Source: Paenirhizobium daejeonense
Lineage (GTDB): Bacteria; Pseudomonadota; Alphaproteobacteria; Rhizobiales; Rhizobiaceae
DNA length: 64,000 nucleotides
Reading direction: 5' to 3'
Assembly: GCF_014280875.1 (NCBI RefSeq)
Contig: NZ_JACLAL010000003.1
Coordinates: forward strand, 558,001 to 622,000
Below the pieces are notes generated by a model, which worked only from the letters and a program-made list of their open reading frames with translations, did no database searches and was not told the origin of the DNA. Position numbers and translations under genes: made by a program. Below, in pieces: positions 1-64,000 of the stretch. The stretch's first letter is position 1, and each line of letters starts with the position of its first letter.

Positions 1-26
1 AAGAGGAGGCCGGCACAGCGCATCAA

Positions 27-1481
27 TCAGACGCCAGACGCCGGGATGCCGGTGCGCTCGACCTTGCGGGGAGCGACCAGTTCTTTCCAGGTGGAAAGAG
101 CCTTGTTGACCGCCTGGAAGGGCTCGCGCGATACGAACTGGCCGTGGCCTTCCCGCGTCTTGACGGTCGTTTCCTCGATGGCAACGTAGCCGCGGGTGAG
201 GGTGTAGCGCGGCAGGCCGGTCACTTCCTTGCCCTCGAAGACGTTGTATTCGACCGGTGACTGCTGGGTCTTTGCCGAAATGGTCTTGGTGCGCTTCGGA
301 TCCCAGACGACGATATCCGCATCGGCGCCGACCACGATCGCACCCTTCTTCGGATAGATGTTGAGGATCTTGGCGATGTTGGTGGAGGTGACGGCCACGA
401 ATTCGTTCATGGTCAGGCGGCCGGTGTTGACGCCGTAGCTCCAGAGCAGCGGCATGCGGTCTTCGAGGCCGCCGGTGCCGTTCGGGATCTTGCGGAAATC
501 GCCGACGCCGTAGCGTTTCTGCTGAACGGTGAACGAGCAGTGGTCGGTGGCGACGCAGGAGAGCGATCCCGCCTGCAGGCCGGCCCAGAGGCTGTCCTGA
601 TGCAGCTTGTTGCGGAAGGGCGGGGACATCACACGGGCGGCGGCATGATCCCAGTCGGGGTTCGAATATTCGCTGTCATCGAGCAGCAGATGCTGGATCA
701 GCGGTTCGCCATAGACGCGCATGCCCTTCTGGCGGGCGCGGCGGATGGCTTCGTGAGCCTGTTCGCAGGAGGTGTGAACGATATAGACCGGGCAACCGGC
801 CATGTCGGCGATGGTGATGGCGCGGTTGGTCGCCTCGCCCTCGACTTCCGGCGGACGGGAATAGGCGTGGGCTTCCGGGCCGTTATTGCCTGCAGCCATC
901 AGCTTTTCCTGCATCGAGGCGACGATGTCGCCGTTTTCGGCATGGACCAGCGGCAGGGCGCCGAGTTCGGCGCAGCGCGAGAAGGAGGCGAACATCTCGT
1001 CGTCGTTCACCATCAGCGCGCCCTTGTAGGCCATGAAGTGCTTGAAGGTGTTGATGCCCTTTTCGCGGACGACGGTTTCCATCTCCTCGAAGACCTGCTT
1101 GTCCCACCACGTCACCGCCATGTGGAAGGAATAGTCGGCATTGGCCCTGGTGGACTTGTTGTCCCAGCGCTTCAAGGCGTCGAGGAGCGACTGGCCCGGA
1201 TCGGGCAGACAGAAATCGACCACCATGGTGGTGCCGCCGGCGAGACCGGCGCGGGTGCCGCTTTCGAAATCGTCAGCGGAGTAGGTGCCCATGAACGGCA
1301 TTTCGAGGTGGACGTGCGGATCGATGCCGCCCGGCATGACATAGCAGCCGGCCGCATCCAGAACCTCGTCGCCAGCAAGGTTCGGGCCGATCTCGACGAT
1401 CACGCCGCCTTCGATCCTGACGTCAGCCTTGTAGGTGAGATCGGCGGTAACGACCGTGCCGCCCTTGATGACTGTGCTCAT
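27..1481 (-). CDS. hydA: Dihydropyrimidinase (D-hydantoinase)
   Basis: This enzyme hydrolyses the ring of 5,6-dihydrouracil or dihydrothymine to N-carbamoyl-beta-amino acids, the second step of reductive pyrimidine degradation in the cytoplasm. The 484-residue product has the cyclic amidohydrolase signature: HVH metal ligands at residues 56-58, the lysine that is carbamylated in this family in MAYKG near 153, further His ligands in VHAENG near 180 and IVHTSCEQ, and the Asp ligand in CVATDHCSF. Length is normal for the family. It lies 95 bp downstream of the amidase gene on the same strand and is probably cotranscribed with it. The family also takes hydantoins, so the exact substrate is inferred from the neighbouring preTA and amidase genes. 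Confidence 0.95.
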   Translation of the reverse strand: MSTVIKGGTVVTADLTYKADVRIEGGVIVEIGPNLAGDEVLDAAGCYVMPGGIDPHVHLEMPFMGTYSADDFESGTRAGLAGGTTMVVDFCLPDPGQSLLDALKRWDNKSTRANADYSFHMAVTWWDKQVFEEMETVVREKGINTFKHFMAYKGALMVNDDEMFASFSRCAELGALPLVHAENGDIVASMQEKLMAAGNNGPEAHAYSRPPEVEGEATNRAITIADMAGCPVYIVHTSCEQAHEAIRRARQKGMRVYGEPLIQHLLLDDSEYSNPDWDHAAARVMSPPFRNKLHQDSLWAGLQAGSLSCVATDHCSFTVQQKRYGVGDFRKIPNGTGGLEDRMPLLWSYGVNTGRLTMNEFVAVTSTNIAKILNIYPKKGAIVVGADADIVVWDPKRTKTISAKTQQSPVEYNVFEGKEVTGLPRYTLTRGYVAIEETTVKTREGHGQFVSREPFQAVNKALSTWKELVAPRKVERTGIPASGV

Positions 1482-1576
1482 TGGTCCCTGTTCCCTGTTT
1501 TATATTCTGGAATGGACCGTCGACCTGCTTTCTGCCGACGGCCGGAAGCTTGAGGCTGCGCGAGATGCGGCGCAGC

Positions 1577-2830
1577 CTAGGCCACAATCTCGGCGGTCTC
1601 GATGACGGCATGGAACAGCACGTCGCAGCCGGCGGCGGCCCAGTCCTTCGAGATTTCCTCGGCCTCGTTATGGGAAAGGCCGTCGACGCAGGGGCACATG
1701 ATCATTGTGGTCGGCGCAACCTTGGCCGTCCAGCAGGCGTCATGGCCGGCGCCGGAGATGATGTTCATGTGGCTGTAGCCCAGCCGCTCGGCGGCGTTGC
1801 GTACGCGATCGACCAGCACCGGATCGAAGGTGACGGGGTCGAAATGACCGACCGCCTCGACCGAGCAGCCCACGCCGATTGCTTCGCAGATCTTGGCCGC
1901 CTCGGCCTCGATCTTTGCCCGCATGGCGTTGAGCTTGGCGAGGTCAGGCGTGCGGATGTCGACCGTAAATACGACCTTGCCCGGTAGCACGTTGCGGGAG
2001 TTCGGCGAGAAGAACACCTGGCCGACGCCGCCCACGGCGCCCGGCTGGTTTTCCATGGCAACTGCCTGCACCATCTCGACGATACGGCTCATGGCGAGGC
2101 CGGCATTGACGCGCATGTTCATCGGGGTGGAGCCCGTGTGGGCTTCCTTGCCGGTCAGCGTGAATTCCAGCCACCACAAGCCCTGACAGTGGGTGACGAC
2201 GCCGATCTGCTTTTCTTCCGCCTCGAGGATCGGGCCCTGTTCGATGTGATATTCGAAATAGGCGTGCATCTTGCGGGCGCCGACTTCCTCGTCGCCGAGC
2301 CAGCCGATGCGCTTCAGCTCGTCGCCATAGGTCTTGCCCTCGGGATCCCTGCGGCCATAAGCGTAATCGAGCGAAAGGGCACCGGCGAAGACGCCTGAGG
2401 CGAGCATGGCCGGGGCAAAGCGCGCGCCTTCCTCGTTTGCCCAGTTGGTAACGACGATCGGATGTTTCGTTCTGATTCCGAGGTCGTTCATCGAGCGGAC
2501 CACTTCGAGCGCCGCGAGAACGCCAAGCACGCCGTCATACTTGCCGCCGGTCGGCTGGGTATCGAGGTGCGAGCCGACATAAACGGGAAGAGCATCCGGA
2601 TCGGTGCCTGGCCGGGTGGCGAACATGGTGCCCATCTTGTCGACGCCCATGGTCATACCGGCGGCGTCGCACCACTTCTTGAAGAGGGAGCGTCCCTCGG
2701 CATCTGCGTCGGTCAGGGTCTGACGATTGTTGCCGCCGGCAATACCGGGGCCGATCTTCGCCATGTCCATGAGTGAATCCCACAGGCGATCGCCGTTCAC
2801 GCGCAAGTTCTCGCCGGGTGCTGCCGTCAT
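1577..2830 (-). CDS. Zn-dependent M20-family amidase, beta-ureidopropionase / N-carbamoyl amino acid hydrolase type
   Basis: The product (417 aa) belongs to the allantoate amidohydrolase/beta-ureidopropionase branch of M20 metallopeptidases, with the metal-site segment SHLDTQPTGGKYDGVLG and the conserved WANEEGARF segment. In this setting it would release ammonia and CO2 from N-carbamoyl-beta-alanine made by the dihydropyrimidinase, completing pyrimidine ring catabolism. The open frame extends upstream to 3040, but I place the start at 2830: the protein from MTAAPGEN fits the family and a GGTGAGGA ribosome site sits about 7 bases before it, whereas the upstream stretch is not family-like. First gene of the amidase-hydA pair. 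Distinguishing beta-ureidopropionase from L-carbamoylase needs biochemical data. Confidence 0.9.
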   Translation of the reverse strand: MTAAPGENLRVNGDRLWDSLMDMAKIGPGIAGGNNRQTLTDADAEGRSLFKKWCDAAGMTMGVDKMGTMFATRPGTDPDALPVYVGSHLDTQPTGGKYDGVLGVLAALEVVRSMNDLGIRTKHPIVVTNWANEEGARFAPAMLASGVFAGALSLDYAYGRRDPEGKTYGDELKRIGWLGDEEVGARKMHAYFEYHIEQGPILEAEEKQIGVVTHCQGLWWLEFTLTGKEAHTGSTPMNMRVNAGLAMSRIVEMVQAVAMENQPGAVGGVGQVFFSPNSRNVLPGKVVFTVDIRTPDLAKLNAMRAKIEAEAAKICEAIGVGCSVEAVGHFDPVTFDPVLVDRVRNAAERLGYSHMNIISGAGHDACWTAKVAPTTMIMCPCVDGLSHNEAEEISKDWAAAGCDVLFHAVIETAEIVA

Positions 2831-2969
2831 TTCAAAATCCTCACCAGTTTTTCGTATGAGCATGCAAATCGCATGCCCCAATATTCCCCCGATCACCGCA
2901 TGCCGATATTTTATGATTCTTTCGACATTCGGATTGGTGATTGCCTTTATTCGGCACCTGACCAATAAT

Positions 2970-2985
2970 TTGACCGACTGGTAAA
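2970..2985. promoter_or_regulatory. RutR-box-like operator upstream of the amidase-hydA operon
   Basis: The 303-bp gap between the divergent amidase (2830) and TetR (3134) genes contains TTGACCGACTGGTAAA. Its arms TTGACC and GGTAAA are separated by 4 bp and match apart from one base. The E. coli RutR box is TTGACC-N4-GGTCAA, so the geometry is the same. A related site (TTTATC-N4-GGTAAA) occurs before preT at 10529. Binding by the adjacent TetR protein is inference. Confidence 0.55.
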
Positions 2986-3133
2986 CATTACAACTTCCAT
3001 CGCCGCACTCAAGACGGAAAACACGAAAAATACGAGACAAAATAGCAGGCAGTTGCTCGAAAAATGAGCAGGATCAATCCTGATAAAGATCAATGTCTTA
3101 GTGACGATCCGGGGGAATGGGACAAGACGACAG

Positions 3134-3787
3134 ATGGCAATACCGAGGGCGGCGAAGACACAGCGGCGGACGCGCATCCAGGAGGAAAAGGAAGAACAGA
3201 TTCTTGAGGCTGCGCTGAATGTTTTTTCGCGAAGCGGCTTCCGCGGCTCGACCATCGACCAGATTGCCGAGGTCGCCGGCATGTCGAAGCCGAACCTGCT
3301 CTATTATTTTCGCACCAAGGAAGCGATGCACCGGGCGCTGATCGACCGGGTGCTTGAAAACTGGCTGGAGCCGCTCAAGGTCTTTGATGCCGAGGGCGAT
3401 CCCGAACAGGAGATCCGTTCCTATATCCGCCGCAAGCTGGAAATGGCCCGGGACTTCCCGCGCGAGAGCCGCCTGTTTGCAAACGAGGTGCTGGCCGGCG
3501 CGCCGCATATCGAGGACGTCCTGAGAGGTCCTCTCAAGGAACTGGTGGACGAGAAGGCCGGGGTGATCCGTTCGTGGATCGGGGCTGGCAAGGTGCGGGA
3601 ATGCGATCCTTACCATCTGATTTTCTCGATCTGGTCGACCACGCAGCACTATGCGGATTTCGATGTGCAGGTTAGGGCGGTGCTCGGCAGCGGCCGCAAG
3701 ACGATGAACCGCTTCGATGAGGCGGCGGCCTTCCTCGAAATGCTGTTCATTCGGGGTCTTATTCCCGAACCTTCCGCAGGCGGCTGA
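3134..3787 (+). CDS. TetR-family regulator, RutR-like
   Basis: A 217-residue DNA-binding repressor. The N-terminal helix-turn-helix runs from about residue 17 to 65 (AALNVFSRSGF, IAEVAGMSKPNLLYYF), and the C-terminal half resembles the RutR/YcdC ligand domain, which in E. coli senses uracil. The gene is divergent from the amidase-hydA operon, which it probably controls through the palindrome at 2970. An in-frame GTG at 3101 would add 11 residues; I prefer the ATG at 3134 because RutR proteins normally start about 20 residues before the HTH, though neither start has a strong ribosome site. It ends flush against the convergent EamA gene with no room for a terminator. Confidence 0.88.
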   Translation: MAIPRAAKTQRRTRIQEEKEEQILEAALNVFSRSGFRGSTIDQIAEVAGMSKPNLLYYFRTKEAMHRALIDRVLENWLEPLKVFDAEGDPEQEIRSYIRRKLEMARDFPRESRLFANEVLAGAPHIEDVLRGPLKELVDEKAGVIRSWIGAGKVRECDPYHLIFSIWSTTQHYADFDVQVRAVLGSGRKTMNRFDEAAAFLEMLFIRGLIPEPSAGG

Positions 3788-4762
3788 TCAATCCGGCAGC
3801 AATGCCATCACCAGCAGGCCGCAGGCGGTGACCAAAGCACCTAGAAAGACGGGTGCCGAGGCCCAGCCATGGCCGATCAATCCCTCGATGACGATGATGA
3901 AAGTCGGTGTGAGATAGCCATAGGCCAGCACTTTGGGGGCGGGCAGGCGCATCGACGCATATTGGAGCAGGAAGAAGGTGAGCGCCGTCGTGATGACGGA
4001 GAGGTAGACGATCGCCAGCCAGACGATGGACGGCAGGTGCAGCAGATCGACTTGGGGGAGGCGGGGTGTAGCTGGGATCGTGATGAAGAGGAAGGTTGCG
4101 GCGGCGGCCCAGAAGACGAAGGTCAGCGGCGGCTCCTTACGATTGAACAGCCGCAGCAGAGGAACATAGGCCGCGTGACATAGAACTCCGATGAAAAAGA
4201 TCATCTCGCCGCGGCCGACATCGAAGGCCATCAGCGCATTGATGTCGCCGCGAAAGATCACCCAGATCGCTCCGGTTGCCGCGATCAGCAGGCTCAGAAA
4301 GACACCTGGCCGCGTTCGTTGACGCATCAGCAGCCAGCCGAAACCGGCGCTCAGCAGCGGCATAAGCGTAAAGATCGCTCCCGTCGCGACAGGTTTGGTG
4401 AACTGCAAGGCGATGAACATCGTAACCATGTAGACCGCCATCAGCGCGCCGAGAATGGCGAAGCGCCATGGCTCCTTCGGCCATTGCAAGGACAAGCCCA
4501 TCTTGAAGCAGAGTAGCCCGATGAGCAGGACTGTCAGGGCGTAGCGCAGGGCCTGCAGAGCAATCGGATCGATGAGTTGCGTTGCTATTCCGCCGAAGGA
4601 GAAGGAGCCAGCGATCAGTATCGAGAAGAGCAGGACTGCGAGGTGCGCCTTGAGCTTCTCCCGTCCCGTAGCATGGATGTTGTGGCGGCTCGGTGTGGTG
4701 CTGCTTTCAGTCACGATATATTCTGCTTGCTCGGCGGGCGGGAACTGGCGCGGGGGTAGCAC
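3788..4762 (-). CDS. EamA/DMT-family transporter
   Basis: An inner-membrane carrier of the drug/metabolite transporter superfamily, 324 residues with about ten hydrophobic helices in two EamA repeats (for example AVLLFSILIAGSFSFGG and LIIATGAIWVIFRG-like stretches). DMT carriers usually export amino acids or metabolites; the substrate here cannot be read from sequence. The first ~35 residues are polar, so the real start may be downstream; a GTG at 4714 is in frame. The gene is convergent with the TetR gene, the stop codons touching at 3787/3788. Confidence 0.85.
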   Translation of the reverse strand: MLPPRQFPPAEQAEYIVTESSTTPSRHNIHATGREKLKAHLAVLLFSILIAGSFSFGGIATQLIDPIALQALRYALTVLLIGLLCFKMGLSLQWPKEPWRFAILGALMAVYMVTMFIALQFTKPVATGAIFTLMPLLSAGFGWLLMRQRTRPGVFLSLLIAATGAIWVIFRGDINALMAFDVGRGEMIFFIGVLCHAAYVPLLRLFNRKEPPLTFVFWAAAATFLFITIPATPRLPQVDLLHLPSIVWLAIVYLSVITTALTFFLLQYASMRLPAPKVLAYGYLTPTFIIVIEGLIGHGWASAPVFLGALVTACGLLVMALLPD

Positions 4763-4841
4763 GAGAGGGGCGGGGAAGAGAAGGGCTTACTTAAGAACGC
4801 GAACACAAGTTCCCCTCAGCGCTCCGGCACCGCGTTCCCTG

Positions 4842-7544
4842 TCATATGGCTTCGGCAGCCTTATCGGCAAGCCAGTGCCTGCCGCGGGCGAAATCGAGGA
4901 AGCTTGTGGCATCCATCGGGCGGGCCAGTGCATAGCCTTGCAGAGTCTGGCAGCCGAGATCACGCAGAATGGCCGCATGCTGCATGGTCTCAACGCCTTC
5001 CGCGACGATTTCGATGCCGAGCGAGCGGCCGATATCGACGATGGAGCTGATGAGGCGTCGCTGCGCTGCGGAAGAAATAATGGGAGCGGTCAGTTGCCGG
5101 TCGATCTTCAGCCGGCGGGGCGACAGCTTGAGGAGGCTCAGGATCGAGGCATAGCCGGTGCCGAAATCGTCTATCTCGATATCGATTCCGTGGGCCTTGA
5201 TCCGCTCGATGCTCTCGGTGACGCTCGCGCCCTTGTCGTCGAAGGAGATGGATTCGAGGAGTTCGAACGACAGGCTGCCGGGGGCGAGGTCGAGCGTGTC
5301 GAGCCGCTGTATCAAAGCTTCATCGAACAGTCTCTGGGCGGAAATGTTTACCGACACCTTGCGGATGTTGAGATCCGCCGCGCGCCAGCGTGTCAGTTGC
5401 AGCAGCGCCTGATCGAGGATGGCAGCGTCGATTTGCGATACCACGTTGAGGTTTTCGGCGATCTTGAGGAATGCAGCGGGGCCGAGAATACCCTGTTGCG
5501 GATGATCCCATCTGGCCAACGCTTCAACGCCGGTGATTTCCAACGTATGAGCGTCGAACTGAGGCTGGAAGTACGGGATGAAGCCGTTCTGTTCGAGGGA
5601 CCTCAGGATCGCATCGGCGGTCATCTTGGTGTTGATCGTCAGAGACTTCAGAGTGTCCGTATAACGTTCGACCCGGTTGCGGCCAAGACGCTTGGCTTCG
5701 TAAAGCGCGATGTCGGCATTGATCAGCAGTTGCTCGGCAGGAATGCTGGGGTCAAGTCTGGTTGCGACCCCGATAGATGCGCCGACCCGGCATTCGTGGC
5801 CATCGTAGGTGATCGGGGTGTTGAGGGCGTCGATCAGTCGGCGGGCGAGGTCCGTGTAGTCCTTGTCGTTCATCGAATCGGGGCATACGACGACGAACTC
5901 GTCGCCTCCGATACGCGCCACGAAATCGAGGGAGCGGATGTTCTCGTGCAGCTTGGACGCGACGTGGCGAAGAATGGCATCACCGGCGCCATGACCCAAC
6001 GTGTCGTTGATATCCTTGAAACGGTCCAGGTCGATATGCAGGACAACAGGGTTCGCTTGTCCCTCAGCGCTATCGATTTCGGCGAGAAACTGGTCGAGAT
6101 AACGTCGGTTCGGAAGGTTGGTGAGGGCATCGTGCAGCGAGGCGTGCTCCATGCGTTTGCGTGCCTGCTCAAGCTGCTGGTTCTGCAGCTCAGCCTGCAG
6201 CTTGGCGGCGCGCAGAGCATGCTGCAGCCTCACGTCGGCCGTCACGTTCCAGTTCACGCCGACGATCTTCTTTCGGAATCGAGAGTCGCGGTAGGTCGTG
6301 CCATAGCATCGAACGTGACGTTCTTCACCGCTCGGTGTGAGGATTCGAAACTCGTTTACGAAATCCTTGCCCGTCTCCAGCGCGGTCGTGAAGGCCCGCT
6401 CGGCTGCCTCGCGATCGTCCGGATGGAGTGCGTTGCACCATGTGTGATAAGTGGCTGACCTGCCCGGGTCACAGCCATAGAGCTGTTTCATGCGGGCGTC
6501 CCAATGGAGCTCGCCACTGCTGACGTCCAGCTCCCACACGCCGATTCTCGATGCCTCCAATGCAATCTCGAGGCGATGAGAAAGTGCCCGCAATTCTTCC
6601 TCGCGCTGGCGCAGGGCGGCGATGTTGGCCTGGCGTTCGCGCAGCAATCGCGCGACCCACAGTACTGGGGAGATGATCATCACGCCCACGAACATCATGA
6701 TCGCCCGGAAGAACCAGAGTTCGGCCGATGACTGATTCCAGCCGCCTTTGGGGACCGCAGCGATCTGCCAGCTTTCGGTGCCGAAGCCGATGGTCATCAT
6801 CACTGGCGCATCGTTGAAGACCGCCGGATCGCCGAAAAAGGGGCTGTCAGTTGTGGTGCTTTCCTCGTTTCTTGCGGCAATCGCGACATTGATATCGAGA
6901 CCTGGTTTCTCGAGACCGGCAGCGGTGTAGAGCTTATCGATGTCGATCACCGCCGAAAGCAGGCCCCAGAAGGTATAGCCGCCCTGGCCGTTGCCATAGC
7001 TAATCGGATAACGCACGATCAGACCCTTGCCGCCCTGTACAAGATCGACCGGTCCCGTGACCACATAGCGGCCCGTATCACGGGCCTGATAGGCAGCTTT
7101 GCGCTGCGCGTCGTTTCGGCGATAATCGAGCCCGATTACCTTCTCGTTGCCTGAGATCGGATATATCAGCCTGGCCACAAGGTCAGGAGCCGCAACCACG
7201 TTCCTGAGTTGGTGGGGTGTTGCAAAAATGCGGTAAGCGAGCGAGGAGAAACGGTTCTGGTCGATCTCCGGCTCCGTTTCCATGACCGCTGCAAGCCCTT
7301 GCATGAGCTGGATGTTGGCGTTGATATCGCCTTCGAGTTTTGCCCTTATGACGCCGAGTTGCTCGGCAACGCTGGTGCGCAGGTTTTCCTGGTTCAACCG
7401 CCGCTTCTGGTTGTCGGCGTAGATTATGGAGATGGCAACGGCAATGACGACGATGAGCGCAGGAAAATAGTATTGCGGTGCCACTCGCGGCGACACCCAG
7501 GACGTTTTCCTGATTTTGCCCGTCATATTCGACGCCCCCGGCAA
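4842..7544 (-). CDS. Membrane c-di-GMP enzyme: periplasmic sensor, PAS, GGDEF, EAL
   Basis: A 900-residue inner-membrane signalling protein. The first membrane helix is at residues 24-43, a periplasmic CHASE-like sensor fills about 45-278, and the second helix is at 280-300. A PAS fold with PAC tail follows at about 325-440, then GGDEF (intact GGDEF at 546-550, with HDALTNLPNR at its start) and an EAL domain with GVEALARW, DDFGTGYASI and EGVET motifs. Both catalytic motifs look intact, so it could make or degrade c-di-GMP; the net direction cannot be told. It is monocistronic on the minus strand and sits between the two arms of the pyrimidine pathway without an obvious functional link. Two in-frame ATGs (7544, 7526) are possible starts. 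Confidence 0.93.
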   Translation of the reverse strand: MPGASNMTGKIRKTSWVSPRVAPQYYFPALIVVIAVAISIIYADNQKRRLNQENLRTSVAEQLGVIRAKLEGDINANIQLMQGLAAVMETEPEIDQNRFSSLAYRIFATPHQLRNVVAAPDLVARLIYPISGNEKVIGLDYRRNDAQRKAAYQARDTGRYVVTGPVDLVQGGKGLIVRYPISYGNGQGGYTFWGLLSAVIDIDKLYTAAGLEKPGLDINVAIAARNEESTTTDSPFFGDPAVFNDAPVMMTIGFGTESWQIAAVPKGGWNQSSAELWFFRAIMMFVGVMIISPVLWVARLLRERQANIAALRQREEELRALSHRLEIALEASRIGVWELDVSSGELHWDARMKQLYGCDPGRSATYHTWCNALHPDDREAAERAFTTALETGKDFVNEFRILTPSGEERHVRCYGTTYRDSRFRKKIVGVNWNVTADVRLQHALRAAKLQAELQNQQLEQARKRMEHASLHDALTNLPNRRYLDQFLAEIDSAEGQANPVVLHIDLDRFKDINDTLGHGAGDAILRHVASKLHENIRSLDFVARIGGDEFVVVCPDSMNDKDYTDLARRLIDALNTPITYDGHECRVGASIGVATRLDPSIPAEQLLINADIALYEAKRLGRNRVERYTDTLKSLTINTKMTADAILRSLEQNGFIPYFQPQFDAHTLEITGVEALARWDHPQQGILGPAAFLKIAENLNVVSQIDAAILDQALLQLTRWRAADLNIRKVSVNISAQRLFDEALIQRLDTLDLAPGSLSFELLESISFDDKGASVTESIERIKAHGIDIEIDDFGTGYASILSLLKLSPRRLKIDRQLTAPIISSAAQRRLISSIVDIGRSLGIEIVAEGVETMQHAAILRDLGCQTLQGYALARPMDATSFLDFARGRHWLADKAAEAI

Positions 7545-7721
7545 ATGGACTTGCCCGATTGGAAGGAGCTTTTTGAACTCCCGTAAATCAGTTAATTCGC
7601 ATGCAAGCCCTGAAGAATTTCTGAATCCCTTCCATCAAAAGTGGCAATGCCATGATTAAGGTGTGACGCCAGAGAGTCCAATCTTGGGTTATGTGGGCGC
7701 CAAATTTTGTATTTGGGGAAT

Positions 7722-7744
7722 GAAAAGCCCCGTTTCCGGGGCTT
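7722..7744 (-). terminator. Rho-independent terminator after preA
   Basis: On the minus strand AGCCCCG and CGGGGCT pair perfectly around a GAAA tetraloop, followed by TTTT. It lies about 25 bp past the preA stop and closes the preT-preA operon. Confidence 0.85.
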
Positions 7745-7769
7745 CCATATCGCGGATGCAGCAAAGGGC

Positions 7770-9083
7770 TTATTCGGCAGCCTGCACAGACATCGGGTTG
7801 TTCGGATGGGTGGTCCAATTGGCGTAGTTCGGGTCGACCGGCTTGCCGGTGCGCTGGTCCAGCGTGCCCGGCTCCAGCCCCACCATGGTGATGCAGTTTT
7901 CGACAGGGCAGACATTGACGCAAAGGTTGCAGCCGACGCACTCGTCTTCCATGACTTCGAAATGTCTGACACCATCCACCATTGACGTAATTGCCTGGTG
8001 CGAGGTGTCTTCACAGGCGATGTGACAGCGGCCGCACTTGATGCAGGCATCCTGGTCAATACGGGCCTTGGCGATGTAGTTGAGGTTGAGATACTGCCAG
8101 TCCGTGACGTTCGGTACGGCGCGGCCGGTGATGTCGTCGAGATTGCGGTGCCCCTTGGCATCCATCCAGTCGGAGAGGCCCGAGATCATTTCCTGGACGA
8201 TCTTGAAGCCGTAGGTCATGGCCGCTGTGCATACCTGCACGTTGCCGGCGCCGAGCGCGAGGAATTCGGCGGCATCGCGCCAGGTGGTGACGCCTCCAAT
8301 GCCGGAGATCGGAAGACCGTAGGTTTCCGGATCACGGGCGATTTCGGCGACCATGTTGAGCGCGATCGGCTTCACCGCCGGACCGCAATAGCCGCCATGG
8401 GTTCCCTTGCCGCCGACCGTTGGGTTCGGGGCGAAGCTGTCGAGGTCCACCGAAACGATGGAGTTGATTGTGTTGATCAGCGAGACGGCGTCCGTGCCGC
8501 CGGCTTTCGCAGCGCGGGCCGGTTTGCGGATGTCGGTGATATTGGGCGTCAGCTTGGTGATGACGGGCATGCGGGAGTACTGCTTGCACCAGCGCACGAC
8601 CATTTCGATATATTCCGGCACCTGTCCGACGGCAGCACCCATGCCGCGCTCGGACATGCCGTGAGGACAGCCGAAGTTGAGCTCGATGCCGTCGGCGCCG
8701 GTTTCCTCGACGAGCGGCAGGATTGCCTTCCACTCTTCTTCGACGCAGGGGACCATGATCGAGGCGATGAGCGCCCGGTCCGGCCAGTTCTTCTTCACCA
8801 TCTTCATTTCCTGCAGGTTGATCTGCAGGGGACGGTCGGTGATGAGCTCGATGTTGTTCAGGCCGAGCAGGCGGCGGTCGGCGCCCCAGATCGCGCCATA
8901 GCGCGGGCCATTGACGTTGACGACCGGTGGTCCTTCAGAGCCGAGGGTCTTCCAGACCACGCCGCCCCATCCGGCCTTGAAGGCGCGTTCGACGTTGTAG
9001 GCCTTGTCGGTCGGCGGTGCGGAGGCGAGCCAGAAGGGGTTCGGCGATTTGATGCCGACGAAATTATTGCGGAGATCAGCCAT
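7770..9083 (-). CDS. preA: NAD-dependent dihydropyrimidine dehydrogenase, catalytic subunit PreA
   Basis: PreA carries the FMN site and reduces uracil or thymine to the dihydropyrimidine, the first step of the reductive pathway. The 437-residue product has a dihydroorotate-dehydrogenase-like TIM barrel (residues 1-300, with a GIELNFGCPHG active-site segment) and a C-terminal ferredoxin-like domain with two 4Fe-4S motifs, CIKCGRCHIAC and CVGCNLCVNVCP. It follows preT by 27 bp, so the two are one operon and form the heteromeric enzyme. Confidence 0.96.
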   Translation of the reverse strand: MADLRNNFVGIKSPNPFWLASAPPTDKAYNVERAFKAGWGGVVWKTLGSEGPPVVNVNGPRYGAIWGADRRLLGLNNIELITDRPLQINLQEMKMVKKNWPDRALIASIMVPCVEEEWKAILPLVEETGADGIELNFGCPHGMSERGMGAAVGQVPEYIEMVVRWCKQYSRMPVITKLTPNITDIRKPARAAKAGGTDAVSLINTINSIVSVDLDSFAPNPTVGGKGTHGGYCGPAVKPIALNMVAEIARDPETYGLPISGIGGVTTWRDAAEFLALGAGNVQVCTAAMTYGFKIVQEMISGLSDWMDAKGHRNLDDITGRAVPNVTDWQYLNLNYIAKARIDQDACIKCGRCHIACEDTSHQAITSMVDGVRHFEVMEDECVGCNLCVNVCPVENCITMVGLEPGTLDQRTGKPVDPNYANWTTHPNNPMSVQAAE

Positions 9084-9110
9084 TGTTCGTTCCTCTCAAT
9101 GTCCTTCGGA

Positions 9111-10472
9111 TCAAGCGACAGCACTTGCCCCCGCCGAAAGAGCGGCGAGAGAACGATTGATGGATTCGGCCGCATCGCGACCCATGGCGACGGCGGAAAC
9201 CGTCAGGTCCTGACCGCCGAAGGCGCAGTCACCACCGGCCCAGACGCCGGGGATCGAAGTGCGGCCTTCCGCGTCGACGGCGATCTTGCCGCCTTCGGTC
9301 TTGAAGTCGGTCAGCCCGAGGGTGTCGAGTTTCTGGCCGATGGCGACGAGGATCTGGTCGGTGGCGATCTCGGTGGTGTGGCCGGTTCCCTTCATCAGGC
9401 CGTTTTCGAGATGGGTGTATTCCAGCGTGATGGCGCTGACATGGCCGCCCTTATGGTCGATGTCCTTCGGCTGCAGCCAGTGGCGGATGGTGACGCCCTT
9501 TGATGCCGCGAGATCCTGCTCGAATTCCGACGCGTTCATATGTTCCTTGCCGCGACGATAGCAGATGGTGACCGTTTCGGCGCCGAGAAGCTTGGCCTGG
9601 ATGGCGGCGTCGATGGCGGTCATGCCGCCGCCGATGACGACGACGTTCCGGCCGACCGGCACGTCGGCCTTGTCGTCGGCTTCGCGCAGGTTGGCGATGA
9701 ACTCGACGGCATCGAGAACGCCGTTGATCTGGTCGCCCGGCGTGTGCAGCATGTTGACGTTGCCGAGACCGATGCCAAGGAACACGGCGTCATACTGCGA
9801 TTGCAGTTCAGCCAGCGTGAAATCGCGGCCGAGCATCTGGCCGTTCAGGACATCGATATTGCCGATCGACAGGACGTAATCCACTTCCGTCTGGGCAAAA
9901 TCGTTCGTGGTCTTGTAGGCGGCGATGCCGTATTCGTTCAGGCCGCCGGCCTTTTCCCTGTGGTCATAGATGGTGACGAAATGGCCGTTCAGCGCCAGAC
10001 GGTGGGCGCAGGCGAGACCGGCCGGGCCAGCGCCGACAACGGCGATCTTCCTGAAGGTCTCAGCCGCCGGCGTATAGAACTGGCGTCCCTCGGCAATGGC
10101 GATATCCGTGGCATATCGCTGCAGACGACCGATCTCGACCGGGCGTTCTTCAGCTGTGTTACGCACACAGGCTTCTTCGCACAGCGTTTCGGTGGGACAG
10201 ACGCGCGCGCACATGCCGCCTAGAATGTTCTGGTCGAAGATCGTCTTTGCCGAACCGATCGGATTGCCGGTGGCGATCTGCCGGATGAACATCGGAATGT
10301 CGATGGATGTAGGACAAGCCGTCATGCATGGCGCGTCATGACAGAAATAACAGCGGTCGGAGGCAACCAGCGCTTCGTGATCGCCGAGGCGGGGGTGGAG
10401 GTCGGAGAAGTTCTTCACATAATCGGCAGCATCAAGCCGCCCGGCCTTCAGGCCAGGTTCCAGTCGTCGCAT
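9111..10472 (-). CDS. preT: Dihydropyrimidine dehydrogenase, FAD/NAD subunit PreT
   Basis: This flavoprotein takes electrons from NAD(P)H and passes them through iron-sulphur clusters to PreA. The 453 residues comprise an N-terminal cluster domain (CYFCHDAPCMTACP, then CARVCPTETLCEEAC), an FAD Rossmann fold (VVGAGPAGLACAHRLA near residue 142) and a second nucleotide fold (VVVIGGGMTAIDAAIQAK). It resembles the GltD/PreT family. First gene of the preT-preA operon; an operator-like palindrome lies 57 bp upstream. Confidence 0.95.
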   Translation of the reverse strand: MRRLEPGLKAGRLDAADYVKNFSDLHPRLGDHEALVASDRCYFCHDAPCMTACPTSIDIPMFIRQIATGNPIGSAKTIFDQNILGGMCARVCPTETLCEEACVRNTAEERPVEIGRLQRYATDIAIAEGRQFYTPAAETFRKIAVVGAGPAGLACAHRLALNGHFVTIYDHREKAGGLNEYGIAAYKTTNDFAQTEVDYVLSIGNIDVLNGQMLGRDFTLAELQSQYDAVFLGIGLGNVNMLHTPGDQINGVLDAVEFIANLREADDKADVPVGRNVVVIGGGMTAIDAAIQAKLLGAETVTICYRRGKEHMNASEFEQDLAASKGVTIRHWLQPKDIDHKGGHVSAITLEYTHLENGLMKGTGHTTEIATDQILVAIGQKLDTLGLTDFKTEGGKIAVDAEGRTSIPGVWAGGDCAFGGQDLTVSAVAMGRDAAESINRSLAALSAGASAVA

Positions 10473-10528
10473 CGAAGTTCCCTCTTTTTTATGGTGCGAT
10501 TACGAATACGGTAACTCAGGAAAAAAAA

Positions 10529-10544
10529 TTTATCAAACGGTAAA
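10529..10544. promoter_or_regulatory. Second RutR-box-like operator, upstream of preT
   Basis: TTTATCAAACGGTAAA keeps the spacing (6-4-6) and the right arm GGTAAA of the site at 2970. It lies in the 116-bp gap between preT and pobR, about 57 bp upstream of the preT start, a position suited to repression. Confidence 0.45.
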
Positions 10545-10588
10545 ATTTCGGAGAAATTGCAACGCAAAACGCCTGAGATACGGGGGAT

Positions 10589-11473
10589 TCAGCCTTCCAT
10601 GAGGGTGCGTTCACGCTCGCGGTAGGCCTTCGGCGAAAGGCCGGCGTGGCGGGTAAAAAAACGGCTGAAATAGGCCTGATCGTCGAAGCCGAGGGCGGTT
10701 GCCACCTGTTGAACGGAAATCGAGGTGAAGACCAGATCGCGTTTGGCCTCCGAGATGATTCTTTCCGCGATCATGCGGCTCACCGGCTTGCCGCAAATTG
10801 CCCGGGTGATACGGTTCAGATGGGTCGTCGAGACGCCGAGGCGGCGGGCATAGGCGTCGACCGGCATGTGGCTGCGGAACCCGTCGCCGATCAGGTCGTT
10901 GAGTTGCGCAAAGCGTTGCTCGTCCTTTGTCGCCAGCGCTGCGGCGGCGTTGGCGCCGTTGACGGCGACGAGAAGCTGGATCGCCGTGCTGAGCAGGCTT
11001 TCGATCAGGGCCGACGGGCGCTCCGAACCCTGCATGATCTCCTTTTCGCCCCTCGTCAGCATCTGCGAAACGAGCTGGCTATCAGGTTGATTAGAGGGAA
11101 GGGGAGCGAGCCGGGGGCGGGACAGCCATTCGGTCATGCTGGGCTGCGCCGGAAGCCGTGAGAGAAAGCGTCGCGACATGATGGTCATGACGGCGCCGTC
11201 GACGTCATTCGAGAAACGGAAACCGTGGTCGTGACGTTCGGGAACGGTGATGACCGTCATCTCGCCGAAGTCATGCCAGCGGTCGTTCAGCAGAGCCTGT
11301 CCTTCACCGCTGCGGATGTGGAGGATCTGGAACAGGCGCTCGTGACGGTGCCGGCTGATCTCCCAGTCATGCAACTGGCTGCGGCTGGCGATCGATTCAG
11401 CATGCAGCCAGAATTCCGGCGTTTCCGCTGCCGTTTCGCCGTAAAGACTGTAGGTGGGCACCCTGCGGTTCAT
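10589..11473 (-). CDS. pobR: AraC-family regulator, PobR type
   Basis: A 294-residue activator with an N-terminal cupin-like sensing domain (FQILHIRSGEGQALL region) and a C-terminal double HTH of AraC type ending in QAYFSRFFTRHAGLSPKAYR. In Agrobacterium-type bacteria an AraC-family PobR activates the divergent pobA when 4-hydroxybenzoate is present; the gene pair and orientation here match. The frame is open to 11563, but that start would leave only 20 bp to pobA. The ATG at 11473 gives the motif MNRRVPTYSLYGE at the N-terminus and leaves a 110-bp intergenic region for two promoters. Confidence 0.85.
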   Translation of the reverse strand: MNRRVPTYSLYGETAAETPEFWLHAESIASRSQLHDWEISRHRHERLFQILHIRSGEGQALLNDRWHDFGEMTVITVPERHDHGFRFSNDVDGAVMTIMSRRFLSRLPAQPSMTEWLSRPRLAPLPSNQPDSQLVSQMLTRGEKEIMQGSERPSALIESLLSTAIQLLVAVNGANAAAALATKDEQRFAQLNDLIGDGFRSHMPVDAYARRLGVSTTHLNRITRAICGKPVSRMIAERIISEAKRDLVFTSISVQQVATALGFDDQAYFSRFFTRHAGLSPKAYRERERTLMEG

Positions 11474-11511
11474 GGCGGCCTTGAGGGGTATATGTTCGAT
11501 TTGTCCAAGAA

Positions 11512-11539
11512 CTTGCCGGATTATTCCATTGTCGGCAAG
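11512..11539. promoter_or_regulatory. Inverted repeat in the pobR-pobA intergenic region
   Basis: CTTGCCG and CGGCAAG form a perfect 7-bp inverted repeat with a 14-bp spacer, 44 bp before pobA. It is a candidate PobR operator; AraC regulators more often use direct repeats, so this is tentative. Confidence 0.4.
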
Positions 11540-11544
11540 GGTGA

Positions 11545-12753
<1,209 letters not shown>

Positions 12754-12778
12754 TTCACTGCCTGTTTCCTCCCAGGGG

Positions 12779-12804
12779 CGGCGGGGCTCAGGCTCCGCCG
12801 TTTT
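12779..12804 (+). terminator. Rho-independent terminator after pobA
   Basis: A 9-bp stem (CGGCGGGGC with GCTCCGCCG, one G-T pair), loop TCAG and TTTT, 26 bp after the pobA stop. Confidence 0.85.
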
Positions 12805-12833
12805 GCTTTCGTCAAAATATGATAAAAATCCTC

Positions 12834-12854
12834 AAGTATATACTTTACTATAAT
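12834..12854 (+). promoter_or_regulatory. Putative promoter with 12-bp palindrome before the DUF2325 gene
   Basis: AAGTATATACTT (12834-12845) is a perfect palindrome and is followed by a consensus -10 hexamer TATAAT at 12849-12854, in a short AT-rich stretch of an otherwise GC-rich region. The palindrome would cover the promoter spacer, so it may bind a repressor. No good -35 is visible. Confidence 0.45.
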
Positions 12855-12933
12855 AGTCATGTTTTGTAGGTTCCGAATCCGAAGGGCGGGGGCTGCGAGA
12901 GGCCGGTCCTGTTGCGAGAGGAGTTTTTGAGAC

Positions 12934-13323
12934 ATGGCGAAGAAAAAGAAGCGCGACGACCAGAAGGGCGGGGCAAAATCCGCCGCCGCTGACAGCCGGG
13001 CTGCTCTCGATGTCAAAAGCTTCCTTTACGTTGGCGGGCGGGATTGCCAGGTGGCGCATCTGCGTCAGATTGCGAATAACTTCGGTGCTGAACTCATTCA
13101 CCACGATGGAGGTCTCAGAGAAGCCGTATCGCGCATCGATACGGTCCTGCCCTCAGTCGACTGCGTTTTCTGCCCCATCGACTGTATCAGCCATGATGCG
13201 TGTCTGAGGGTGAAGACTGGCTGCAAAAAATTCGGCAAGACCTTCATCCCCTTACGCAACGGCAGCAAGTCGAGCTTGGAGCGAGCGTTGCAGACGTTGA
13301 ATGAAAGGAATGAAAGTCAGTGA
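12934..13323 (+). CDS. DUF2325 domain protein
   Basis: A 129-residue protein with a lysine-rich N-terminus (MAKKKKR) and a DUF2325 domain from about residue 28 (SFLYVGGRDCQVAHLR through HHDGG and CPIDCISHDAC). Its paired cysteines (CVFCPIDC, then C at ~89 and C ~97) could bind metal. Biochemical function of DUF2325 is not established as far as I know. The next small gene overlaps its stop codon (TGATG), suggesting translational coupling. Confidence 0.8.
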   Translation: MAKKKKRDDQKGGAKSAAADSRAALDVKSFLYVGGRDCQVAHLRQIANNFGAELIHHDGGLREAVSRIDTVLPSVDCVFCPIDCISHDACLRVKTGCKKFGKTFIPLRNGSKSSLERALQTLNERNESQ

Positions 13324-13586
13324 TGGACGATGAACTCGACGCTGCCATGCTAGTGGCATCGCAGACGGTAGAAGACGAAAACGGTGACGGCCTTGTTCCG
13401 GCCCTTCGTGAGCGTTCGAATGATCGACGGCCACAAAATGCTACAATCGCTCAGATCATTCCAATTCCACCCTTGCACAAGCGTAGGGTGACGCCCATTT
13501 ATCAGCGGTCGTCATGGGGCGACGCGATAATCATTGATTTTCCCGCCCCGAAGTGGCAGCGGAATGCTGCAAGGAAACACGGCTGA
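13323..13586 (+). CDS. Small hypothetical protein coupled to DUF2325
   Basis: An 87-residue protein of no family I recognise. Its ATG overlaps the stop of the preceding DUF2325 gene by one base (TGATG), the normal arrangement for coupled translation, which is the main reason to believe it. The N-terminal half is acidic (MDDELDAAML), the C-terminal half basic. No membrane segment or metal motif. Confidence 0.55.
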   Translation: MDDELDAAMLVASQTVEDENGDGLVPALRERSNDRRPQNATIAQIIPIPPLHKRRVTPIYQRSSWGDAIIIDFPAPKWQRNAARKHG

Positions 13587-13635
13587 GGGCTTGAGGTTAC
13601 GACGTCGGCGGGAAGACGAACCGGGAACCGAACGC

Positions 13636-14022
13636 ATGAATGCGGAAAACCGTGTCGACTTCACGCAGGTCGATGTTCTGCCGATTCTTCCATCCCTCAA
13701 TTTTTCACAGACAAGACAGTTCTACATCGAGAAGCTAGGCTTCGAGGCGGTAGAGAACTTGTGCGAAGAGTATATGAGTGTGCGTCGGGATAGCCTCGAG
13801 CTGCATTTCTGGAATTGCCAGGATCCGACTCTCAGCGAAAGCAGTTCCGTCTTCTTCCGCTCCGAAAACGTCTGGCAGCTCTATGACGATTTCGACAAGC
13901 GAGGCGTGGAACTCACACGCCATGTCGATGAATTCGATCGGCCGATCGACAAGTTTCATGTTCGTGACCCGCACGGAAACCTCCTGCTCTTCGGCCGCCG
14001 TCTCGGTCCGCCGAGCGCCTGA
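13636..14022 (+). CDS. VOC-family (glyoxalase/bleomycin-resistance-like) protein
   Basis: A 128-residue vicinal-oxygen-chelate fold protein: the opening LPILPSLNFSQTRQFYIEKL is the usual first beta-alpha unit, and DPHGNLLLFGRRL is the terminal strand with a conserved Gly-Asn. Such proteins bind bleomycin-type drugs or act as small metal enzymes; the ligand is unknown. I start at the ATG at 13636 because the upstream in-frame sequence is arginine-rich and unlike the family. Convergent with the DUF423 gene 2 bp away. Confidence 0.82.
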   Translation: MNAENRVDFTQVDVLPILPSLNFSQTRQFYIEKLGFEAVENLCEEYMSVRRDSLELHFWNCQDPTLSESSSVFFRSENVWQLYDDFDKRGVELTRHVDEFDRPIDKFHVRDPHGNLLLFGRRLGPPSA

Positions 14023-14024
14023 GG

Positions 14025-14402
14025 CTACTCACTCGCGCGCTGCCGGAAGAATGCTCCGGCAGCCGTGATCAGCCACCCGACCATCATCAGAATGCCGCCC
14101 GTCGGTGCGGCCATTGGGAAGAGGCGCGTTCCCATGAACTGTTTGCTGACGAGATCGCCGGCAAAGAGAATGGTTCCGAGTGCCAGCACAAGACCTGCGG
14201 CCGTTGCGGTGGGGATGCGATTTCCAGTCAACCTCAGAGCCAGCAGCGCCGGCGCGTGAACGAGACACATGGTAGAGGCGGGGCCCAGCAGCCCTTCGCT
14301 GCCGGTATGGGTGGCGGCGGCGGCAAGGCCCACGCCCGCAGCCCCCATCAGACCCGCGATAGCCAGCAACAGGCGGTTCAGCGCCTCGGAATTCTGCGAC
14401 AC
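14025..14402 (-). CDS. DUF423 small membrane protein
   Basis: A 125-residue inner-membrane protein with four hydrophobic helices and the DUF423/YgdD pattern (ILFAGDLVSKQFMG, PTGGILMMVGW). No function is established for the family. It starts 3 bp after the truncated haemoglobin stop, so the two are cotranscribed. Confidence 0.88.
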   Translation of the reverse strand: MSQNSEALNRLLLAIAGLMGAAGVGLAAAATHTGSEGLLGPASTMCLVHAPALLALRLTGNRIPTATAAGLVLALGTILFAGDLVSKQFMGTRLFPMAAPTGGILMMVGWLITAAGAFFRQRASE

Positions 14403-14405
14403 GGT

Positions 14406-14795
14406 CTATTCCTTGTTCTGCATGTGATGAGCAAGCTTCTCTATGGGATCCCAGATGATGGCGCGCAGCTTCTCGTGGGTAACAGTGTCTTCCATGGCAA
14501 GGCGGAAGCAGAGTAGCCACTCGTCGCGCTCCTCGGGGCCGATCTCCGCCAGGAAATGGCGGCGTCTCAGCATCGGATGGCCTCGTTTCTCAATGTAGAG
14601 CTGTGGCCCGCCGAGGTAGCCGGTGAGATATTCGTAGAGCTTCTCCTCACTGCCTGAGAGGTCCGGCGGATGGATCGCGCGGCAGCGTGTGGCCTCGGGC
14701 AGGCTGGCCATCAGTTCGTAGAAGCGATGGGTAAGAGCCCGAACAGTCGGATCGCCCCCGATAGCCTCATAGAGTGTTATTGTCTCTTCGGTCAT
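14406..14795 (-). CDS. Group II truncated haemoglobin
   Basis: A 129-residue 2-on-2 globin of group II (GlbO type): YEAIGG at the start, the proximal His in PMLRRRHF, and the Trp at G8 in RDEWLLCF. Such proteins bind O2 or NO and are linked to protection from nitrosative or oxidative stress. The frame is open to 14900, but family length and alignment favour the ATG at 14795. First gene of a two-gene unit with DUF423. Confidence 0.88.
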   Translation of the reverse strand: MTEETITLYEAIGGDPTVRALTHRFYELMASLPEATRCRAIHPPDLSGSEEKLYEYLTGYLGGPQLYIEKRGHPMLRRRHFLAEIGPEERDEWLLCFRLAMEDTVTHEKLRAIIWDPIEKLAHHMQNKE

Positions 14796-14953
14796 TTCCG
14801 GATTCCGGTTGTCGGTATTTTTCCTTACCTGCGACGGCGTGCCCTCGGCAACAGGGGAGGCGGCAATGCGGCAAAAGGCGCGTTGCAGGTCATTGCACAC
14901 CGTTAGGTTATGTGTTGCCCTGTCATCACACGTCCAAAATGCTGCTCAGACAG

Positions 14954-14993
14954 GTATGATAAGTTTCATACTCGGCTGCAATTCATAATGAAT
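14954..14993. promoter_or_regulatory. Two inverted repeats upstream of the Liv-type ABC operon
   Basis: The 320-bp gap between the divergent globin and substrate-binding protein genes holds GTATGA-N6-TCATAC (14954-14971) and the perfect 13-bp palindrome ATTCATAATGAAT (14981-14993). They stand 120-160 bp before the ABC start in an AT-rich stretch and are candidate operators; no regulator gene is adjacent. Confidence 0.45.
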
Positions 14994-15115
14994 CTGATAT
15001 GATTCCGCTCAGGCTTTTTATTATACATCGTGGCCAGCTCCGCCTAAGCAGTGAGAGTGGTCATTTTTGCCGGCGCGAGGACGCATAAGCAAATGCCGGC
15101 CGAGGAGGAGTTTCG

Positions 15116-16288
15116 ATGAAAAAGTTGGTTGTCACCACTATTGCGGCCATTCTTCTGAGTGGTACGGCCTATGCTGATACCATCAAGGTGGGTGTCATCG
15201 GGCCGTTTTCCGGGCCGTTCGCGCTGCAGGGCAAGAATTTCAAGGCGGGCATCGATGCCTATATGGCGCTGAACGGGAATAGCGTGGGCGACGATACCGT
15301 CGAAATCGTCTATCGCGACGTGCCGCAGGCAGATCCGGCCCAGTCCAAGGCATTGGCTCAGGAGCTGGTGGTCAAGGAAGGCGTGCAGTATCTCGCCGGT
15401 TTCTATTTCACGCCTGATGCCATGGCCGTCACGCCGCTTCTCAAGCAGGCCAACGTGCCGATGGTGGTTATGAACGCCGCGACTTCGGCGATCGTCACCA
15501 AGAGCCCGCTCGTCGTTCGCACCTCGTTCACGACCTGGCAGACCTCGACCCCGCTGGCGAAAGTTGCTTTCGACAAGGGTATCAAGAAGATGATTTCCGT
15601 GGTCAGCGATTACGGCCCGGGTATCGATGCCGAAAACGCCTTCAAGACCGGCTTCGAGGGGCTGGGCGGTTCGGTGGTCGAGACCATCCGCATGCCGCTC
15701 GCCACCAATGATTTCAGCCCGATCATGCAGCGCATCAAGGATTCCGGCGCTGAAGGCGTGTTCGCCTTCCTGCCGTCCGGCCCGACTACGCTTGGCTTCG
15801 TCAAGGCTTACAACGAAAACGGCCTGAAGGCCGCAGGCACCCCGCTTTATGGTCCCGGCGACTTTACGCAGGAATCGGATCTTCCGGCTCTCGGCGACAT
15901 GGCGCTCGGCATGCAGACCGGTTTCCACTATTCGGTGGCGCATGATTCTCCGGAAAACAAGGTATTCGTCGAAGCCGCCCGCAAGGCGATCGGCAATCCG
16001 GCAGAACTCTCCTTCCCGGCTGTCGGCGCCTATGACGGCATGTATGTCATCTACAAGATGATCGAGGCGACCGGCGGCGAGCAGGATGCCGCCAAGGCTG
16101 TTGAAGCCGTGAAGGGCCTCTCCTGGACCAGCCCGCGCGGCCCGGTCAGCATCGATCCGGAAAGCCGTCACATCACGCAGAACATCTATCTGCGCGAAGT
16201 CGCCAAGGCCGATGACGGTACGTATTACAACAAGGAGATCCAGACCTTCGAGAACCAGAAGGATCCGGGCCTCGCCGCCGCGAAGTAA
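15116..16288 (+). CDS. Branched-chain amino acid/aromatic-type ABC transporter, periplasmic substrate-binding protein
   Basis: A 390-residue periplasmic protein with a clear Sec signal peptide (MKKLVVTTIAAILLSGTAYA, cleaved after AYA). The mature protein is a LivJ-type type I periplasmic binding protein (IKVGVIGPFSGPFA, then VNAATSAIVTKSP-like hinge region). A GGAGGAG ribosome site precedes the ATG. LivJ relatives bind branched-chain amino acids, but others bind benzoate-type aromatics; the nearby pobA makes an aromatic ligand possible, not shown. First gene of a five-gene operon; a strong hairpin after it probably raises its expression over the permease genes. Confidence 0.93.
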   Translation: MKKLVVTTIAAILLSGTAYADTIKVGVIGPFSGPFALQGKNFKAGIDAYMALNGNSVGDDTVEIVYRDVPQADPAQSKALAQELVVKEGVQYLAGFYFTPDAMAVTPLLKQANVPMVVMNAATSAIVTKSPLVVRTSFTTWQTSTPLAKVAFDKGIKKMISVVSDYGPGIDAENAFKTGFEGLGGSVVETIRMPLATNDFSPIMQRIKDSGAEGVFAFLPSGPTTLGFVKAYNENGLKAAGTPLYGPGDFTQESDLPALGDMALGMQTGFHYSVAHDSPENKVFVEAARKAIGNPAELSFPAVGAYDGMYVIYKMIEATGGEQDAAKAVEAVKGLSWTSPRGPVSIDPESRHITQNIYLREVAKADDGTYYNKEIQTFENQKDPGLAAAK

Positions 16289-16309
16289 CGCAGCGGTCCG
16301 CGACGCAAG

Positions 16310-16344
16310 GGCATTCCGGCGAATATTCCTTTTGCCGGAATGCC
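16310..16344 (+). other. Intercistronic stem-loop after the substrate-binding protein gene
   Basis: GGCATTCCGGC and GCCGGAATGCC form a perfect 11-bp stem with a 13-nt loop, without a following T tract. Such hairpins between binding-protein and permease genes stabilise the upstream mRNA or cut read-through, giving excess binding protein. Confidence 0.7.
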
Positions 16345-16486
16345 AGATTGGCCCAGTCGGTATTGGGTCAGAATATCCCGCCGGAGCCCTGGTCCGAGTC
16401 CGGCCCGGCCTGAGAGCGGGAGCTGCAAGGTGAAGGCCGCCTGCGTATCGAGCGGATGCGCAAGGCCAAAAGACAGGAACCACACA

Positions 16487-17350
16487 ATGCAAACCATGTT
16501 CAGCATAGCCATCGATGCGCTCGCCTATGGCATGGTGCTGTTCGTCATTTCCATCGGTCTTTCAGTGACCATGGGCCTGATGCGCGTCGTCAATCTGGCT
16601 CACGGCGCTTTCGCCATGATCGGTGGCTATTTCGCTTCTTATGCGGCGCAGCACTTCGGTATCGGCTATGTCGGCGCGATTTTCGTCGCGGTGATCGGAA
16701 CGGTGATCATCGCCATTCCGCTGGAACGGCTTCTCTATCGCCGGATCTACGGTTCGCCGCAGTTGACCCAGGTGCTGATGACCATCGGCATCACCTTCTG
16801 CGTGATCGGTATCGCCAACTACGCCTTCGGGCCTACGCTAAAGACCATTCCACTGCCCGATCAGCTTAAGGGTTCCGTCGATATCGGTTTCCGCTCTATC
16901 GGCGCGCATCGCATCTTCGCGATTGTCTGCGGTCTCGCGGTTGCCGGAGCACTCTGGTTCCTGATCGAGCGGACGGCCTTCGGCGTGAAACTGCGCGCTT
17001 CGGTCGATAATGCAGCCATGGCGGCAGCACTCGGCGTGCGGACAGAGGTGGTCTATGCGATCTCGTTTGCTGTTGCTATCGGTCTTGCCGCGTTCGGCGG
17101 TGTCGTCGGTGCGGAGCTGATGCCGGTCGAGCCTTATTACGCGCTGCGCTACATGGTGACCTTCCTGGTCGTCGTTTCGGTCGGCGGCGCGGGATCCATT
17201 CCCGGTGCGCTTGCAGCATGTCTGCTGCTTGGCGGCATCGACACGACCGGACGCTATCTCGCGCCGGAATATGGCGAATTCTTCTTCTACCTAGCCGTAA
17301 TCGTGGTGGTCACTCTGTTCCCCCGCGGCCTCGCCGGAAGGCTCAAGTGA
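16487..17350 (+). CDS. livH: ABC transporter permease, LivH type
   Basis: A 287-residue inner-membrane permease with about eight helices and the LivH opening FSIAIDALAYGMVLFVISIG and NLAHGAFAMIGGYF. It forms the translocation pore with LivM. The frame is open from 16340, but the ATG at 16487 starts the family-like sequence and is preceded by AGGAAC. Its last codons overlap the livM start (GTGA). Confidence 0.94.
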   Translation: MQTMFSIAIDALAYGMVLFVISIGLSVTMGLMRVVNLAHGAFAMIGGYFASYAAQHFGIGYVGAIFVAVIGTVIIAIPLERLLYRRIYGSPQLTQVLMTIGITFCVIGIANYAFGPTLKTIPLPDQLKGSVDIGFRSIGAHRIFAIVCGLAVAGALWFLIERTAFGVKLRASVDNAAMAAALGVRTEVVYAISFAVAIGLAAFGGVVGAELMPVEPYYALRYMVTFLVVVSVGGAGSIPGALAACLLLGGIDTTGRYLAPEYGEFFFYLAVIVVVTLFPRGLAGRLK

Positions 17351-18360
17351 AAATGGCGGTCCTCATGAACGAAACCAATGTTGCCGGTGCTGTGCCCCGC
17401 AGAAAGATGGAAATCGGCGGTCTCGTCGGCGTGGCGGCGATCATCGTCGTCGCCATCATCGGCTACTTCCTCTTTCCCAGCAATCTGGCGCTCCTGACGC
17501 GCATCATCTCCACGGCGCTTCTGGTGCTGTCGATCGATCTTGTCACCGGCTATTGCGGCATCGCGACCCTCGGTCATGCGGCCCTGTTCGGTGCGGGCGC
17601 CTACGGCGCTGGCATCGCGGCTGCCCATTTCGGCATTACCGAACCGCTGACGATGACGTTGATCGGCGCTGCCGCCGGTGCGGTCGCCGGCCTTGTTTCC
17701 GGCGCCATCGTGCTTCGCGCCCATGGGCTGTCGCAGCTGGTGCTGTCGATTGCCGTGATCCATCTCTTCCACGAGGCCGCCAACAAGGCGTCCGGCTGGA
17801 CGGGCGGCAGTGACGGTCTGGCCGATATCATGCCGGATGCACTTCTCGGTGTGTTCGAATTCGATCTCTGGGGCCAGACGGCTTACATCTACGGCGTCGT
17901 CCTGCTGCTGGTGGTCTTCGTGCTCCTGCGCATGCTGGTGCGCTCGCCCTTCGGCATGCTCTGTCGGGGTATCAAGGAGGATCCGATCCGGGTTCACGCG
18001 ATGGGTGCCTCGGTCAACTCGACGCTTCTGAAGATGTATGTGATCTCCGGCATGGTGGCCGGCGTTGGCGGCGCGCTCAACGCGATCTCCACCCAGGTCG
18101 TCGGTCTTGACAGCCTGAGCTTCACGCTCTCCGCCGAAGCCCTGGTCATGCTGGTTCTCGGCGGAACGGGTTCGCTGTTCGGCGCGCTGATTGGCACCGT
18201 CACCTTCATGTGGTTCGAGGATCTCGTCTCCGCGGCCAATCCGTTCCACTGGCTGACCATGGTCGGTGCGTTGTTGATCGCGGTCGTGCTGTTTGCTCCC
18301 CGCGGACTTTACGGCACCGCGCAGCATCTGTTCAGCCGCCGCAAGGAGCGCAGCGCATGA
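17347..18360 (+). CDS. livM: ABC transporter permease, LivM type
   Basis: A 337-residue membrane protein with about nine helices; the LivM signature is seen in DLVTGYCGIATLGHAALFGAGAYG. I use the GTG at 17347, which overlaps the livH stop as GTGA and has GGAAGG five bases upstream; an ATG at 17353 is the alternative. The 3' end overlaps livG by 4 bp. Confidence 0.92.
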   Translation: MKMAVLMNETNVAGAVPRRKMEIGGLVGVAAIIVVAIIGYFLFPSNLALLTRIISTALLVLSIDLVTGYCGIATLGHAALFGAGAYGAGIAAAHFGITEPLTMTLIGAAAGAVAGLVSGAIVLRAHGLSQLVLSIAVIHLFHEAANKASGWTGGSDGLADIMPDALLGVFEFDLWGQTAYIYGVVLLLVVFVLLRMLVRSPFGMLCRGIKEDPIRVHAMGASVNSTLLKMYVISGMVAGVGGALNAISTQVVGLDSLSFTLSAEALVMLVLGGTGSLFGALIGTVTFMWFEDLVSAANPFHWLTMVGALLIAVVLFAPRGLYGTAQHLFSRRKERSA

Positions 18361-19121
18361 GTGCGATATTCGAAGTCCAGCAGTTGCGTCGCAACTTCGG
18401 CGGTCTGGTCGTCACCAATGACGTGTCGATCTCCATGGCCAAGGGCGACCGTATCGCCCTGATCGGTCCCAATGGCGCCGGCAAGACCACTTTCGTCAAT
18501 CTGGTGACGGGCAATCTGAAGCCTTCTTCGGGCAGCGTGAAGCTTGCCGGGGAGGATGTGACCGCGCTCAACTCCATGCAGCGTGTTCGTCGTGGCCTCG
18601 TGCGGTCCTTCCAGGTCACCCGACTGTTCTACGACATGACACCGGAAGAACATGTGTCGCTCGCTGTCCTGCAACGGGAGGGCAAATCCGGTCGCATGTT
18701 TGGCAGCCATGCCGGCATGCCCGAGGTGATGGAGGAAACCTATGACATCCTCGGAACCCTCGGCCTGACGGCGCTTGCCCGGAGCCGGGTGAGCGAGATC
18801 GCCTATGGCCAGCAGCGGCTTCTCGAAATCGCGCTCGCCCTTGCGCTAAAGCCCAAGGTGTTGTTGCTCGACGAGCCGGCGGCGGGCGTGCCGCAGAGCG
18901 ATACGGGCCGTATCGAGCAGGCGCTGGAAAAACTGCCGGCGGATCTCGCCGTGCTAATGATCGAACATGACATGGACCTCGTCTTCCGGTTCGCCAAGCG
19001 TGTCGTCGTGCTGGCGGCAGGTACGGTGATCTTCGACGGTTCGCCGTCCGATGTGACCAACGACGCCCGTGTCCGTGAAGCCTATCTGGGGAGCTATGCC
19101 AATGCCGGCAGCGCCGCTTGA
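18357..19121 (+). CDS. livG: ABC transporter ATP-binding protein, LivG type
   Basis: A 254-residue cytoplasmic ATPase: Walker A GPNGAGKTT, Walker B VLLLDEPAAG, signature-like IAYGQQRLLEIALAL. One of the two nucleotide-binding subunits of the importer. Its ATG overlaps the livM stop (ATGA). The signature reads YGQQR rather than the common SGGQR, which is normal for LivG. Confidence 0.94.
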   Translation: MSAIFEVQQLRRNFGGLVVTNDVSISMAKGDRIALIGPNGAGKTTFVNLVTGNLKPSSGSVKLAGEDVTALNSMQRVRRGLVRSFQVTRLFYDMTPEEHVSLAVLQREGKSGRMFGSHAGMPEVMEETYDILGTLGLTALARSRVSEIAYGQQRLLEIALALALKPKVLLLDEPAAGVPQSDTGRIEQALEKLPADLAVLMIEHDMDLVFRFAKRVVVLAAGTVIFDGSPSDVTNDARVREAYLGSYANAGSAA

Positions 19122-19818
19122 AATCCGCAACCTGAGCTCGGGCTATGGCCCGACGCGGGTGATCGAGGATGTATCCTTTTCCGTCGCCGCCGGCTCGCGC
19201 CTTGCGGTTCTCGGCCGCAACGGCATGGGCAAGACGAGCCTGTTTTCCACGCTCGCCGGCCAGACGAAGCGTTATGGCGGCGAGATTCGCCTTGGCGAAC
19301 GCGACATTGCCGCACTGCCGAGTGCTGCACGCGCCATTGCGGGCCTCGGCTACGTACCACAAACACGCGACATCTTTCCCACGTTGACAGTGGAAGAGAA
19401 CATTTTCGTCGGCCTCAAGGGACGTTCCAAGGACGCGCTTGAGGAAGCCTATGCGATGTTCCCCCGCCTCAAGGAACGGCGGCGGAACCTCGGTTCGCAG
19501 CTTTCGGGCGGCGAGCAGCAGATGCTTTCGACCGCGCGCACCATTCTCGGTCAGCCAACCGTGCTGTTGCTTGACGAACCGCTGGAAGGTCTGGCGCCCG
19601 TCATCTGCGAGGAACTGATGGCCGCCTTCTCACGGCTTGCGCAGACCGGTGACATGACCATTCTGCTGGTCGAGCAGCGTATCCAGAGCGCACTCGATTT
19701 CGCCGATCACGTCATCATCATGGAGCGCGGCCGCATCGCCTGGCGCGGCACACCCGTCGAACTTTCCGCCGACAAGCAGGCGGTCGAGGAACTGCTCGGC
19801 GTCGGCGGTCTTCACTGA
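19102..19818 (+). CDS. livF: ABC transporter ATP-binding protein, LivF type
   Basis: The second ATPase subunit, 238 residues: Walker A GRNGMGKTS, signature LSGGEQQMLSTAR, Walker B VLLLDEPLEGL. I take the ATG at 19102, eight bases after GGGGAG, over the ATG at 19096, which is too close. It overlaps the end of livG by 20 bp and is followed by a strong terminator. Confidence 0.93.
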   Translation: MPAAPLEIRNLSSGYGPTRVIEDVSFSVAAGSRLAVLGRNGMGKTSLFSTLAGQTKRYGGEIRLGERDIAALPSAARAIAGLGYVPQTRDIFPTLTVEENIFVGLKGRSKDALEEAYAMFPRLKERRRNLGSQLSGGEQQMLSTARTILGQPTVLLLDEPLEGLAPVICEELMAAFSRLAQTGDMTILLVEQRIQSALDFADHVIIMERGRIAWRGTPVELSADKQAVEELLGVGGLH

Positions 19819-19847
19819 CTGGGTGACGGCTCCTTCTAAAGCATCGG

Positions 19848-19879
19848 AACGCCGCGCTTCTAATCGAGGCGCGGCGTTT
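19848..19879 (+). terminator. Rho-independent terminator after livF
   Basis: Perfect 10-bp stem AACGCCGCGC/GCGCGGCGTT with an 11-nt loop and TTT, 30 bp past the livF stop. Confidence 0.85.
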
Positions 19880-20230
19880 GCGTTTGATCTGAGGCGCACG
19901 GTGTGGCGGAGAGATTGGGGCCTGCTTGCGGTTGTTGCGTCGTCGTTTCGCCTGCATTCTCCCGGCCACGCGGGGTTTCACGATCCGGGTGGGGCTTTCC
20001 TTCATCCTTGGGGTGGGGTAGATGAAGTAAAGACGCAGGACGCATCTGCTTGGGAGTAGAAAGCTGATGTATCTCATGGAGTTGAAGTGATTTTCCATCG
20101 CGAGTTGATGGCGATGGCGGTCTCTCCTGCTGGAGGTGAGAGCTATCTGACCTAATGCGGCTCCATTGATCAGGGTTGGTGAACGCGGCGATCTCGCGGG
20201 TCGCTGAAGGTTGCGAAACGAGAAGTTTTC
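19880..20230. other. Intergenic region between livF and the diguanylate cyclase
   Basis: No convincing gene, RNA or repeat seen. It presumably holds the promoter of the diguanylate cyclase gene, but no clear -35/-10 pair stands out. Confidence 0.5.
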
Positions 20231-22033
20231 ATGCGCATTCATGAAATCACCAATTGGGCTTACGGTCTGACGCTAGTCTTCACCGGTCTCTCCGCAGTTG
20301 CTTTCATCGCTTCGTCCCACAGCGCGGATCGCGAAAGAGCCGCCGTTGAACACCACCTGTCTCTTGACACCCTTGCCGAGGAATTGGCGCTTGGCGCCGA
20401 TGAACGCACCAACGAAGCCCGGCTCTATGTGATGACCGGTGAGGAGCGCCGCCTCGTTTCGTTTTCTGACGAGGAGAGAGAGGAAAAACGGCTGGAGGGT
20501 ACGATTGCCACCATCCGCTCGCTTGAACCGCCGAAGTCGGAAGTTGATCTGCTGAATTCGATAAGGCAGGACGCGGACTTTCTCGACGCCACGGAGCGCG
20601 GTGCCATCGATGCCTATCAGCAAGGAGATGTAGATAAAGCGCGTAACACACTTTTCGGCCCGGAACATGTGCGGGTTCACACACGCTTCATGGCGAATGT
20701 GGAGGATTTTCGTAAGGACACGGCAAACCGCACCCTTTCCGCGGTGCATGATGCGCAGTTTCGGGCCGATTTCTTCGGCGTGATCGCGCGCGTCCTGCTG
20801 GGCGCGACGGCAGCGCTTTTTCTTGGAGTGCTCTATTTCGTGCTGCGTCGGCGTGTCGCGATGCCCCTTGTCAAGATGGCCGCCGTCGTGCGTCGCCTGG
20901 CGCGACAGGACTATGAAGTCGAGGTCTTGCCTGATGAGCGGCATGACGAAATCAGCGAAATGAACAATGCGCTCGCGGTGTTCCGCGAAAACGGTCTCGA
21001 GCGTGAACGTCTCGATGCGGCGCGGCGAGCCGAGCAGGAGACCAAGGACCTCATTCTGCAGATGATGCACCGGCTGCAGGCCTGCCAGACACGCGGGGAA
21101 GTGGCGGAAATGCTGACCCGCTTCATGCCGCAGATCTTTCCCACGCTTGCCGGCCATCTGCTGCTGCTCAATGATCGGCGCACCACGTTGCGGGTGGATG
21201 CCACTTGGCTGGAGCCGAGGCGTTGTCAGGATCAGTTCGAGCTTTCCGACTGCTGGGCATTGCGTCGCGGTCATCCTCATGTCAGCGACGCGCGCGGCGG
21301 CGATGCTCAATGCAAGCATCTGCGCGAGGGGGGGCAGGAGGCGCTCTGCGTGCCGCTTTCGGCGCTGGGGGATACCATCGGTCTTCTCTATTTCGAGGAG
21401 ATGGATGCTGCTGGGGCCTCCGGAGAAATATCGCGCCTCTACCTGGAGTTGATCGCGGAAAACGTCGCGCTGGCCATCGCCAATCTGGAATTGCGTGAAC
21501 GTCTGACTGACATGGCTATCCGCGATCCGCTGACTGGCCTCCTCAACCGGCGTTCGCTGGACGAGATGCTGAACCGGTTCGCCGACGGGCAGGGCAGTTC
21601 GCTTGCCTGTATGATGCTCGATATCGACCACTTCAAGCGCTTCAACGATGAGTTCGGTCATGACGCCGGCGATATGGTCATGCAGCATGTTGCGCAGATT
21701 ATCCGCGAGAGCGTGGCGGACCGCGGAAAGGCGTTCCGTTTTGGCGGGGAGGAGTTCACAGTGCTTTGTCCCGGCATGGAAATGGAGCAGGCGCTCGATA
21801 TGGCGGAAACCATTCGTGTGACGGTGGCCGATGCTCCCCTCAACCATCGCGGCCGTCCGCTTGGCCGTATCACCGTTTCGATCGGCGTGGCGCAGTCACC
21901 GAGTGAGGGTCCGAGATCGACATTGGTCAGCCGTGCCGATGCGTCGCTGCTCAAAGCCAAGGAGGAGGGCCGTAACCGAGTGCGCCCCGGTCGCGAGCAA
22001 ACTTTCGATCTCGCTCCGTTGATTGATAGCTGA
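20231..22033 (+). CDS. Membrane diguanylate cyclase (sensor, HAMP, GAF, GGDEF)
   Basis: A 600-residue inner-membrane enzyme that should make c-di-GMP. A first helix lies at about residues 8-28, a helical periplasmic domain at 29-180, a second helix at 183-207, HAMP at 208-262, a GAF-like domain at about 280-420, and GGDEF from 432 with RDPLTGLLNRRSL and the active-site variant GGEEF. No EAL domain. Monocistronic. Confidence 0.93.
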   Translation: MRIHEITNWAYGLTLVFTGLSAVAFIASSHSADRERAAVEHHLSLDTLAEELALGADERTNEARLYVMTGEERRLVSFSDEEREEKRLEGTIATIRSLEPPKSEVDLLNSIRQDADFLDATERGAIDAYQQGDVDKARNTLFGPEHVRVHTRFMANVEDFRKDTANRTLSAVHDAQFRADFFGVIARVLLGATAALFLGVLYFVLRRRVAMPLVKMAAVVRRLARQDYEVEVLPDERHDEISEMNNALAVFRENGLERERLDAARRAEQETKDLILQMMHRLQACQTRGEVAEMLTRFMPQIFPTLAGHLLLLNDRRTTLRVDATWLEPRRCQDQFELSDCWALRRGHPHVSDARGGDAQCKHLREGGQEALCVPLSALGDTIGLLYFEEMDAAGASGEISRLYLELIAENVALAIANLELRERLTDMAIRDPLTGLLNRRSLDEMLNRFADGQGSSLACMMLDIDHFKRFNDEFGHDAGDMVMQHVAQIIRESVADRGKAFRFGGEEFTVLCPGMEMEQALDMAETIRVTVADAPLNHRGRPLGRITVSIGVAQSPSEGPRSTLVSRADASLLKAKEEGRNRVRPGREQTFDLAPLIDS

Positions 22034-22249
22034 TTTGCGGATGACGGTTGAGTTTTGCGCTCGGCTGTCCCCGTTCACCGCACCGCGCTTGTATTTCCCT
22101 GTTTACTTGCCTGCGCCCTTTTCACGCGCCGACGAGGGTGCAACTTTAAGTGGCAATGCGCAGTGGAGAGGAGAAAGCTGGGAACTCTATATGATTGTTT
22201 AACATATGTAATCCGCATCGGGGCGTGGCGCGTTCCCGCCTCGTGCCAC

Positions 22250-22651
22250 CTATCGAGGGAAATGCTCGACGTGCGTCTCGGCGCTACGACCGAAATACAG
22301 CACACGCTTACCGAGGAATGAGACGATGTATCCCGCGCAGCCCAGCGCCTTCACGTTCTTGCAGAATGCGGCGTATGAGTATTCAGGATGGTTCGCCTGC
22401 GCTCTTTTGATCTGCGCTACCACGCCGGGCTGGTCGAATTGCGCGGCGACCTTGTCCTGCGACGGCCGGTTCTCCAGTGTGACATTGTCCCCATCCGCAA
22501 GGAAATAAGTCGTCGTGTTGCGGCGATAATCGACGACGTAGCCTTCGAACCCGGCCTTGATTAACGCTCCGACGATGTCTGGAAAGGTCATTGTCTTGTC
22601 ATAGGCCGCGTTTAGGCAGCGTTCGGCAATAGCCGTTTGTTGCGCATCCAT
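22250..22651 (-). CDS. DUF1398 family protein
   Basis: A 133-residue soluble protein with the DUF1398 pattern (FPDIVGALIKAGFEGYVVDYRR and the C-terminal YIVSFLGKRVLYFGR). Function of the family is unknown to me. It lies 40 bp downstream of the MarR gene on the same strand and is probably cotranscribed and repressed by it. Confidence 0.8.
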   Translation of the reverse strand: MDAQQTAIAERCLNAAYDKTMTFPDIVGALIKAGFEGYVVDYRRNTTTYFLADGDNVTLENRPSQDKVAAQFDQPGVVAQIKRAQANHPEYSYAAFCKNVKALGCAGYIVSFLGKRVLYFGRSAETHVEHFPR

Positions 22652-22691
22652 GGCGCGTTCCTTTCATCGGCTGTCAATGTTCAAGTGGCGA

Positions 22692-23153
22692 TCAGTCGAC
22701 GGGAACGCTCGTCAGTTCGCGTTCCTCGGCGATCTTTCGCAGAAGCTGCTCAAGCCGTCGGCGTTCGTCCGGAGCGAGAGCGCCGAAAAACTCTTCGTCG
22801 TTCTCGTCCGCAAGTGCGGCCAGGCGCGGGACGAGCTCCCGACCCTCCCGGTTCAAGGCGAGCGTATGGGCGCGCCTGTCGGCGGGATTGGCACGGCGTT
22901 CTATCAGGGACTTTTCGAGAAGTCGGTCGGCGAGCTTCGAGATTGCGCCCTTCGTCATGGCCATCCGGTCCGCCAGCTGGGACGGTGCAACGCTCCCAGT
23001 GTCATAGAGGGCACGCAGGAAGACCCACTCCGCGACCGTGACCCCTTCGCACTCGACCTTCCGGGCAAAACTGAGGGAGACGCCATTCGATACCATCCTG
23101 AGCCAATAACCCAGATGGGCCTCCAGCGTTGATGGGGACGAACTCGACAGCAT
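22692..23153 (-). CDS. MarR-family transcriptional regulator
   Basis: A 153-residue winged-helix repressor; the recognition helix lies in VAPSQLADRMAMTKGAISKLADRL and the wing in ERRANPADRRAHTLALNREG. Usually a dimer released from DNA by a small phenolic ligand or oxidation. A perfect 13-bp inverted repeat 14 bp upstream overlaps its own likely promoter, so autorepression is expected, with DUF1398 as a cotranscribed target. Confidence 0.92.
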   Translation of the reverse strand: MLSSSSPSTLEAHLGYWLRMVSNGVSLSFARKVECEGVTVAEWVFLRALYDTGSVAPSQLADRMAMTKGAISKLADRLLEKSLIERRANPADRRAHTLALNREGRELVPRLAALADENDEEFFGALAPDERRRLEQLLRKIAEERELTSVPVD

Positions 23154-23166
23154 GCGACCTCACTTG

Positions 23167-23204
23167 TTGACTAGGAAACTATAAGATTTTTGTTTCCTAG
23201 TCAA
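23167..23204. promoter_or_regulatory. MarR operator: perfect 13-bp inverted repeat
   Basis: TTGACTAGGAAAC (23167-23179) and GTTTCCTAGTCAA (23192-23204) are perfect reverse complements with a 12-bp AT-rich spacer. On the minus strand TTGACT doubles as a -35 and TATAGT follows about 15 bp later, so the repeat straddles the marR promoter. Confidence 0.8.
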
Positions 23205-23341
23205 TCAAATTTATTCTGGCGCAGGAAGGCAATGAGGCCGTTGCGGCACGCGGGGCGCAGTCGAGGGTGATTTGGCATGTGCATTGCAATTTGGCGCACC
23301 AGAGATGATGAAGATGAGAACTTTGAACTGGAGATCGAGCT

Positions 23342-23557
23342 ATGAGCAAATCGAACGCCCGCCTCAGCGATCTTGGTGCGCTAAGTGATGCGCTGGAGCA
23401 GAGAAAACGTCTGGAAACAGTGCGGGTATTCCTCGAAGAACATGATGCTGATGGTGAGCTCTTGGGTGCTATCGATGAGGCGCTTGATGATCTGGATTTA
23501 TGGATCGACGAAGAGTTGCTTGCCCAAAGTCATCCACTCCCGAGACTGTCCTCTTAA
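23342..23557 (+). CDS. Small acidic hypothetical protein
   Basis: A 71-residue, leucine- and acid-rich protein (EEHDADGELLGAIDEALDDL), likely helical. I do not recognise it. A GGAGATCGAGCT sequence precedes the ATG. It marks the transition from host-like genes to the defence island. Confidence 0.5.
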   Translation: MSKSNARLSDLGALSDALEQRKRLETVRVFLEEHDADGELLGAIDEALDDLDLWIDEELLAQSHPLPRLSS

Positions 23558-23684
23558 ATATCCTGACGATCATGAAACCAACATCCCGAAGCTGCACTTA
23601 TCTGGGCAATAGGCCTATCTTGTGGCCCGTGGTTCGTTTGAGGGCAACAATCTGGAAGGCAGGGCAGTTCGATTGGAGTTGCTG

Positions 23685-24146
23685 CTAGCCGATCTCGATG
23701 GTTGTTTCGTTCGACATGAGCCAAGCCGACAAAAGTTCGGCTGATACGGTAACCTTATCGGGCTTTCGCAGCGCGCACTCCCAGACTGTTGCCACACGCC
23801 ACCCGCTTTCCAGAAGCGCGGCGCGAACGGTAGCGTCCCGAGCCACGTTTGCCTCGAACTTGGCCTGCCAGAATTCCGGGCGCGTCGATGGAGTGGAGGT
23901 GTAGCGGCAGCCATTATGGCGATGCCAGAAACAGCCATGCACGAAGACAACCGCGTGGTGCTTCGGAAACACGAGGTCTGGTCGTCCAGGGACATGCTTT
24001 GCATGCAGCCGGTACCGGAAGCCACGCGCATGCAGTGCTCGACGAAGAGCCAGTTCGGGCTTCGTATCTTTTCCTCTGATTCCCGCCATCATGCGAGAAC
24101 GGGTCTGCCTGTCGACTATATCCATCATGTGAGCCCTGGTATTCAC
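23685..24146 (-). CDS. vsr: Very short patch repair endonuclease
   Basis: Vsr nicks beside T:G mismatches produced by deamination of 5-methylcytosine, limiting C-to-T mutation at sites methylated by the partner methyltransferase. The 153 residues show the family motifs MAGIRGKDTKPE, GRPDLVF (metal Asp) and GCFWHRH. It is divergent from the adjacent cytosine methyltransferase. Starts at 24146, 24128 or 24125 are all in frame; the conserved part begins at DIVDRQTRS. Confidence 0.95.
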   Translation of the reverse strand: MNTRAHMMDIVDRQTRSRMMAGIRGKDTKPELALRRALHARGFRYRLHAKHVPGRPDLVFPKHHAVVFVHGCFWHRHNGCRYTSTPSTRPEFWQAKFEANVARDATVRAALLESGWRVATVWECALRKPDKVTVSAELLSAWLMSNETTIEIG

Positions 24147-24165
24147 TGCCGAACCTGGTATACAC
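24135..24165. repeat. Direct repeat in the vsr-methyltransferase intergenic region
   Basis: CCTGGTATTCAC (24135-24146) and CCTGGTATACAC (24154-24165) differ at one base and are offset by 19 bp. They sit over the vsr start and 30-60 bp before the methyltransferase ATG, a place where either gene could be controlled. Confidence 0.4.
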
Positions 24166-24194
24166 GGCCTGAACGATTTAGGTCAGGAGACTGA

Positions 24195-25730
24195 ATGCCT
24201 TCCACTTTCGGCATTGTCGATTTGTTCGCCGGCCCGGGGGGGCTTGGCGAGGGCTTTGCGTCCATCGTCGAGGGTGGGCATGCGCCTTTCCGGATCGGAA
24301 TTTCGATCGAGAAGGAGGCATCGGCTCACCGGACCCTGACGTTGCGTGCCTTTCTGCGCGAATACCGGGCACGTCACGATGCCTTGCCCGAACAGTTCAT
24401 CGATTTCCACGCAGGGCTTGTCCCCGAACCGGATTGGTCGGTGGTCGACGCGGAAGCGTGGCGGCTTGCAATTGACGAAGCTCGTGCACTCGAACTCGGC
24501 ACGGAAGCTGCTGCGACTGCGATCGATGGCGCCATCGTGAAGCTGAAGGACAAATACGCCGACACGATCCTCATCGGCGGCCCGCCCTGTCAGGCTTACT
24601 CCCTGGTGGGGCGCGCCCGGGCCAAAGGCAAGGTCGGCTATGTTCCCGAGAAGGATGGACGGCACTACCTTTTCCGCGAGTACATCCGGGTGCTCGACAG
24701 GCTTCGGCCCGCTGCCTTCGTGATGGAAAACGTCAAGGGCATGCTGTCCTCGACGGTCGAGAGCCGCCTCGTCTTCGAGATGTTAATGGAGGACCTGTCC
24801 TCACTCGGTACGGGCCACGGTCATCACTACGAATTGCGGGCGATCCGGTTGGCGGATGGGAAGGCCAGCCTGCAGGAGGCGGTGCAGTCGTCGGATTTCA
24901 TCGTGCGCGCCGAGAACTTCGGTGTTCCACAGCGACGCCACAGGGTTATCATCGTCGGAATCCGCTCCGACCTTGCGAGCAGGGCCGCCGGTGCGGAGAT
25001 CGCCGTCTCCAGGATGAAGCGTACGGTGGGCGATACCCTCGGGACAATGCCCGCGCTGCGCAGCGGCATCAGCCGTGGTTGGGACAACGCGACCACTTGG
25101 CGACATGAGGTCGTCGACGCGGCGAAACTACTGGCCGACATCTACACGGTGCAGGACGGCGGCTCGCTTCGGGAAGCCTTCGCCTCCGCTGCCAAGCGAA
25201 TGAAAGAGGAGGCGCCGGTCCGTCGGGCCGCGTCATGTATGCCGGAAGGCTACGGCATATCGAACGATGAACTGTTGCGCTGGCTTGATAGGCCTGAGCT
25301 GCGCGCCATTGCCCAGCACGAGACACGCGGGCACATGGCATCGGATCTCGGGCGCTATCTGTTCGCCGCCGTGTTCGGAGCCGTACGCGGCTATAGCCCG
25401 AAAGCTGCCGATTTTCCCCTGGCGCTCAGCCCGGATCACCGCAACTGGCACAGCGGCGCCTTCAATGACCGCTTTCGGGTCCAACTGGCTGACGAGGCTT
25501 CGACCACTGTCACAAGCCACATCTCGAAGGATGGCCACTACTTCATCCATCCGGATCCGATCCAGTGCCGGAGCCTGACGGTGCGTGAAGCAGCCCGGCT
25601 GCAGACCTTCCCCGACGACTACCTGTTCCTCGGGAATCGAACCCAGCAGTACGTCCAAGTCGGAAATGCCGTGCCGCCGTTTCTCGCGCGTCAAATCGCT
25701 AAATTGGTCCTTTCAGCCCTGACTTCTTGA
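24195..25730 (+). CDS. C5 cytosine-specific DNA methyltransferase
   Basis: This 511-residue enzyme methylates cytosine at C5 in a specific sequence that I cannot predict. All main motifs are intact: motif I near VDLFAGPGGLGEGF, the catalytic PCQ in GGPPCQAYS (Cys132), ENV in FVMENVKGM, QxRxR-type VPQRRHRVIIVG and the C-terminal VQVGNAVPP. It differs clearly from the decayed relative at 52619. It is convergent with the HNH gene (18-bp overlap of the 3' ends) and pairs with vsr, supplying self-protection for the operon opposite. Confidence 0.95.
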   Translation: MPSTFGIVDLFAGPGGLGEGFASIVEGGHAPFRIGISIEKEASAHRTLTLRAFLREYRARHDALPEQFIDFHAGLVPEPDWSVVDAEAWRLAIDEARALELGTEAAATAIDGAIVKLKDKYADTILIGGPPCQAYSLVGRARAKGKVGYVPEKDGRHYLFREYIRVLDRLRPAAFVMENVKGMLSSTVESRLVFEMLMEDLSSLGTGHGHHYELRAIRLADGKASLQEAVQSSDFIVRAENFGVPQRRHRVIIVGIRSDLASRAAGAEIAVSRMKRTVGDTLGTMPALRSGISRGWDNATTWRHEVVDAAKLLADIYTVQDGGSLREAFASAAKRMKEEAPVRRAASCMPEGYGISNDELLRWLDRPELRAIAQHETRGHMASDLGRYLFAAVFGAVRGYSPKAADFPLALSPDHRNWHSGAFNDRFRVQLADEASTTVTSHISKDGHYFIHPDPIQCRSLTVREAARLQTFPDDYLFLGNRTQQYVQVGNAVPPFLARQIAKLVLSALTS

Positions 25731-26849
25731 TCGGTTGGTGCTGATCAGCGCTGCTCTTGCGTCGTCCATTGACCACCAAGGGCGTTGAGCATGTATCATG
25801 CGGTGGCAGTTCGAACAGACCAAGGCTAGGTCACTCAAGTTGGTCTTTCCTTGCTCACCGAGCAACGAAATGGGCAAGATATGGTGACATTCGATGAATT
25901 CCCGCCCCCTCTCTCCATACGTTTGCAAGAAATCGAAGCCGCAAACCTCACAGGCAAGACAGCCGTGCTTTCGTAGCGCGGCTTCCTTCTTTTTCTTTAC
26001 GAGTGTAAGGTTACGCTCTCTGGAAAGATGAACTCGGGTCATTATTCGACCTTCTGGTGCTTCGAATTCGATATCGCCGAAAGTCGCCGCCTCGGCATCG
26101 CTAGTGCCAATTAACTTCAAAATCCCGGTTGCAACACGCGCTACTTCGTCCGTACGTCCCGAAAACTCCTCCCAAAGCTTAGCTTCAAGCCCGTTGCCAT
26201 TGGGCAGGCCCTTTCTGCCGTTTTCAGTGTATTGGGGGTCATAAGAACTGAAGTTTCGCAACTTCATGGCGATTGCATCTGGTGTTCGCAAAAGCACTTC
26301 GTGTCCCGTCAGACCCAAGGTCTCGCCAACCTTCGCGATACGCTGCGTGAGTTCGCCAATTTCCTCGGATTCAGGACGAGGATCATAGTTGCGATTATTC
26401 AGATGATAATCCAATGCAATGATTAGCTCATCACGGGTCCAGTCTGGGTTTCGGCGTCGCCCAGGTCTTCCGAAAAACTCTCGAACTTTGTTGAGCAGCT
26501 CTTCATCGCTGCGGCGTATCCAATGATCGTGGACTGCTCGATCTCGTTCGCTGAGTTCAGCTCCTCGCTTCTGACCATCTGACCAGCCCTTTCGACCATT
26601 GTCGAAAAGGGAATCGAATATATCACGTGTATTCCTGAGCGTATGGCGAAACTGTTGTTGAGAGCGACCGTCCGAAAGTACGTCAAAGAACAGATCGTAC
26701 GCACCATTCCAGCTATCGACGCCCAGTGAGGCAGGGGGCCTCGGTACTTCGCCATCTGAAAATTCTGTGCAACGGGAGAGAAAGTACCCGACCAATATAA
26801 TGTCGTCGGATCGTTTCCGTGTCTCGCCGATGTCTCGAATTTTCGCCAT
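25713..26849 (-). CDS. HNH endonuclease
   Basis: A 378-residue putative nuclease. The C-terminal ~100 residues form a zinc-bound HNH domain: CEVCGFDF, then ECHHILPISLL and LALVCSNCHRMIH. The N-terminal ~250 residues are not recognised and may bind DNA or partners. The frame is open upstream into the AIPR gene, but MAKIRDIGE at 26849 gives a 22-bp gap after AIPR and a natural start. Last gene of the WYL-to-HNH operon; probably one of its DNA-cutting effectors. Confidence 0.85.
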   Translation of the reverse strand: MAKIRDIGETRKRSDDIILVGYFLSRCTEFSDGEVPRPPASLGVDSWNGAYDLFFDVLSDGRSQQQFRHTLRNTRDIFDSLFDNGRKGWSDGQKRGAELSERDRAVHDHWIRRSDEELLNKVREFFGRPGRRRNPDWTRDELIIALDYHLNNRNYDPRPESEEIGELTQRIAKVGETLGLTGHEVLLRTPDAIAMKLRNFSSYDPQYTENGRKGLPNGNGLEAKLWEEFSGRTDEVARVATGILKLIGTSDAEAATFGDIEFEAPEGRIMTRVHLSRERNLTLVKKKKEAALRKHGCLACEVCGFDFLQTYGERGREFIECHHILPISLLGEQGKTNLSDLALVCSNCHRMIHAQRPWWSMDDARAALISTNRSRSQG

Positions 26850-26871
26850 TTCTGTAATGACCGAATGATCT

Positions 26872-28674
26872 CTATTGCTTGATTTCAGGAATGGACGAGG
26901 AATGAGGCGGGTAGTTCGCTGTTCTAACTTTAGCCCACGTGTCCGGACGTTTCGCCACTTCTGAAATCTGCTGGCCTGGGGCAATCCTGTTGAACTCGGC
27001 GTTCACGATGACCGCCCAGTCCCAGAGTAGATCCCGCAGACCACCTGAAATCCCCTGTCGCATCCAGATTTGCTCAAGGTTGAGCCTGTCGCCGAGTCGG
27101 TCGGCAACGATCGACACGACATAGGTGGCGATGTTCACCCACCCCTGACGGAAAATCTCCTTCGCTTCTTTCGTCTTGATCATGCTTTCGATTGCCTTGA
27201 ACAAGATGACCTTTGCGATCATCGCCCGATACCAGGGGGCATCGAGCGGGTTCGGGACAATGGTCGGATCATCATCAAGAGCACTCATGAACGCTGAGAA
27301 GTTTTTCTCGCCTGCCATTGCGACTTGACTCGGCTTTCCGCGCCACGCTTCGTGGTACTTCGCAATGTCGTTCTTGGCCAGCTTGCGTTTTGGCGGGATC
27401 ATCTCCTGCAACTTCCGACGCTTCGGCGGAGTGTTGCCATCTCTCAGCAACATCACGTTGTATGCGCCAGCCGCACGCTCATAGAACCACCGTGTTGTGC
27501 CGTCGGGGCACCATGTCTCGTTTGCCAGCTTTTCAAGCTGGACATGGAACGGACGGTTCGCCGACAGGTCGGACATCTTCACAGCGTTCTGACTGTTCGC
27601 ATAGCGGGAGACGTTGCTGATCAGCCGCTCGCGTGCTTCATCGTGCGACACCTTGAGAATGATGATCTTCGCCGGGACCATGACATGACTCAGGTCGATG
27701 GTCCGATCGTCGCGGGACGCGAAATAGATGGTCGAGGTCGTCTGGCCGCCGTTTACGATCTGCAGGCCTTTCAGAAACGAAAGACCCAAGTTCCCGTCGT
27801 CAGACTGCTCGAACGCCGCTTCGTCGCAGACGAGGACAAGTCCGTTGTTGAATGCAAGGAAGTGCTCCGGTTCCTTTCGCAACGTTTCGACGATCCCCTT
27901 GTTCACCGCGCGCTTTGCGCCGAGGAAGGTCCGGACATTGGCTTCAAGCAGACGAGTACCGAAACGCAGGTAAAGGTCGCGGATGACCTGCCCCGGAATT
28001 GCAGTCAGGGCGTACTCGTAATCAGCATCCGGATCCGGGACATGGACACAGGGGAGCGGTCGGCCGATCGACTGGACAAAGCTGAGGGCGAGCTCATCTC
28101 GAGGCTTGCCGTCGGTGTGACGGAACAGCCTCTCCATGTCCATGGCCTCGACAGCGACCATCTTGCTGTGGACCTCCTTGTTCGAGAAGCGTTTGGTCTT
28201 GGTCTTGCCATCAGTGATCACGAACACCCGAAGGCGGTCGATATCGCTCCAGCGGGACCGGATAGTCGCGACCAAATCGCGGACCGGATGAGTGGGGTCA
28301 ATCTTCGCGTCGAGATTTCCGCTCGCCGCGCGAAACAAAAAACGCACGCCTTCACTGGCGGTGGCTGTAGCATCCGTGTCGGCCAGATCTTGCAGTTGGT
28401 CAGTGCCAAAATAGTGGGTCACGAACAGGTCTAGGGTTGTTTCATCGGAGCTGAGAGCATAGCCCGTGATGCGAAGCTTCACGTTGCCGACCTTGCCGTT
28501 CCAGTGGCAGACGGTCGGCTCGTCACAGATCCCGGTGTCCGCGACGTGCTCCATTACCTTTTCCGCAAAGACAAGTTCCTCCGAAGGAAAGGGCCCTTCT
28601 CCAGCCTCAACGCGCTCGGCAATGGTCGTTTGCAGGTCGGATCGGAAGTTGCGGTGAAATTCTTCAAGGCTCAT
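26872..28674 (-). CDS. AIPR-family protein (abortive phage infection related)
   Basis: A 600-residue protein of the AIPR family, named after abortive-infection phage resistance proteins and often found in restriction-type operons. Typical segments are FLAFNNGLVLVCDEA, LKGLQIVNGGQTTSTIYFA and VSRYANSQNAVKMSDL. Molecular activity is not established. I prefer the ATG at 28674, one base after the upstream stop, over a TTG at 28689. Part of the long defence operon. Confidence 0.88.
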   Translation of the reverse strand: MSLEEFHRNFRSDLQTTIAERVEAGEGPFPSEELVFAEKVMEHVADTGICDEPTVCHWNGKVGNVKLRITGYALSSDETTLDLFVTHYFGTDQLQDLADTDATATASEGVRFLFRAASGNLDAKIDPTHPVRDLVATIRSRWSDIDRLRVFVITDGKTKTKRFSNKEVHSKMVAVEAMDMERLFRHTDGKPRDELALSFVQSIGRPLPCVHVPDPDADYEYALTAIPGQVIRDLYLRFGTRLLEANVRTFLGAKRAVNKGIVETLRKEPEHFLAFNNGLVLVCDEAAFEQSDDGNLGLSFLKGLQIVNGGQTTSTIYFASRDDRTIDLSHVMVPAKIIILKVSHDEARERLISNVSRYANSQNAVKMSDLSANRPFHVQLEKLANETWCPDGTTRWFYERAAGAYNVMLLRDGNTPPKRRKLQEMIPPKRKLAKNDIAKYHEAWRGKPSQVAMAGEKNFSAFMSALDDDPTIVPNPLDAPWYRAMIAKVILFKAIESMIKTKEAKEIFRQGWVNIATYVVSIVADRLGDRLNLEQIWMRQGISGGLRDLLWDWAVIVNAEFNRIAPGQQISEVAKRPDTWAKVRTANYPPHSSSIPEIKQ

Positions 28675-28675
28675 G

Positions 28676-29680
28676 TCAATCCAGTCCAAATTCTTTGATC
28701 AGTTCCGAAAGTCCGATTGAGGGGATTTCGAGGGCGTCAAGGTCGAGCACATAGGCAGCTGAGCGGATGGCCGCTGGCAGCGCGGCGCGCGTAAGGCGCG
28801 GCATATCACCTTCCACACGGAGTGCTCTTGCATCCTTCAATGTCAGCGTTCGCCCGTAGAGCGGTGCATGTTCGTCGAGGTACCCCATCACCATGAGCAA
28901 CGCCTCGAATCCGCGCTGCACTCCGGCCAGTCCCAACCTCTCGCGGAGTTCGGACACGAGACCGGCAAGTGAGATTCCGTCCGTATTTTCCTCAAAGCGG
29001 AAGGCTGAGAGGAAAATGGGTGTCCTGTCACCATCCAGCTGCTCGATACTGTTGATCCGCGCGAGGAAGCTGCCGGTCCGAACCGTGCTTTTCACCTCTA
29101 TCGCGCCACCCCGAACATGGAAGTCCTGCGCCGCTCGCAACGGTCCCTGCCAGCAGTCGAGGGCACCGGCTCCAAGGGAAGTGTCCGCGAGCAGCCTGAG
29201 CATCCACAGCTCGCCGAGCAGGCCGATCTGCACATCGGGCGAGAGTGGGCGGTGCGTTCGAGCCATGAAGGCCTGCCACTCCCTGACCCGCTCAAGGAAG
29301 GCGTCCAGGACATCCCGGTTCGCTGTGCTGGCTGCGGCTTCCAACGTCCTCAAGACATCGACGACCATTATAGCGAAGATATCTGGTGACCCCTCGGGCC
29401 GCCTCACGAGAGCGATAGCCGTCTTCCCGGCAAAGACACTTTGACCTTCGATGCATGAGACGTCGAAGCCCTTGCCTTCGGGCAGCCTTGCCGGATTGAC
29501 CGGCCATGATCCGGGAAAGGAGACGATCAACGCTTCCCGACCAAGAGGAAAGTGACAACCCGCCTCGACCGAGACAGCACCCATTCCAGTGAGGTGGACA
29601 AATCGCCAGTCTTCCGCCGCCTCCTGGCGCGCGAGCGCTCGCCACGCACGTGCGAGCCCGTCTTCAGTCCACCCACTCAT
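28676..29680 (-). CDS. PD-(D/E)XK motif protein of the Z1/AIPR cluster
   Basis: A 334-residue putative nuclease or nuclease-fold subunit. The active-site pattern is visible: a Glu in LLGELWMLRLL, an Asp in AAQDF and the IEVKST strand, followed by GSFLARINSIEQL. It belongs to the family that co-occurs with Z1 and AIPR genes. The ATG at 29680 overlaps the Z1 gene by 17 bp; the open frame upstream of it lies inside Z1. It probably supplies cleavage to the complex. Confidence 0.85.
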   Translation of the reverse strand: MSGWTEDGLARAWRALARQEAAEDWRFVHLTGMGAVSVEAGCHFPLGREALIVSFPGSWPVNPARLPEGKGFDVSCIEGQSVFAGKTAIALVRRPEGSPDIFAIMVVDVLRTLEAAASTANRDVLDAFLERVREWQAFMARTHRPLSPDVQIGLLGELWMLRLLADTSLGAGALDCWQGPLRAAQDFHVRGGAIEVKSTVRTGSFLARINSIEQLDGDRTPIFLSAFRFEENTDGISLAGLVSELRERLGLAGVQRGFEALLMVMGYLDEHAPLYGRTLTLKDARALRVEGDMPRLTRAALPAAIRSAAYVLDLDALEIPSIGLSELIKEFGLD

Positions 29681-32531
29681 TAAGGCCTCCCCACAGTACG
29701 CTATTGGCGATGTACCTCGAGTTGGAGACCCTTCTCTCGGAAGTGCTTGACGGAAAACTGATTGCCCAAGCAACGACGGGATCGGCATCCTTCAACTCAT
29801 CGACGCCAGCACCCTCGGGATCGAGCAGATAAAGCATGAGCAGGCCACGTTCCCGGCGAGCCGGTATGTCCGCTTCGGCGACGCCTTCTCCAAGTATGTG
29901 ACGAATCTGCGGACCTCTCGGTTCGGACGGCGGCTCCTTGCCTTCGTTTCGATCCGTGTCATTGCGCCAGGTCTTCTGGCTGAGATCGCGCGCAGCCTTC
30001 CATTCCGGCTCGGTCAGATCGATGGCCTGATCGCGAGGCGAGATCAGGGTCTTGATCGAATATCGATCCGCATGTTCGGTCGTTCTCCTCCGCTTCAGCA
30101 TGTTGACCGAACAACCGCTGACCGTCCGGTACTTGTCGTCCGGACCGCTGTCCTTTCCGATCAGCGCAACCGTCCAGCTCGTGAGCTCGCGATCCTTGTT
30201 CATCTCCTCGATGAAGTCCGCAATCAGCGGACTCATGATGCGGAAGCTGGCGGGGTGGGTCCTGTAGTCCCGCAGAAACGAGATGACGTTCAGGGCTGAC
30301 ACATCCCGCCAAAGATGACCGTACCACTTCTGACCTTGCGGAACGAAATGCTGATCGTTCAGATCCGTCGACGGGCCAAGTGAACCGATGAACCGATCCG
30401 AAGCATTGAAGTTTGCAGTGATGTCATCCTTCCGGTTGGGAAACACGATGGTCTGCAGAAGATCGCCCGAATAGGTCAGCTGCATCGCGCGAGCGTTTCT
30501 CATCTTGGCCCGAGAGGTCACGGTCAGCACTGAGTGCGATTTCACGCGGAGGCCGAACTGCTTGGGCGTGGCGCCCGCCGCGACCATGTTGTCGAATTCT
30601 TGGCGCAGCTCTTCCGCGGCATCGGCGATGTGGCCGAACCACTCCACCATTTCCTGCGACGTGTAGAGGCGGCAGACATCAAGGTATCCATCGCGGTAGC
30701 CGAACCACCGCCCCATCTGCATGAGTGTGTCATACATGCGTGCGGTTCGCAGAAAATAGCTGGTGCAGAGACCTTCGAGCGTCAGGCCACGCGCCAGCTT
30801 GTCGCCGCCGATGGCAATTACCTTGAGGCCGGTGCCATCGTTCTCGGCATAATCAAGTGCGTCCTTCGCCGTGCCGTTGATCTCTCGCACGCGAAAGTCC
30901 GATAGGACATCGGGGAGGACGGAACGAATGTCCGCCCACGAGAAGTCCTCCAGCGTTTCCCCTTCGACCAGGGCAGAACGGATTCCCTGCATGCCTGGCA
31001 GAAAGGTCTCTTCATACTCCTTGCGCATGGACGCCTCGAGGTCCGCAAGTTCGATGCCGCGGGTGTAGCGGCCCTTCAGATCTCGCACGTACTCGGCGAC
31101 CTGGTTTACGACGGCGTTCTGTACCGAGGTGAAGCGGGTAACGTGGATGAGCATCGAGGAATGCTTGCTGCCCTGTCCCCGGAGCTTCCGCACCCCACAG
31201 GCATAGACGAAGGAACGGATCGCTTCTGCTAGCGAGTCCGGCACACGGTCCTCTCCCTGCCATCGCGGTCGGTAGCCGTTCTTGTGTCGTGCCGGCATCC
31301 ACGGCTGGAACTCGTCGTCCAATAGCGGGCGCACCAAGGGCAGGTCTTCGGGCGTGCTGGAGGCCGATCCGAACACGCGTCCCGGCCCGACGTAGTTCGA
31401 TGGTGCTGCAAGGCTGGTGATGAAGGCTGCCGGGAAAAGGTCCGGTCCGTGCTCCTGTGTCTGCCCGCGGTCATGGATGAAGATGTTTGCGAAGGGCGTG
31501 GCCGTGTAGCCTACATAAGCCTTCCGCGAGAAGTGGTGGAGGACCGACCGGATCAACCTGTTGATGGTCTTGGGCTCATGTTCGAGATCCGGGTTGCCGA
31601 ACTCGTCCACGACGTCTTCGCCCGTGTCGACCGATCCATGATCGGACTCGTCATCGATCACCAGGAGAGGCAGATTGGTGACGAGCTTTCGACCCGTTTC
31701 AGGGTCGACCTGATTGGCGACACGGTTGCGGATCCAGTGCCGCAGGCGCTCGAGGACCGTCTTGTTCTTCTTGACCACGAATAGCCATGGTCGCTGTTCG
31801 GGGCTGATGTTCATCTTTGCCGCAAGGGCCGTATTGAAGTCGCCCTTGTCGCTTCGATTGGTTGCGGCGTTGGGACGAACGGACGTGTCCTTGTCGATCA
31901 GTCCCACACCGACTGCAGGGAGATCGTCGGCGTCAGCGATGGTGGCAAAGCCAAGGAACCCCTCGTCAAGGCGGATCTGTGTCTGGGCTCTCAGGTTGTT
32001 GTGCAGGCCGGCGAGCACGATGATGATCTTGTAGCCGGCGTCGGCGGCCTTGCAGATCAGCCCGGTGTAGTTGCCGGTCTTTCCCGACTGAACGTGACCC
32101 ACGACCAGACCACGACGATCCCATGCGCCTTCCCGGGTGGGGTCCTCGATTTGCGACAGGACTTCATCGGTGGCGACGTCGAGGGCGTCGAGGGCCGTCC
32201 AGGGGATGCGCGCCTCCATGTACTCGGAATAGCGCTGCCAGTATGTCCAGCCCTTCTTCCTTTCCGCATCGAGCCAGGCGACATGGTCTTCGCCGCTCGA
32301 TAGGGTGGCATTAGCGCCAACAGTGCGGCTCGACCTGCGGATCAGTTCGTCAACGAGCGCGTTCCGATCGATGAGGGCAAAGTCCTCCTCCATCATGATA
32401 GCAAGCTTATTCAGCTCCCTTTCGATCATTTCCGGAGTGACAGCACTTTGGGCGCGCTCCGCAGCAAGGCGGAGCATATTCTGCGCCATGGAAAGGATTG
32501 AATCAAAAGCCTTTTGGTTCGAAATCATCAT
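29664..32531 (-). CDS. Z1-domain superfamily II helicase-like ATPase
   Basis: A 955-residue nucleic-acid-dependent ATPase. Helicase motifs are in order: Walker A GHVQSGKTGN near residue 150, the Walker B analogue LLVIDDESDHG, motif III VGYTATPFANIFI, and the C-terminal GGDKLARGLTLEG with MQMGRWFGYR carrying the arginine finger. The Z1 domain is known from gene clusters with GHKL ATPases and nucleases. Its ATG overlaps the GHKL stop by 4 bp (ATGA). It is probably the motor that moves on or remodels DNA. Confidence 0.92.
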   Translation of the reverse strand: MMISNQKAFDSILSMAQNMLRLAAERAQSAVTPEMIERELNKLAIMMEEDFALIDRNALVDELIRRSSRTVGANATLSSGEDHVAWLDAERKKGWTYWQRYSEYMEARIPWTALDALDVATDEVLSQIEDPTREGAWDRRGLVVGHVQSGKTGNYTGLICKAADAGYKIIIVLAGLHNNLRAQTQIRLDEGFLGFATIADADDLPAVGVGLIDKDTSVRPNAATNRSDKGDFNTALAAKMNISPEQRPWLFVVKKNKTVLERLRHWIRNRVANQVDPETGRKLVTNLPLLVIDDESDHGSVDTGEDVVDEFGNPDLEHEPKTINRLIRSVLHHFSRKAYVGYTATPFANIFIHDRGQTQEHGPDLFPAAFITSLAAPSNYVGPGRVFGSASSTPEDLPLVRPLLDDEFQPWMPARHKNGYRPRWQGEDRVPDSLAEAIRSFVYACGVRKLRGQGSKHSSMLIHVTRFTSVQNAVVNQVAEYVRDLKGRYTRGIELADLEASMRKEYEETFLPGMQGIRSALVEGETLEDFSWADIRSVLPDVLSDFRVREINGTAKDALDYAENDGTGLKVIAIGGDKLARGLTLEGLCTSYFLRTARMYDTLMQMGRWFGYRDGYLDVCRLYTSQEMVEWFGHIADAAEELRQEFDNMVAAGATPKQFGLRVKSHSVLTVTSRAKMRNARAMQLTYSGDLLQTIVFPNRKDDITANFNASDRFIGSLGPSTDLNDQHFVPQGQKWYGHLWRDVSALNVISFLRDYRTHPASFRIMSPLIADFIEEMNKDRELTSWTVALIGKDSGPDDKYRTVSGCSVNMLKRRRTTEHADRYSIKTLISPRDQAIDLTEPEWKAARDLSQKTWRNDTDRNEGKEPPSEPRGPQIRHILGEGVAEADIPARRERGLLMLYLLDPEGAGVDELKDADPVVAWAISFPSSTSERRVSNSRYIANSVLWGGLNEWVD

Positions 32532-34033
32532 TGCGTGTCTTTCACTTCAAGGGCTGAAATCAGATCAAGATGCCGGTCGAATGGGGGCGTGCGGCCGAGC
32601 CGTTCGCGCGCCTCCGTCGGGCTGAGTCCACGAAACTTCACGAGTGCTTCAAACATCGAGGATAGCGTATCCATCACGTCGTTGTCGGGTGCCCCGGCAA
32701 AACCTGTCCTAGGCGTCTCCTTGTCTTCCGCGGTATCCAGCCAGATGCGCTGAACGGGAACTGTTTCCTCGATGAGCCGGAGGAGTGCTAGGATGTCGGG
32801 CTTGAGTGAGCCGGCGCGATTCAGGATCGACGCGACAAGGTCGTGGTCGCGGGCAATCCGGTAGGACGTCCCTTGTGCTGAACGCCGCGCCTGCCAAGCC
32901 TCCGCTACAGCGTTCGAGCGTGTGCCCGAAACCGGCGTGATGTGGCCCCGGTGGGCAAAAACCCGTCTCGCGGTGTCGCGGGTTTCCGATGCCAGGCGGT
33001 GAAGCTGGGATCGCAGTCGTACCGGCGGACCGGCCGTCGACTTCAGGACATTGATCTTCCATTCGGCGTCCGCGCTGTTTGGTATGTCGAGCCGGATGCG
33101 TGCAAGCCTATGGGCTTCATCGCGCGGCCATGGTTTGCCGCCATCGCCGAGGCCCAGCCAGCCCCCGGCGAGAAGGAGACGCCTGTTGCGATAGACGTAG
33201 AAGCCCTCCTGCTGCGTCCATCCTCCGGGTCCGGCGGCGGCTTCCTGCTCGGTGGGCTTGAGCATGTCGCGGTGCGGAAGGACATGGCATTGAACCGTCA
33301 CACCCGTGGTGTGGAGGATTCGATACTCGGGGCTTTCGAGCGCCTTGCCGGGATGTCCCATCAGGTACGGATCCCAAGGCTTCACCTCTCGGGCGTTAAG
33401 AAGGAGGCGAAGTCTAGGCTGCTGACCGTCAAGAAGGCGATGAAAGGTCATCGCAAGATGCGCCTCGACGCGATCAGCAAGCTCGATCATGTCGGTGGCG
33501 GCGAAGCCATCGGTCACGATACGGTCCAGTTTCTCCCAGAGAACGACCGTGCCGTGGGCCATCTGGTCAAGCGGCGCAAGCAGATGCTCAGACCCCGGCG
33601 CTGGTCCCTCAAAGAGTGGCCATTCGGCGCCTGGCTCCTGACCGATGAGATCGAGGTCCCAGCGCAGGCACACGACAGGTCCACCGTTCTGCCGACTGGC
33701 TACGGTCAATCGCCGAGCCTGCGAGAAACTTGCTGTCTTCAGCCCCAGCCCGAAGCGCCCGAGGTCGCTGGTGGAGCGTTCAGCCCGCGGATCGCGTGCG
33801 CCGAGCCGCATTCCGGCCTCCAGAGCAGCGTCATCCATGCCGTCGCCGTCATCAACGATCCGAACCCAGCTCTCCAGACCAGCCCATTCGAGATGAACGG
33901 CGACTTCGCTCGAATTCGCAGCAATGGAATTATCGACCAGATCGGCAAGTGCAGTAGGAGGTGCGTAGCCGAGACCGCGAAGAGACTCGAGCATCGAACC
34001 GGCATGAGGAGGAGCATTTCTTACACCCGCCAT
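32528..34033 (-). CDS. GHKL ATPase, MutL/MORC-like
   Basis: A 501-residue ATPase of the gyrase-Hsp90-kinase-MutL fold. Motif I is ALADLVDNSIAA, motif II DDGDGM and motif III GRFGLGLKTASFS. The usual catalytic Glu of motif I is Asp here. MutL/MORC-like GHKL proteins in restriction operons are thought to act as ATP-gated clamps on DNA. The ATG at 34033 overlaps the sigma-factor stop (TGATG); a GTG at 34036 is also possible. The C-terminal third is not recognised. Confidence 0.9.
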   Translation of the reverse strand: MAGVRNAPPHAGSMLESLRGLGYAPPTALADLVDNSIAANSSEVAVHLEWAGLESWVRIVDDGDGMDDAALEAGMRLGARDPRAERSTSDLGRFGLGLKTASFSQARRLTVASRQNGGPVVCLRWDLDLIGQEPGAEWPLFEGPAPGSEHLLAPLDQMAHGTVVLWEKLDRIVTDGFAATDMIELADRVEAHLAMTFHRLLDGQQPRLRLLLNAREVKPWDPYLMGHPGKALESPEYRILHTTGVTVQCHVLPHRDMLKPTEQEAAAGPGGWTQQEGFYVYRNRRLLLAGGWLGLGDGGKPWPRDEAHRLARIRLDIPNSADAEWKINVLKSTAGPPVRLRSQLHRLASETRDTARRVFAHRGHITPVSGTRSNAVAEAWQARRSAQGTSYRIARDHDLVASILNRAGSLKPDILALLRLIEETVPVQRIWLDTAEDKETPRTGFAGAPDNDVMDTLSSMFEALVKFRGLSPTEARERLGRTPPFDRHLDLISALEVKDTQ

Positions 34034-36216
34034 CACAACCCCAGCAATTCTTGGAGGCGACGCTTGCGACCAGGATGGGAAAGACGATCGAGACCCTTCG
34101 CCTCGATCTGGCGAATGCGTTCGCGCGTCACTCCATACAGCTGGCCGATCTCCTCGAGGGTCATGTCGGCGTCACGCCCGATCCCGAAGCGCATCCGGAT
34201 CACATCAGCCTGACGCTCCGGCAGTTCAGCCAGTGCGTCCGTCACGATCCTTTCGGTCTCTGCCTGATCGAAGACATTCGCTCCCACCTGCTCGGACAGC
34301 AAATTATCCCAGTCGTCGATGCTATCGGGATACTCGACCTCACGGGGAATCCCGCGAAACTGTCTCACCTCGTCAGTTGTCCATTCCAGTTCAGCGGCGA
34401 GTTCATGGTCGGAAACAGTGCCGTCAACCCGGACTTCGAGCCTTTCCATGGCACGATCAAGCTTGGCGATTTTCTCGTTCCGATGCACCGGGATACGGAT
34501 TGCTGCGCCTTCATCAGCGCGCCATCGTACAATGGCCTGCCGCATCCAGTAGGTGGCATAGATCAGGAAGCGATAACCGCGCTCCGGATCAAAGCGCCGT
34601 GTGGACCGCTGCAGACCCACGAACGCCACTTGGAAGACGTCTTCCGGTTCTTCGCCTTCCTCCACGTTCCGTGCTGCAAAGCGCCGTACGTAAGACAGGT
34701 GCTCGCGGACAAGGTGCTCGGTGACAGCTTCGAAGACCAGAATCTGTGCATCCAACTGGATGGCATGCTCTTGGCACTCGGGGTCCTGTTCCAGGATGCG
34801 GACCAACTCCTTGTGAAAAGCCAGAGAGAAATCGAACGCTTCGAGCGCCGCAAGCGCTTCTCTTCGCCGTTTACCGTCCATCACGCGACCATTGGTCTGC
34901 CAGGACTTCAGGGCCTCCGCAGCGGCCATGAATTCGGCAGTCTCGGTGTGGCCCGGACGCGAAGGAATGATGGTCCTCAGCGAGACAGAACCGGGGTCTC
35001 GAAACCCGGCGCGGATGTTGTCGACGACATTGAGGATCGTTTCGACGGCAGCTTCGGAAGCGAGAATTCCCAGCTGAAGCTCCTGCTTTGCCCGTACCAT
35101 GGGCTCCAGCAGCTGCAGTTCGGCGGACTTATCCATGACGAAGCGCTGCGTGCCGGGTAGCCGCGTCGCACGAGTAAGGGCTGCCTCAATCGCTTCAGCC
35201 AAGTCGTCGGGCGATATGTCCGATCTGGTGTCCCAGAACTCGACATTATACCTGTTCACCTGATCGACCAGATCGAAGCCCGCAGCTTCCAGGTTGCGCT
35301 GGAGGTTGACGCGCAGTTCCTCTAAATCACCATTGCCTTCGCAAAGGGCAACCAGCCGGTCGATATCATCGAAAGAGCACCATCCCTTCGCCAGAGTTTC
35401 CACTGCCCAATTGATGCAGATCTCCGGATCGATCGACAGTCGCGTGCCGGTCTGGACGACAGCGCGTCTGACCGATTGTCGGCCACGATTGCGGACCCTC
35501 AGGAAGTCATGCTCTGCACCATGATCGGCGACTCCTGCCGCTCTAGCGCTGATGCCCTCTCCGACAATCTGTGCAGGTGAAAGGTCTAGATCCCAATCCC
35601 CGTAATCATCATCCGAAATAGCAGGTGCCGAACTGACGAGCGCGACAAATGTCCCCGCAACCATTTTGCCCGTGTACTGGCCGAAGAATTCCTCGGGCTC
35701 TTCCTCGGCCTCGAAACTCAGGAGACCATCGAGGTCGTCAGTTGTATCGTCCGGACCCGTCTCTTGGATCAAGGTGAGGCGACGCTCTGGAACTGCATCA
35801 GTATCAACCGGGGTGGTCTCGATCTCCGAGATATCATCGTGGTCGTCGACCGGCTGGGGCTCCGGTGACCTCGCAACAAGCGAAGACAGCAGCTGCGCGG
35901 CGAAACCATGCCCTTCGGCAAATGCCACATCAGCGGGTGTCTGCCGGTCATGGTTCCGTGATGTGGGATTGGCCCCCGACCGAATGAAGAGATCGCAAAC
36001 GGCAAGATTCCCCGTGCGCGCGGCAAGGTGGAGCGGCGTGTCTCCCTTGGGGTCGGTCGCGTGCAGGCGAGAGGATGCCGCGAAATTGGTAAGTCTCTCG
36101 AGTTTCCCTTCGGCAATCAGCCGAATCTCGACAGGGTCGAGAACATGGCTTTCCGGTTCGCTCGTCAACCGGGCGCGACTGCCGAGGATACGGGACAGTC
36201 TATCCATGATCTTCAT
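34033..36216 (-). CDS. Sigma-70-family factor with N-terminal ankyrin repeats
   Basis: A 727-residue fusion. Residues about 54-115 are two ankyrin-type repeats (KGDTPLHLAARTGNLAVCD, then GANPTSRNHDRQTPADVAFA). Residues 120-200 are acidic and probably disordered; 260-500 are helical and resemble a sigma non-conserved region. Residues 500-595 match sigma region 2 (RGYRFLIYATYWMRQAIVRW, IRIPVHRNEKI), with region 3 after it, and 660-727 match region 4 (RMRFGIGRDADMTLEEIG, VTRERIRQIEAKGLDRL). The match is to group-1 (RpoD-like) factors. The start at 36216 has GGGAGG six bases upstream; the longer open frame lies inside the WYL gene. It could transcribe the operon itself or redirect RNA polymerase. 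Confidence 0.9.
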   Translation of the reverse strand: MKIMDRLSRILGSRARLTSEPESHVLDPVEIRLIAEGKLERLTNFAASSRLHATDPKGDTPLHLAARTGNLAVCDLFIRSGANPTSRNHDRQTPADVAFAEGHGFAAQLLSSLVARSPEPQPVDDHDDISEIETTPVDTDAVPERRLTLIQETGPDDTTDDLDGLLSFEAEEEPEEFFGQYTGKMVAGTFVALVSSAPAISDDDYGDWDLDLSPAQIVGEGISARAAGVADHGAEHDFLRVRNRGRQSVRRAVVQTGTRLSIDPEICINWAVETLAKGWCSFDDIDRLVALCEGNGDLEELRVNLQRNLEAAGFDLVDQVNRYNVEFWDTRSDISPDDLAEAIEAALTRATRLPGTQRFVMDKSAELQLLEPMVRAKQELQLGILASEAAVETILNVVDNIRAGFRDPGSVSLRTIIPSRPGHTETAEFMAAAEALKSWQTNGRVMDGKRRREALAALEAFDFSLAFHKELVRILEQDPECQEHAIQLDAQILVFEAVTEHLVREHLSYVRRFAARNVEEGEEPEDVFQVAFVGLQRSTRRFDPERGYRFLIYATYWMRQAIVRWRADEGAAIRIPVHRNEKIAKLDRAMERLEVRVDGTVSDHELAAELEWTTDEVRQFRGIPREVEYPDSIDDWDNLLSEQVGANVFDQAETERIVTDALAELPERQADVIRMRFGIGRDADMTLEEIGQLYGVTRERIRQIEAKGLDRLSHPGRKRRLQELLGL

Positions 36217-37105
36217 GGACAACCTCCCTGTTGAGAAGCACGATCTGCTGATCCTGCGGCTTCCTTGCACCGGGATCGGTATCAAGCCCGAGACGCCTGA
36301 GCGCATAATACAGCAGCGCGCGCCGGACCTTGATCTTGGCCTTGCCCCCACGCATCCCGTAGTCGAGGGCGATGACCTTCGCTTGGGCTTCCGAAAGGGC
36401 AGGGTGGGGTCCAATCTCCAGTGTGACCTCAATATTCCAGTCGCGGTCATCCTCCGCAGGCACGCCGCTCTCCTGCGACCCACGAATTTCAAGCATCCGG
36501 GAGAGCAAGAAGTCCTTGAACGCCTCGTCAGCAAGGCAGAATGCCCGGGTGTGCCAGCGGAATCCGTCGAAACCGATGGCGTGGGGAGCAATCCAGCGCC
36601 AACGCGGCTCAGGGCTGGATAGGGACTGGTACCTCACCTCGATTGCCTGGGAGTGTCGAATGGCACCGACCACCGACCGGAGCGTTACCGGATTGACGCC
36701 ACGCACAGGTGTCGGGGCAGATGCGAAGGATGGAAGATTAGCGACCCAAGAGTCCTCGCGGTCGAGGATTCCGTCAGCCACCGACCGCAATTGGGTGAGA
36801 TAGCGACTCGCGTCTGGCTCGAGGAACAGAGGCTTGAAATCCGAGCCGCGGATATAGGTCCGTGCACTCTTATCATACACCATGTTGTCTGGCGCGAAGC
36901 CGATGTAACGGTTCAGGTCGGTGGATGCTTGGTTCACCGAGAGCCCGAATTGCTCCATCAGGTCGCTACGATTCACATGCCCCTCCCAAAACAGGCGGAA
37001 CTCTATGAACTCGAGACGCTGCTCGACTCCCCAGCGAAGTTCGGACCTCACGTTGTCCACCACGGCCCCCAAATCATGATGCGCATGAAAACTATGCGCG
37101 CCCAT
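36200..37105 (-). CDS. WYL-domain transcriptional regulator, BrxR/CapW-like
   Basis: A 301-residue DNA-binding regulator. A winged helix at the N-terminus (RLEFIEFRLFWEGHVNRSDL) and the segment DNMVYDKSARTYI resemble BrxR/CapW proteins that repress BREX, CBASS and other defence operons. A WYL domain follows at about residues 145-210 (IEVRYQSLSS, WIAPHAIGFDGFRWHTRAFC), thought to sense nucleic acid or a nucleotide signal. First gene of the operon and overlapping the sigma gene. The ATG at 37105 lies only 13 bp from TTGACA, so a GTG 14-18 codons in (VVDNVRSEL) may be the true start. Confidence 0.88.
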   Translation of the reverse strand: MGAHSFHAHHDLGAVVDNVRSELRWGVEQRLEFIEFRLFWEGHVNRSDLMEQFGLSVNQASTDLNRYIGFAPDNMVYDKSARTYIRGSDFKPLFLEPDASRYLTQLRSVADGILDREDSWVANLPSFASAPTPVRGVNPVTLRSVVGAIRHSQAIEVRYQSLSSPEPRWRWIAPHAIGFDGFRWHTRAFCLADEAFKDFLLSRMLEIRGSQESGVPAEDDRDWNIEVTLEIGPHPALSEAQAKVIALDYGMRGGKAKIKVRRALLYYALRRLGLDTDPGARKPQDQQIVLLNREVVHEDHG

Positions 37106-37143
37106 TTTTTGGGCCTATGTCAAGCTAGTCAATGGATCCCTGC

Positions 37144-37181
37144 GTGGCAATCACAATTCTTGGTGGCAATCACAATTCTTG
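37144..37181. repeat. Perfect tandem 19-bp repeat upstream of the WYL gene
   Basis: GTGGCAATCACAATTCTTG occurs twice with no gap (37144-37162, 37163-37181), followed by a partial third copy GTGCAAT. It lies 39 bp before the WYL start in the 127-bp gap after the XRE gene, suiting an operator for cooperative binding. On the minus strand TTGACT and TTGACA follow at 37132 and 37123. Confidence 0.7.
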
Positions 37182-37232
37182 GTGCAATGTTAGCTTCTTC
37201 CTTCGTTGATCCTAAAGGCTGAGTTGGTTAAG

Positions 37233-37568
37233 CTATCGGCTGTGTCGGCCTATAGCTCTTACCTGTTCCACAGCCAGTTCGAGATCATTGTCCGGGAGCC
37301 TACGTGCAACGGCCTGCAGTTCTTCGAATAACTGCGCTCTTCGAGGGGATATGGCCGTCTCATCGAAGTCGAACAGATCGCCAAGCGGCACATCAAGCGC
37401 CTGGGCCAGCTGTTCGATGGTGATGAAGTTCGGCAGGCTTTTGCCGCGCTCAAGGTTCGACAGGGCATCGACCGAGCGGCCAATGCGAACCGCCAGTTCT
37501 TCCTGTGTCAGCTTCTTTTCCTTGCGGAGTTGTCTGAGGCGAACTCCGAACTGCGACTTCGTGACCAT
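37233..37568 (-). CDS. XRE-family HTH regulator
   Basis: A 111-residue protein with a Cro/C1-type HTH at residues 8-63 (LRQLRKEKKLTQEELAVRIG, LERGKSLPNFITIEQLAQAL) and a short C-terminal helix. It is upstream of and in the same direction as the WYL defence operon, and divergent from a secreted protein gene. A strong inverted repeat at 37628 is its likely operator. It may add a second layer of control to the defence operon or belong to the host. Confidence 0.88.
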   Translation of the reverse strand: MVTKSQFGVRLRQLRKEKKLTQEELAVRIGRSVDALSNLERGKSLPNFITIEQLAQALDVPLGDLFDFDETAISPRRAQLFEELQAVARRLPDNDLELAVEQVRAIGRHSR

Positions 37569-37627
37569 ACCCGTATTTCAATCCGGGTTGAGATTTACGG
37601 AACGGAGTACACTTGGAAACGATTTGT

Positions 37628-37651
37628 AAACCCGTATAGTTATACGAGTTT
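37628..37651. promoter_or_regulatory. Inverted repeat, likely XRE operator
   Basis: AAACCCGTATA (37628-37638) and TATACGAGTTT (37641-37651) pair over 11 bp with one mismatch and a 2-bp centre. The half-site ACCCGTAT recurs at 37569-37576, beside the XRE start, where ACCCG/CGGGT form another short palindrome. Confidence 0.65.
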
Positions 37652-37781
37652 TAAGGTGAATCCCGAGTCTGTTTCTGTTTGTCTCGCGTCTCTACCGTTT
37701 GCGGATTTGCATGAGGGACTTCCCCTCCAAAATTTCCAACCACGCCCGGTATAACGACCGGGACAAGACGGAGTTCCTGTC

Positions 37782-38657
37782 GTGAGCACAACAGCACGAT
37801 TTTCATTCGCACTCATGGCCCTTTCGGCAGTGCCGGCTCTCGGTGCCGATATCGACCGCCCGATCATCGGCAATCAGGGCGGCTTCACCTATGTCGAGCC
37901 TACCGGCGTGACGGTGGAAGACCAAGGTGGTGTGACCGGCTATGTCGAGGGCAGCTTCAACAAGGCCTTTGATACACCCTATGACGTGGACAGCCGGACC
38001 TGGGCACTGCGTGGTTCCGTCAATTTCGAGGGCGACAGCGGATTGAACTTGCAGATTGATGCCAATTATGCCCGAACATCGACCGAACATGTCGATGTCA
38101 ATCAACTCGGTGGCGCCGGTCACATCTACTACCGCGATCCATCTCTTGCCGTCGGCGGTTTCTTTCAGGCAAACCGGCTGGATGCGGGCTATCTCGATTA
38201 CCTCGGTGACGATGCGATCAAGGATTACATGGGCGGCATTGAAGCGGCGTGGTTCACCGATCCGGGAACGCTTTACGGTCGATTGGGCTATGGTCAGGCA
38301 ACCTTCGCCGGTTATTCCGCCGATCATTACTTGGGCTCGGTTAGTGCACGCTTTTACGTGAACGACAATCTGCGCTTCGATGTCGAAGGCAGCCTGAACC
38401 GTATCAGCTATTCAACGGTAGACCTGGATACACAGTCAGTTGTCATCTCCGGCAATTACCGGACGGAAGCCATGCCGGTCACACTGTTCGCCGGTTATCG
38501 CTATGACCATCTCGACCTGTCTGCAAACAACACGTCGATTACTACCGGCAATACCAATACGGTCTTTGCCGGCTTGCGGTTTTCCTATGGCTCGCGCAGC
38601 CTGAAGGATGAAGAGCGCAAGGGGCCGGTCTGGACAGCGTCAACGCTGTTGCCATAA
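37782..38657 (+). CDS. Secreted outer-membrane beta-barrel-like protein
   Basis: A 291-residue protein starting with GTG. A signal peptide (FSFALMALSAVPALGA) is followed by alternating polar/hydrophobic strands typical of small porin-like barrels (GRLGYGQATFAGYSADHYLG, VTLFAGYRYDHLDLS, TVFAGLRFSYGSRSL). The last residues are unlike a classical terminal Phe barrel strand. Function unknown; divergent from the XRE gene. Probably host-derived rather than part of the defence operon. Confidence 0.75.
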   Translation: MSTTARFSFALMALSAVPALGADIDRPIIGNQGGFTYVEPTGVTVEDQGGVTGYVEGSFNKAFDTPYDVDSRTWALRGSVNFEGDSGLNLQIDANYARTSTEHVDVNQLGGAGHIYYRDPSLAVGGFFQANRLDAGYLDYLGDDAIKDYMGGIEAAWFTDPGTLYGRLGYGQATFAGYSADHYLGSVSARFYVNDNLRFDVEGSLNRISYSTVDLDTQSVVISGNYRTEAMPVTLFAGYRYDHLDLSANNTSITTGNTNTVFAGLRFSYGSRSLKDEERKGPVWTASTLLP

Positions 38658-38759
38658 GCCAAGCGTGAGATTGCCGATATACCTGCAGACCTCTTCATGG
38701 CAAGATGAAGGGGTTCTTCAGTCCCCATGATCAGACTGAGATGGAAAGGAACCCGAGCG

Positions 38760-38918
38760 ATGAAGCTGCTTTCCGAACCGCCGCGTAAACAGGAGACTGA
38801 TCCGTTTATGGAACTCCGACGTGAACTCCGCACTGTATTCTGGCTGACGGCCACCACGTTGGTGTTGACCTTTCTTCTCTTCGTGCGGGTCATGTTTTTA
38901 TCCGCACCGTTTCCGTAA
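38760..38918 (+). CDS. Small single-span membrane protein
   Basis: A 52-residue peptide with a polar N-terminus and one membrane helix (TVFWLTATTLVLTFLLFVRV). The ATG at 38760 has GGAAAGGA upstream, which supports translation. No family recognised. Confidence 0.5.
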   Translation: MKLLSEPPRKQETDPFMELRRELRTVFWLTATTLVLTFLLFVRVMFLSAPFP

Positions 38919-38920
38919 AT

Positions 38921-38952
38921 ATTGAATAATTACAATAACATATTGTTTCAAT
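38921..38952. promoter_or_regulatory. Nested AT-rich inverted repeats
   Basis: ATTGAA (38921) pairs with TTCAAT (38947-38952), and inside it ACAAT (38932) pairs with ATTGT (38942-38946). It lies 55 bp before the gene at 39007 and could be an operator or a recombination core. Confidence 0.35.
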
Positions 38953-39006
38953 CAGGTTTTCATCCAGAATGTTCAGGTCAACACAACTTCTGGAGTTTCA
39001 TGTATC

Positions 39007-39525
39007 ATGAGTAGCACGCACCCTTACACGGCCGACAAGGCAGCCCTTCTCGCGGACTATGTCGGACGCGACTTCCTTCGCCTTGCACGCGAACTGCGGC
39101 GGGTTCAGGAACAGCGCAGCGACCTGTTTATCGAGGTTGCCGAGGAGATCGGCCTTGGACGCCGCAAGGCGTTTGCCCTTGCCCGCGTCGCCCGCATATT
39201 CGACGATCTCGACATCGATGATCTGCGATTGAACAAAATCGGCTGGGCCAAGCTCAACAAGGTCAGCAGCCGCCTCAACGAGGATAATGCCGAACGGCTC
39301 CTCACATTGGCGGAAGAACATACGTCCCACCAGCTCGACTCAGTCCTGAAGGGCGAGCTGCCGGTCGATGGCGCCAGGGTTGTTCTGCTGTATTTCACCG
39401 AGGAGGATTATGCGCTCCTGAGCAAAAGGCTGCTCGAACATGGCGCACAGCTCTCCTCGAACGGCGGGATCGCCGGCAAGGAACAGGCGCTGATGAGCCT
39501 CATCAGGGAGCTTGGTGGTTCCTGA
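39007..39525 (+). CDS. Hypothetical helical protein upstream of the recombinases
   Basis: A 172-residue soluble protein I do not recognise. It is mostly helical, with a possible HTH-like stretch (FIEVAEEIGLGRRKAFALARVARI) and KIGWAKLNKVSSRL, which recalls plasmid or phage DNA-binding proteins. It ends at a strong terminator, so it is a separate unit from the HTH and recombinase genes downstream, though it may regulate them. Confidence 0.7.
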   Translation: MSSTHPYTADKAALLADYVGRDFLRLARELRRVQEQRSDLFIEVAEEIGLGRRKAFALARVARIFDDLDIDDLRLNKIGWAKLNKVSSRLNEDNAERLLTLAEEHTSHQLDSVLKGELPVDGARVVLLYFTEEDYALLSKRLLEHGAQLSSNGGIAGKEQALMSLIRELGGS

Positions 39526-39554
39526 TTGTTTGCGGATTCGTTCCAATCCCCTGT

Positions 39555-39586
39555 TGCCCGGAGCATGAAGATGCTCCGGGCATTTT
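39555..39586 (+). terminator. Rho-independent terminator
   Basis: Perfect 12-bp stem TGCCCGGAGCAT/ATGCTCCGGGCA, loop GAAG, then TTTT; 30 bp after the gene ending at 39525. Confidence 0.92.
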
Positions 39587-39802
39587 GCGTTTCAGGCGGC
39601 TGTGTATCGGCCACGAAACTGAGCTGAACAGGGCATTCCTGCGAGACAGGGCTGGTGCATGGTTTGCTCCGGTCCGCGGCGCACTGCTTGCAATGCAGGG
39701 AAAGCGTCGTCAGCTTCTGTCTCGGCAGGACATGATGTTCGTGACTTCTGAACAACGGACATCGGACCTGTCTTCATCTCTCGAATGAATTTGGAGGCCG
39801 CA

Positions 39803-40030
39803 ATGAATTTTCTGGACGATGACGCCCCCCTGCTGGACGAGGAGGGAAGCGGTGGTCCGGTTGTCGACGCATCCTTCCTGACTGTCGCTCAGTTGGTAAG
39901 GCGTTGGCAGATTTCCGAGCGTCACATTCGTCGTCTCATCGATACCAACGCACTTTCCGTTCACCGTTTCGGAAGAAAGGTGCGTATCGCCAAGGAGGAG
40001 GTGCTCGCCTACGAACATTCCTGTCGCTGA
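39803..40030 (+). CDS. Excisionase/MerR-like HTH protein
   Basis: A 75-residue protein whose C-terminal half is an HTH_17/excisionase-type winged helix (FLTVAQLVRRWQISERHIRR, VHRFGRKVRIAKEEVLAYE). Small proteins of this type direct excision or regulate integrases. I start at 39803 because GGAGG lies six bases upstream; the ATG at 39785 has no such site. It is followed by a hairpin and then the recombinase operon. Confidence 0.8.
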   Translation: MNFLDDDAPLLDEEGSGGPVVDASFLTVAQLVRRWQISERHIRRLIDTNALSVHRFGRKVRIAKEEVLAYEHSCR

Positions 40031-40068
40031 ATTGGTGCCGGCCAATCTAGCTGTTTCGACGGCGAATA

Positions 40069-40099
40069 CGGTCATGGGGAAACACCCATGACCGATTTT
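40069..40099 (+). terminator. Hairpin between the HTH gene and the recombinase operon
   Basis: CGGTCATGGG and CCCATGACCG form a perfect 10-bp stem with loop GAAACA, followed by ATTTTC. Probably a terminator or attenuator. Confidence 0.65.
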
Positions 40100-40192
40100 C
40101 AACAAAAATAGGCAGTGGGGGTTTCACCAAGCGTTCCCTCCTGCATCCCCAGTCATCACCAGACATGTCACGTCATGAAAGGAGGCTTCACC

Positions 40193-41911
40193 ATGGCCGC
40201 TCCTAACGATCCCGCTTTGACTCTTGAAGGGTTGCGGGCACGTCTCGAGAACGAGACGTCACTTTCTCCCTCAGTACGCGGAGAGCTGCGCTCGAAGCTC
40301 AAGCGTTTTGCCGATGTTGCGGGCAAGCATCCCTCGGAAATCATTGCCGACCCTGCTGTCATCCGCAAGGTCGTGGCTCTGGCCAACTGGCAGTCGGCGG
40401 GCCTTTCGAAGAAGGGGTGGGCGAATGTGACCTCCGGGGTAACCCGCGCAATGGTCATTGCCGGTATCAAGGTCCACCGTCGCCGCAGGAACTTCAAATT
40501 GTCCTTGTCCTGGGAGTATCTGTTGGCGCAGATGAGCCGGCGCGATCACGATGAAATCCATCGTTTCGCGGGTTGGTGTTCTGTTCATCAGATAGCCCCC
40601 TTGTCTGTCAATGCCGGCACGTTCGCCGCTTATCTGGATTATCTCACGAACGAAACGATCCAGACCAATCCTCGCGAACGGTGGCATGTGGCACACAGGG
40701 CATGGAATCGTGCGGTTGTTGCCGAAGGCGAGGCTTTCCCGGTGATACCCGATATCGCTCTGCCAGGGTGGCGTGGCTTGGACTGGTCTGCCTTCCCGGA
40801 AGCCCTGGTCGCCGAGTTTGATCAGTATGAGAAAAAGATGCTTGTGGGCGACCTTCTGGCAGATGAAGAAATTCGCCCGCTAAAGCCGATTACGATCAAG
40901 GGGTACAAGGACAAATTCCGCTGGTATCTGTCGCGCCTTGTGGAGAGTGGCGTCCCGATCGAGACGTTTTCGTCGTTGAACGCTTGCGTTGCCGTGGAAC
41001 TCGTGAAGCGTGGCATTCATGCCCATCTCGGCGGGCGCCCCCTTGATGACAAATCCCGGCCCGGCCTTCATGCCATGATGACGGCGATCCTCAGCGTCGC
41101 CAATCATGTGGGTGTCGGTACCGAACAACGGGCCTTGCTCCACAAGCTTGCACGCAAGGTTCGTCATCGCCCGACCGGCATGACGGAAAAGAACAGGAAT
41201 CGTCTCGCGCAATTCAAGGACCGCGAAGCCCGGCGTATGTTCATCCGGGCTCCGTTTCTGGTTGCGCAGGAGTTGAAGGATATCTCCAATCCGACCGCGC
41301 ATCAGGCGTTGCGGATGCAGTATGCGGCAATCCATGCGCTTCTTCTTCATCTGCCGGTTCGTGTGAAGAATGCCGCTATGCTCGATCTCGACAAGCACAT
41401 TTATCGTCCTCCGGGCAAGAAAGCCGGCCGGTGGCGTGTGCATTTCGAAGAGGGTGAGGTGAAGAACAAGGTGGTGATCGACGCCGAACTGAACGAAAAG
41501 ACCAGCGCCTTGCTCGATCTGTATGTCAGGGTATTCAGGCCGCGTCTGATGAAAAAGGCCACGAGCAGGCTGTTTATCAATCAGCACGGGGTGGCCAAGG
41601 AAACTTGCACTGTGTCGAAGCAGTTTTCCAAGTTCGTGAAAAGGGAAACGGGCTTTATCGTGAATGCCCATCTGCTCCGGCATTTCGCGGCTTTCACGTT
41701 CCTGGAGGCAAATCCCGGCCATTACGAGACGGTCCGTCAGTTGCTCGGGCACAAGGACATTGCTACGACCATCCGCTTTTACGCCGGTGCTGAAACTATG
41801 AACGCGCTGGAGCGTTATGATCGTCTGCTGGCCCGGCTCATGCGTTCGGAGGGCGATGGTGCGAAGGAGCATGCGCCCAAGGTTCACGGTCTTGATGCGG
41901 AGGATCTGTGA
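40193..41911 (+). CDS. Tyrosine recombinase A
   Basis: A 572-residue site-specific recombinase. Catalytic elements in the C-terminal part: first Arg in LLHLPVRVKNAAMLDL, HLLRH with the His-Arg pair, LLGHKDIATT and the nucleophile in IRFYAGAE. The large N-terminal half (residues 1-370) binds DNA. AAAGGAGG seven bases upstream fixes the ATG. Its stop overlaps the second recombinase (TGATG), so the two are made together, as in Tn554- or RIT-like elements. Confidence 0.92.
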   Translation: MAAPNDPALTLEGLRARLENETSLSPSVRGELRSKLKRFADVAGKHPSEIIADPAVIRKVVALANWQSAGLSKKGWANVTSGVTRAMVIAGIKVHRRRRNFKLSLSWEYLLAQMSRRDHDEIHRFAGWCSVHQIAPLSVNAGTFAAYLDYLTNETIQTNPRERWHVAHRAWNRAVVAEGEAFPVIPDIALPGWRGLDWSAFPEALVAEFDQYEKKMLVGDLLADEEIRPLKPITIKGYKDKFRWYLSRLVESGVPIETFSSLNACVAVELVKRGIHAHLGGRPLDDKSRPGLHAMMTAILSVANHVGVGTEQRALLHKLARKVRHRPTGMTEKNRNRLAQFKDREARRMFIRAPFLVAQELKDISNPTAHQALRMQYAAIHALLLHLPVRVKNAAMLDLDKHIYRPPGKKAGRWRVHFEEGEVKNKVVIDAELNEKTSALLDLYVRVFRPRLMKKATSRLFINQHGVAKETCTVSKQFSKFVKRETGFIVNAHLLRHFAAFTFLEANPGHYETVRQLLGHKDIATTIRFYAGAETMNALERYDRLLARLMRSEGDGAKEHAPKVHGLDAEDL

Positions 41912-42972
41912 TGGACAAGGAATCCTTCACTTCCATGAAGCTGAAAGACTGGCCGGGCCGGGATCGTGAGCTGTGGCATAAGGCGCTCCAGCCGGGTGAC
42001 ATCCTGGATGACGACGTTTCCCCGGCATCTGCCTGGCGCCCTGCCACCCGGCGTTCTACAGAAAAGGCTTGGGGGACTTATCTCTTTTGGCTGGAAACGA
42101 GCGGCAGCCTTGAGCCTGACGATACGCCCGTCAAGCGGGTGAACTTGGCGTCCATGTCTTCGTTCATCGCGCTGTATTCTGTCGGCCGCGCTGAATTGAC
42201 AGTCGCGGGGACCGTGAGAGGGATTGCCTACATGCTGCGCGCCACGGCTCCTCCTGACGGGATGCCCTGGCTGACGAAATTGGCGCACCGTCTGATGAAC
42301 AATGCGGCATCCGTGCGCCCCAAGCTGCCCCGTATGGTGTCGATCAGTGATCTGGCGAGCCTCGGCCTCAAGCTCATGGCCGATGGCCGAGCGATGCTGG
42401 CAAACGGTAAGGCAGATGGGGCGATGACGTTTCGTGATGGCCTGATGATCGCCGCGCTGGTTTCACGCCCGATGCGTCGTCGTAATTTCGCAGCCTTGCG
42501 GCTGGGCGTATCGTTCCTTGTGACCGATGCAGGGGCGCGTGTTGTCTATCCGGCAGAGGAAACCAAAAGACAGCAGCCCATCGATTTCTTTTATCCGGAC
42601 TGGCTTCATGAACACTTTGATTTCTATCTCGCAAGAGTTCGTCCCATTCTCATTCACTCCGGCAAATCAGAAGATGCTGGCTGGCTGTGGTTGGGCAGGA
42701 GGGGCACGGTTCTGACAGAGAATTCCATCGGGACTATCATCGGAGCGACAACGGAAGAACATCTTGGCCGTCGTGTCAGTCCTCATCTGTTTCGCGATTG
42801 CGCGGCAACGGACGTCGCGCTTCACGATTCATCTCATGTCGGGATCAGCAAGAGTGTTCTCGGTCACGCCACACTCGCCAGCAGCCAGACCCATTACAAT
42901 CAGGCGACGTCGTTCGCGGCCATGCGGCGCTATCAGAAGGTTCTGGACGATTTTATGGACGAGGGGGAATGA
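41911..42972 (+). CDS. Tyrosine recombinase B
   Basis: A 353-residue second tyrosine recombinase, distinct from the first: Arg in SRPMRRRNFAALRLG, HLFRDCAAT, VLGHATLASSQTHY with the Tyr. All catalytic positions seem present. Translationally coupled to recombinase A. Paired integrases often act as a heteromer on asymmetric sites. Confidence 0.9.
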   Translation: MDKESFTSMKLKDWPGRDRELWHKALQPGDILDDDVSPASAWRPATRRSTEKAWGTYLFWLETSGSLEPDDTPVKRVNLASMSSFIALYSVGRAELTVAGTVRGIAYMLRATAPPDGMPWLTKLAHRLMNNAASVRPKLPRMVSISDLASLGLKLMADGRAMLANGKADGAMTFRDGLMIAALVSRPMRRRNFAALRLGVSFLVTDAGARVVYPAEETKRQQPIDFFYPDWLHEHFDFYLARVRPILIHSGKSEDAGWLWLGRRGTVLTENSIGTIIGATTEEHLGRRVSPHLFRDCAATDVALHDSSHVGISKSVLGHATLASSQTHYNQATSFAAMRRYQKVLDDFMDEGE

Positions 42973-43132
42973 CCATTCCTGTGCAATCAATTGCAAATTT
43001 GAATCAAATCTTAACGATGGTGCGGGTCATGCGTTTGGGACCGTTGTCGAGAAATGAGGGTGGTGCGCGAATGGCGCCACTCGGCCCGTGGTACTCTGGT
43101 GGTCTTTTTCATCCGGTCATACAAGATCGGAG

Positions 43133-43366
43133 ATGGAACACGACACAAGAACCTTCAGCGCCGAAACGGATCGGATCGAGAGCTTGTCTCTCGATACAGC
43201 TGTTGTTTGCCCGGTGGGTCGCCGCGGTCATCGTGATGGCATTGCCGTCATCAGCGACGTCCCCGAGTCACTACCGGTCACGGCCGAAGAGATCGGGCTT
43301 CTTCGTGCGTTCCTTCGTGATGAGATTTCTGCCATCCTTCATGGTGACGACGGACCGAGGAAATAG
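43133..43366 (+). CDS. Small hypothetical protein before the serine recombinase
   Basis: A 77-residue candidate ending 3 bp before the serine recombinase ATG. The sequence SLDTAVVCPVGRRGHRDGIAV and a helical tail (TAEEIGLLRAFLRDEISAIL) look protein-like. The start is weak: a GG-rich site abuts the ATG. Not recognised. Confidence 0.4.
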   Translation: MEHDTRTFSAETDRIESLSLDTAVVCPVGRRGHRDGIAVISDVPESLPVTAEEIGLLRAFLRDEISAILHGDDGPRK

Positions 43367-43369
43367 CCA

Positions 43370-44950
43370 ATGACCGCTATGAAGGCCGCTATTTACGTCC
43401 GCGTCAGCACGACCCGTCAGGCCGAAAGTGATCTATCAATCCCCGATCAGGTCAGCCAATGTCGTTCCTATTGCGACCGTCAGGGATGGCAGGTCGTTGA
43501 CGTCTTCACCGAGCCTGGGGCTTCAGCGCTCGATGAGGACAGGCCGGCGTTTCAGGAAATGATCTTCAAGGCAACACGCTTTGACCATCCGTTCGACCAT
43601 GTCGTCGTGCATTCGCTCAGCCGTTTTTCACGGGATGCCCTGCATTCGGAGCTTTATGTCCGGCAGTTGCGGAAGGCCGGTGTCGAGCTGGTTTCCATTA
43701 CTCAGGACATAGGCCAGGACGGCAGCGGTGAGTTCATCCGCAAGGTTCTGAACATTTTCGATGAACATCAAAGCCGTGAGAACGCAAAGCATGTTCATCG
43801 CGCCATGCTCGAGAATGCGCGGCAAGGCTTCTGGAATGGCGCTCGCCCGCCGTTTGGTTATGACACGGTGGTCAAGGAAATGCGCGGCGCCAAGGAGAAG
43901 AAGGTGCTCGTGGTCAACGAGGATGAAGCCCGCACCGTTCGTCTCATCTTCAACCTGGCCGCAGGAGAGAGGGGACGGCCGCTGGGCGTCAAGGCAATAG
44001 CCACCCATTTGAACGAGCGGGGAATTTCCCGCAGGGGCGTGCGCTTTTCGACCGGTGGGGTTCACGATCTTCTGACATCGACCACCTATATCGGTCAGCA
44101 CCATTTCAATCGCAACGACAGCCGTAATCGCAGTGCTCGTCCGCCCTCGCAATGGATCGATCTGCAGGTTCCTGCAATCATCGATGAACAGACGTTCAAT
44201 GCAGTGCAGGGACTTCTTCAGAGTCGTAACCCCAAGCGTGTCGCGCCGAGGGTAGTTAACGGCCCAACTCTGCTGGCGGGGATAGCGCGTTGCGGCTATT
44301 GTGGAGCGGCTCTGATCCAGAACACTGGCAAAGGAGGTACCTACCGCTATTACTGCTGCTCTCGCAAGCTCAAGGAGGGGCCGCTATCGTGCCAGGGTAT
44401 TCGCATGCGCATGGAACGCCTTGATGACATTGTCATCGGGGAGATTCTTGAGCATGTTCTCAACCCGGCCCGTCTTACGGTGCTTCTCGAGGCCTACCTG
44501 AAATCCGCTACCGAGCGGGCTGACAGGAACAAGCACGAGATCGACCGGCTGCGTCAGAAGCACCGTGATACGCAGGCAGCTCTCACGCGATTGCTGTCGC
44601 TTGTAGAGAGCGGTTTGATGGAGGCAGAAGATCCGGCGTTGAAAGAGCGCTTGCTTGGGCTGAAGTTGCAGCGTGACGAACTAGCTGTGGAGATCAAAGA
44701 TCTGCAACAGCGCCTGTCATCGAGTGAGCCGGAGATCACGGCTGAAAAAATCGAACGCTTCGCAATGCTACTGCGTGATAAGCTGGCCAATGGCACACCG
44801 GAGTTCCGTCAGGCTTATGCCCGGATGGTCATGCGGGAAGTAAGTGTGAGAGACGACGAAATCAGGATAAGCGGATCCAAGGCAATCTTGGCTAAAGCCA
44901 CATCCCAAGGCCTCGGCAAAACTGATTGCGCTCCCTTGATTCGTCGCTAG
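43370..44950 (+). CDS. Large serine recombinase
   Basis: A 526-residue resolvase/invertase-family recombinase: catalytic Ser13 in YVRVSTTRQ, the resolvase fold to about 150, a recombinase domain (RPPFGYD onward), a zinc ribbon (CGYCGAALIQN ... YCCSRKLKEG) and a C-terminal coiled coil. Such enzymes integrate elements at short att sites. A GAGGAAA site precedes the ATG. Sitting directly behind two tyrosine recombinases is unusual. Confidence 0.93.
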   Translation: MTAMKAAIYVRVSTTRQAESDLSIPDQVSQCRSYCDRQGWQVVDVFTEPGASALDEDRPAFQEMIFKATRFDHPFDHVVVHSLSRFSRDALHSELYVRQLRKAGVELVSITQDIGQDGSGEFIRKVLNIFDEHQSRENAKHVHRAMLENARQGFWNGARPPFGYDTVVKEMRGAKEKKVLVVNEDEARTVRLIFNLAAGERGRPLGVKAIATHLNERGISRRGVRFSTGGVHDLLTSTTYIGQHHFNRNDSRNRSARPPSQWIDLQVPAIIDEQTFNAVQGLLQSRNPKRVAPRVVNGPTLLAGIARCGYCGAALIQNTGKGGTYRYYCCSRKLKEGPLSCQGIRMRMERLDDIVIGEILEHVLNPARLTVLLEAYLKSATERADRNKHEIDRLRQKHRDTQAALTRLLSLVESGLMEAEDPALKERLLGLKLQRDELAVEIKDLQQRLSSSEPEITAEKIERFAMLLRDKLANGTPEFRQAYARMVMREVSVRDDEIRISGSKAILAKATSQGLGKTDCAPLIRR

Positions 44951-45051
44951 CCACAAAAGCGTCGTTGATTTCACTACTGTTTCACAACCACCATCGCAAA
45001 GGTATAGGCGTCTCGATCCGATAGCTTTGTCCGTCCCAGAATTGAAGATAT

Positions 45052-45079
45052 AAAAAAAGGCCCGCCGAAGCGGACCTTT
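45052..45079 (-). terminator. Rho-independent terminator after tniQ
   Basis: On the minus strand GGTCCGC/GCGGGCC (one G-T pair) with loop TTCG is followed by seven T; 28 bp past the tniQ stop. Confidence 0.88.
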
Positions 45080-45104
45080 CGAAATCTGTTTGATCGAATC
45101 GGGG

Positions 45105-46970
45105 TCAAAAATCGAGGTTGAGAACGTCCTGTTTCAAGTAGTACCGTGAGTTCCGGCCGGTCGGTTCGAACAAGGACTTGATACCTTTATCTGCGACCTT
45201 GTCGCGGACGGTGACACCGAACATTCCTCTCTGCTCTGCCAAGTGCGCCAGCGAGATGTAGTTCTCCATGAAGGTTTCAACTGACTTCGAGCAGATGTAG
45301 TCGCGCACTCGCTGCGTCTTCGGATTGAAACCTTTTACGTGTTTCAGGAAACCGAAGTTCAACAGCTCCGTCACTGTGCCAGTTGCCGTTGCCAGCTTTT
45401 GGCGCGCTTGTGCGGTGTTCATCAGACCGCACTCCTGATCAGCCGGATCAAAGATCGGCAACGTCAGTCCAGTCGCCGACTTCTGCCGGTCCTCAACAAG
45501 TGGCTGAAGCTCCGCCAAGCTTACTCCTAGTCCTGAAATAATTCCATCCTCACTGAGACGGCGAAGACCGGCCAGCTGTCCGTTGAAGACGAGTTCGATG
45601 ATGTCGACAATGGTGCAGAACAAAATCTGGGTGGCACGACCAATAGGAACCAGCGCCTCAATCTCTGTCGGCGTAGCCATGGGCGCGTCCAGGCGCTTTT
45701 TGAAGGCGTCGAAATCAGAACGACGCACGCGGGAAAAGATTCGTGTTCCATCCTGGGCAGCTTCGACACGGGGCAAAAGATTTGCGTCTAGCATTTGCCG
45801 TACGCGATCAATGTTGATGCCAAGCTCTGATGCGATTTCAGGTGTTGTCAACGTAGTCAGGGCGACAGAGAGAATGTCGTGCGTCCGTTGCGCATCAAGG
45901 TAGATGCGCCCGCTCGACAAGTCTGTCGGTTCCGTCAGACCCGCGTCTAAAGCGAGCTGATAAACTCGGTCTTCAAACATTCCATATTCGATGCTGGCGG
46001 ACCGAACGGAATGAAGATGGCGTTGACGTGTGGGAAGAACAAACGTTTCATCGCTGCCGATAGGCAGGTTTCGCTCGGCGATGCCCTGAAAAAGCTCGAT
46101 GACTCCCGCGAACTCGTCTTTGTCTTCGTTGCGCAGTAACCAGCGGCGGAGCTTGCCAAAAAAGCCCTGCATCTCAATCGCGAAGGGACGTTCCCGTGTA
46201 ATAACTTCAGCGATCATTGCTTCAATGCGTTCCGGCCCCTGGCAGGCAATTTCGAAACCGTAATCGACCAGGCTTAATTCCCCGACCGCTGTCGCCGCAC
46301 TTTCGACGAGTCCGTGCTGGATCGCGAAATTGCCGATGTTTCGGCAGAGATCGATTGCAACGTAGGCTTCGAACTGATCCAGGAATTCATTGCTTGATTT
46401 CCCGTAGATGCGATTTTCCACATAGCGCGCGACTTCTACTGAAGCGGCCAAAGGCACTGTCACACCCTCTTCTCGGAGACGCTCCAGATTGTCTGCAACA
46501 TAGCGAGCGAAGTCACCTTGAGCCTTTTTGTCAGGCGCAGCTTCTACGATGACGCAGCCATGGTCGACGCATGCCTCGACCGCTCGCGTCATCCATGCTG
46601 CGCGGACGTAAGGGCGTGTTTGTTCCCGTCCACTGCCTTGCTGGAGGTCAGCAGCAACGCATTTCGGGCAGTAACGGTGATAGGGCCCGACCCGCATGTC
46701 CCTGCTCATCAATGCAGGGCCAAGCCACCAGTTAGAACCGGCTCCGCTGCTTTTGATGTTGTAAGAGGATAACTGATCGGCGGGCACACCTGACCACTCC
46801 GAAAGCCGTTTGATCGCTTTTGCTTCTCCGCGCTCGAACGGCAAGACATTTGTGCCGTTGAGCGAGAGAAAAGCCTCTAGTGAGCGATAGCTGTTCGCCA
46901 TTGCCAGGCGAGAAAGCACGCTCTTGCGGGTCTCTTTATCATGATATTCCAGGGTGACGCGGAGGGTCAT
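45105..46970 (-). CDS. tniQ: TniQ-family target-selection protein
   Basis: A 621-residue protein of the TniQ/TnsD family that couples the transposase core to a target site. A zinc-finger signature is visible at YHRYCPKCVAADLQQ with a second half ACVDHGC. HTH-like segments follow in the C-terminal half (LTTPEIASELGINIDRVRQML). Only one TniQ protein is present, so target choice is probably by this protein. It overlaps tnsC by 4 bp. Confidence 0.85.
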   Translation of the reverse strand: MTLRVTLEYHDKETRKSVLSRLAMANSYRSLEAFLSLNGTNVLPFERGEAKAIKRLSEWSGVPADQLSSYNIKSSGAGSNWWLGPALMSRDMRVGPYHRYCPKCVAADLQQGSGREQTRPYVRAAWMTRAVEACVDHGCVIVEAAPDKKAQGDFARYVADNLERLREEGVTVPLAASVEVARYVENRIYGKSSNEFLDQFEAYVAIDLCRNIGNFAIQHGLVESAATAVGELSLVDYGFEIACQGPERIEAMIAEVITRERPFAIEMQGFFGKLRRWLLRNEDKDEFAGVIELFQGIAERNLPIGSDETFVLPTRQRHLHSVRSASIEYGMFEDRVYQLALDAGLTEPTDLSSGRIYLDAQRTHDILSVALTTLTTPEIASELGINIDRVRQMLDANLLPRVEAAQDGTRIFSRVRRSDFDAFKKRLDAPMATPTEIEALVPIGRATQILFCTIVDIIELVFNGQLAGLRRLSEDGIISGLGVSLAELQPLVEDRQKSATGLTLPIFDPADQECGLMNTAQARQKLATATGTVTELLNFGFLKHVKGFNPKTQRVRDYICSKSVETFMENYISLAHLAEQRGMFGVTVRDKVADKGIKSLFEPTGRNSRYYLKQDVLNLDF

Positions 46971-47962
46971 TTCGATGCCTTTTTCCTGGAGCGCTTCGGT
47001 TCTACCGTTTTGGGGACGAGGTCGATGAGAGCGTTGCTGCGATCAAGATCGACCCAAGCCTTCGCCGTAATGATGTTTTCAGAAGGCAGGCTGCCGGAGG
47101 TGCGGCCATAAACGAATTCAAAGTCCTTAGCCTTTACAGCTAAGTGTTCTTTGGCCAGAGCCTTGTAGCAGGCTGCCCGGACCATCTCGATCAACGTACC
47201 AATCCCGCCGCCTGTCGCCTTCACCAGCCGCCCGAGGAAGTCGGGGGTCGTCAGCGCCTTGTCGACTTTCAGGCCGCAGTTGGCAGCGATGTCAGCAAGG
47301 ATTTCTTCGACACGCTTGTTGTCAGCGGGTGATGACAGGGTGTCAAAACGCATAACACTCGACCGATTAGGCATTTGCTGGTCACCGGTGAACAGTTCTG
47401 ACAAATCATCAACCCCGCTCAGAATAAGGTGAAGAGGCCAGTTCTCGATCACCAGGAGGCTTTTGAAGCGATCCTTAAGCCCCATCACGGCTTTGGAGCT
47501 GCCACTTTTCTTAAGATGCTGCGCCTCGTCGATGTGGAGCAGGATAGTTCCGGAAGCGCGAAGCTGGTTTTTCAACTCGTCGTACAGAACAGTCTCGTTC
47601 GAGCTGTAACTGCCATCCGCGCCCAGCTTGCGCAGGACATGGATTGCGAAGTCCTTTGGAGTAAAAGAGTATTCGACCTCGATGCTCAACATCGGGATGA
47701 TCTTCTCGTTGTGCTCGTTTTTGTAAGGCTTAAACTCATCAAAACTGTTCAGGACATGCGTGATTGCCGTCGATTTTCCGGTTCCGGACTCGCCGATGAT
47801 CGCCAGGGTGCGGCGGCGGCTGCCGCCTCCTGCCAGACAATCCTGTGCGTGTTCCCAGAACTCTTCAATGCGAATACGAAGATGTTTGGTCAGCGGAGTC
47901 GAGACGATACGGCAGTTCTCGCGGACGCGAAGCGCGCGAAGTTCCTCAGCCTTATTGATCAT
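46967..47962 (-). CDS. tnsC: AAA+ transposition regulator TnsC/TniB
   Basis: A 331-residue AAA+ ATPase: Walker A GESGTGKS at residues 57-64, Walker B ILLHIDEAQHL. In Tn7-like systems it polymerises on DNA and links TniQ-bound targets to the transposase. It starts 2 bp after the tnsB stop and overlaps tniQ. Confidence 0.9.
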   Translation of the reverse strand: MINKAEELRALRVRENCRIVSTPLTKHLRIRIEEFWEHAQDCLAGGGSRRRTLAIIGESGTGKSTAITHVLNSFDEFKPYKNEHNEKIIPMLSIEVEYSFTPKDFAIHVLRKLGADGSYSSNETVLYDELKNQLRASGTILLHIDEAQHLKKSGSSKAVMGLKDRFKSLLVIENWPLHLILSGVDDLSELFTGDQQMPNRSSVMRFDTLSSPADNKRVEEILADIAANCGLKVDKALTTPDFLGRLVKATGGGIGTLIEMVRAACYKALAKEHLAVKAKDFEFVYGRTSGSLPSENIITAKAWVDLDRSNALIDLVPKTVEPKRSRKKASK

Positions 47963-47964
47963 GA

Positions 47965-50202
47965 TCAGTATTCCTCGTCGTATTTCGCAAAGTTGGAAAT
48001 GAATTCTTCTGTTTCGGAATCCTTGTCGTCCTCTGCCTCACCGGTCGCTACCGGGGCCTGTTCCATCTTGTCCTTGCTGAACAGTTCCGGCTTGTTGGTG
48101 ACGACGCCAAGATGCAGCGGGTCGTCCGGAAGCGGGCCCTCGTGGAGCAGCGGCGGGACATCCTCAGACGCAACGACATTCCACGAGCCGAACACCTCGG
48201 TTTCCCATTTCAGGAAATCGGCTACAGTCGGAATGCGGGGCGAAAGGCCCGCACGCAGGGTTGCCGCTTCACCGATCTTGCGAAGGCGATTGATGGCCTC
48301 GTACATAACCTTCAAACCCCGTTCCGCAGCGGTCGCATAGTGGGCACGAAGTTCGTTGCGTGCCGCGATCCACTCCGCCAGGGAAACGCTGTCATCGAGA
48401 CCAACGGTGTTACGTGCCACGAGCCACCCTTTGTCGGACTCGAATGCCACCTGGGCCACGCCTTCCGGATCGAATTTGATCATAATTTCGATTTCCCCAT
48501 GCTTGGTGCGCATGCGTTGAAGCTCCGGGTCGTTGTAGGTGATGCCCATGAACGTGACGCCATAGGGGGTGATGCGGCGTTTAACCTTGTGGCCGAAAAT
48601 CTGCAGCATTTCAGCCGCACCGGGCGGGTAGTCGATCTCATATTCCTGGCAGGCTTGAACCCAGGCATTGTGTGGAGTGTTTCCTCCAAGCCCCTCGTGC
48701 GGCTTGTTGTGGTAGATGTCGCAGATCGCGAAGATGAAAATCTTGATCAGCTCCTCGACCAGCAGACTGGCGTGTTTCTGCGGATCGTAATCACCCTTGG
48801 CCACGACATTGTGGAAGGTACGGCCGTCGAAATACGGGGTGATCAGATGCCCAATGGAATGAAACAGCTTCTCGATAAACGGACGGCAGGCTGGTTGGCC
48901 CGCAGGTGGGCGGGTGGCTTCGATACGAGCGAGGCGAAGTACATCCTGGGTCTTCTTGGCGATGAACTCCGAGCCGTTATCATGGGTAATAAACCACGGG
49001 CGGACTTTCGCGATCCACGGCGTCTGCGCACCCACATGAGTGGACAGGTGCCGTTTATCAGTCATGATCATGCGGATCGTGGCGACAGCCGACGCACCGT
49101 TGGGAGCCAGGCTTGCCTTGAAGGCCAGGATATTGCGCGTCGCCACGTCAATGGCGGCTCCGAAGTAGATGCGCTCACGCGGGATTTTATCCTGGACGTC
49201 CTCGGGCAGGATCGCCCAGATTCCCGTCTCCACCAGCAGGGACACGAGATCGACATTGACGAAGTCCATCTCGATGCGCTGCCCGGGCGCAAGCACGGTG
49301 AAGCTGCGGCGGATCGCCATAAACTTACGGATGGCGAATTTCTCACCCAGGCGGCTCGCCACGACCTGGAAGGCGTCGAACTTGGCGATCATCGCCTCGA
49401 ACTTCTTGCGCGAGACCTTTTCGACCTGGCGGTGCACCGCAACGGTTTTATTATGCTCTTGAAGAGCGGCCAAGTAGTTGCGGTAGATGTGAGCCTTCGT
49501 CGGACGACTGCGGTCGAGGTAGCCCAACGCCTCCTTGTGTGCGAAGGCAATCGACGCCGGTTTGAACGAGAACAGCTTTGGCCCGGGCCCATGATGGCGC
49601 GGCAAGAGCGCCATCACATCCATGTCGCAGCCGTGATAGAGGTCGTGCCAACGTTTGAAGGTTTTGGCGCTCGGGCGGTTGAAGACGATGATCTCCTCCG
49701 CCTGGTCGGCGCGGCCCCTCTCCGTTTCTTCATCCTCTTCGTCCAGGTCTAGCAGATCGCCGATGACCTCTTTGCGCCATTTGCGCAGATACGGCTCCAA
49801 CACTTTTTCGGAAAAAGGCAGGCGCTTCCCGGTAAGTTCGCACTCGTCGGCGTACTTGTGCAGCATCTTCTCGCGCCAAAGGGCGATAGTTTGAAGATGC
49901 GGCCTGTCGTCGAAGTCGCTCCAATTCTGGTCGCCGAAGGCTGCGCGAAGCGCTTGCTGAGCGACGCCATTATGGCCGTATTTGATTTCGGCCTGATTGG
50001 AATCGAGTGCCTTGTAGATTTCCGAGTGAGTCAGGAAAATTTTGCGCTCTGCATCGTTCTCGGCCTGCATCATGTAACCGAGGTCATCGCGCATCAGCGG
50101 GATGAAGTTTTCGTTGCGCTTTTTATCTTCGTAACGGTCCTGCCGGGCCATCCCGATCATGGAATGGATGAAGCGGCGTGCGGGTACAGGGCGAAAATCC
50201 AT
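47965..50202 (-). CDS. tnsB: DDE transposase TnsB/TniA
   Basis: A 745-residue retroviral-integrase-type transposase that cuts the 3' ends and joins them to target DNA. The catalytic triad is visible: first Asp in IEMDFVNVD, second in FITHDNGSEF, Glu in RPFIEKLFHSIG. N-terminal DNA-binding and C-terminal Mu-type beta-barrel domains flank it. AAAGGA lies six bases before the ATG. Confidence 0.93.
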   Translation of the reverse strand: MDFRPVPARRFIHSMIGMARQDRYEDKKRNENFIPLMRDDLGYMMQAENDAERKIFLTHSEIYKALDSNQAEIKYGHNGVAQQALRAAFGDQNWSDFDDRPHLQTIALWREKMLHKYADECELTGKRLPFSEKVLEPYLRKWRKEVIGDLLDLDEEDEETERGRADQAEEIIVFNRPSAKTFKRWHDLYHGCDMDVMALLPRHHGPGPKLFSFKPASIAFAHKEALGYLDRSRPTKAHIYRNYLAALQEHNKTVAVHRQVEKVSRKKFEAMIAKFDAFQVVASRLGEKFAIRKFMAIRRSFTVLAPGQRIEMDFVNVDLVSLLVETGIWAILPEDVQDKIPRERIYFGAAIDVATRNILAFKASLAPNGASAVATIRMIMTDKRHLSTHVGAQTPWIAKVRPWFITHDNGSEFIAKKTQDVLRLARIEATRPPAGQPACRPFIEKLFHSIGHLITPYFDGRTFHNVVAKGDYDPQKHASLLVEELIKIFIFAICDIYHNKPHEGLGGNTPHNAWVQACQEYEIDYPPGAAEMLQIFGHKVKRRITPYGVTFMGITYNDPELQRMRTKHGEIEIMIKFDPEGVAQVAFESDKGWLVARNTVGLDDSVSLAEWIAARNELRAHYATAAERGLKVMYEAINRLRKIGEAATLRAGLSPRIPTVADFLKWETEVFGSWNVVASEDVPPLLHEGPLPDDPLHLGVVTNKPELFSKDKMEQAPVATGEAEDDKDSETEEFISNFAKYDEEY

Positions 50203-50241
50203 GGGATGTCCTTTCGTTGATTAGACGGTGGAGCGGAGGGG

Positions 50242-51072
50242 TCAGGCGGTGCGCAGCCAGGAGAGTTCATCGATAAGGCCACGACTGACCGGTTCGATGA
50301 GGCCGAGGTCGAGGAGACGCCAGATGGCGGTACGGCGTTTGGCGCGAGGCCAGCAGTTCAGGAGCAACTGTCCGAAACGAAAGGCACCGGGAAGTTGCTG
50401 GACGATGTCATAGAGTACGGCGCATTCGGCCTGGTCGTGATGAGAACGGGACGAGAGCAGGAAATAAGCGTTTTCGAATGCTTCCTGGGTTGCCTGCGCA
50501 TTCGTTACCAGAGCGACGGCATCAGCGACGCCGACCGAGCGCTTTCCACCCTTGCCGATCCCGGTGACGCCGTTGTCACAGATGCGCTCGATCAGATCGA
50601 GCATCTCGGCACGTTTACGTTCGTACTTCACGACGATTGCGATACGGGTGCCGTCGAGAAGCTCGATGAAGTAGTCGCAGGTATGGTGATGCACCTCTCC
50701 ATCCTCATCGATCCATTCGACCTTTGGGTATTGGGAGATCAGCCGGGCAAGGCCGCGATATGTTTGAAGAACGACGCTCACACGATGTTCAAGGCCGCTT
50801 TCGTGGTAGATGACAGTGTCACGGTAGAAGGTGTGACCACGCGTCGTCTTCGCTTGCTTGAGCGCGGGCATGCGCACGGCAAGGCCATGATCGGGCTCGT
50901 GCCAGGCGGAGCGGGGCTTGGCCGCCATCGAACCGCTGACCGCGAGGTAGCTGGCGGAAGTCGGCACCGGCAACTGATCAAGGCTGGAAGCCGATCCGTT
51001 CGGGAAGGAAAGTTCACGCAGTCCAGCGCGTTTCAGGTAAAGATGCTTGGCGATCTTATGAGTATGACGCAC
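50242..51072 (-). CDS. tnsA: TnsA-like endonuclease
   Basis: A 276-residue restriction-endonuclease-fold protein that in Tn7 cuts the 5' transposon ends. The TnsA pattern is intact: Glu in YHESGLEHRV, Asp in HTCDYFIEL, Lys in IAIVVKYERKR. I choose the GTG at 51072, seven bases after GAGGAG; a TTG at 51087 is the longer option. Its presence makes cut-and-paste rather than co-integrate transposition likely. Start of the tnsABC-tniQ operon. Confidence 0.82.
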   Translation of the reverse strand: MRHTHKIAKHLYLKRAGLRELSFPNGSASSLDQLPVPTSASYLAVSGSMAAKPRSAWHEPDHGLAVRMPALKQAKTTRGHTFYRDTVIYHESGLEHRVSVVLQTYRGLARLISQYPKVEWIDEDGEVHHHTCDYFIELLDGTRIAIVVKYERKRAEMLDLIERICDNGVTGIGKGGKRSVGVADAVALVTNAQATQEAFENAYFLLSSRSHHDQAECAVLYDIVQQLPGAFRFGQLLLNCWPRAKRRTAIWRLLDLGLIEPVSRGLIDELSWLRTA

Positions 51073-51166
51073 GTCCGTGCTCCTCAATTTGGCAAAGCTT
51101 CGCCCTTGGCTGAATAGCCAAAGGATGCTGCCTGATGTTTTCGGATTAGGTTGCGGGCCGGAGGCC

Positions 51167-51370
51167 TTAGGAACGGTCGAACGCTTTCAGGCGCTCGCCG
51201 ACTGACGAGAAGAAGCAGTCCTTGACGTCATAAAAGCCAAGGCAATCGGTGGTCGAGAAATCGTCAGCCGGGTGGTATCCGAACCAGTTGCGCTTGGCCT
51301 TGCCTTTACGACGCTTGGGACGCACGTTTTCGTTCCGTGTCGCCACGGTTTTCATTCCAGGGTTTGCCAT
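51167..51370 (-). CDS. Small basic hypothetical protein upstream of tnsA
   Basis: A 67-residue protein with a basic N-terminal half (RPKRRKGKAKRN) and the C-terminal segment GYHPADDFSTTDCLGFYDV. Same strand as the transposition genes, 94 bp before tnsA, so possibly part of the transposon. Not recognised. Confidence 0.45.
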   Translation of the reverse strand: MANPGMKTVATRNENVRPKRRKGKAKRNWFGYHPADDFSTTDCLGFYDVKDCFFSSVGERLKAFDRS

Positions 51371-51909
51371 TTGGTTGATCTCGGTTTAACGCTGAACCCT
51401 GCCCGACATCATGTCGATGGTTCGCAATTCCTTGCCGCGTTGATGGCGACGAGGGGATAATCCGATATCTTCACGGCCACCGCAGGTGTCGGAACCAACT
51501 GAGACAAGACTCATTTCGGTTGCAACATCGCGAGGATAAGCAACCTTCGGGCGTGGCTGACCGAACGTTTCGCGACAGGTCGCGACGGCTCGAAGCAGTC
51601 ACCAAATGGCCATGTGTTGGGAGACAGGTGGACCTGGAATGCGCGTGCGCGCCAGCAGTCGTTAAGGCAGTTAGCCTGCGAACCCGTAGCGAGCGCTGAG
51701 CGCTTGATGAGGTATTCGGAAGAACGACATTACTCTTCTCCAAAGCACGCGCCGCAACGAATGCCACCGGTAGACAGGTAAGTCCAGCCGAGGGTTGTTA
51801 AGATTTTATTAAAGATTGAAGTATGGTTAACGCGATATCGGGCCACGTTGTTGTCCCATGCAGCTTCGTGGCGGTGAAATAGGGTGACCCAAATTGGAGA
51901 ACCCTACAC
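51371..51909. other. Non-coding region upstream of the Tn7-like core
   Basis: No gene fits here. It contains GACAGGT three times (51573, 51624, 51773), CCGATATC at 51462 with its complement GATATCGG at 51834, and an imperfect inverted repeat near 51490-51523. These could be transposase sites but do not form a clear end. It must also hold the promoter of the gene at 51910. Confidence 0.45.
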
Positions 51910-52590
51910 ATGAAATTTCTGAAGTTGCAAAGATTAGGCGAGGTGCAGGAGAAGCTGAAGCCCGTTCTTGCAGAACTCGGACTTCAAGCGCGATATGAGA
52001 GAAACTCGACTTTGGGAGGGGACATTTGCTTCGAAAATGAAGACGGCAGCTTGCATCATGCGGTGACCATCCTCGTGACGGATACACTCTTCACCAATTC
52101 TTCAAATCCCTGGAAGGGCACATGTCTGCAGATCAAGGATGTCGGAGAAGAGCCGCTGGGCTATGGCGACTGGAAGTTTGTCGAATGGGGCTGTCCATCC
52201 GATACTCCCAAATTTCGCGGGGACGTCGATGAGATATTTGCTCAAATCGCGACGTATCTGAAAGAGTATCCGGTTCTGCGCATTCGCAATTCGCATCCCG
52301 GACTGATCGACAACACCGATTTCGTTAAGGTCCTGCGCGACGTTGAACAAACAATTCAAGACAAAACGGATAGATCGATAACGGTGAACAGGATCGATGG
52401 TGTTCTTTCGATCAACTTTGAAGTCGGGGACGACAAGTGGCGAATTGATGTCGCCAATTACGACGCTAAACTTGTTATCAATGACGTAGAGGTCAATACG
52501 GTCAAGGGTTTCAGCGTCCCGCAGGTTAAGGAAATGCTCTGGGAAGAATGGCGCAAGCGCGACATTCCTGACCTGGGTTTCGACTTCTAA
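51910..52590 (+). CDS. Hypothetical protein
   Basis: A 226-residue soluble protein I do not recognise. It has a mixed alpha/beta composition, no signal peptide, and two parts of similar size that each end in charged helices. A GGAGAACCC site precedes the ATG. It is convergent with the pseudo-methyltransferase operon (28-bp gap). Confidence 0.65.
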   Translation: MKFLKLQRLGEVQEKLKPVLAELGLQARYERNSTLGGDICFENEDGSLHHAVTILVTDTLFTNSSNPWKGTCLQIKDVGEEPLGYGDWKFVEWGCPSDTPKFRGDVDEIFAQIATYLKEYPVLRIRNSHPGLIDNTDFVKVLRDVEQTIQDKTDRSITVNRIDGVLSINFEVGDDKWRIDVANYDAKLVINDVEVNTVKGFSVPQVKEMLWEEWRKRDIPDLGFDF

Positions 52591-52618
52591 GGCAAGAGTC
52601 CCTGATCCACCAAACCGG

Positions 52619-54853
52619 TCAGGGACCTTCCTCCTCCATCAGGATGTGTGCACGCCATTCTAGCGCCTTGCGACGCGCAGGATTTTGGCTCTCGGACATG
52701 CTTCGGAAGCCGGATGCTGTCTTCCACCGTATACCGTCGAGCTTCTGCCGCGCCGCTAGATCGATATCCACATCCTGGCCTGTGAGAGCGGCATGGATGA
52801 CGTGGCCGATGACGCGATAGATGACCGGCGGCGTCGTTTCGCAGATTTGTGCACATTGCTCATGGAACGACCCAAGAAATGTCCAGTCATCTGGTATCCC
52901 CTGCAGCCTCTTCAAAATAGAAAGCGACAGTGGCACGGAATAGGTTTGCAGGTCTTCGAGCCGTGGTGTGACGGTATACGTTTCGTCCCTGTTGAAGCCT
53001 CTTTCATGCCAGTTGTTAAAGGTGTCAGAACTTCCGCGAATGAGGCTCAGGGTATCGCGCGCGTCCTTATGACCGTGATCCGCCAGCCATTCCGTCGCCC
53101 ATTTGTGATACTTGATCTGGTCTTTCGTCCGCGACTCTTCTGGAATTGCTTCAATCTCCGGTAAGAAGCCGAAAGCCACGTCAGCGATAGCCTCGCCGAC
53201 CGTTATTTTTATCGGGTTCGCCAGAATCGGCTGCCGGAGCCGCGATCCGTACTCCTTTGCCACACCCATCAAGATTGATCTCGGCCGATCCTGTGGCACG
53301 CCGAACGATAAAGCGTTCAGTTCAAAATCTGTGATTAGATACCCCAGCTCGTCGGCCTGACGCGCCAGCCGGTTGCGAAGGGGAAGATGTTTTGGGCCGC
53401 GAAACTCTGCAGAAGTTTCGAAGAAGAAGCCTTTCGGCCTGATATCCCGGAGCAGCTGAAACGCGTGGCCGAACTGCTGACGTTCGTCGGCTTCGCCTCG
53501 GCCTCTTTCCTTAAACGGTTGGTCTGTGAGTGTCGCAGCAAGAAGATGGACATCTTGCCCTTTGAGGCGACCGATCTCGCCGTTCAGATCAGCGAGAAGT
53601 TCGTCGTTGTCGATCTGAAAGCGCCGCACGTTCCAGCCGTGCGGGAATGTTCGTTTTCTGGGCTGCTCCAGAGGCAGAGGGTTAAACCGTACTGCGGAAG
53701 TGCCCTCCATCGTATAGGCGACAACTTTCTGTCGACCGGATGGCGTCAATGAACGGCCTCTCGGCCTTCCCGGCTTCATCGACGTGTAGGTTGCGCGAGC
53801 ACGGAAACCGGCCGCATCGAGCCCGACTGCTTCAACCCCGCTCGCAGCACGCAAGATGAACGCATTCAGCTTTCCAACCGGTCTCGGCGAGAAGCGTCGT
53901 GAGAGAGTGCTGCCGCCATGAACACCGGCGAGATAAGCAATGGACGACAGCGCGTCCCAGTGAGCGTGTTCGGAATTGTCGGAAGGAAATCCGCCTAGAA
54001 ACCCGCCTGCCTGAAGCGCCACAAGTGCGTGTCTTGCTTGCGCAAAATATATAAGGGTTGGGGAGTCAATTTCGACAAGGCCCCATTCTGATTTCGGAAT
54101 ATCGCGACCCGGAAATAACTCGTCGAATTCCTTGAGAAGGGTTTTCGCTAGGGCGACAATTTCATCTTCTTTCTCTCCGAAGAACGTTTCCTCAATCGCG
54201 CTAACCTTTACGCCCTCCTGACGTAACGCTTCGATGTCTTCATCGCTCAGGTCTGCAAGGACATTGTAGTCCTCAACCCTCTCATAGTAATGGCGCACAT
54301 ATCTCAGGCGCTCTGCATATCCTTGCAAAGCGATGTGCAGTTCCCTGACCATGGAGGTGAATGACTGCTGCCGCTCTCGCGCCATGCGAATACATTCGGC
54401 TTCGAAACATTCCTCCCGAAGTTTTTTAACGATATCGATATCCGGAACTTTCGAGCGCTCTGGAATATCGCGAAGGCGTACGATTTCGTTGGCACCGAGA
54501 GGTCCACCGGCAATGCCGAGGGTCATTGCCTGAGCGATAGCTTCGTCGCTGGACTGCACGAGTGCACGAACGCCGTCGTATCCCAGCCCTTGTGACTTGA
54601 TCGAATCCTCGTAGTGAGCGAGCTTCGACTTCAATTCCATGTACGTGGTGATTTCATCCTCATTCAGGCCGCAGTCGCGGAGAAGAGAGATGATGTTTGC
54701 AGTGTCGTGCGTTTTTCGAAGGCTATCGATCTCTTTAGCGAGCGCGAAAATGCCTTTGCTTTGGTTCAGGCGCATCCTGTTGATTGCAATACCTGCCGCG
54801 TGAAGGGTTTCATCAGACGGCGATCTTTTGCTGGGGCGATTTTTTGCAGGCAT
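52619..54853 (-). CDS. C5-methyltransferase-fold protein lacking catalytic motifs (pseudo-methyltransferase)
   Basis: A 744-residue protein. Residues 1-320 are helical and not recognised; 330-690 align with C5 cytosine methyltransferases by the pattern LDAAGF (motif I tail), ELNALSFGVPQDRPR (motif VIII) and LKRLQGIPDDWTFLGSF (motif IX/X). The active parts are gone: GGPPCQPFS reads AATLTDQPF (439-447), so the catalytic Cys is absent; ENV reads ETS (479-481); the glycine loop of motif I reads LRAASGVEAVG; GNAVPP reads CETTPP. The frame is intact, so this is a maintained pseudoenzyme, perhaps a DNA-reading subunit. The ATG at 54853 is preferred over a TTG at 54916. Third gene of the operon. Confidence 0.82.
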   Translation of the reverse strand: MPAKNRPSKRSPSDETLHAAGIAINRMRLNQSKGIFALAKEIDSLRKTHDTANIISLLRDCGLNEDEITTYMELKSKLAHYEDSIKSQGLGYDGVRALVQSSDEAIAQAMTLGIAGGPLGANEIVRLRDIPERSKVPDIDIVKKLREECFEAECIRMARERQQSFTSMVRELHIALQGYAERLRYVRHYYERVEDYNVLADLSDEDIEALRQEGVKVSAIEETFFGEKEDEIVALAKTLLKEFDELFPGRDIPKSEWGLVEIDSPTLIYFAQARHALVALQAGGFLGGFPSDNSEHAHWDALSSIAYLAGVHGGSTLSRRFSPRPVGKLNAFILRAASGVEAVGLDAAGFRARATYTSMKPGRPRGRSLTPSGRQKVVAYTMEGTSAVRFNPLPLEQPRKRTFPHGWNVRRFQIDNDELLADLNGEIGRLKGQDVHLLAATLTDQPFKERGRGEADERQQFGHAFQLLRDIRPKGFFFETSAEFRGPKHLPLRNRLARQADELGYLITDFELNALSFGVPQDRPRSILMGVAKEYGSRLRQPILANPIKITVGEAIADVAFGFLPEIEAIPEESRTKDQIKYHKWATEWLADHGHKDARDTLSLIRGSSDTFNNWHERGFNRDETYTVTPRLEDLQTYSVPLSLSILKRLQGIPDDWTFLGSFHEQCAQICETTPPVIYRVIGHVIHAALTGQDVDIDLAARQKLDGIRWKTASGFRSMSESQNPARRKALEWRAHILMEEEGP

Positions 54854-54857
54854 TTTT

Positions 54858-54910
54858 GACGAGAATTCCTTGCGGTGGTGTTTCCCATTGCCACAAAAGG
54901 AATTCTCGTC
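54858..54910 (-). promoter_or_regulatory. Perfect 14-bp inverted repeat over the pseudo-methyltransferase ribosome site
   Basis: GACGAGAATTCCTT (54858-54871) and AAGGAATTCTCGTC (54897-54910) are exact reverse complements with a 25-bp spacer. On the mRNA the 3' arm holds AAGGA, four bases before AUG at its end, so a hairpin would hide it. As DNA it could be an operator. Confidence 0.75.
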
Positions 54911-54966
54911 GTCCAAACAGAACGATTAAATCTTGAAATACCTTCAGGATTGATCGCTCGGTTGCG

Positions 54967-56874
54967 TCAGCCCCGGATTTTTCTCCGGCTGGAGCGCTCT
55001 ATAATCTCGGCCACTTTCTCTGGATCGAGAGTGCAGCGATCAAATAATTCCTTAGCGAGCGCGAGCAGTACATCGCGCTCGTTCTCAAGTATTCCTTTCG
55101 CGCGGGAAAATTCGTGTGCAAGTTTCGCGTCGATGTGTTTGCGGAGATCGGGATCGCTGCGACGCAGGGTTTCGAGACCGTCATCATCCGTTGCCACGCA
55201 ATGACGGTACGACGCTCCCATTCCAAAGGATGTTTCCATCATCGTGGCCAGCCAGGTGGCCCTAGCCAGATCGGACGACTGACCCGCACCCGCACCGTCA
55301 AAAGTTTCCCCGAAGATCAGGTCTTCAGCGGCAAGTCCTGCCATCGTCATCGCGATTCGGTCGCTGTAGTTGGCTCTCCCCCGGTTCGCGATCATTGGCA
55401 TCTCAAAATACGCGGCTCCTGCCTGACTGCTAGCGCCTTTACCGAGCGACAATTGTTGGACGAGACGCGTGCCGACGTATTTGCCGACGCCGAGCCTGAC
55501 CCCTACCAAGGTATGTCCGGCTTCATGAACCGCGTTGGAGTAGCGGTGTTCATCGGTCAATCGGACGACTTCCGGCAACCCTTGAAGCACGTCATCAATG
55601 GTCAGATTTCGCTTTTCCCGGCGAGCGATGCGGCGAGCGTGGCGCGCCGCTTGGGCGAGGTCGGCACCGGACATCCCTTGTGTCGGGACGACCAGCCTTT
55701 CCAGTTCAGCTGCCGGGATGCGGAAGTCGGCATGCTGCGACAGGATCGCCAGCCGATCTGCAGCACCCGGCAGCGGGATCGCCACATGTCGTTCCAGGCG
55801 ACCTGCACGAACAACGGCGGGATCGATCCTGTCATAGTGATTGGTCGCGCCCATGACGATCACGCCCTCTCTGCCGTCGATCCCATCCAACTGTTCAAGG
55901 AAGGCATTGACGACCTGGATCGAATAGTCAGCATTGTCGTGTTTGAATTTCTGCCGGTCGCCAATTGAATCCAGTTCGTCAACGAACAGGATGGATGGCA
56001 CTGCTGCCCTTGCAGATACGAAGTCCGCCCTCATGGCCTTCAACAAATCCCCAAGGTGACCGCGTGATTGCCACTGGGCAAGGGATGTCGCGATCAGTTT
56101 TACGCCGCATTGCTTCGCCACGGCCTGAGCGAAAATAGTCTTGCCCACTCCGGGAGCGCCGCTGAGGACAATGCCCCGGTCCACGTCATCCCAATCGATG
56201 ACGCCATTTCGCCAGTCTTCCAGGTCCTGCGCCAGCTGCATTCCCCAGGCTTTTGCATCGCCGTACCCGTACATGTGCTCCAGAGCAGGAACCTCCCGAG
56301 ATGGTCGGTGCGTCACCACGCCTTCCTGGTCGGGTCCGGCCGACGCCAACCGTTCCAGGACCGAGGACATCGACCGGCCGCGACGGAGGGCCGACCACAA
56401 CAGCTGCTCCGGATATGAAACTGCTTGCTTCGCCTCTTTGCTGCTTACCTTGATCCCCAAGACGATCCGGCATGCGATCTGCAGGTCGCGTGGTGTGATC
56501 GGAGGGATGTTGGTGATGACGTCTGCGCCGACTTTGATCTCGGCAGGAATGATCGCTCCATGCTCGACGATCACGATGGCTCGCCGCTTCTTCGAGCACT
56601 CATCGCGGAAGGTGTCCAACGTCTTCGACAGCTTGTCGCTTTTCAGGAGATACATGAAACCACGATCATCGCGGCGGAAGTCATCATCGGGGAATAGCTG
56701 GTCTAGAAGGGCTGGTCCGTACCGGACGGGTGAATGACTTTCTGGTGCGACCAGAACGAGGATGCCTTCGCCGCCTCCCGCGAACACGGGGTGGGACTTG
56801 AGGGATCGCTTCAACGAGCACATGAATGCGAAGTCTTCAGCGGTTTTCACGCTGGTGAATTGTTTCTTGGACAT
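54967..56874 (-). CDS. Soluble FtsH-like AAA+ zinc metalloprotease
   Basis: A 635-residue protein with the FtsH AAA+ core and M41 peptidase: Walker A GAPGVGKT (239-246), Walker B ILFVDELD (295-302), an arginine-finger region VVRAGRLERHV, zinc site HEAGH (450-454) and a third ligand in SSDLARAT (Asp535). Unlike housekeeping FtsH it has no membrane helices; residues 1-200 are an unrelated domain that may bind a partner or substrate. It probably unfolds and degrades proteins with ATP. A GGGG site six bases before the ATG. Middle gene of the operon. Confidence 0.92.
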   Translation of the reverse strand: MSKKQFTSVKTAEDFAFMCSLKRSLKSHPVFAGGGEGILVLVAPESHSPVRYGPALLDQLFPDDDFRRDDRGFMYLLKSDKLSKTLDTFRDECSKKRRAIVIVEHGAIIPAEIKVGADVITNIPPITPRDLQIACRIVLGIKVSSKEAKQAVSYPEQLLWSALRRGRSMSSVLERLASAGPDQEGVVTHRPSREVPALEHMYGYGDAKAWGMQLAQDLEDWRNGVIDWDDVDRGIVLSGAPGVGKTIFAQAVAKQCGVKLIATSLAQWQSRGHLGDLLKAMRADFVSARAAVPSILFVDELDSIGDRQKFKHDNADYSIQVVNAFLEQLDGIDGREGVIVMGATNHYDRIDPAVVRAGRLERHVAIPLPGAADRLAILSQHADFRIPAAELERLVVPTQGMSGADLAQAARHARRIARREKRNLTIDDVLQGLPEVVRLTDEHRYSNAVHEAGHTLVGVRLGVGKYVGTRLVQQLSLGKGASSQAGAAYFEMPMIANRGRANYSDRIAMTMAGLAAEDLIFGETFDGAGAGQSSDLARATWLATMMETSFGMGASYRHCVATDDDGLETLRRSDPDLRKHIDAKLAHEFSRAKGILENERDVLLALAKELFDRCTLDPEKVAEIIERSSRRKIRG

Positions 56875-56916
56875 GGATAACCCCTGAACAGTTGGACTGT
56901 TCTTCGAAACCGGAGA

Positions 56917-57513
56917 TCAGCCGCGACGGCGGCGGACGGTGGATTCGGGTCCGATCAAAGCTTCGTCGAGATCGATGTCGATGAAGCGGTTAAGGACCAT
57001 GGACGCCATGCCTGCTATCGGCCGCGTCTCTCGAAATACGGACAGGCATTCGGCAAGCGTCAGGGTTCCATGTTCGTCCAAGGCGGCAAGCAGCCTCACA
57101 CGATCTTCAAGACCAGTCTGGAAGTTTCCGTAACGTAGAAGGTCCTTGGCATTCTTCAGCCGAATGAGGGGAAGTTCGGCGCGACGTACCGCCTCATATT
57201 GGTGACCGTCTGCGCGTACCGCCCCTTCAATCCATAAGGGCGTGTCATCGGTCGCGGCATCGATAACAATGATGTCATTGCCAACTTTGGCGACGAAATC
57301 TGGCCGGTAAAATTCCTGTCCGTCACTGAAGGGGAGAGGTTGGCACCGCCATTCCGTGATGGCGTCATCGACGTCGAGAAGGCAGGCAACATCCCGTGCG
57401 AACTGGCTGCGAAAGACGGCAGGACCATCGCATCGGATCGTGGCGGACGGATAAAAGGTCTGGCCTTGAGGTGCGGTCTTCCAGGCAGGGGGCGGCGACG
57501 GCTCGATACTCAT
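56917..57513 (-). CDS. TnsA-like restriction-fold protein with decayed active site
   Basis: A 198-residue protein whose first ~90 residues follow the TnsA pattern (FRSQFARDVACLLDVDDAI, YRPDFVAKVGNDIIVIDAA). The Asp of PDF is kept (72), but the first acidic position is Gln and the catalytic Lys strand reads VIDAA, so cleavage is unlikely. The C-terminal half is a helical, possibly winged-helix region. First gene of the operon, 42 bp before the protease, with the LexA-box-like site about 100 bp upstream. Confidence 0.7.
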   Translation of the reverse strand: MSIEPSPPPAWKTAPQGQTFYPSATIRCDGPAVFRSQFARDVACLLDVDDAITEWRCQPLPFSDGQEFYRPDFVAKVGNDIIVIDAATDDTPLWIEGAVRADGHQYEAVRRAELPLIRLKNAKDLLRYGNFQTGLEDRVRLLAALDEHGTLTLAECLSVFRETRPIAGMASMVLNRFIDIDLDEALIGPESTVRRRRG

Positions 57514-57609
57514 CTGAACTACTCACGATATTGCATGGGAACGGCCTCCGCAGAGGCGGCGATCACGGCGATATTCGTATGAGGTGCAGAGGGTGTAAGG
57601 TCATGGCGG

Positions 57610-57641
57610 GAACAAATAAAGAACATATTGACCAGAGTCAA
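57610..57641 (-). promoter_or_regulatory. Promoter with LexA-box-like site for the TnsA-like/FtsH-like/pseudo-MTase operon
   Basis: On the minus strand TTGACT (57641-57636) and TATTTG (57618-57613) are 17 bp apart. GTTC-TTTATTT-GTTC (57624-57610) overlaps the -10 element and fits the alphaproteobacterial LexA box GTTC-N7-GTTC exactly. TTGAC-CAGA-GTCAA (57628-57641) is also a short palindrome. The rest of the 349-bp gap to hsdM shows no gene. Confidence 0.6.
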
Positions 57642-57862
57642 CAACTGACTTGTCGCTCGCCGCGATCCTGCTGGTTGCACGGGTAAGACCTCGACCACTC
57701 TCCAGCCGAACGCCCGTCAGAAATCACTGCCCCCTTCGTGGACGGTGCCTTCAGCATAAATTTTCGAAATAAGAAGATGCCAATTCTGGTTTGGCGAGAT
57801 AGACATCATGGAGAAGCGATCCCGGAAATTCAGGGCCTTAATTGACTGAAAGCAAGACGTAA

Positions 57863-60316
57863 ATGGCAATCAAAAAGACCGAACTGTACTCTTCTTTGTG
57901 GGCAAGCTGCGATGAGTTGCGCGGAGGCATGGATGCCTCCCAGTATAAGAACTACATCCTCACCCTGCTGTTCGTAAAATATGTTTCGGATAAATACGCC
58001 AAACAGAAATACGGCGCTATCGTCGTGCCTGCAGGTGGTTCTTTCGCTGATATGGTTGCCCTGAAAGGGCAAAAAGACATCGGTGACAAGATGAATACGA
58101 TCATCGGTGAACTAGCGCGGGCCAATGAGATGGCTTGGCTGTCCAATGCCGACAATGACTTCAATCATGAAGATCGGCTTGGCAAAGGGAAAGCCATGGT
58201 CGACACATTGACCAAGCTCGTCGGCATTTTTGAGAACCTTGATCTCGGAAAGAACCGCGCTGACGGTGACGACCTGCTTGGTGATGCCTACGAATATCTG
58301 ATGCGCCATTTCGCAACGGAGTCGGGGAAGAGCAAAGGCCAGTTCTACACCCCTGCCGAGGTGTCTCGCATTCTTTCGAAGGTCTTGGGCATCAACGCAA
58401 AGACCAGCCAGGACGAGACCGTATACGACCCCACTTGCGGTTCCGGGTCTCTGCTCCTGAAGGTCAACGACGAAGCGCCGAATGGCCTCTCCCTTTACGG
58501 TCAGGAAAAAGAACAGGCCACGGCAGCCTTGGCCAAGATGAACATGGTCCTGCACAACAGCCCATCGGCTGAAATCTGGCAGGACGACACGCTGTCCGCA
58601 CCCCACTGGAAGGACAAAGACAGTAAGCTGCGCACCTTCGATTTTGCCGTTGCCAACCCTCCGTTTTCGCTCAAGTCATGGAGCAATGGCTTCACGCCGT
58701 CCAATGACGAGTTCGAGCGCTTCGAATACGGCGAGCCGCCCGAGAAAAATGGCGACTACGCCTTTCTGCTGCATATCATCAAGTCCCTGAAAAGCACCGG
58801 CAAGGGCGCGGTAATTTTGCCGCATGGTGTCTTGTTCCGTGGCAATGCCGAGGCTGACATCCGCCGCAAACTCATTCGCCAAGGCTATATCAAGGGCATC
58901 ATCGGACTTCCTGCCAACCTCTTTTACGGCACTGGCATCCCCGCTTGCATTATCGTGATCGACAAGAGCGCCGCAGGACCAGAGCGTCCCATATTCATGA
59001 TCGATGGCAGCAAGGGTTTCGTCAAAGACGGCAACAAGAACCGTCTGCGCGCGCAGGATATTCATAAGATCGTGGATGTCTTCAATCGTCAGCTCGTGGT
59101 GGATCGGTATTCGCGCCTTGTTCCATATGACGAGATCGCCAAAAAGAACGACTTCAACCTCAATATCCCCCGCTACATCGATGCCAGTGAGCCGGAGGAC
59201 ATCCATGATCTGGACGCGCATTTGAATGGCGGTATTCCAGATCGGGATATTGAAGCCCTGAAAGCCTACTGGGATGTCTTCCCCTCACTGCGCAAAACCC
59301 TGTTCGCCGATGGCGTACGCCCCGGTTACGCAGAGGCACTAGTGGAATCGCGCACGGTAAAGGCGACGATCCTCGGCCATGCCGAATTCGATGCTTTCAA
59401 GAATTCTTCCCTGAAGCGCTTCCACAATTGGAAGGCGAAGCACCAGGATCAACTGGCCGCGATCAAGGTCGGCGATAAGCCGAAAGAACTGATTTTCGAC
59501 ATTTCTGAAGACTTGCTGGCGCAGTTCGACGGCGCGCCACTGCTCAGCAAATACGACATCTATCAAATCCTGATGACCTATTGGGATGAGGTCATGCAGG
59601 ACGACGTGCACATGATTGTCCAGGATGACTGGAAGATCGCCAAGACCGTCCGCCTTCTGGTGCCGATCAAGGACAAGAACGGCAAACCCAAATACACTGA
59701 AGAGCATGACTTCGAATTCGGTGCGGCCGAAACCAAGAAGCGCTATCGCAGCGATATCGTCCCGCCGTCACTGGTCATCGCGAAATATTTCGCAGACAAG
59801 CAAGCGGCACTGGATGCCCTTCAGGCTAAACACGATAGCGCGGTGCAGGAGCTTGAAACCTTTATCGAGGAAAATACCAGCGAAGACGGCCTGATCGAAA
59901 ACGCCAAGAACGACAAAGGGGCTATCGGACAGAAAGGCGTGAAAGACCGGATCAAGGAAACCAATGATGCTGACGAATTGGCAGCGCTGAACAAATGCCT
60001 TGCCCTTATCGTCAGCGAGGATGCCACGAAGAAGGCGGTCAAGGCGGCAAAGCTGAAACTTGATGAGCTGGTCTTCAAGAAAATCCCAACACTCTCAGAT
60101 GACGAGCTGAAGATCATCGTCGTTCATGACAAATGGTTCGGAACGGTCGAGGCGCGAATTGTCGAGGAGATCGAGCGGATAACACAGCAATTGGCCGACC
60201 GCGTGAAAACTCTGGAGGAGCGTTATGCCGAAACCTTGCCTACGGTGAACAAGGACGTTCAGAAATATGCTGGACTTGTCGAAGGCCACCTCAAAAAGAT
60301 GGGGCTGGCATGGTGA
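57863..60316 (+). CDS. hsdM: Type I restriction-modification methyltransferase subunit
   Basis: An 817-residue N6-adenine methyltransferase. The HsdM N-terminal helical domain is followed by the SAM motif DPTCGSGS (from Asp189) and the catalytic NPPF (265-268). It methylates the site read by HsdS and forms the restriction complex with HsdR. It is some 300 residues longer than classical HsdM; the tail (about 570-817) is rich in charged helices (ELETFIEENTSEDG, coiled coil near the end) and may mediate assembly. It overlaps hsdS by 7 bp. Confidence 0.96.
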   Translation: MAIKKTELYSSLWASCDELRGGMDASQYKNYILTLLFVKYVSDKYAKQKYGAIVVPAGGSFADMVALKGQKDIGDKMNTIIGELARANEMAWLSNADNDFNHEDRLGKGKAMVDTLTKLVGIFENLDLGKNRADGDDLLGDAYEYLMRHFATESGKSKGQFYTPAEVSRILSKVLGINAKTSQDETVYDPTCGSGSLLLKVNDEAPNGLSLYGQEKEQATAALAKMNMVLHNSPSAEIWQDDTLSAPHWKDKDSKLRTFDFAVANPPFSLKSWSNGFTPSNDEFERFEYGEPPEKNGDYAFLLHIIKSLKSTGKGAVILPHGVLFRGNAEADIRRKLIRQGYIKGIIGLPANLFYGTGIPACIIVIDKSAAGPERPIFMIDGSKGFVKDGNKNRLRAQDIHKIVDVFNRQLVVDRYSRLVPYDEIAKKNDFNLNIPRYIDASEPEDIHDLDAHLNGGIPDRDIEALKAYWDVFPSLRKTLFADGVRPGYAEALVESRTVKATILGHAEFDAFKNSSLKRFHNWKAKHQDQLAAIKVGDKPKELIFDISEDLLAQFDGAPLLSKYDIYQILMTYWDEVMQDDVHMIVQDDWKIAKTVRLLVPIKDKNGKPKYTEEHDFEFGAAETKKRYRSDIVPPSLVIAKYFADKQAALDALQAKHDSAVQELETFIEENTSEDGLIENAKNDKGAIGQKGVKDRIKETNDADELAALNKCLALIVSEDATKKAVKAAKLKLDELVFKKIPTLSDDELKIIVVHDKWFGTVEARIVEEIERITQQLADRVKTLEERYAETLPTVNKDVQKYAGLVEGHLKKMGLAW

Positions 60317-61578
60317 AGGCAGGATACAAGCAGACTGAAGTCGGTGAAATTCCAGAAGACTGGGAGATTGAGCCACTTAGTAAGGACGTAAACCTCATAT
60401 CGGGACACCACATCTTAGCTGACTACTGCAATAAGTCAGGCTTGGGGACACCTTATCTGACTGGACCAGCCGATTTCCCAGACGGGAGAATAACGCAGAC
60501 GAAATTCACTACCAGGCCAGCCGCTTTATGCGACACTGGCGATTTGCTGATTACGGTGAAGGGCTCAGGGGCCGGTACTATTGTTGAGGCAGATAGTGTT
60601 TACTGTATTAGCCGACAGCTGATGGCTATTAGGGCTAAAAAGTGGAATAAAAAGTTCCTCTACTATTCAATATTGCAAAATGCATCTCAAATCCAGGCAG
60701 CTTCGGCTGGCCTGATACCTGGGCTCTCGCGACACGATATCCTTGATCAAGAAATCCCTCTGCCAAATGACGAAGATGAACAAAAAGCCATCGCAGATGC
60801 TTTGTCGCACGTCGATTCGTTGATCGCGTGGTTGGAAAAGCTGATCAAGAAGAAGCGCGACATCAAAACTGCGACGATGCAGCAACTGCTCACCGGCAAA
60901 AGACGCCTGCCGGGTTTCGGCGAAGGCAAAGGAAAAAAGCAGACCCAACTCGGCGAAATCCCGGAAGATTGGGATGCAGCCCGCATAGGCGATAATTTCG
61001 ACTTCAAAAATGGCCTCAATAAAGCCAAACAATATTTCGGCCACGGAACACCTATCGTTAACTATATGGACGTGTTCTCGAACTATGGAATTGGAGCGTC
61101 CCAAATACAAGGGAAGGTTGATGTTTCGCGAGATGAGATAAATAACTACAGCGCCAAAAAAGGAGACGTGTTTTTTACTCGAACGTCAGAGACCGTCGAT
61201 GAAATTGGTATCGCCGCAACACTTGTGGAGGACGTTCCGAATACAGTTTTTAGCGGGTTCGTTTTACGCGCTCGCGAGAAGGACGGGAGTAAGTGCCTAT
61301 CCCTAGAATTCAAGAAATACTGCTTCCATTCTGAAGTCGTACGCAAGCAAGTAAGATCGACAAGCTCCTATACGACGAGAGCGCTTACAAACGGAAAATT
61401 GTTGTCCGAAGTGCGCTTCCCTCGCCCGAGAGATATACGGGAGCAAGAAGAAATCGCGCGCGCTATATCAAATATGGAATCTGAGATTTCCGCAATCGAG
61501 AAGCGCCTCCATAAGACCAAGGCCATCAAACAAGGCATGATGCAGGAATTGCTGACGGGGAGGACGCGATTGGTATGA
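60310..61578 (+). CDS. hsdS: Type I restriction specificity subunit
   Basis: A 422-residue DNA-recognition subunit with two target-recognition domains. Each half begins with a TRD-start motif (TEVGEIPEDWE, TQLGEIPEDWD) and ends in a conserved coiled-coil spacer (EQKAIADALSHVDSLIAWLE, EQEEIARAISNMESEISAIE) plus LLTGK/LLTGR. The bipartite target cannot be predicted. The TRD-coding parts look AT-richer than the flanks, as is common for exchanged TRDs. The ATG at 60310 overlaps the hsdM end. Confidence 0.95.
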   Translation: MVKAGYKQTEVGEIPEDWEIEPLSKDVNLISGHHILADYCNKSGLGTPYLTGPADFPDGRITQTKFTTRPAALCDTGDLLITVKGSGAGTIVEADSVYCISRQLMAIRAKKWNKKFLYYSILQNASQIQAASAGLIPGLSRHDILDQEIPLPNDEDEQKAIADALSHVDSLIAWLEKLIKKKRDIKTATMQQLLTGKRRLPGFGEGKGKKQTQLGEIPEDWDAARIGDNFDFKNGLNKAKQYFGHGTPIVNYMDVFSNYGIGASQIQGKVDVSRDEINNYSAKKGDVFFTRTSETVDEIGIAATLVEDVPNTVFSGFVLRAREKDGSKCLSLEFKKYCFHSEVVRKQVRSTSSYTTRALTNGKLLSEVRFPRPRDIREQEEIARAISNMESEISAIEKRLHKTKAIKQGMMQELLTGRTRLV

Positions 61579-62510
61579 CGATCACCCGCAGCTATTACCG
61601 GATCATGCTGGGCCGCAAAAGCGTCCATGCTAAGGAGTGTCATGACGGGCAGTTCATCGGTGGCGATTGGGGTATGGATTTTGACCTGAGCAGCACGCTG
61701 CCCGATAACTGGCGCGACTTTAACAAGATGTACAATCCGATCTTCCTGGAGCGTAATCCAGGAAAAAGCAAGGTGGCTGCTGGTCTAGCCTGCGGCATGC
61801 TGCACACCATCTGTAAGGGCCTCAAGATCGGTGATTTCGTCCTTTGCCCAACCGGCAGTGGAGCCTATTGGGCGGGAGAGGTCGTTGGAGATTACACTTA
61901 CGTCCCGGGCGCAATCTTGCCCCATCGCCGTCAGGTCCGCTGGTATCCGAAGACCATCGACCGCAGCGAACTCAGTCAGGCCTTGGTGAATTCAGCGGGC
62001 TCCATCGGCACTGTCAGCAACATCTCCAAGCACGGCGCGGAGATCGAAAGTCTGCTGGCCGGGCATGCCCTACCGACGCTGATATCAACGGATGAACTGG
62101 TTGAAGACCCCACTGTGTTCGCGCTCGAAAAGCATCTCGAAGACTTCCTTGTACAAAACTGGGGGCAGACCGAGCTGGGGAAACGCTTTGACCTCGTTGA
62201 GGATGAGGGTGAAGTCGTCGGCCAGCAATATCCAACTGATACCGGCAACATAGATATTCTGGCCATCAGTAAGGACAAGACTGAATATCTGGTGGTGGAG
62301 TTGAAGAAGGGCCGCGCAAGCGATGCCGTGGTCGGCCAAATTCAGCGCTACATGGGCTATATTCTGGATGATATCGCAGAGCCGAACCAAGGTGTGCGTG
62401 GAGCAATCATTGCCTTGGAAGATGATTTGCGTCTGCGCCGAGCCCTGCGCGTGACCAGCAATATTGAATTTTACCGTTATTCGGTGAGCTTTAAGCTATT
62501 TAAGAATTAG
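61575..62510 (+). CDS. NucS-like PD-(D/E)XK nuclease inside the type I operon
   Basis: A 311-residue protein. The C-terminal half is NucS-like: LEKHLEDFLVQNW, then GNIDILAISKDKTEYLVVEL with the catalytic Asp, Glu and Lys (VELKKG), and VVGQIQRYMGYI. The N-terminal half (MLGRKSVHAKEC to HRRQVRWY, with GDFVLCPTGSGAYWAGEVVG) resembles small beta domains found in front of Mrr-like nucleases and may sense DNA. Its ATG overlaps the hsdS stop by 4 bp, and hsdR starts 8 bp later, so it belongs to this operon. Confidence 0.82.
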   Translation: MTITRSYYRIMLGRKSVHAKECHDGQFIGGDWGMDFDLSSTLPDNWRDFNKMYNPIFLERNPGKSKVAAGLACGMLHTICKGLKIGDFVLCPTGSGAYWAGEVVGDYTYVPGAILPHRRQVRWYPKTIDRSELSQALVNSAGSIGTVSNISKHGAEIESLLAGHALPTLISTDELVEDPTVFALEKHLEDFLVQNWGQTELGKRFDLVEDEGEVVGQQYPTDTGNIDILAISKDKTEYLVVELKKGRASDAVVGQIQRYMGYILDDIAEPNQGVRGAIIALEDDLRLRRALRVTSNIEFYRYSVSFKLFKN

Positions 62511-62518
62511 GGGGAGCC

Positions 62519-64000
62519 ATGAACGATGTTGGGCAGGTGGAGCGCGCGACGCAGAATAGAATTGTCAAACTGTTCTGCGAGCAATTGGGATATAGCCATC
62601 TTGGCAATTGGATAGATCGCCCTGATAACAGCAACATCGAGAAGGACATTCTGGGCGATTGGCTTCGCGGGCGCGGCGTCAGTGACGTCCTGATCACCCG
62701 CGTTTTTCGCGAGTTACAGAATGCCGCCGCCCTTGGTGATGGCCGCCACCTCTATGATGCCAATAAGGACGTCTACCGCCTGCTTCGCTACGGCGTGAAG
62801 GTCAAGGAAGGTGCCGGAGAGCAAAACCAGACGGTTTACTTGATCGACTGGAAAAATCCCGAAAAAAACGATTTTGCTATCGCTGAAGAGGTTTCGGTTA
62901 GCGGCGCGAACAAGAAGCGCCCGGACGTTGTTCTATACGTAAACGGAATAGCGCTGGGTGTGGTTGAACTTAAGCGCTCTAGCGTTTCCGTGGCCGAAGG
63001 CATACGCCAGAACCTCGATAATCAGAAAAAGGCCTTCATCCGCAATTTCTTCACGACCATGCAGCTCACCATGGCCGGAAACGACACCGAGGGACTGCGC
63101 TACGGCACCGTCGAAACCACCGAGAAACACTATTACCAGTGGAAGGAAGACGGCGAGAACCCTTACGGCTATCTGCTGGATTTCCATCTCAGCCGCCTTT
63201 GCCAGAAAAAGCGCTTCCTGGAGATCATTCACGACTTCATGGTGTTTGATACCGGCACCAAGAAAACCTGCCGCCACAACCAGTATTTTGGCGTGTCGGC
63301 AGCGCATGATCATGTGCAAGATCGCAAAAGCGGCATCATCTGGCATACGCAAGGGTCGGGCAAAAGCCTGACCATGGTCTGGTTGGCCAAATGGATACGC
63401 GAGAACGTGAAGGACTCCCGCGTTCTTGTCATCACCGACAGAACGGAGCTGGACGAGCAGATCGAAGGAGTGTTCTCCGGTGTTGACGAAAAGATTTACC
63501 GGACCAAGAACGGCGATGACCTGATTGCCACGCTGAACAATTCGACCGAATGGCTGGTCTGCTCTCTGATCCATAAGTTCGGCAGGCAGGGAGAAGACGA
63601 AGACACCAAGGCCACCGAAGACTTCATCAAGGAGTTGAAGGCCAGTCTGCCAGCTGGCTTTAAAGCAAAGGGCGACTTTTTCGTCTTTGTCGATGAATGC
63701 CACCGAACGCAGTCCGGCAAACTGCACGATGCCATGCGGCTGATCCTACCGGACGCAACCTTCATCGGCTTCACCGGAACGCCCCTCCTGAAAGCGGACA
63801 AGAAGAAGAGCATAGAGGTTTTCGGCAGCTTCATCCATACCTACAAGTTTGACGAAGCCGTCGAGGATGGCGTGGTGCTCGATCTTCGATATGAAGCCCG
63901 AGACATCGACCAATACGTTTCCTCTCAGGAAAAGATCGACAAATGGTTCGAGGCCAAGACCAAAGGCCTATCTGACATGGCCCGCGCCCAGCTCAAGCTG
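62519..64000 (+). CDS. hsdR: Type I restriction endonuclease subunit (partial, runs off the window)
   Basis: The first 494 residues of HsdR, an ATP-dependent translocase and nuclease that cuts unmodified DNA. The nuclease motif is Asp136 in RPDVVLYV with GVVELK (Glu150, Lys152); Walker A is HTQGSGKS (276-283); the motif II box is DECH (392-395), followed by FIGFTGTPLL (motif III). A GGGGGAG site is six bases before the ATG. The 3' part lies beyond the window. Confidence 0.95.
   Translation, partial: MNDVGQVERATQNRIVKLFCEQLGYSHLGNWIDRPDNSNIEKDILGDWLRGRGVSDVLITRVFRELQNAAALGDGRHLYDANKDVYRLLRYGVKVKEGAGEQNQTVYLIDWKNPEKNDFAIAEEVSVSGANKKRPDVVLYVNGIALGVVELKRSSVSVAEGIRQNLDNQKKAFIRNFFTTMQLTMAGNDTEGLRYGTVETTEKHYYQWKEDGENPYGYLLDFHLSRLCQKKRFLEIIHDFMVFDTGTKKTCRHNQYFGVSAAHDHVQDRKSGIIWHTQGSGKSLTMVWLAKWIRENVKDSRVLVITDRTELDEQIEGVFSGVDEKIYRTKNGDDLIATLNNSTEWLVCSLIHKFGRQGEDEDTKATEDFIKELKASLPAGFKAKGDFFVFVDECHRTQSGKLHDAMRLILPDATFIGFTGTPLLKADKKKSIEVFGSFIHTYKFDEAVEDGVVLDLRYEARDIDQYVSSQEKIDKWFEAKTKGLSDMARAQLKL

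What the first reader, a model, noticed from the sequence alone, without database searches (positions are those of the whole stretch)
34033..36216. RpoD-like sigma factor fused to ankyrin repeats inside a restriction-type defence operon
Regions 2, 3 and 4 of a group-1-type sigma factor are all recognisable (RGYRFLIYATYWMRQAIVRW, VTRERIRQIEAKGLDRL) behind two ankyrin repeats and an acidic linker. It is coupled to a BrxR-like WYL gene before it and a GHKL ATPase gene after it. Possible roles: private transcription of the operon once a repressor lets go, capture of core RNA polymerase during infection, or a decoy for phage anti-sigma proteins, with the ankyrin part as sensor. I know of no characterised defence system with this fusion, but cannot search.
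Basis: partly seen in the sequence, partly recalled or inferred. Interest (0 to 1): 0.9.

Follow-up and report, generated by a model that had tools for sequence, protein, structure and literature searches.

The report
MZA defence system's own sigma factor
The gene is the sigma-factor subunit (MzaA) of a known but poorly understood anti-phage system called MZA, normally fused to ankyrin repeats; conserved residues and promoter elements suggest that the restriction machinery brings its own transcription starter, which remains to be tested.

Summary
'No characterised system' is wrong: the next four genes are MzaB-E, so this is MzaA of an MZA anti-phage system, a divergent member with WYL repressor, HNH gene, m5C methylase and Vsr. 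Ankyrin is the norm: 62 of 69 MzaA scanned, and the RefSeq-named E. coli MzaA.

What the sigma does is open. Core-binding and -35 residues are almost invariant and regions 2 and 4 are under purifying selection, against a dead decoy. A promoter-plus-operator shared by 10 loci occurs once in the host genome, at this operon; TGTAGAATT precedes mzaA in 8 of 65 loci. The N-terminal part co-diverges with MzaE, the sigma part does not. Best reading (0.45): a private, self-controlling sigma for the restriction half, its arm docked to the effector. That MzaA reads these promoters, and that the arm binds MzaE, is inferred, not shown.

The parts
34033..36216 (-). mzaA: ankyrin domain + acidic arm + nearly complete sigma-70 (727 aa)
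35869..36138 (-). ankyrin domain, residues 27-116 (three helix pairs)
35437..35868 (-). disordered acidic arm, residues 117-260, with W208 conserved in 90% or more of the rows
35242..35436 (-). sigma region 1.1-like, residues 261-325
   Evidence: hhalign 91%, E 1e-6
34777..35211 (-). sigma region 1.2 and short non-conserved region, residues 336-480
34492..34719 (-). sigma region 2 (core binding, -10), residues 500-575
34036..34491 (-). sigma regions 3 and 4 (-35 helix: R698 E699 R702 Q703), residues 576-727
36200..37063 (-). WYL repressor, BrxR/CapW family; start more likely a GTG at 37063 or 37060 than the listed ATG at 37105, which lies inside the palindrome (inferred from the alignment)
37122..37150 (-). 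promoter-like element TTG-N20-TAGCTT (-35 37150-37145, -10 37127-37122), conserved in 10 loci
37100..37114 (-). operator-like palindrome GCCCA-N5-TGGGC just downstream of the -10
32528..34036 (-). mzaB, GHKL ATPase
29664..32531 (-). mzaC, Z1 domain protein
28676..29680 (-). mzaD, DUF4420 PD-(D/E)XK (ORF from 29788; start at 29680 inferred)
26872..28689 (-). mzaE, AIPR effector candidate
25713..26984 (-). HNH endonuclease, last gene of the operon
24195..25730 (+). m5C DNA methyltransferase, convergent with the operon
23685..24146 (-). Vsr mismatch endonuclease, divergent from the methyltransferase

Best explanation
This is MzaA, the sigma subunit of a divergent MZA system that here lies with an m5C methylase, Vsr and an HNH nuclease, so a restriction-modification-like defence. 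Most likely mechanism: MzaA is a working, dedicated initiation factor. It joins core RNA polymerase and reads the promoter of the restriction operon that encodes it (WYL-mzaABCDE-HNH), while the methylase and Vsr, on the far side and divergent from each other, have promoters of their own. Expression of the dangerous half therefore starts late and feeds back on itself, as with controller (C) proteins of restriction-modification systems but with a whole sigma factor; the BrxR/CapW-type repressor sits on a palindrome just downstream of the -10 and sets when it starts. The ankyrin domain and acidic arm dock a protein of the system, best candidate MzaE, and so tie sigma activity to the state of the effector. 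Shown: the gene order, the sigma domains, conservation of core-binding and -35 residues, purifying selection, a conserved promoter-plus-operator unique in the genome, co-divergence of the N-terminal part with MzaE. Inferred: that MzaA (not RpoD) reads that promoter, that the repressor binds the palindrome, that the arm binds MzaE, and the delay.
For: Core-contact residues (E. coli numbering recalled) D403 69/69, Q406 68/69; W434, Q437, R441 each 67/69; -35 residues R-E-R-Q 69/69. Median dN/dS among 11 near relatives (55 pairs): region 2 0.055, region 4 0.10, like MzaB 0.10 and MzaC 0.06; acidic arm 0.30. -10 contact T440 is T in 31/31 RpoD but 32/69 MzaA, and the near relatives with WYL also change T429, S428 and W433: a changed -10 surface. 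TTG-N20-TA(GC/CG)NT plus palindrome is shared by 10 of 11 loci tried (exact GCCCA-N5-TGGGC in 7, one mismatch in 3); the composite pattern occurs once in 5.13 Mb, at this operon. TGTAGAATT occurs 10 times in 65 loci, 8 of them 53-159 nt upstream of mzaA. Four members carry a GcrA-like DNA-binding module at the C-terminus, two of them also in the arm (L052's C-terminal one by alignment only). N-terminal part versus MzaE partial r 0.44 (bootstrap 0.28-0.54), sigma part versus MzaE -0.18 (0.44 and 0.46 for the first with ranks and Poisson distances). In one clade without mzaA, MzaE changed at 17 of 199 conserved columns (8.5%; control maximum 5.7%), B, C and D within the control range; the methylase gene abuts mzaB there.
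Against: No direct evidence that MzaA reads either element; RpoD might. A canonical -35/-10 scan upstream of mzaA is near chance (4 of 49 loci without WYL, 0 of 15 with WYL at p<0.05). The strict near-relative pattern is absent upstream of mzaA in 11 of 11 other loci close to the window's (10 without a WYL hit, L058 with a distant one); only L054 has something like it, TTG-N20-TAGGTT. TGTAGAATT was picked after a k-mer scan, has no conserved -35 by eye, and is missing upstream of mzaA in 57 of 65 loci and in two E. coli copies. Methylase and operon are not always apart: in 13 of 68 loci the methylase is upstream on the same strand. Seven of 75 systems have no sigma, yet keep mzaBCDE. A private sigma has no obvious need of regions 1.1 and 1.2. 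The co-divergence uses pairwise distances of related loci; the N-terminal part also tracks MzaD (0.26) and its own sigma part (0.31). The loss clade is one event, and at 5 of the 17 changed MzaE columns all four loci have the window's residue, so recombination may explain it.
Confidence: 0.45

Rival explanations
1. RNA-polymerase-docked effector: MzaA enters holoenzyme at promoters, phage ones included, and its ankyrin arm carries MzaE (or the MzaB-E complex) there, so that the effector is armed or delivered where foreign DNA is transcribed, with methylation as the self mark.
For: Sigma is close to complete RpoD; mzaA and mzaB overlap; the N-terminal part co-diverges with MzaE more than with its own sigma part; MzaE is changed in a clade without mzaA.
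Against: Systems without sigma keep mzaBCDE (7 of 75). Changed -10 residues argue against matching the general promoter set of RpoD. No binding shown.
Confidence: 0.2
2. Sentinel or decoy: an RpoD look-alike that phage anti-sigma or RNA-polymerase-takeover proteins bind; binding frees or arms the effector through the ankyrin arm.
For: RpoD regions that phage proteins are known to target (1.1, 4; recalled) are present. mzaA is reported as fast-evolving with positive selection in Sigma70_ner (PMC10924106, passages seen). Among 44 distant loci mean identity is 38% for the sigma part and 29% for the N-terminal part, against 58-60% for MzaB, MzaC and MzaE and 43% for MzaD.
Against: A decoy need not keep -10/-35 contacts and would hardly gain GcrA-type DNA-binding modules. 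Region 2 is the slowest part. The published positive selection could include RpoD hits, not checked.
Confidence: 0.15
3. Infection-proof transcription: a spare sigma that keeps defence genes expressed when the phage has disabled RpoD.
For: Holoenzyme determinants kept.
Against: The same region 4 would be hit by the same anti-sigma proteins; no other place in the genome carries the promoter pattern. Overlaps with the best explanation.
Confidence: 0.1
4. Accessory or dispensable passenger sigma with no role in defence.
For: Absent in 7 of 75 loci.
Against: Present in 68 of 75, each time on the same strand with its ORF end within 300 nt of the mzaB ORF start (overlap up to 300, gap up to 41); co-diverges with MzaC (Mantel r 0.85 over 68 loci; 0.43 among 48 distant ones, 0 of 999 permutations as high); purifying selection.
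Confidence: 0.05

Closest known systems
MZA anti-phage system (mzaABCDE; NCBIfam NF041931-NF041935, PADLOC PDLC02203-02207; Gao et al. 2020, recalled, text not held)
   Same: Same five genes in the same order; sigma-70 MzaA with ankyrin and acidic arm, as in the RefSeq-named E. coli copy.
   Different: All five subunits lie below NCBI's equivalog cut-offs. Here a WYL repressor, HNH, m5C methylase and Vsr lie with the system; two E. coli copies have no methylase annotated in about 19 kb.
Z1 / PD-(D/E)XK / cytosine methylase / AIPR system, 'type II' of Miller et al. 2022 (PMC9523054, section 11 read)
   Same: Z1, PD-(D/E)XK, cytosine methylase and AIPR together, with a MORC (GHKL) protein and a regulator often beside them; the authors note likeness to mzaABCDE.
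   Different: There mzaA is reported only in a few systems; here, and in 68 of 75 loci found as the closest to this MzaC, it is present.
BREX and other defence loci with BrxR-family repressors (PMC9122601, passages seen)
   Same: WYL repressor gene at the head and an inverted repeat just downstream of its promoter.
   Different: No sigma factor gene is mentioned in the passages seen.
Controller (C) proteins of type II restriction-modification (recalled; reviews seen only in a search listing)
   Same: Works like: a self-activating regulator that delays restriction behind methylation.
   Different: C proteins are small HTH regulators (recalled); MzaA is a nearly complete sigma factor. Delay not tested.
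RpoD (group 1 sigma-70)
   Same: Regions 1.1, 1.2, 2, 3, 4 in order.
   Different: Ankyrin and acidic arm, short region 3.2, changed -10 contacts; the cell has its own RpoD elsewhere.

Membership tests
MZA system | mzaA-B-C-D-E in one operon in this order | tested here: met
   PADLOC MzaA E 1.5e-32 (residues 495-722 only), MzaB 1.9e-169, MzaC 0, MzaD 7.7e-54, MzaE 2.8e-158, all minus strand with overlapping ends
MZA system | NCBIfam equivalog cut-offs of the five subunits | tested here: not met
   243/800, 658/850, 1168/1500, 284/420, 698/1050 bits: a divergent relative, not an equivalog by NCBI's rule
MZA system | MzaA layout of the RefSeq-named E. coli copy: ankyrin, acidic arm, sigma | tested here: met
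   E. coli MzaA Ank 44-75, sigma r2 442-510, r4 608-661; same in the window
MZA system | protects against phage | not testable with these tools
   needs a phage challenge
Group 1 sigma-70 (RpoD) | regions 1.1, 1.2, 2, 3, 4 | tested here: met
Group 1 sigma-70 (RpoD) | core-binding and -35 residues | tested here: met
   D403, Q406 and R-E-R-Q kept in the window; E407 is V
Group 1 sigma-70 (RpoD) | RpoD -10 contacts (T429, W433, T440; numbering recalled) | tested here: not met
   I, Y, V in the window; RpoD 31/31 T, W, T
Group 1 sigma-70 (RpoD) | is the principal sigma of the cell | tested here: not met
   another gene at G000:C12 scores 401 bits over the RpoD cut-off of 354; this one 147
BrxR/CapW repressors (the WYL gene) | homology to solved BrxR and CapW | tested here: met
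   CapW E 1e-67, BrxR E 3.8e-44
BrxR/CapW repressors (the WYL gene) | inverted repeat just downstream of the promoter | tested here: met
   GCCCA-N5-TGGGC 7 nt after the -10-like hexamer; shorter than the 11-bp BrxR repeats
BrxR/CapW repressors (the WYL gene) | represses its promoter | not testable with these tools
   needs reporter or gel shift
Miller 2022 type II system | Z1 + PD-(D/E)XK + cytosine methylase + AIPR | tested here: met
   Pfam hits in P0004, P0005, P0008, P0006; sequence comparison with their members not done
C-protein-controlled restriction-modification | methylase expressed before restriction | not tested
   only gene layout seen

The most novel reading that the evidence does not exclude
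A restriction system that carries its own RpoD-type sigma as a physical part: the ankyrin arm tethers the AIPR effector MzaE to RNA polymerase holoenzyme, so that both the private transcription of the restriction genes and the arming of the effector depend on the same sigma-effector complex. In some alphaproteobacterial members the sigma has further gained GcrA-type DNA-binding modules, which in GcrA itself read methylated DNA (recalled), raising methylation-read transcription of a defence operon.
Probability: 0.2. Interest if true: 0.85.

Novelty: new member of a known kind. Interest (0 to 1): 0.5.

Why it matters
MZA is in PADLOC and NCBIfam, yet none of the papers listed by my searches of the held library says, in the title, abstract start or passages I saw, what its sigma factor does (one search listed 25 of 64, 25 of 2,579, mostly unrelated). 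If MzaA is a private sigma, defence operons can own part of their transcription machinery, which would explain how a restriction system enters a naive host safely and stays on while a phage takes over RNA polymerase. The promoter, the operator, the residues to mutate and a candidate partner (MzaE) are now named, so the question can be tested directly.

Tried and rejected
Novel fusion: rejected; PADLOC, NCBIfam and E. coli RefSeq annotation name it MzaA and the E. coli protein has ankyrin too.

Artefact: rejected; relatives 70-79% identical over the alignment.

Dead sigma or lost region 2 in some members: region 2 columns were empty in about 19 of 69 rows of the first alignment. This came mostly from my cut of the last 245 residues: of 13 sequences printed, 10 have 118-178 residues from the -35 helix on, and region 2 stands before the cut; the other 3 had only failed my search pattern. 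All 15 rechecked have region 2 by HMM, L051 weakly (20 bits).

Canonical sigma-70 promoter upstream of mzaA: not enriched (4 of 49 and 0 of 15). Operator-like palindromes upstream of mzaA: 2 of 65 loci against 0.8 expected, dropped. Two E. coli copies lack TGTAGAATT in the 330 nt upstream of mzaA.

Monophyly of MzaA sigma: not settled. Rooted on one outgroup, the smallest clade with all 69 MzaA holds 103 tips, that is everything else; the 31 RpoD form one clade (0.86). Of 5 outgroup sequences one was not recovered and at least one is doubtful.

Two ankyrin repeats: the model shows three helix pairs.

Vassallo 2022 (PMC9519451) was opened as a supposed MZA source: 0 hits for mza in its main text. 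Iyer 2008 (PMC2292703): 0 hits for sigma, ankyrin, WYL. PMC12479173 only reports finding mza systems in S. suis (passages). Gao 2020 is not held.

Sampling limits and rows dropped: the genome scan kept the best 80 of at least 566 relatives of MzaC, so 68 of 75 speaks for the nearer relatives, not for all Z1 systems. 7 of 82 loci lacked mzaB or enough sequence upstream. The L119 sigma hit was not counted (minus strand, 33 bits, far from mzaB). L052 gave no sequence for the promoter alignment. 4 truncated loci were dropped before the co-divergence test and the near clade left out by design; its 'N-terminal part' is the ORF without the last 400 residues and its 'sigma part' the last 330, both from stop-to-stop ORFs.


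Full report
What is there. The gene lies on the minus strand, 36216-34033, 727 aa. Pfam gives ankyrin 58-88 and sigma-70 regions 2, 3 and 4. The AlphaFold2 model made with 63 MzaA sequences (mean pLDDT 73.7, pTM 0.43) has an ordered ankyrin domain of three helix pairs (about 27-116), a disordered acidic stretch (117-257) and a mostly ordered rest. Residues from about 338 to 727 superpose on E. coli sigma-70 residues from about 90 to 612 (best E. coli rows Z 17-18, rmsd about 12). Profile comparison with 31 RpoD proteins identifies region 1.1 at 263-321 (91%, E 1e-6) and region 1.2 at 352-420 (98.4%, E 8e-15); the acidic arm matches nothing in RpoD residues 1-470. So this is a nearly complete group-1-type sigma behind an ankyrin domain, not only regions 2-4. 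Region 3.2 is short against RpoD.

What it belongs to. The genes after it are MzaB (GHKL), MzaC (Z1), MzaD (DUF4420) and MzaE (AIPR) by PADLOC, NCBIfam and Pfam. All five subunits fall below NCBI's equivalog cut-offs, so the locus is a divergent member. Around it are a WYL repressor of the BrxR/CapW family, an HNH gene, an m5C methylase on the opposite strand and Vsr. The MZA name goes back to Gao et al. 2020 (recalled; reference 52 of PMC9523054; not held). Miller et al. 2022 (PMC9523054, section 11 read) describe a related system of Z1, PD-(D/E)XK, cytosine methylase and AIPR and note that mzaA occurs in only a few. The RefSeq-named E. coli MzaA also has ankyrin and sigma regions 2 and 4, and its N-terminal part aligns with the window's ankyrin and acidic stretch (28% over 169 columns). 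The fusion is therefore the family's normal form.

How general. From an alignment of MzaC, 79 genome loci were fetched, the best of at least 566 relatives, plus three plasmid loci. Of 82 loci, 75 have mzaB and enough upstream sequence; 68 of these have the sigma gene, each on the same strand with its ORF end between 300 nt inside and 41 nt before the mzaB ORF. Of 69 N-terminal parts (window included) 62 match Ank_2 and 61 Ank at E 0.01. A WYL gene like the window's was found beside 16 of the 68, once on the other strand. In an independent search of 398 genomes with the N-terminal part, 75 have a match, nearly all to the ankyrin alone by the ranges listed. Besides the window's own, six match beyond it; five have MzaC on the same contig and the sixth contig ends inside mzaB. 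In the viral collection (81 loci, capped list), 2 of 82 sigma ORFs carry ankyrin; both follow a WYL gene, one continues into MzaB and MzaC, the other is cut by the contig end.

Is the sigma alive. Core-contact residues D403 and Q406 (E. coli numbering recalled) are kept in 69 and 68 of 69; E407 in 45, V in the window; W434, Q437 and R441 in 67 of 69 each. The -35 helix residues R, E, R, Q are kept in 69 of 69. Among 11 near relatives (55 pairs) median dN/dS is 0.055 for region 2 and 0.10 for region 4, like MzaB (0.10) and MzaC (0.06), but 0.30 for the acidic arm, 0.24 for region 1.1 and 0.14 for ankyrin. What differs from RpoD is the -10 reading surface: T440 is T in 31 of 31 RpoD and 32 of 69 MzaA; the window and the eight WYL-bearing near relatives compared also have I for T429, L for S428 and Y for W433.

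Promoters. The pattern TTG-N19..21-TAGCNT-N5..9-GCCCA occurs once in the 5.13-Mb genome, at this operon (control, the pattern read backwards: 0). A repeat right after the promoter mirrors BrxR (PMC9122601, passages seen). Upstream of mzaA in 11 other loci near the window's the strict pattern was not found; 10 have no WYL hit, L058 has a distant one; L054 has TTG-N20-TAGGTT. In more distant loci a k-mer scan brought out TGTAGAATT: 8 of 54 loci, where the commonest 9-mer of 20 background draws reached 4 to 7. It occurs 10 times on both strands of 65 loci, 8 of them 53-159 nt upstream of mzaA on the same strand. T440 is replaced in 7 of those 8 and in 18 of 40 other distant loci (Fisher p 0.05, uncorrected, relatedness ignored). 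Canonical promoters are not enriched upstream of mzaA. None of this shows which sigma reads these elements.

Modules. Two members (L048, L052) have GcrA-like helix-turn-helix modules in the arm (two copies each by eye); L048 has one more at the C-terminus, as have L042 and L062 and, by alignment, L052. The window's protein has no GcrA hit. GcrA is a sigma-70 partner of alphaproteobacteria that reads methylated sites (recalled). Gain of such modules fits a promoter function.

Partner. Over 44 distant loci the pairwise distances of the N-terminal part correlate with MzaE after removing the other subunits (partial r 0.44, bootstrap 0.28-0.54), more than with its own sigma part (0.31) or MzaD (0.26); the sigma part does not track MzaE (-0.18). 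Ranks and Poisson distances give 0.44 and 0.46. Four Pseudomonas-group loci without mzaA form one clade (support 1.0) whose sister L081 has it (0.92). There MzaE is changed at 17 of 199 columns conserved elsewhere (8.5%; control groups mean 1.0%, maximum 5.7%), whereas MzaB (4 of 181), MzaC (7 of 339) and MzaD (2 of 61) are within the control range. It is one event, and at five of the 17 columns all four have the window's residue, so exchange of mzaE is possible. In these four loci the methylase gene abuts mzaB. The other three sigma-less loci form a separate clade. All seven keep mzaB-E.

Methylase linkage. A methylase like the window's was found in 52 of 68 sigma-bearing loci (one-sequence search, contig ends limit it): 29 downstream on the other strand, 13 upstream on the same strand, 7 downstream on the same strand, 3 upstream on the other strand. 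The controller idea fits the window's layout but not every locus.

Mechanism. Best reading: a private, self-reinforcing sigma for the restriction half, held back by the WYL repressor and tied to the effector by the ankyrin arm (0.45). Rivals: effector docked on RNA polymerase (0.2), sentinel for phage anti-sigma (0.15), spare sigma during takeover (0.1), passenger (0.05). The report that mzaA evolves fast, with positive selection in Sigma70_ner (PMC10924106, passages seen), supports a conflict role for part of the protein.

Novelty. The kind is known and the locus is a new, divergent member. No paper listed by the searches for MzaA-E names, for 'MZA' with sigma factor, or for sigma plus ankyrin plus restriction describes the function of the sigma in what I saw of it (one search listed 25 of 64); subscription papers and preprints are mostly not held.

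Noticed in passing
L048:3290-6502, L052:3290-6502, L042:4070-6502, L062:4070-6502: MzaA with GcrA-like helix-turn-helix modules: in the arm plus one at the C-terminus (L048, L052) or one at the C-terminus (L042, L062).
   Followed up: partly
L079, L084, L085, L088, L091, L094, L095, L097, L101, L106, L108, L115, L118 (last 88-148 aa of mzaA): A small C-terminal domain after region 4, several members ending in a motif like GFEFWPGKGYWR; no Pfam match there in the five scanned whole (L095, L106, L108, L115, L118).
   Followed up: partly
window:35593-35595: W208 in the acidic arm is conserved in 90% or more of MzaA rows although the arm is predicted disordered: a candidate short binding motif.
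   Followed up: no
L172:5760-8602 and L173:5291-8142: In two E. coli MZA copies the place of mzaB holds two shorter genes with an IS421 transposase between them, while mzaA, C, D and E are annotated without a pseudogene flag.
   Followed up: no
L065, L067, L073, L075: Pseudomonas-group MZA loci without mzaA and with the methylase directly upstream of mzaB.
   Followed up: partly
window:40115-50202: Mobile genes beside the island: a phage integrase family gene and a neighbour without a Pfam hit, a large serine recombinase, and a TniQ / TniB / Mu-type transposase set.
   Followed up: no
window:37233-37568: An XRE regulator just upstream of the WYL gene with no hit in the 82 related loci (phmmer, E 1e-4), so probably not part of the system.
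   Followed up: partly
L174 and L254: WYL-mzaA on contigs of the viral collection, so the system may travel on prophages, or these are miscalled host DNA.
   Followed up: no
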